10,564 bases of DNA from the NCBI GenBank assembly GCA_031284275.1, contig JAITAD010000060.1, forward strand, positions 1-10,564, written 5' to 3'. Position 1 is the first letter of the stretch; each line of letters begins with the position of its first letter. The notes below the pieces were generated by a model, which saw only the letters and a program-made list of their open reading frames with translations, was not told the origin of the DNA and searched no databases. Below are positions 1-10,564 of the stretch, piece by piece. The stretch comes from Tannerellaceae bacterium (GTDB lineage Bacteria; Bacteroidota; Bacteroidia; Bacteroidales; Tannerellaceae). The position numbers were made by a program, and so were the translations under genes.

Positions 1-19
1 AAAGATGCTTGTTCTTCAT
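1..19 (-). CDS. Start of an unidentified gene, cut by window edge
   Basis: An ATG at 19..17 on the minus strand opens a frame reading M-K-N-K-H-L before the window ends. A Met followed by Lys/Asn residues is a common beginning for exported Bacteroidales proteins, but six codons cannot identify a product. A candidate promoter -7 box lies 44 bases upstream (64-71), which would give a leader of about 40 bases, AT-rich just before the ATG as is usual in this phylum. The gene would be read in the same direction as the protease at 112-2343 but from its own promoter. The call rests only on the ATG and the promoter. Confidence 0.35.
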
Positions 20-63
20 ATAACTTAAAATTACTATGGATGGTTCTCTAAACCTGCACGGGG

Positions 64-71
64 CAAAAGTA
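64..71 (-). promoter_or_regulatory. Candidate -7 promoter box for the gene leaving the left edge
   Basis: The minus strand reads TACTTTTG, a perfect match to the Bacteroidetes -7 consensus TAnnTTTG. No good TTTG or TTG is seen at the usual 19-21 base spacing; the best is TTCG at 18. The box lies just past the stop of the protease gene and 44 bases before the ATG at 19. Confidence 0.4.
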
Positions 72-111
72 GCTCTTTTCCCAACACTGCGAACATGTGA
101 ACGGTTTTTTT

Positions 112-2343
112 TCAAAGGATGACTTTCCGAATGTACATCTCTTTATCACAGTGCAGTCGAATAAGATATACACCGGAAGGGAAGTCGACGGGAAGGGTGG
201 CCGAAGGTGCAAGCAACGTCTCTTCGAGCAGAAGACGGCCGCTCATGTCTACGACGGAAAGGCGAGCGGTGGCAACCTCTTCGGGCAGCAGGACGTGAAT
301 AAGTCGGCGATCGGCGGAGACGAAGGGGTGGAAAGAGGTGGGTTTAAGGGGTGACCGTTCGGCGGTGGAAAAGGCGTATTGAACGACGGGATCAATATAA
401 AGGGAGGTGGAACCGGGACGAAGGAGGTATTGCGTGGCTTCCTGCCACTCGTCGCCATCAAAGACCCATGTTGTGTTGGCAGGAACCATGCCGGGCGCCA
501 TGTTGCAGACCGAAAAACAGGGTTGTCCCGCAGAGGCGGTAATACGGTAACCGATGAAAAAATTGCCGGCCGGTACCCTGACGGGGACATCAAAACGAAT
601 GAAACTTTCTTGCAACCGGCCAAGCGGTTTCTGCGTCTCGTAGAAAAGGCCATTCGCGCCTATATTGGTATAAGTGGGGCGAAAAGCCTCCTCATGGAGG
701 AGTTGTTCGGGGCGTTCATCCCCGATGTAGAGGCATACATCAATATTCAACAAGGTTGTCGATCCGGCAAAGGGTTGGGTGACGAGGTAGGCGCCGAAGA
801 CCGTTAAAGGAAGTGCGGCATGGTAGGCTTCGGCGAAAAGGGTGAGTCCTTCCGTTTTGTTACCGAAAGCATTGAGGGGGTCAATGTCTGTATCCTTACG
901 GGGATGCGGAACGACGTTACGGACGTTGCTCAGACGGTAGGCTTTTGCCTCTTCATAGGGGTCAAGACCGGCACAGGCGGAAACGGACAGGTTCAGGGGA
1001 TTCAACCATTGGGCGAGGCGCTGTTGGGGTGTGCCATCGGCTTGCCAAGCGGCGGCAAGGGCATAGTAGTAATCCGACTTCGGTTTGGAACAGGTAGAGT
1101 AACCTCCCGTCAGGGCGCCGATGAGGCGCTCATTGGCGTCGAAAAGCGGGGATCCGGAAGAGCCATTGTCGGTACATCCCTGCCGCCAAAGGTTTATAAA
1201 CCAATGCGTTAAGTGGAACGTGACGCCTTGGGGTAACCCGTCGGTAGGAAAATCGCTCAAAGAAAGGGGGTAGTCCGACCAGTTGAGCCTTTTTACCGAA
1301 CTCAGGGGGTGGTGGATAGAGAAATATGGAACAGGAGGAGAAAAACTGACGTTCCACCCGGCATAATAGGGGCGATAGTGCACGGGGGGGACTTCGAGGA
1401 GTTCTATCAGGGCTACGTCGAAGTCGGGATTGTGTACCACGCAACGGGCGGAGGCCATAGACATTTCTTCGGTTCCTCTCACGACGGGGGTGCAGAGGGG
1501 ACTGTCGTAATTGAAATAGGTGACGATGGTTCCGGCGACGGCATCTACCTGACCGAAATCCGTGTTCGTGAAGTTTCCGTTCAGACAATGTGAGGCGGTG
1601 AGGACATAGGGCTTGCCGTCGGAAGCGGTATTATTGACCATCGCACCGGTACAGGCCGTCGTTCCGTTGATGATGAGCAGGACGACACTGCGCCCGATCT
1701 CTTCCGAAGCTATATCGTTGTATTCGCAGATGAAAGCGGGTACACAGGACAACCTCGAATAATCGCCGGCAGGTTCCACTCCGCGCAGGTCACGATAGCC
1801 GTGGTTCACCTCCCCTACCCTCAACTTGCCGGAAAAAGAGGCGTCGGCCGGCTCCTGATACTCCAATATCAGGTCTTCTCCATCCACAGCCGAAAGGGGA
1901 AGAATGCCGAAATCGGAATTGTTCCGGTGGGTGAAAGCGCCCAGAACATGCGTCCTCTCTCTGTTATAGAGGAAGAGTTGCGCTCCTTCGGGGAGTTCGT
2001 ACTCGGTGAGGAGCAGGCTGAGTGAACGGGCGCCGGAAGAGTGAATACCCAGCCGCCAGAGTTTCATGCCGTCGGGCAGAATGGTCCATATTCCGGCATT
2101 GTCGGGGCAAAAGTCGGTTATGAACTTGTGGGCAAAACGGTAGCCTCCTCGCAGGTTGTTCTCCTCCAAAGAATCAATGCGCAGGTCTTCCGCCAAGTCG
2201 AAAGCGGGCATGTCCTCAAAGGGGATGGCAGGGACACTGCGCAAGAGGAGTTCCGGAAGCGGACTGCCGCCGTAACTTATCTGTGCCTGCAAGAAAGGGA
2301 TGAAAAAAAATACTCCCAACAAGGTAGTCACCAACCTGTTCAT
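112..2343 (-). CDS. Secreted trypsin-like serine protease with T9SS type A sorting domain
   Basis: This 743-residue protein starts with an export signal (about residues 1-20, hydrophobic stretch LVTTLLGVFFF, ending in FLQA). A beta-rich pro-region runs to about residue 195. The chymotrypsin-fold protease domain (about 196-450) carries a full catalytic triad: His252 in TASHC, Asp309 in DFDVALIEL and Ser396 in GSSGSP. Several cysteines (200, 206, 231, 253, 284, 301, 390, 418) could form disulfides. The layout resembles lysyl endopeptidase-like S1 proteases; substrate specificity cannot be read from the sequence. A further beta-sandwich region leads to a C-terminal domain of about 75 residues with SGRLLLEE, PSGVYLIRL and the terminal RKVIL, the pattern of type A T9SS signals. 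That signal is cleaved on export through the outer membrane. No other start is available, because the signal peptide begins directly at this ATG. The gene is monocistronic and divergent from engB. The predicted role is extracellular or surface proteolysis for peptide nutrition. Confidence 0.9.
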   Translation of the reverse strand: MNRLVTTLLGVFFFIPFLQAQISYGGSPLPELLLRSVPAIPFEDMPAFDLAEDLRIDSLEENNLRGGYRFAHKFITDFCPDNAGIWTILPDGMKLWRLGIHSSGARSLSLLLTEYELPEGAQLFLYNRERTHVLGAFTHRNNSDFGILPLSAVDGEDLILEYQEPADASFSGKLRVGEVNHGYRDLRGVEPAGDYSRLSCVPAFICEYNDIASEEIGRSVVLLIINGTTACTGAMVNNTASDGKPYVLTASHCLNGNFTNTDFGQVDAVAGTIVTYFNYDSPLCTPVVRGTEEMSMASARCVVHNPDFDVALIELLEVPPVHYRPYYAGWNVSFSPPVPYFSIHHPLSSVKRLNWSDYPLSLSDFPTDGLPQGVTFHLTHWFINLWRQGCTDNGSSGSPLFDANERLIGALTGGYSTCSKPKSDYYYALAAAWQADGTPQQRLAQWLNPLNLSVSACAGLDPYEEAKAYRLSNVRNVVPHPRKDTDIDPLNAFGNKTEGLTLFAEAYHAALPLTVFGAYLVTQPFAGSTTLLNIDVCLYIGDERPEQLLHEEAFRPTYTNIGANGLFYETQKPLGRLQESFIRFDVPVRVPAGNFFIGYRITASAGQPCFSVCNMAPGMVPANTTWVFDGDEWQEATQYLLRPGSTSLYIDPVVQYAFSTAERSPLKPTSFHPFVSADRRLIHVLLPEEVATARLSVVDMSGRLLLEETLLAPSATLPVDFPSGVYLIRLHCDKEMYIRKVIL

Positions 2344-2347
2344 TCCG

Positions 2348-2355
2348 CAAATGTA
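2348..2355 (-). promoter_or_regulatory. Candidate -7 promoter box of the protease gene, leaderless arrangement
   Basis: The minus strand reads TACATTTG, matching TAnnTTTG, and only four bases separate it from the protease ATG at 2343. Transcription would begin at or next to the A of the ATG, so the mRNA would be leaderless or nearly so. No TTTG -33 element is seen at the usual spacing, so the assignment is tentative. Confidence 0.35.
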
Positions 2356-2397
2356 GGATAATTCTCCTATCGGCTATATGCTACGGCTCTTTCTGCC

Positions 2398-2405
2398 TAC
2401 CTTTG
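2398..2405 (+). promoter_or_regulatory. Candidate -7 promoter box of engB
   Basis: TACCTTTG matches TAnnTTTG, 46 bases before the engB ATG. No clear -33 TTTG is seen. Transcription would start near 2411, inside the 5' arm of the hairpin at 2406-2429. Confidence 0.4.
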
Positions 2406-2429
2406 CCCTCCCCTAACTGATTGGGAGGG
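2406..2429. repeat. GC-rich inverted repeat upstream of engB
   Basis: CCCTCCC (2406-2412) pairs perfectly with GGGAGGG (2423-2429) around a 10-base loop. It follows directly after the engB -7 box. If transcription begins slightly upstream, the leader could fold into a 7-bp all-GC/AT stem; if it begins near 2411, only the DNA palindrome remains. No T-run follows on either strand, so it is not a standard terminator. Its role is unknown. Confidence 0.35.
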
Positions 2430-2451
2430 GATTAACGAACAAGCTCAACGG

Positions 2452-3057
2452 ATGAATATAAAAAGTGCGGAGTTTATCATGAGTAACACGGATGTGGGAC
2501 GTTGCCCGTCGGACGGGCGGTCGGAGTATGCTTTCATCGGACGGAGCAACGTCGGCAAGTCTTCGCTCATCAATATGCTGACTCGTCACAAAAACCTTGC
2601 CCTCACCTCGCAGACTCCGGGCAAAACACAACACATCAACCACTTCCTGATCAATGGTGAGTGGTATCTCGTCGATCTGCCCGGATATGGCTATGCGCGC
2701 AGGGGGAAAGAGGGACGTGCGGCCATTTCGCATATCATCGAGTCCTATATCGCACAACGCGAAACGATGACGAACCTCTTCGTCCTGCTGGACTGTCGGC
2801 ATGAACCGAAAACCATCGACCTCGATTTTATCACGTGGCTGGGGGAAAACGGCGTTCCTTTCGCCCTCATCTTCACCAAGTCGGATAAAATCAGCCGGAC
2901 ACGCCTCGAAGACAATATCCGTATCTATCGCGACAAGTTGTTGGAAACGTGGGAAGAATTGCCGCCTCTCTTTGCTTCTTCGGCGGCTAAACAGGAAGGT
3001 CGGGAGGATATTCTTGACTATATCGCCCAAACGAACGCACTATGTGGCAAACGGTAG
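2452..3057 (+). CDS. engB: Ribosome biogenesis GTPase EngB (YihA/YsxC)
   Basis: This is a 201-residue GTPase of the TrmE-Era-EngA-YihA-Septin group, needed for late assembly of the 50S ribosomal subunit in the cytoplasm. The G motifs are complete and in order: G1 GRSNVGKSS at 30-38, the G2 region TPGKT at 55-59, G3 DLPGYG at 75-80, G4 TKSD at 142-145 and G5 SSAAK at 176-180. Length is normal for the family (about 195-210). The chosen ATG fits because the family N-terminus (xxIxxAEFxxS before the P-loop) begins right there; an internal ATG nine codons later would cut it off. The 3' end overlaps the next gene (3042-3209) by 16 bases, so the two are probably translated from one mRNA. Confidence 0.96.
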
Positions 3058-3209
3058 CCCTCTGGCTGACGGTTGGGGGCTGCGCAGGCTATGTCGTTTA
3101 CAGCGCCTGCCGCCTCTTCAAAAAACCGAAACGTCCGCGCAACCCTTGTGCGGGCTGCAGCGGATGTGCGCTCACTTCGCTGCGAAATACTCCTTCACGG
3201 CGTCGTTAG
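3042..3209 (+). CDS. FeoB-associated Cys-rich membrane protein (small)
   Basis: This short gene encodes 55 residues, starting with an ATG inside the end of engB in another frame. The protein has one N-terminal membrane segment (about residues 3-20, [14 protein letters not shown]), then a basic stretch (KKPKRPR, 27-33), then the motif [11 protein letters not shown] with Cys36, Cys39 and Cys42 in C-x2-C-x2-C spacing. Small proteins with one membrane helix followed by a basic linker and this Cys cluster are known as FeoB-associated Cys-rich membrane proteins (also annotated as the P12 family). They are usually found beside feoB and are thought to act with the ferrous iron transporter, perhaps as metal or redox partners; this is not proven. 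Here the gene is coupled to engB, while feoAB starts at 10122. Its 3' end overlaps the convergent DUF4295 gene by 38 bases. Confidence 0.8.
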
Positions 3210-3327
3210 GGATCATCTCTTCTTGAAAGATGTAAGCCCCTGTCTTGGGGGATTTCACCATCTTGATGACCTTGGAATAGGTGCGACTCTCCCCTGTCTT
3301 GAACGATGCGACTGCTTTTTTTGCCAT
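3172..3327 (-). CDS. DUF4295 family small basic protein
   Basis: A 51-residue basic protein beginning MAKKAVASFKTG, with the core KVIKMVKSPKTGAYIF (about 19-34) and ending FAAK. This is the DUF4295 family, a small protein restricted to Bacteroidota and regularly encoded right after rpmB and rpmG, suggesting a link to the ribosome; its function has not been established. It is the last gene of the tRNA-rpmB-rpmG operon, 18 bases after rpmG, and an AAGGAA stretch just before the ATG could serve as ribosome binding site. The end of the gene runs antisense over the last 38 bases of the FeoB-associated gene. Confidence 0.88.
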   Translation of the reverse strand: MAKKAVASFKTGESRTYSKVIKMVKSPKTGAYIFQEEMIPNDAVKEYFAAK

Positions 3328-3345
3328 TGTTCTTTCCTTCGGCTA

Positions 3346-3534
3346 TTACTTGATTTCTTTATGTACCGTCATCCGTTTGAGGATGGGGTTGTACTTCTTC
3401 AACTCCAAACGTTGGGTGGTGTTCTTACGGTTCTTCGTGGTGATATAACGCGAAGTCCCCGGCAGCCCGCTGTCCTTGTGTTCGGTGCACTCCAGAATGA
3501 CTTGCACACGATTACCTTTTGCCTTCTTTCCCAT
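3346..3534 (-). CDS. rpmG: 50S ribosomal protein L33
   Basis: A 62-residue, very basic protein with the L33 pattern: [19 protein letters not shown] at the N-terminus, then [14 protein letters not shown], then [13 protein letters not shown]33 binds 23S rRNA near the E site of the large subunit. Only one cysteine is present, so this is the zinc-free (C-minus) type and not the four-Cys zinc-binding version, meaning it would not depend on zinc. It lies 15 bases after rpmB and 18 before the DUF4295 gene, in one operon. Confidence 0.96.
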
Positions 3535-3549
3535 GATGCCTGTTTGTTT

Positions 3550-3783
3550 TTAGAGGAAACCCTTCTCGGAAGCCATCTTGAGCGCGGCATCCAACCCCAA
3601 CTTGTTGATGGTGCGCAAGCCTGCAGCCGACACGCTCAAACGTATCCAACACTCCTGCTCCACCCAATAGAACTTGCGGGTGGAGAGATTGACATCGAAC
3701 TTACGCTTCGTGCGCTTCTTCGAATGGGCGACGTTGTTCCCGACCATCGCTTTCTTTCCCGTAATCTGGCAAATCTTAGACAT
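3550..3783 (-). CDS. rpmB: 50S ribosomal protein L28
   Basis: A 77-residue protein with the L28 hallmark start [21 protein letters not shown], the basic segment [12 protein letters not shown] (about 22-33) and the core [22 protein letters not shown]28 is a structural protein of the large ribosomal subunit. The gene starts 28 bases after the mature 3' end of tRNA-Leu(GAG) with no promoter-like sequence in between. It is therefore most likely co-transcribed with the two tRNAs and released by tRNA processing. Confidence 0.96.
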
Positions 3784-3811
3784 AACTCTACACTCTTACG
3801 TTTTCACTTCG

Positions 3812-3895
3812 TACGCAGGATGAGATTTGAACTCACACACCGTAACCGGCACTACCCCCTCAAAGTAGCGTGTCTACCAATTCCACCACCTGCGC
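3812..3895 (-). tRNA. tRNA-Leu (anticodon GAG)
   Basis: On the minus strand the acceptor arms GCGCAGG (5') and CCTGCGT (3') pair over seven positions with one G-U, followed by discriminator A at 3812. The anticodon stem CTACT/GGTAG closes the loop TTGAGGG with GAG at positions 34-36, reading CUC and CUU codons. A long variable arm (class II, as expected for Leu) and a T-arm with loop TTCAAAT are present. CCA is not encoded. It lies 14 bases after the CAG isoacceptor and 28 before rpmB. Confidence 0.95.
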
Positions 3896-3909
3896 ATTTT
3901 CCCTGACAG

Positions 3910-3991
3910 TGCCCGGAACAGGACTCGAACCTGCACGGCGCGAACCACTCGCACCTGAAACGAGCGCGTCTACCAATTCCGCCACCCGGGC
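3910..3991 (-). tRNA. tRNA-Leu (anticodon CAG)
   Basis: The acceptor arms GCCCGGG and TCCGGGC pair (one G-U), with discriminator A at 3910. The anticodon stem CTCGT/GCGAG closes loop TTCAGGT with anticodon CAG, which reads CUG. The long variable arm and the T-arm GCAGG-TTCGAGT-CCTGT are typical of class II tRNA-Leu. CCA is not encoded. It is the first gene of the operon, about 50 bases after the likely transcription start. Confidence 0.95.
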
Positions 3992-4048
3992 TTGTTCATA
4001 CTTCCAAAGAACACAAAGGGGCACTGAGGGTGTCCCCTTTTCCGAGCG

Positions 4049-4079
4049 CAAAAGTAGGCCTTATTTCCAACTCAGCAAA
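4049..4079 (-). promoter_or_regulatory. Promoter of the tRNA-Leu/rpmB/rpmG/DUF4295 operon
   Basis: On the minus strand TTTG (4079-4076), 19 bases, then TACTTTTG (4056-4049) matches the Bacteroidetes consensus TTTG-N19-TAnnTTTG exactly. It is the best promoter in the window, as expected for tRNA and ribosomal protein genes. Transcription would start near 4043, and no other promoter is seen before rpmB. Confidence 0.75.
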
Positions 4080-4080
4080 T

Positions 4081-4099
4081 CCGAAAGGGGTTTTTTCGG
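4081..4099. repeat. Short inverted repeat between divergent promoters
   Basis: CCGAAA (4081-4086) and TTTCGG (4094-4099) form a perfect 6-base inverted repeat with a 7-base spacer. It lies between the leftward tRNA operon promoter and the rightward ribF promoter, upstream of both starts, so it would act as DNA and not as an RNA hairpin. It may be chance. Confidence 0.3.
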
Positions 4100-4116
4100 G
4101 CATGAACGAAACTTTT

Positions 4117-4124
4117 TACCTTTG
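4117..4124 (+). promoter_or_regulatory. -7 promoter box of ribF, leaderless arrangement
   Basis: TACCTTTG matches TAnnTTTG and ends four bases before the ATG at 4129. The start of transcription would fall on or beside the A of that ATG. The -33 element is weak (TTTC about 19 bases upstream). The box lies inside the frame if an earlier ATG is used, which argues against the longer versions of RibF. Confidence 0.5.
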
Positions 4125-4128
4125 CAAC

Positions 4129-5076
4129 ATGGAAGTCATCCGGAATGGCGCTGTGCCGAAAGGAACGGCACTGGTCGCTACGGTGGGGTCGTTCGACGGC
4201 GTTCACGCAGGTCATCGTTTCCTCATCCGTGCGTTGTGCGAGGCAGGAAAAGAACGTTCGCTGCCGACGGCAGTCATCACCTTTCCTCATCACCCCCGTG
4301 AAGTGGTGCGGCAGGCGGGGTATCGGCTGGAGTTGCTTAACTCTTTCGAGGAGAAGGTCGCCCTGCTGTCCCAAACGGGGGTGGATTACTGCATCGTACT
4401 GGACTTCACGCCGGAACTGGCGCAGTTGCCGGCGGACGCTTTCATCGGCAAAGTGCTCGCCGACAAGTTGCATGTCCGTACCTTGCTGACGGGTTACGAC
4501 CACCACTTCGGATATAACCGGACGGACGGGTCGGCGCAATACGTGGAGTATGGCCGCCGTTGCGGCGTAGAAGTGCTGAGCGTCGACTACTACGGTGTGG
4601 GGGATACGGTGGTCTGCTCGTCGGGGATACGGCGACTGATAGCTGACGGACGGGTGGACGACGCTGCCCGCCTGCTGACTTATGAATATCGCCTGCACGG
4701 AAAAGTGACGGAAGGGTTTCACATGGGTCGGAAACTGGGCTTCCCGACAGCAAACCTGTGCATAGACGAGCCTTACAAACTGCTGCCACAAGCAGGGGTA
4801 TATGCCGTCTACGCCGATGTGGAGGGGAAACGTTTCATGGGGATGCTTTACATAGGTGACCGCCCGACATTCGGCGCAACGGGCGACGTTTCGGTGGAGG
4901 TGCATCTGCTTGATTTCTCCGGCAACCTGTATGGCAAGGAGATGACTCTCTCGCTGGTTATCTTCATGCGCCATGGCCGGAAGTTTGCCAACACGGCGGA
5001 ACTCGCTGCCCACCTCGCAATCGACCAATTAAAGGTAAGGCAGCTTCTGGAAGATCCGAAAACTACCGCACCGTAG
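4129..5076 (+). CDS. ribF: Bifunctional riboflavin kinase / FAD synthetase
   Basis: RibF phosphorylates riboflavin to FMN and adenylates FMN to FAD, in the cytoplasm. From this start the protein has 315 residues, the normal length. The FAD synthetase half (about 1-180) has SFDGVHAGH (21-29, nucleotide binding), TFPHHP (51-56), TGYDHHFG (121-128) and SSGIRRLI (164-171). The riboflavin kinase half (about 185-305) has GFPTANL (204-210), GVYAVY (223-228), YIGDRPTFG (241-249) and the likely catalytic Glu257 in VEVHLLDF. The frame is open from 4030, but ATGs at 4030 and 4102 lie upstream of or inside the promoter, and family members begin close to MEVIRN, so 4129 is chosen. It converges with the flavoenzyme gene on the other strand and overlaps it by 14 bases. 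Confidence 0.95.
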   Translation: MEVIRNGAVPKGTALVATVGSFDGVHAGHRFLIRALCEAGKERSLPTAVITFPHHPREVVRQAGYRLELLNSFEEKVALLSQTGVDYCIVLDFTPELAQLPADAFIGKVLADKLHVRTLLTGYDHHFGYNRTDGSAQYVEYGRRCGVEVLSVDYYGVGDTVVCSSGIRRLIADGRVDDAARLLTYEYRLHGKVTEGFHMGRKLGFPTANLCIDEPYKLLPQAGVYAVYADVEGKRFMGMLYIGDRPTFGATGDVSVEVHLLDFSGNLYGKEMTLSLVIFMRHGRKFANTAELAAHLAIDQLKVRQLLEDPKTTAP

Positions 5077-6127
5077 CCAGTCGGAACTCTTCTTTCAGGC
5101 GAACGACGACTTCGTGGACGCTGCTGATTTTATCTGTCAGGTAGGCATTGGCGCCGACAAAAGCGTAACCTTTCCGCATGTTTCCGCGCGCTGCATTGTA
5201 GAGGGCTTTGATGATGCAGTAGGGGCTTTTGCGGTGGTCGCAGGTCTTTATACAATGGAAAGAACATTGCTTGGGGCGTTCCTTCCCGTCCTGTACGTTA
5301 CGGATGAACTCGCCTACGATGGCGCGTCCCGGCATACCAACGGGGCTTTCGATGATCTGAATATCTTCCTTGTGCGATTTGATATACTCTTCCTTGAAAG
5401 CCATCGAAGCGTCGCACTCTTGCGTGGGGACAAAGAGGGTGCCCAACTGCACGGCCGTCGCCCCAAGATCGAGGAAACGGGCAATGTCAGCCCCTGAACT
5501 GATGCCTCCCGCCGCAATAACGGGTATCTGCTTCAACTCGTGATAGGACTCGGCGACGGCTACCACCTCGGGCAGGATATTTTCCAAAGCGTAGGCATCG
5601 TCATAAATCTGCTCTTTCTTGAAACCCAGATGGCCGCCGGCCTTCGGGCCTTCGACGACGATGGCGTCGGGCAGGTAGCTGTAATTATTCAACCACTTGG
5701 TACAGATGATCTTCGCTGCCCGTGCCGAAGATACGATGGGGACAAGCTTGGTTTTGCTGTCCTTGGTCAGATAGGAGGGCATGTCGAACGGCAAGCCTGC
5801 GCCGGCAAAAATCACGTCTACCTTCTCCTCAATACTCGTCCGCACCATGTCGGAGAAATTGGACAGGGCTACCATGATATTGACGCCGACAACACCCTGA
5901 GTCTTTTCCCTCGCCTTGCGTACTTCTTCACGCAGCCCGATGATGCAGTTCTTCAGATAGTCGGGGGTCTGTTTGTAGAACAAGCCCAGTCCCGCACAGG
6001 AGATGACGCCGACACCGCCTTCATTGGCTACTGCCGCCGCCAATCCCGACAGTGAGACGCCTACTCCCATGCCGCCCTGAATGATAGGCAGCTTAATCTC
6101 TCTATTCCCAATGAAAAACGGCTTCAT
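5063..6127 (-). CDS. FMN-dependent oxidoreductase, nitronate monooxygenase (2-nitropropane dioxygenase) family
   Basis: A 354-residue TIM-barrel flavoprotein of the NMO/FabK-like family. FMN-binding features are QGGMG at 17-21, GVNIM at 81-85, EGPKAGGHLG at 159-168 (His166 at the position of the family's active-site His), AAGGI at 205-209 and GATAVQLGT at 222-230. A four-Cys segment follows (Cys288, 292, 296, 304), then NAARGNMRKGYAFVGANAY. Family members oxidise nitronates or act as NAD(P)H:quinone or enoyl-ACP reductases; the exact substrate cannot be told here. The Cys-containing C-terminal form recurs, as I recall, in anaerobic Bacteroidota and Firmicutes and might bind a metal or Fe-S cluster. 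The gene has its own promoter at 6151-6182. It is convergent with ribF, whose product FMN is its cofactor; co-regulation is not implied. Confidence 0.85.
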   Translation of the reverse strand: MKPFFIGNREIKLPIIQGGMGVGVSLSGLAAAVANEGGVGVISCAGLGLFYKQTPDYLKNCIIGLREEVRKAREKTQGVVGVNIMVALSNFSDMVRTSIEEKVDVIFAGAGLPFDMPSYLTKDSKTKLVPIVSSARAAKIICTKWLNNYSYLPDAIVVEGPKAGGHLGFKKEQIYDDAYALENILPEVVAVAESYHELKQIPVIAAGGISSGADIARFLDLGATAVQLGTLFVPTQECDASMAFKEEYIKSHKEDIQIIESPVGMPGRAIVGEFIRNVQDGKERPKQCSFHCIKTCDHRKSPYCIIKALYNAARGNMRKGYAFVGANAYLTDKISSVHEVVVRLKEEFRLATVR

Positions 6128-6150
6128 ATGACTCTCTCTTTGGTCGGCTA

Positions 6151-6182
6151 CAAAGGTAGAAAGAAATCAACAGCCATACAAA
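6151..6182 (-). promoter_or_regulatory. Promoter of the NMO-family gene
   Basis: On the minus strand TTTG (6182-6179), 20 bases, then TACCTTTG (6158-6151) fits the Bacteroidetes consensus. The -7 box ends 23 bases before the ATG at 6127. The -33 element sits within the inverted repeat at 6178-6194, directly after the stop of the upstream lipoprotein gene. Confidence 0.65.
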
Positions 6183-6194
6183 ATAAGATTTTGT
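6178..6194. repeat. AT-rich inverted repeat at the end of the lipoprotein gene
   Basis: ACAAAA (6178-6183) and TTTTGT (6189-6194) pair perfectly around a 5-base loop, right after the stop of the DUF4374 gene (6195-6197). The stem is weak and lacks a following T-run on the minus strand, so termination is doubtful. It covers the -33 element of the NMO-family promoter and could be an operator for that gene. Confidence 0.4.
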
Positions 6195-7445
6195 TTAGAA
6201 AGATAATCGTCCCAAGGAGGTGATACAGCCGGAAATGACCTCTAAACCTTTGGTGGCCTGTGCGGTTGAAATATCAATGGTATAAACATGAGGGTACTCG
6301 TCGGTAACGGTAATGCCGAAAGAGATACTTGATCCGTCTTCTGCAATATAAGGGAGGCGCGAAACGTGTACCAAATGTTCCGGCTCCGGCATTCCGGTGA
6401 CCCACGTAAAAGATTCCGTCACCACGTCAACGATGGCGAACTTGAGGTCTTTGCCATCCCCGTATTGAGGGGTCTGCTGCCTATCGGCGTGGAGGGTCAA
6501 CAAGAACTTCGTTCCACCGAGATAAAAAGCCTTATGCACGTGGTAACCACCCGATGTCTCCTGAATATTGAAGAAGTAATCTTTGTCGAACTCACTTGTC
6601 CCTTTCTTGATACGCAGTACGGCAGAAGGTTTGGTAGAGGGTACAATCCCCTCTGCCGCATGTCCTATCGGAGCGCAGGAGAAAGTGTAGACATCGCCAT
6701 TCTCGACTTGGGTTACTCCACTAAGGGCGAAATAATGACCGATGTAAGAGGTTCGGCCGTCCCGAATCACCTTTTCCAAAGTCATATCGGGGTAGGAAAA
6801 CACAGCTATCCAAACGCTATCTGTCAAATCGGTACGAAAGTAGTTGTCTTTGATACACATGTAGGGAGCATATACCTTGTCTCCTACCTGAAATGCTCCC
6901 GTGAAATGTGCCAGCTCGCCGTTTCCCGCCAGGGCTGCTATATCTACATACCGGGTGTCGACGATGCGTGGATTAACGGCATCTACCCGATAAATACCGG
7001 CATTGACGTCAGTAAAGGAACGGGGACATTTGATCAAAATCAAATCCTCTCCGCAGGCGCCGAAAACCTGTACGGTCTCCGTTTGCAGATTGGAGAGGTA
7101 AGCCAGCATCCCATTCTCTCCCAAGCCGTAGGTCGTTACCGCACCGGGATTCCCTTGCCCATAGAGGAAACTGAAGACCTTGTTTTTGTGAAATGCATAG
7201 TATCGGTAGCCATCCTGTTCCCATCCTGCTCCTACCGTTGTAATGCTTCCCTCGCTCAAACTACCGGTTTGCAACAAATAATCTGCCCCTTCGGCAAAAG
7301 TTCCTTCGGGAGTCGCCACCACTACATATTGGAAATTGCCTTCCACCGTCGGTTCGGGAACATCGTTCTCCTTGTCACACGACGCAAACAACAATACACT
7401 CCCCATAGAGAGCGCCCAACCTTGAATACCTGCAAATTTTGACAT
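6195..7445 (-). CDS. DUF4374 surface lipoprotein, XusB-like siderophore-binding protein
   Basis: This 416-residue protein has a lipoprotein signal: hydrophobic ALSMGSVLLFAS, then Cys23 (Phe at -3 is slightly off the usual lipobox). The acidic stretch DKEND directly after the Cys resembles the Bacteroidetes signal for display on the cell surface. The body (about 35-416) is repetitive beta-strand sequence typical of DUF4374, which is predicted or known to fold as a beta-propeller. The closest characterised relative I recall is XusB of Bacteroides thetaiotaomicron, which binds ferric enterobactin at the surface and passes it to the TonB receptor XusA. The gene starts 30 bases after the TonB receptor in the same direction, with an A-rich stretch before the ATG, so the two form an operon. 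The ligand is inferred, not seen. No XusC-type PepSY gene follows. Confidence 0.8.
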   Translation of the reverse strand: MSKFAGIQGWALSMGSVLLFASCDKENDVPEPTVEGNFQYVVVATPEGTFAEGADYLLQTGSLSEGSITTVGAGWEQDGYRYYAFHKNKVFSFLYGQGNPGAVTTYGLGENGMLAYLSNLQTETVQVFGACGEDLILIKCPRSFTDVNAGIYRVDAVNPRIVDTRYVDIAALAGNGELAHFTGAFQVGDKVYAPYMCIKDNYFRTDLTDSVWIAVFSYPDMTLEKVIRDGRTSYIGHYFALSGVTQVENGDVYTFSCAPIGHAAEGIVPSTKPSAVLRIKKGTSEFDKDYFFNIQETSGGYHVHKAFYLGGTKFLLTLHADRQQTPQYGDGKDLKFAIVDVVTESFTWVTGMPEPEHLVHVSRLPYIAEDGSSISFGITVTDEYPHVYTIDISTAQATKGLEVISGCITSLGRLSF

Positions 7446-7475
7446 ACCTTTTTTCTTTATGAAATGAATAATAAG

Positions 7476-9890
7476 TTACTTCTTGCTGATGAAATATCTG
7501 AACTTGACAGAAAAACTGCGTCCCGGCTTCTGGAGGCTGAAATTGTCGTAAAGATTGGCGTCGGTGATGTTTCGACACTCTGCCGAGAGGTTATAACGGC
7601 CATCCCCGAGGGCATAAGTAATGTTGATGTCCTGCGAAAGCTGGGTAGGAATCGTGTATTTGCTACCGCTTGCCCCTTGACTGGGCCAACGTAAATAGTA
7701 TTCATGGACGAAGAGTAAATTATATCCGATACTCAAATTGTTTTGCCGTCCACCAACGCCGGGGAAGAACAGGCAGATATCGCCGTTACCAAAGAGGTAC
7801 GGCATGTTCGGGATACGGTCTCGATAGACTGAACTTTCGCGTGTCGCTCCCTCTTCATAGCGCGTGTTGTTACGCAGGTTCTGGTAGGTCAGGTTTATCC
7901 CCGCAGTCAAGAGGCGGCGATAAGAATAACGTACCTCTCCGTTGTATCCAATGTTAATTACGTCTCGCTGATTGGTCATTATCTGATGCGTGCCATTGGT
8001 GTTTTGTTGCGGACGGATGTAATCTACGGCGTTACGGATGATGAGGTTGGCATCGAATATCAACGCATGTGTCCGGTTGACAGTGATATTGTAATTCGCT
8101 CCCAGATTCACGTTATCGCTGCTCTCGGGACGCAATTCGCTGTTGCCCAACAACGTGTTGGCGTCCCCGAAAAGTTCTTCGTTCTCAGGAAGACGGTAAC
8201 TCTTCTCATAGGAACATTTCAGTTGTAAGTCTTCCATCGGGAAACAGGCGCCGGCTATGCCATACCCAAGCCGGTCGAAACGGTTCTTCAACTCCGGATA
8301 GATCGTTCCTGTGGAGGTGTAGTATATCGTTGTGAAAGATGAGGTCGATTGCATGAAATATTTGACAAAAGCCGAAATATTCCAACGCTCATTCCAGTCG
8401 AACTTGTAGCCCAGTCCCGCCACGTTCTTGACCGTCTTACGTGGAAGTTTCGCTTCCTCGTTGTCCGGATCCAGAGCATCATTCCCTTTACGGTCGAAGG
8501 CGTTGAAAACGTCGTTCAGCATAACCGAATGGCGTTCATCTATCTTGTAGGCTACGTTGGCCGTCATCAAACCGTTGTGGTTGTTGTACCTGTATAAGGT
8601 AGGCTCCAACTCGCCTCCGGGAGCCGGTTTCTCTTTGAAATCTCCCAACCAATTGTAATGTCGGGCGACGGTATCTACCGTCTGTTCAAAACCCAGATTA
8701 TAGTTCCCGGTGACATTCACGTCAAGACCCTTCGTAAAAAGCCCTTTCTTTACGTAACGGATGGAGGGCATGACAATATTTCCTCTCCGGAACCGAGCGC
8801 CGAAAACTCTTTCCATACGTGCTGCCGTCTGGATGTCCGCCCGATTCTGCCCCAAGGTAGCGCCAAAAAGCAGCTTATCGGCATATTTTTTACCTGTCAC
8901 TCCAAAGTTGACAATAAGCGTTTCATTGTGATATCTGTCATGAAAACGACGTACGCGGCGATGTTCATACAAGCCGGTGGCAAGGTCTGCTACGTCTACA
9001 TCAACCCAATAATTGTTATCTGAATAGTTTTGAAAAAGGTTCAGTTGTGCAGTGAAGCCATTTGTCGAGGTAAATCCTGCATTGATACAGGACTTATGGG
9101 TGTTGAACGAACCCAAAGAATATGAAACATCCAAGAAACTTTTCTGCCGGATTCCGGTGACGATGTTTACCGCTCCGCCCAAAGCATCAGCCCCGAGAGA
9201 TATCGGAACTACTCCTTTGTACACTTCAATGCGTTCCGCCAGATTGATGGGGATATTGTTGATTTGGAACGAAGAGCCGAAATTTTCCATCGGTACCCCA
9301 TCGATAAAGAACTTCACCTGCCGGCCGGTGAAGCCATTTAGCGAGAAGTTGAACGCTGATCCGGTGCCTCCACTTTCTCGTGTCCGCACACCGGAGACAC
9401 GGTCAAGGGCATGGCTCAGATCCATCGTCGTATTGTGCAGTTGCTTCACCTCCACAGCCACGACATTGTATGCCAACTCATTGATTTTCTTGGCCGCCGA
9501 CTTCCCGGTAATCAATACTTCATTGAGTGTCAATGCATCTTCCTCCATCTCAATTCTGTAGTAGGTCTTCGTTGGAGGGTAAGAGATGGTGATTTCCCGT
9601 GTCTTGTAACCTACCAGAGAAACCGTCAGCTTCAGAGAACTTTTTCTTGTCGGGAAAGGTAACTCGAATCTTCCCGCCTCGTCAGTCATCGTCCCCAACG
9701 TCGTCCCCGCCCAATACACAGAAGCCATATCCAACGCTACCCCGCCGGATGTGACAAGACCCTTCAAACCATCCTCCTGCGGATTGATACTGCCCCGGAC
9801 GTATAGTGGGAAAAAGGTCTGAAGAAACAGCAGAACAGCCAAATAATATGCCGATTTCAATCTGCGATTTTTAATCTGTGAACATCTCAT
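7476..9890 (-). CDS. TonB-dependent outer-membrane receptor, XusA-like
   Basis: From the ATG at 9890 the receptor has 804 residues. The parts are: signal peptide (about 1-33, core YYLAVLLFLQTFFPLY); carboxypeptidase-like regulatory domain (about 41-115, with GRFELPFP and SLVGYKTREI); a TonB-box-like segment LNEVLITGKS (122-131); plug domain (about 135-247) with LSHALDRVSGV, FFIDGVPMENFG and ERIEVYKGVVPISLGADALGGAVNIVT split over 219-245; and a 22-strand beta barrel to the end, closing with FSVKFRYF. A longer frame opens at 9947, but that ATG lies in the -33 region of the promoter, so residue 20 of it is taken as the start. Such receptors import iron-chelates or other large ligands using TonB energy. 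The DUF4374 partner and divergent feoAB point to ferric siderophore, though heme is possible. Confidence 0.9.
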   Translation of the reverse strand: MRCSQIKNRRLKSAYYLAVLLFLQTFFPLYVRGSINPQEDGLKGLVTSGGVALDMASVYWAGTTLGTMTDEAGRFELPFPTRKSSLKLTVSLVGYKTREITISYPPTKTYYRIEMEEDALTLNEVLITGKSAAKKINELAYNVVAVEVKQLHNTTMDLSHALDRVSGVRTRESGGTGSAFNFSLNGFTGRQVKFFIDGVPMENFGSSFQINNIPINLAERIEVYKGVVPISLGADALGGAVNIVTGIRQKSFLDVSYSLGSFNTHKSCINAGFTSTNGFTAQLNLFQNYSDNNYWVDVDVADLATGLYEHRRVRRFHDRYHNETLIVNFGVTGKKYADKLLFGATLGQNRADIQTAARMERVFGARFRRGNIVMPSIRYVKKGLFTKGLDVNVTGNYNLGFEQTVDTVARHYNWLGDFKEKPAPGGELEPTLYRYNNHNGLMTANVAYKIDERHSVMLNDVFNAFDRKGNDALDPDNEEAKLPRKTVKNVAGLGYKFDWNERWNISAFVKYFMQSTSSFTTIYYTSTGTIYPELKNRFDRLGYGIAGACFPMEDLQLKCSYEKSYRLPENEELFGDANTLLGNSELRPESSDNVNLGANYNITVNRTHALIFDANLIIRNAVDYIRPQQNTNGTHQIMTNQRDVINIGYNGEVRYSYRRLLTAGINLTYQNLRNNTRYEEGATRESSVYRDRIPNMPYLFGNGDICLFFPGVGGRQNNLSIGYNLLFVHEYYLRWPSQGASGSKYTIPTQLSQDINITYALGDGRYNLSAECRNITDANLYDNFSLQKPGRSFSVKFRYFISKK

Positions 9891-9915
9891 TGTTTCGTCT
9901 ACATGGGAAACACTA

Positions 9916-9947
9916 CAAAGGTAACCTGCCGGAATTGTATCAAACAA
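9916..9947 (-). promoter_or_regulatory. Promoter of the receptor/lipoprotein operon
   Basis: On the minus strand the -7 box TACCTTTG (9923-9916) follows TTG (9947-9945) after 21 bases; TTTG at 9944-9941 is an alternative with 17. Transcription would start near 9910, giving a leader of about 20 bases before the ATG at 9890. The repeat site at 9947-9964 abuts the -33 element. Confidence 0.6.
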
Positions 9948-9964
9948 TCGCTATTAGTAGGTAT
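9947..9964 (+). promoter_or_regulatory. Candidate operator site 1 (AGTAGGTAT repeat)
   Basis: This carries an exact AGTAGGTAT (9956-9964) and matches the 18-base consensus of sites 2 and 3 at 14 positions; the left half is degenerate (ATCGC for ATACC). It touches the -33 element of the receptor promoter; read on the minus strand it ends in GAT followed directly by TG of the -33 TTG. Confidence 0.5.
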
Positions 9965-9975
9965 TTTTTTCGCTT

Positions 9976-9984
9976 CTACCTACT
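9976..9984 (-). promoter_or_regulatory. Inverted half-site AGTAGGTAG
   Basis: The minus strand reads AGTAGGTAG, eight of nine bases as in the repeated motif, facing site 1 across an 11-base spacer. The rest of the 18-base consensus is absent, so it would be a half-site only. Confidence 0.3.
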
Positions 9985-9999
9985 CTTTTTCCCTTATTC

Positions 10000-10017
10000 A
10001 TACCTAAAAGTAGGTAT
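10000..10017 (+). promoter_or_regulatory. Candidate operator site 2 (palindrome)
   Basis: ATACCTAAAAGTAGGTAT is a near-palindrome with arms ATACCTA and TAGGTAT around AAAG. It lies in neither core promoter, midway between sites 1 and 3 (53 and 55 bases), so all three would fall on about the same face of the helix. Confidence 0.55.
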
Positions 10018-10054
10018 ATGTGGGGATGGAGAAAGAGCGGGTAGGAGGTGATAA

Positions 10055-10072
10055 ATACCGAGAAGTAGGTAT
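10055..10072 (+). promoter_or_regulatory. Candidate operator site 3, overlapping the feoAB -33 element
   Basis: ATACCGAGAAGTAGGTAT is identical to site 2 at 16 of 18 positions and has the same ATACC-N8-GGTAT symmetry (AATACC and GGTATT if extended by a base each side). Its last T is the first base of the feoAB -33 TTG, so a bound protein would block RNA polymerase. Confidence 0.55.
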
Positions 10073-10102
10073 TGAACGGGCGGAAAGGGGAACGTACTTT
10101 TG
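10072..10102 (+). promoter_or_regulatory. Promoter of feoAB
   Basis: TTG (10072-10074), 20 bases, then TACTTTTG (10095-10102) fits the Bacteroidetes consensus. The -7 box ends 19 bases before the feoAB ATG. Transcription would start near 10108. Confidence 0.65.
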
Positions 10103-10121
10103 CGGGCAAAAAGAAAGTGGT

Positions 10122-10564
10122 ATGAAGCTGGCGGCGTTGGCGACGGGCGAAAAGGGGGTGGTGGTGAAGGTGGCAGGCCGGGGGGCGTTCCGCAAACGGA
10201 TTGTGGAAATGGGGTTTGTGCGGGGAAAAGAGGTGGAGGTCGTTCGCAATGCGCCGCTCAAAGATCCGATTCATTACCGTATTATGGGTTATGATGTGTC
10301 GTTGCGGCGTAGCGAGGCGGCACTCATCGAAGTGGTGCAGGTGTCGCAGGGGGGAATACGGCCGGAGGGGGCGACGGACAGCACTGTCGTAGAAACGGAG
10401 GATTGGGGTGCGGTAGCTCTCCGTGAGGGGCGTACCATCAATGTAGCGTTAGTGGGTAACCCGAATTGTGGGAAGACGTCGCTGTTCAATTGGGCATCAG
10501 GGTTACATGAACACACGGGAAATTACAGCGGGGTGACGGTAGACGCCAAGGAGGGAGTAGTACA
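10122..10564 (+). CDS. feoB: FeoA-FeoB fusion, ferrous iron transporter (5' part, cut by window edge)
   Basis: The first 147 codons are present with no stop. Residues 1-72 are a FeoA domain, an SH3-like fold (MKLAALATGEKG, MGFVRGKEV, GYDVSLRRSEAALIEV). A linker of about 30 residues leads to the GTPase domain of FeoB, with the G1 loop GNPNCGKTS at 112-120 and the G2 region NYSGVTVD at 134-141 (Thr139). The remaining G domain and the FeoB membrane channel lie beyond the window. FeoB brings Fe2+ across the inner membrane using GTP. FeoA is normally a separate small protein that assists it; the fusion is typical of Bacteroidales. The gene is divergent from the siderophore receptor operon, with three repeated operator-like sites in the shared upstream region. 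Confidence 0.95.
   Translation, partial: MKLAALATGEKGVVVKVAGRGAFRKRIVEMGFVRGKEVEVVRNAPLKDPIHYRIMGYDVSLRRSEAALIEVVQVSQGGIRPEGATDSTVVETEDWGAVALREGRTINVALVGNPNCGKTSLFNWASGLHEHTGNYSGVTVDAKEGVV

Follow-up and report, generated by a model that had tools for sequence, protein, structure and literature searches.

Genes and Operator Sites of the Locus

The window, that is, the whole stretch of 10,564 nucleotides analyzed here, contains two iron-uptake operons separated by a 231-base gap (9891-10121). On one side of the gap lies the minus-strand operon of a TonB-dependent receptor and a DUF4374 protein, and on the other the plus-strand feoA-feoB fusion (Table 1). The best NCBIfam model for the receptor is the siderophore receptor MxcH, at 445 bits, which is below the cut-off of 925 for that model. 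The minus strand of the window also carries two tRNA-Leu genes (3811-3991) and a large protein with a trypsin-like domain (112-2343).

An operator with the 7-4-7 palindromic core ATACCTA-N4-TAGGTAT is present in three copies within the gap. The original prediction had listed AGTAGGTA three times, at 9956, 10009, and 10064, and all three copies were recovered, on the plus strand; a fourth, a lone half-site on the minus strand, was missing from that earlier list. The description of the repeats also holds in its other details. Relative to the reference copy (site 2), the 18-mers of sites 3 and 1 are 89% and 78% identical, the start-to-start spacing of the three 18-mers is 53 and 55, and the outer sites 1 and 3 adjoin the -33 elements of the two divergent promoters. 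The exact pattern ATACC-N8-GGTAT is matched by two of the three sites, against an arithmetic expectation of about 0.01 occurrences per 10.6 kb. Allowing two mismatches brings no enrichment within the window (five found; shuffle mean 3.5; at least five in 55 of 200 shuffles), and consequently site 1 rests on position and comparison rather than on its score. The GCGAT variant of its promoter-proximal half (GCGATTG) was seen by eye at six other promoters (L190, L192, L194, L199, L202, and L253).

Table 1. Coordinates of the genes, promoter elements, operator sites, and candidate small RNA genes
Feature	Position	Strand	Remarks
TonB-dependent receptor	7476..9890	-	start taken at ATG 9890
DUF4374 protein, second gene of receptor operon	6195..7445	-	
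feoA-feoB fusion, cut by window end	10122..10564	+	
-7 element TACCTTTG, receptor promoter	9916..9923	-	read from sequence; 23 nt beyond site 1
-33 element TTTG, receptor promoter	9941..9944	-	read from sequence; site 1 abuts -33 region
Operator site 1 (receptor promoter)	9947..9964	-	12/14; ATACCTA-CTAA-TAGCGAT; promoter-proximal half is the GCGAT variant
Extra lone half-site AGTAGGTA	9977..9984	-	fourth copy of the motif
Operator site 2	10000..10017	.	14/14 to ATACCTA-N4-TAGGTAT
Operator site 3 (feoAB promoter)	10055..10072	+	13/14; kept at feoAB in relatives
-33 element ATTG, feoAB promoter	10071..10074	+	read from sequence; overlaps end of site 3
-7 element TACTTTTG, feoAB promoter	10095..10102	+	read from sequence; 22 nt beyond site 3
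Candidate small RNA gene(s)	L096:4786-4955; L190:4266-4483; L194:3901-4369		operator upstream, covarying hairpins
Candidate small RNA gene(s)	L192:11849-12311; L199:3234-3719	-	operator upstream, covarying hairpins

Conservation Upstream of feoAB

A feoAB match is present in 115 of the 123 genomes that represent the Parabacteroides family. Among named relatives, the FeoAB of Parabacteroides sp. PFB2-10 is closest (70% identity across the 147 residues in the window), and the nearest other relative in the family is found in genome G042 (78%). Seventy upstream regions from the family were compared, comprising the 30 best hits and 40 selected by hand, among them both distant genomes and genomes lacking strong Fur hits. 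The operator is present at 12/14 or better in 53 of these regions, and the remaining 17 lack any 12/14 site; the shuffle background for such a site is 5/3500 (mononucleotide) and 4/3500 (dinucleotide). The promoters compared are related by descent. Of the 53 sites, 49 are separated from the -7 box by 21-23 nt when a relaxed -7 pattern is used and the match nearest to 22 is taken, and 43 are so by the first strict TANNTTTG, for which seven have no match.

The genome of G042 is, by its translated genes, syntenic with the window, with nitronate monooxygenase directly beside feoAB and no receptor operon between them (L186:8533-9835). A perfect site stands beside feoAB; 65 bp on, a second site retains only its right half intact, 15 nt away from the -7 box. 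In the window, the distance corresponding to these 65 bp is 55. The receptor operon may either have entered the window locus with or before site 1 or have been lost in G042. Because G042 keeps two sites without the receptor operon, site 2 need not have arisen for the shared loop that had been proposed for it.

Other Operator-Bearing Genes

With one mismatch allowed, genome-wide searches returned 29 sites against 4 for a reversed-pattern control in six family genomes, and 32 against 7 in twelve other genomes, some of the sites falling within genes. Bacteroides faecis has no site genome-wide at this setting, and with two mismatches the count drops below the control (69 versus 121 in five genomes). 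The exact composite TAGGTATTG-N20/21-TANNTTTGC was matched 73 times, in 52 of the 393 Bacteroidales genomes searched, with 1 match for the control, and is absent from the other 341; the gap is N20 in 67 matches and N21 in 6. Thirty composite loci, some of them near-identical copies, were inspected. By a fixed rule, a reading frame lies behind the promoter in 27; six are feoAB (Pfam), and one of the three loci without a qualifying frame has a FeoB-associated Cys-rich protein that is too short for the rule. The genes at the remaining loci encode TetR, PadR, DUF1858/DUF2249, or PhoU-like proteins, or have no Pfam match. The distal half of the operator is matched at 5/7 or better in only 13 of the 30.

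The operator also precedes genes for flavodoxin, a TonB receptor, and pyruvate formate-lyase (PFL), as well as porin-imelysin operons. In Bacteroides mediterraneensis (L253), it is followed by a TonB receptor and a DUF4374 gene (Pfam), the same pair as in the window. In Prevotella (L262), it is followed by a TonB receptor plus a cut gene, DUF4374-like by eye, without a Pfam hit, and in Bacteroides congonensis (L258) by a porin-like gene and imelysin, at a spacing of 22 nt. Conservation of the sites upstream of orthologous genes, the check suggested with the original prediction, is found for feoAB in 53/70 family loci, and in B. mediterraneensis a site also precedes a receptor-DUF4374 operon. 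The claim of one operator type common to both iron operons is supported. Other genes behind the operator include one for a hemerythrin-domain protein, with a LuxR-type regulator next in line (L251:3533-4919), a TetR gene (L414 and L417, Pfam), and a methyltransferase-like gene (L244 and L247, by eye).

The sites are very likely the conserved operator of a Bacteroidales iron regulon. It is most improbable that the repeats are a product of chance or a mere extended promoter element that no regulator reads. Two-mismatch matches at or under background would agree with such an origin, as would the overlap of the final bases of the site with the -33 element; however, the 18-bp palindrome is kept at feoAB and found again at further iron genes, and an operator half in Prevotella stands far from -33. 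No description of the motif was met in the available parts of the open-licence PMC literature, searched by topic rather than by motif letters, and the words iron, Fur, and MerR are absent from the accessible text of PMC12596196.

A Candidate Small RNA

In several genomes, the operator promoter drives no reading frame but an apparent transcript of ~120-170 nt that ends in a terminator-like hairpin, a candidate small RNA that occurs in tandem copies in some genomes. In an alignment of eight copies, 19 of 26 pairs show changes on both sides. Shuffled alignments gave a mean of 9.3 such pairs, with 0/500 as high, and slid partners gave 4-7. The RNA has no Rfam match, and in five loci Rfam gave only a tRNA. 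A covariance model finds the candidate in 63 of the 123 family genomes, with 68 matches listed. All 30 model matches with upstream DNA show TAGGTATTG; 28 reach 11/14 or better over the whole site, and 27 of these 28 also have the 21-23 nt spacing. The small RNA was not found in G042.

Spacing to the -7 Box and Mode of Action

A broader set of 109 feoAB upstream regions (80 named, 28 from the family, and the window) was used to compare spacings, a qualifying site being defined as 11/14 or an intact right half. Such a site occurs in 64 regions, and its distance to the -7 box is 21-22 nt in 29, 36-38 nt in 7, and 48-49 nt in 22; the rest lie at 42, 77, 80, and 113 nt (one each) or have no -7 match (two). 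Within the named set, spacings of 30-65 (n = 30; 7 at 37-38 and 23 at 48-49) share one 10.5-bp helix phase, with a vector length of 0.94, many of these loci being related by descent. The reversed-heptamer spacing control overlapped the operator motif itself and is uninformative. At other genes, the spacing is 47 and 59 (PFL promoters), 53 with a second variant site at 22 (porin-imelysin promoters), and 54, outside the helical series (enolase promoters); off-class spacings of 42 and 53-56 also occur. In several relatives, the sole site found precedes the -7 box by 37, 47-49, or 59 nt.

The original prediction held that one regulator represses both iron-uptake operons. This is not supported by the sole sites 37-59 nt upstream in several relatives, a distance that appears far for simple promoter occlusion, or by the 22-nt class, which, under the -7/-33 convention, would be centered near -42, a classical activator position. 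Sites at such distances, stepped by helical turns, agree with an activator in contact with RNA polymerase. The operator more probably serves a face-of-helix-dependent activator than a repressor; at the 22-nt class, action by a repressor would still be feasible. In Prevotella feoAB promoters (L016, L019, L024, L030, and L032), a palindrome of the TTGCAAC-GTTGCAA type was seen by eye between the operator and the -7 box.

Fur, DtxR, and Rrf2 Proteins

The Fur box of Bacteroidetes, ATTTAGAATTATTCTAAAT, was derived in Riemerella anatipestifer, where it was also gel-shifted (PMC5609570, available in part). Its best match in the window gap is 10/16, and no match of 14/16 or better occurs on the strand read at any of the 70 family feoAB loci. 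The original prediction could not match the motif with confidence to a Fur box, and the operator is indeed likely not one. Among the 80 named feoAB loci, the first 150 nt upstream contain a 12/14 site or the promoter-proximal half TAGGKAW in 42 and a Fur box at 13/16 or better in 15, with both elements in one. All 15 Fur-box loci come from records of Bacteroides, Mediterranea, or Caecibacteroides. In Bacteroides congonensis, B. mediterraneensis, and Caecibacteroides, feoAB is preceded by a Fur box and the ATACCTA operator stands at other genes, and the presence of both in one genome argues for two regulators per cell. Across the records, feoAB appears rewired, with a Fur box in those of Bacteroides, Mediterranea, and Caecibacteroides and the operator in many of Prevotella and Parabacteroides.

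FUR-family proteins were detected in 17/17 genomes and in 117 of the 123 family genomes. They were sorted by eye into three classes, and many of the genomes are drafts, so that absences are soft. Eight genomes whose feoAB upstream region bears the operator at 12/14 or better differ in their hits: one class A protein in G042 and G054, one class C protein in G068, G079, and G085, and none in G060, G062, and G088. With classes assigned by eye and absences soft, no single Fur class appears to be shared by the operator-bearing drafts examined. Co-occurrence first hinted at class C as the regulator, and this candidate was rejected on finding no class C hit in operator-bearing B. congonensis (G016) or G042. 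Fur autoregulation was likewise set aside; the only approximate site, located before a class A Fur gene (L208), falls on the -7 box of that gene. Class C is a divergent Fur-family class with an unusual recognition helix (L212-L224 and L368-L370). For Porphyromonas Fur, a lack of binding to the E. coli Fur box has been reported (PMC6613475, available in part).

A Fur-family protein with altered DNA specificity could nevertheless bind the sites in the presence of iron and repress, which we regard as unlikely. Fur commonly controls feoAB and TonB receptors, its family is nearly ubiquitous in these genomes, and at a spacing of 22 the site overlaps the -33 element, where repressor action is also feasible. 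This explanation is weakened by the absence of the Bacteroidetes Fur box from the window gap, by genomes in which that box stands at feoAB and the operator elsewhere, by the apparent lack of a Fur class shared among the operator-bearing genomes examined, and by the several promoters whose sites lie only 37-59 nt upstream of -7.

Two further families were rejected as regulators. DtxR_C (PF02742, the DtxR metal-binding and dimerization domain) was found in 0/17 genomes, with the control detected in 11/14; the original prediction, too, could not match the motif with confidence to a DtxR/IdeR site. Rrf2 was above the cut-off in 0/17 genomes, with weak partial hits in five.

A MerR-Like Candidate

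A MerR-like protein of ~118 residues is matched in 118 of the 123 family genomes, once per genome except that G045 has an additional weak hit and G036 a fragment. A protein of the same size class is present in 13/13 genomes, three of them from the Parabacteroides family, and most of these 13 hold other, mainly weaker MerR_1 hits. It has MliR-type features, namely a length of ~110-120 aa, no cysteine, and a short N-terminal extension; it is cysteine-free in 12 of the 13 as called, and in L266 only if the upstream start is unused. Drafts being among the genomes and absences soft, G062 and G084 have the operator without a MerR-like hit, and G037 and G038 show the reverse. Because the protein occurs in nearly all genomes, its presence hardly discriminates between regulators. 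Typical MerR proteins bind between -35 and -10, a point against this candidate. By elimination and by target overlap, the chances that the MliR-like protein binds the operator are about even.

The operator may instead be bound by another regulator, such as a member of the CRP/FNR family or a different HTH protein, acting as an activator or a repressor. We consider this rather unlikely. The regulator search covered DtxR_C, FUR, Rrf2, and MerR_1 only, and class I/II-type positions are typical of CRP/FNR activators. On the other hand, no regulator gene consistently adjoins the operator, TetR and PadR genes being downstream of a few sites and a LuxR-type gene behind one.

Proposed Mechanism and Comparison with Known Systems

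We give even chances to the proposal that a non-Fur activator, with the MliR-like protein as lead candidate, runs an iron-acquisition regulon through these operators. The operator, its position, and its targets are read from sequence; activation, the iron response, and the identity of the regulator we infer. A dimeric non-Fur protein would recognize ATACCTA-N4-TAGGTAT and, at both window promoters, would sit directly upstream of the -33 element and touch it, with its center near -42. The bound protein would most likely contact RNA polymerase and turn on feoAB and the receptor-DUF4374 operon on iron need. Site 2 would provide an additional binding site about five helical turns away. The lead candidate for this protein is the MerR-like protein resembling MliR of Bizionia. 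A more comprehensive proposal, which is tentative and falls somewhat short of even chances, is that iron limitation in Bacteroidales is answered by a regulon under a cysteine-free MerR-like activator of class I/II type at helically phased sites, rather than under Fur. Such a regulon would cover the uptake of ferrous iron and of siderophores, iron-sparing enzymes, and a RyhB-like small RNA, and feoAB would have moved to Fur in Bacteroides. Iron control is poorly understood in Bacteroidales, which are abundant gut and oral anaerobes, and an operator with a defined promoter position, together with a candidate regulator and a small RNA, would allow order-wide annotation of the iron regulon.

Three known systems can be compared with the one proposed here. 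The Bacteroidetes Fur box, known from Riemerella and from Bacteroides feoAB, is likewise a palindrome upstream of iron-uptake genes, and at Bacteroides feoAB it also stands near the -33 element. It differs in being a 19-bp element, ATTTAGAA-N3-TTCTAAAT, to which the window gap offers at best 10/16 (PMC5609570, available in part). The second system is the MliR regulon of Bizionia argentinensis, which also belongs to a member of the Bacteroidetes and in which MliR is an apparent activator of iron-uptake genes (PMC9478572, available in part). Its targets overlap those of the operator, including a TonB receptor, an imelysin-like protein, and a FeoB-associated protein. MliR and the present candidate are both small MerR-like proteins without cysteines, likened by size, HTH family, and lack of cysteine. 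In its available part, the account of MliR gives no DNA site, promoter position, or small RNA, unlike the present case, and its authors leave direct versus indirect control undecided (PMC9478572).

The third comparison concerns iron small RNAs of the RyhB/PrrF type. These are, like the candidate described here, non-coding RNAs within an iron regulon and form a tandem pair in some genomes. The present candidate differs from them in having no Rfam match and in a promoter that carries the operator ATACCTA-N4-TAGGTAT.
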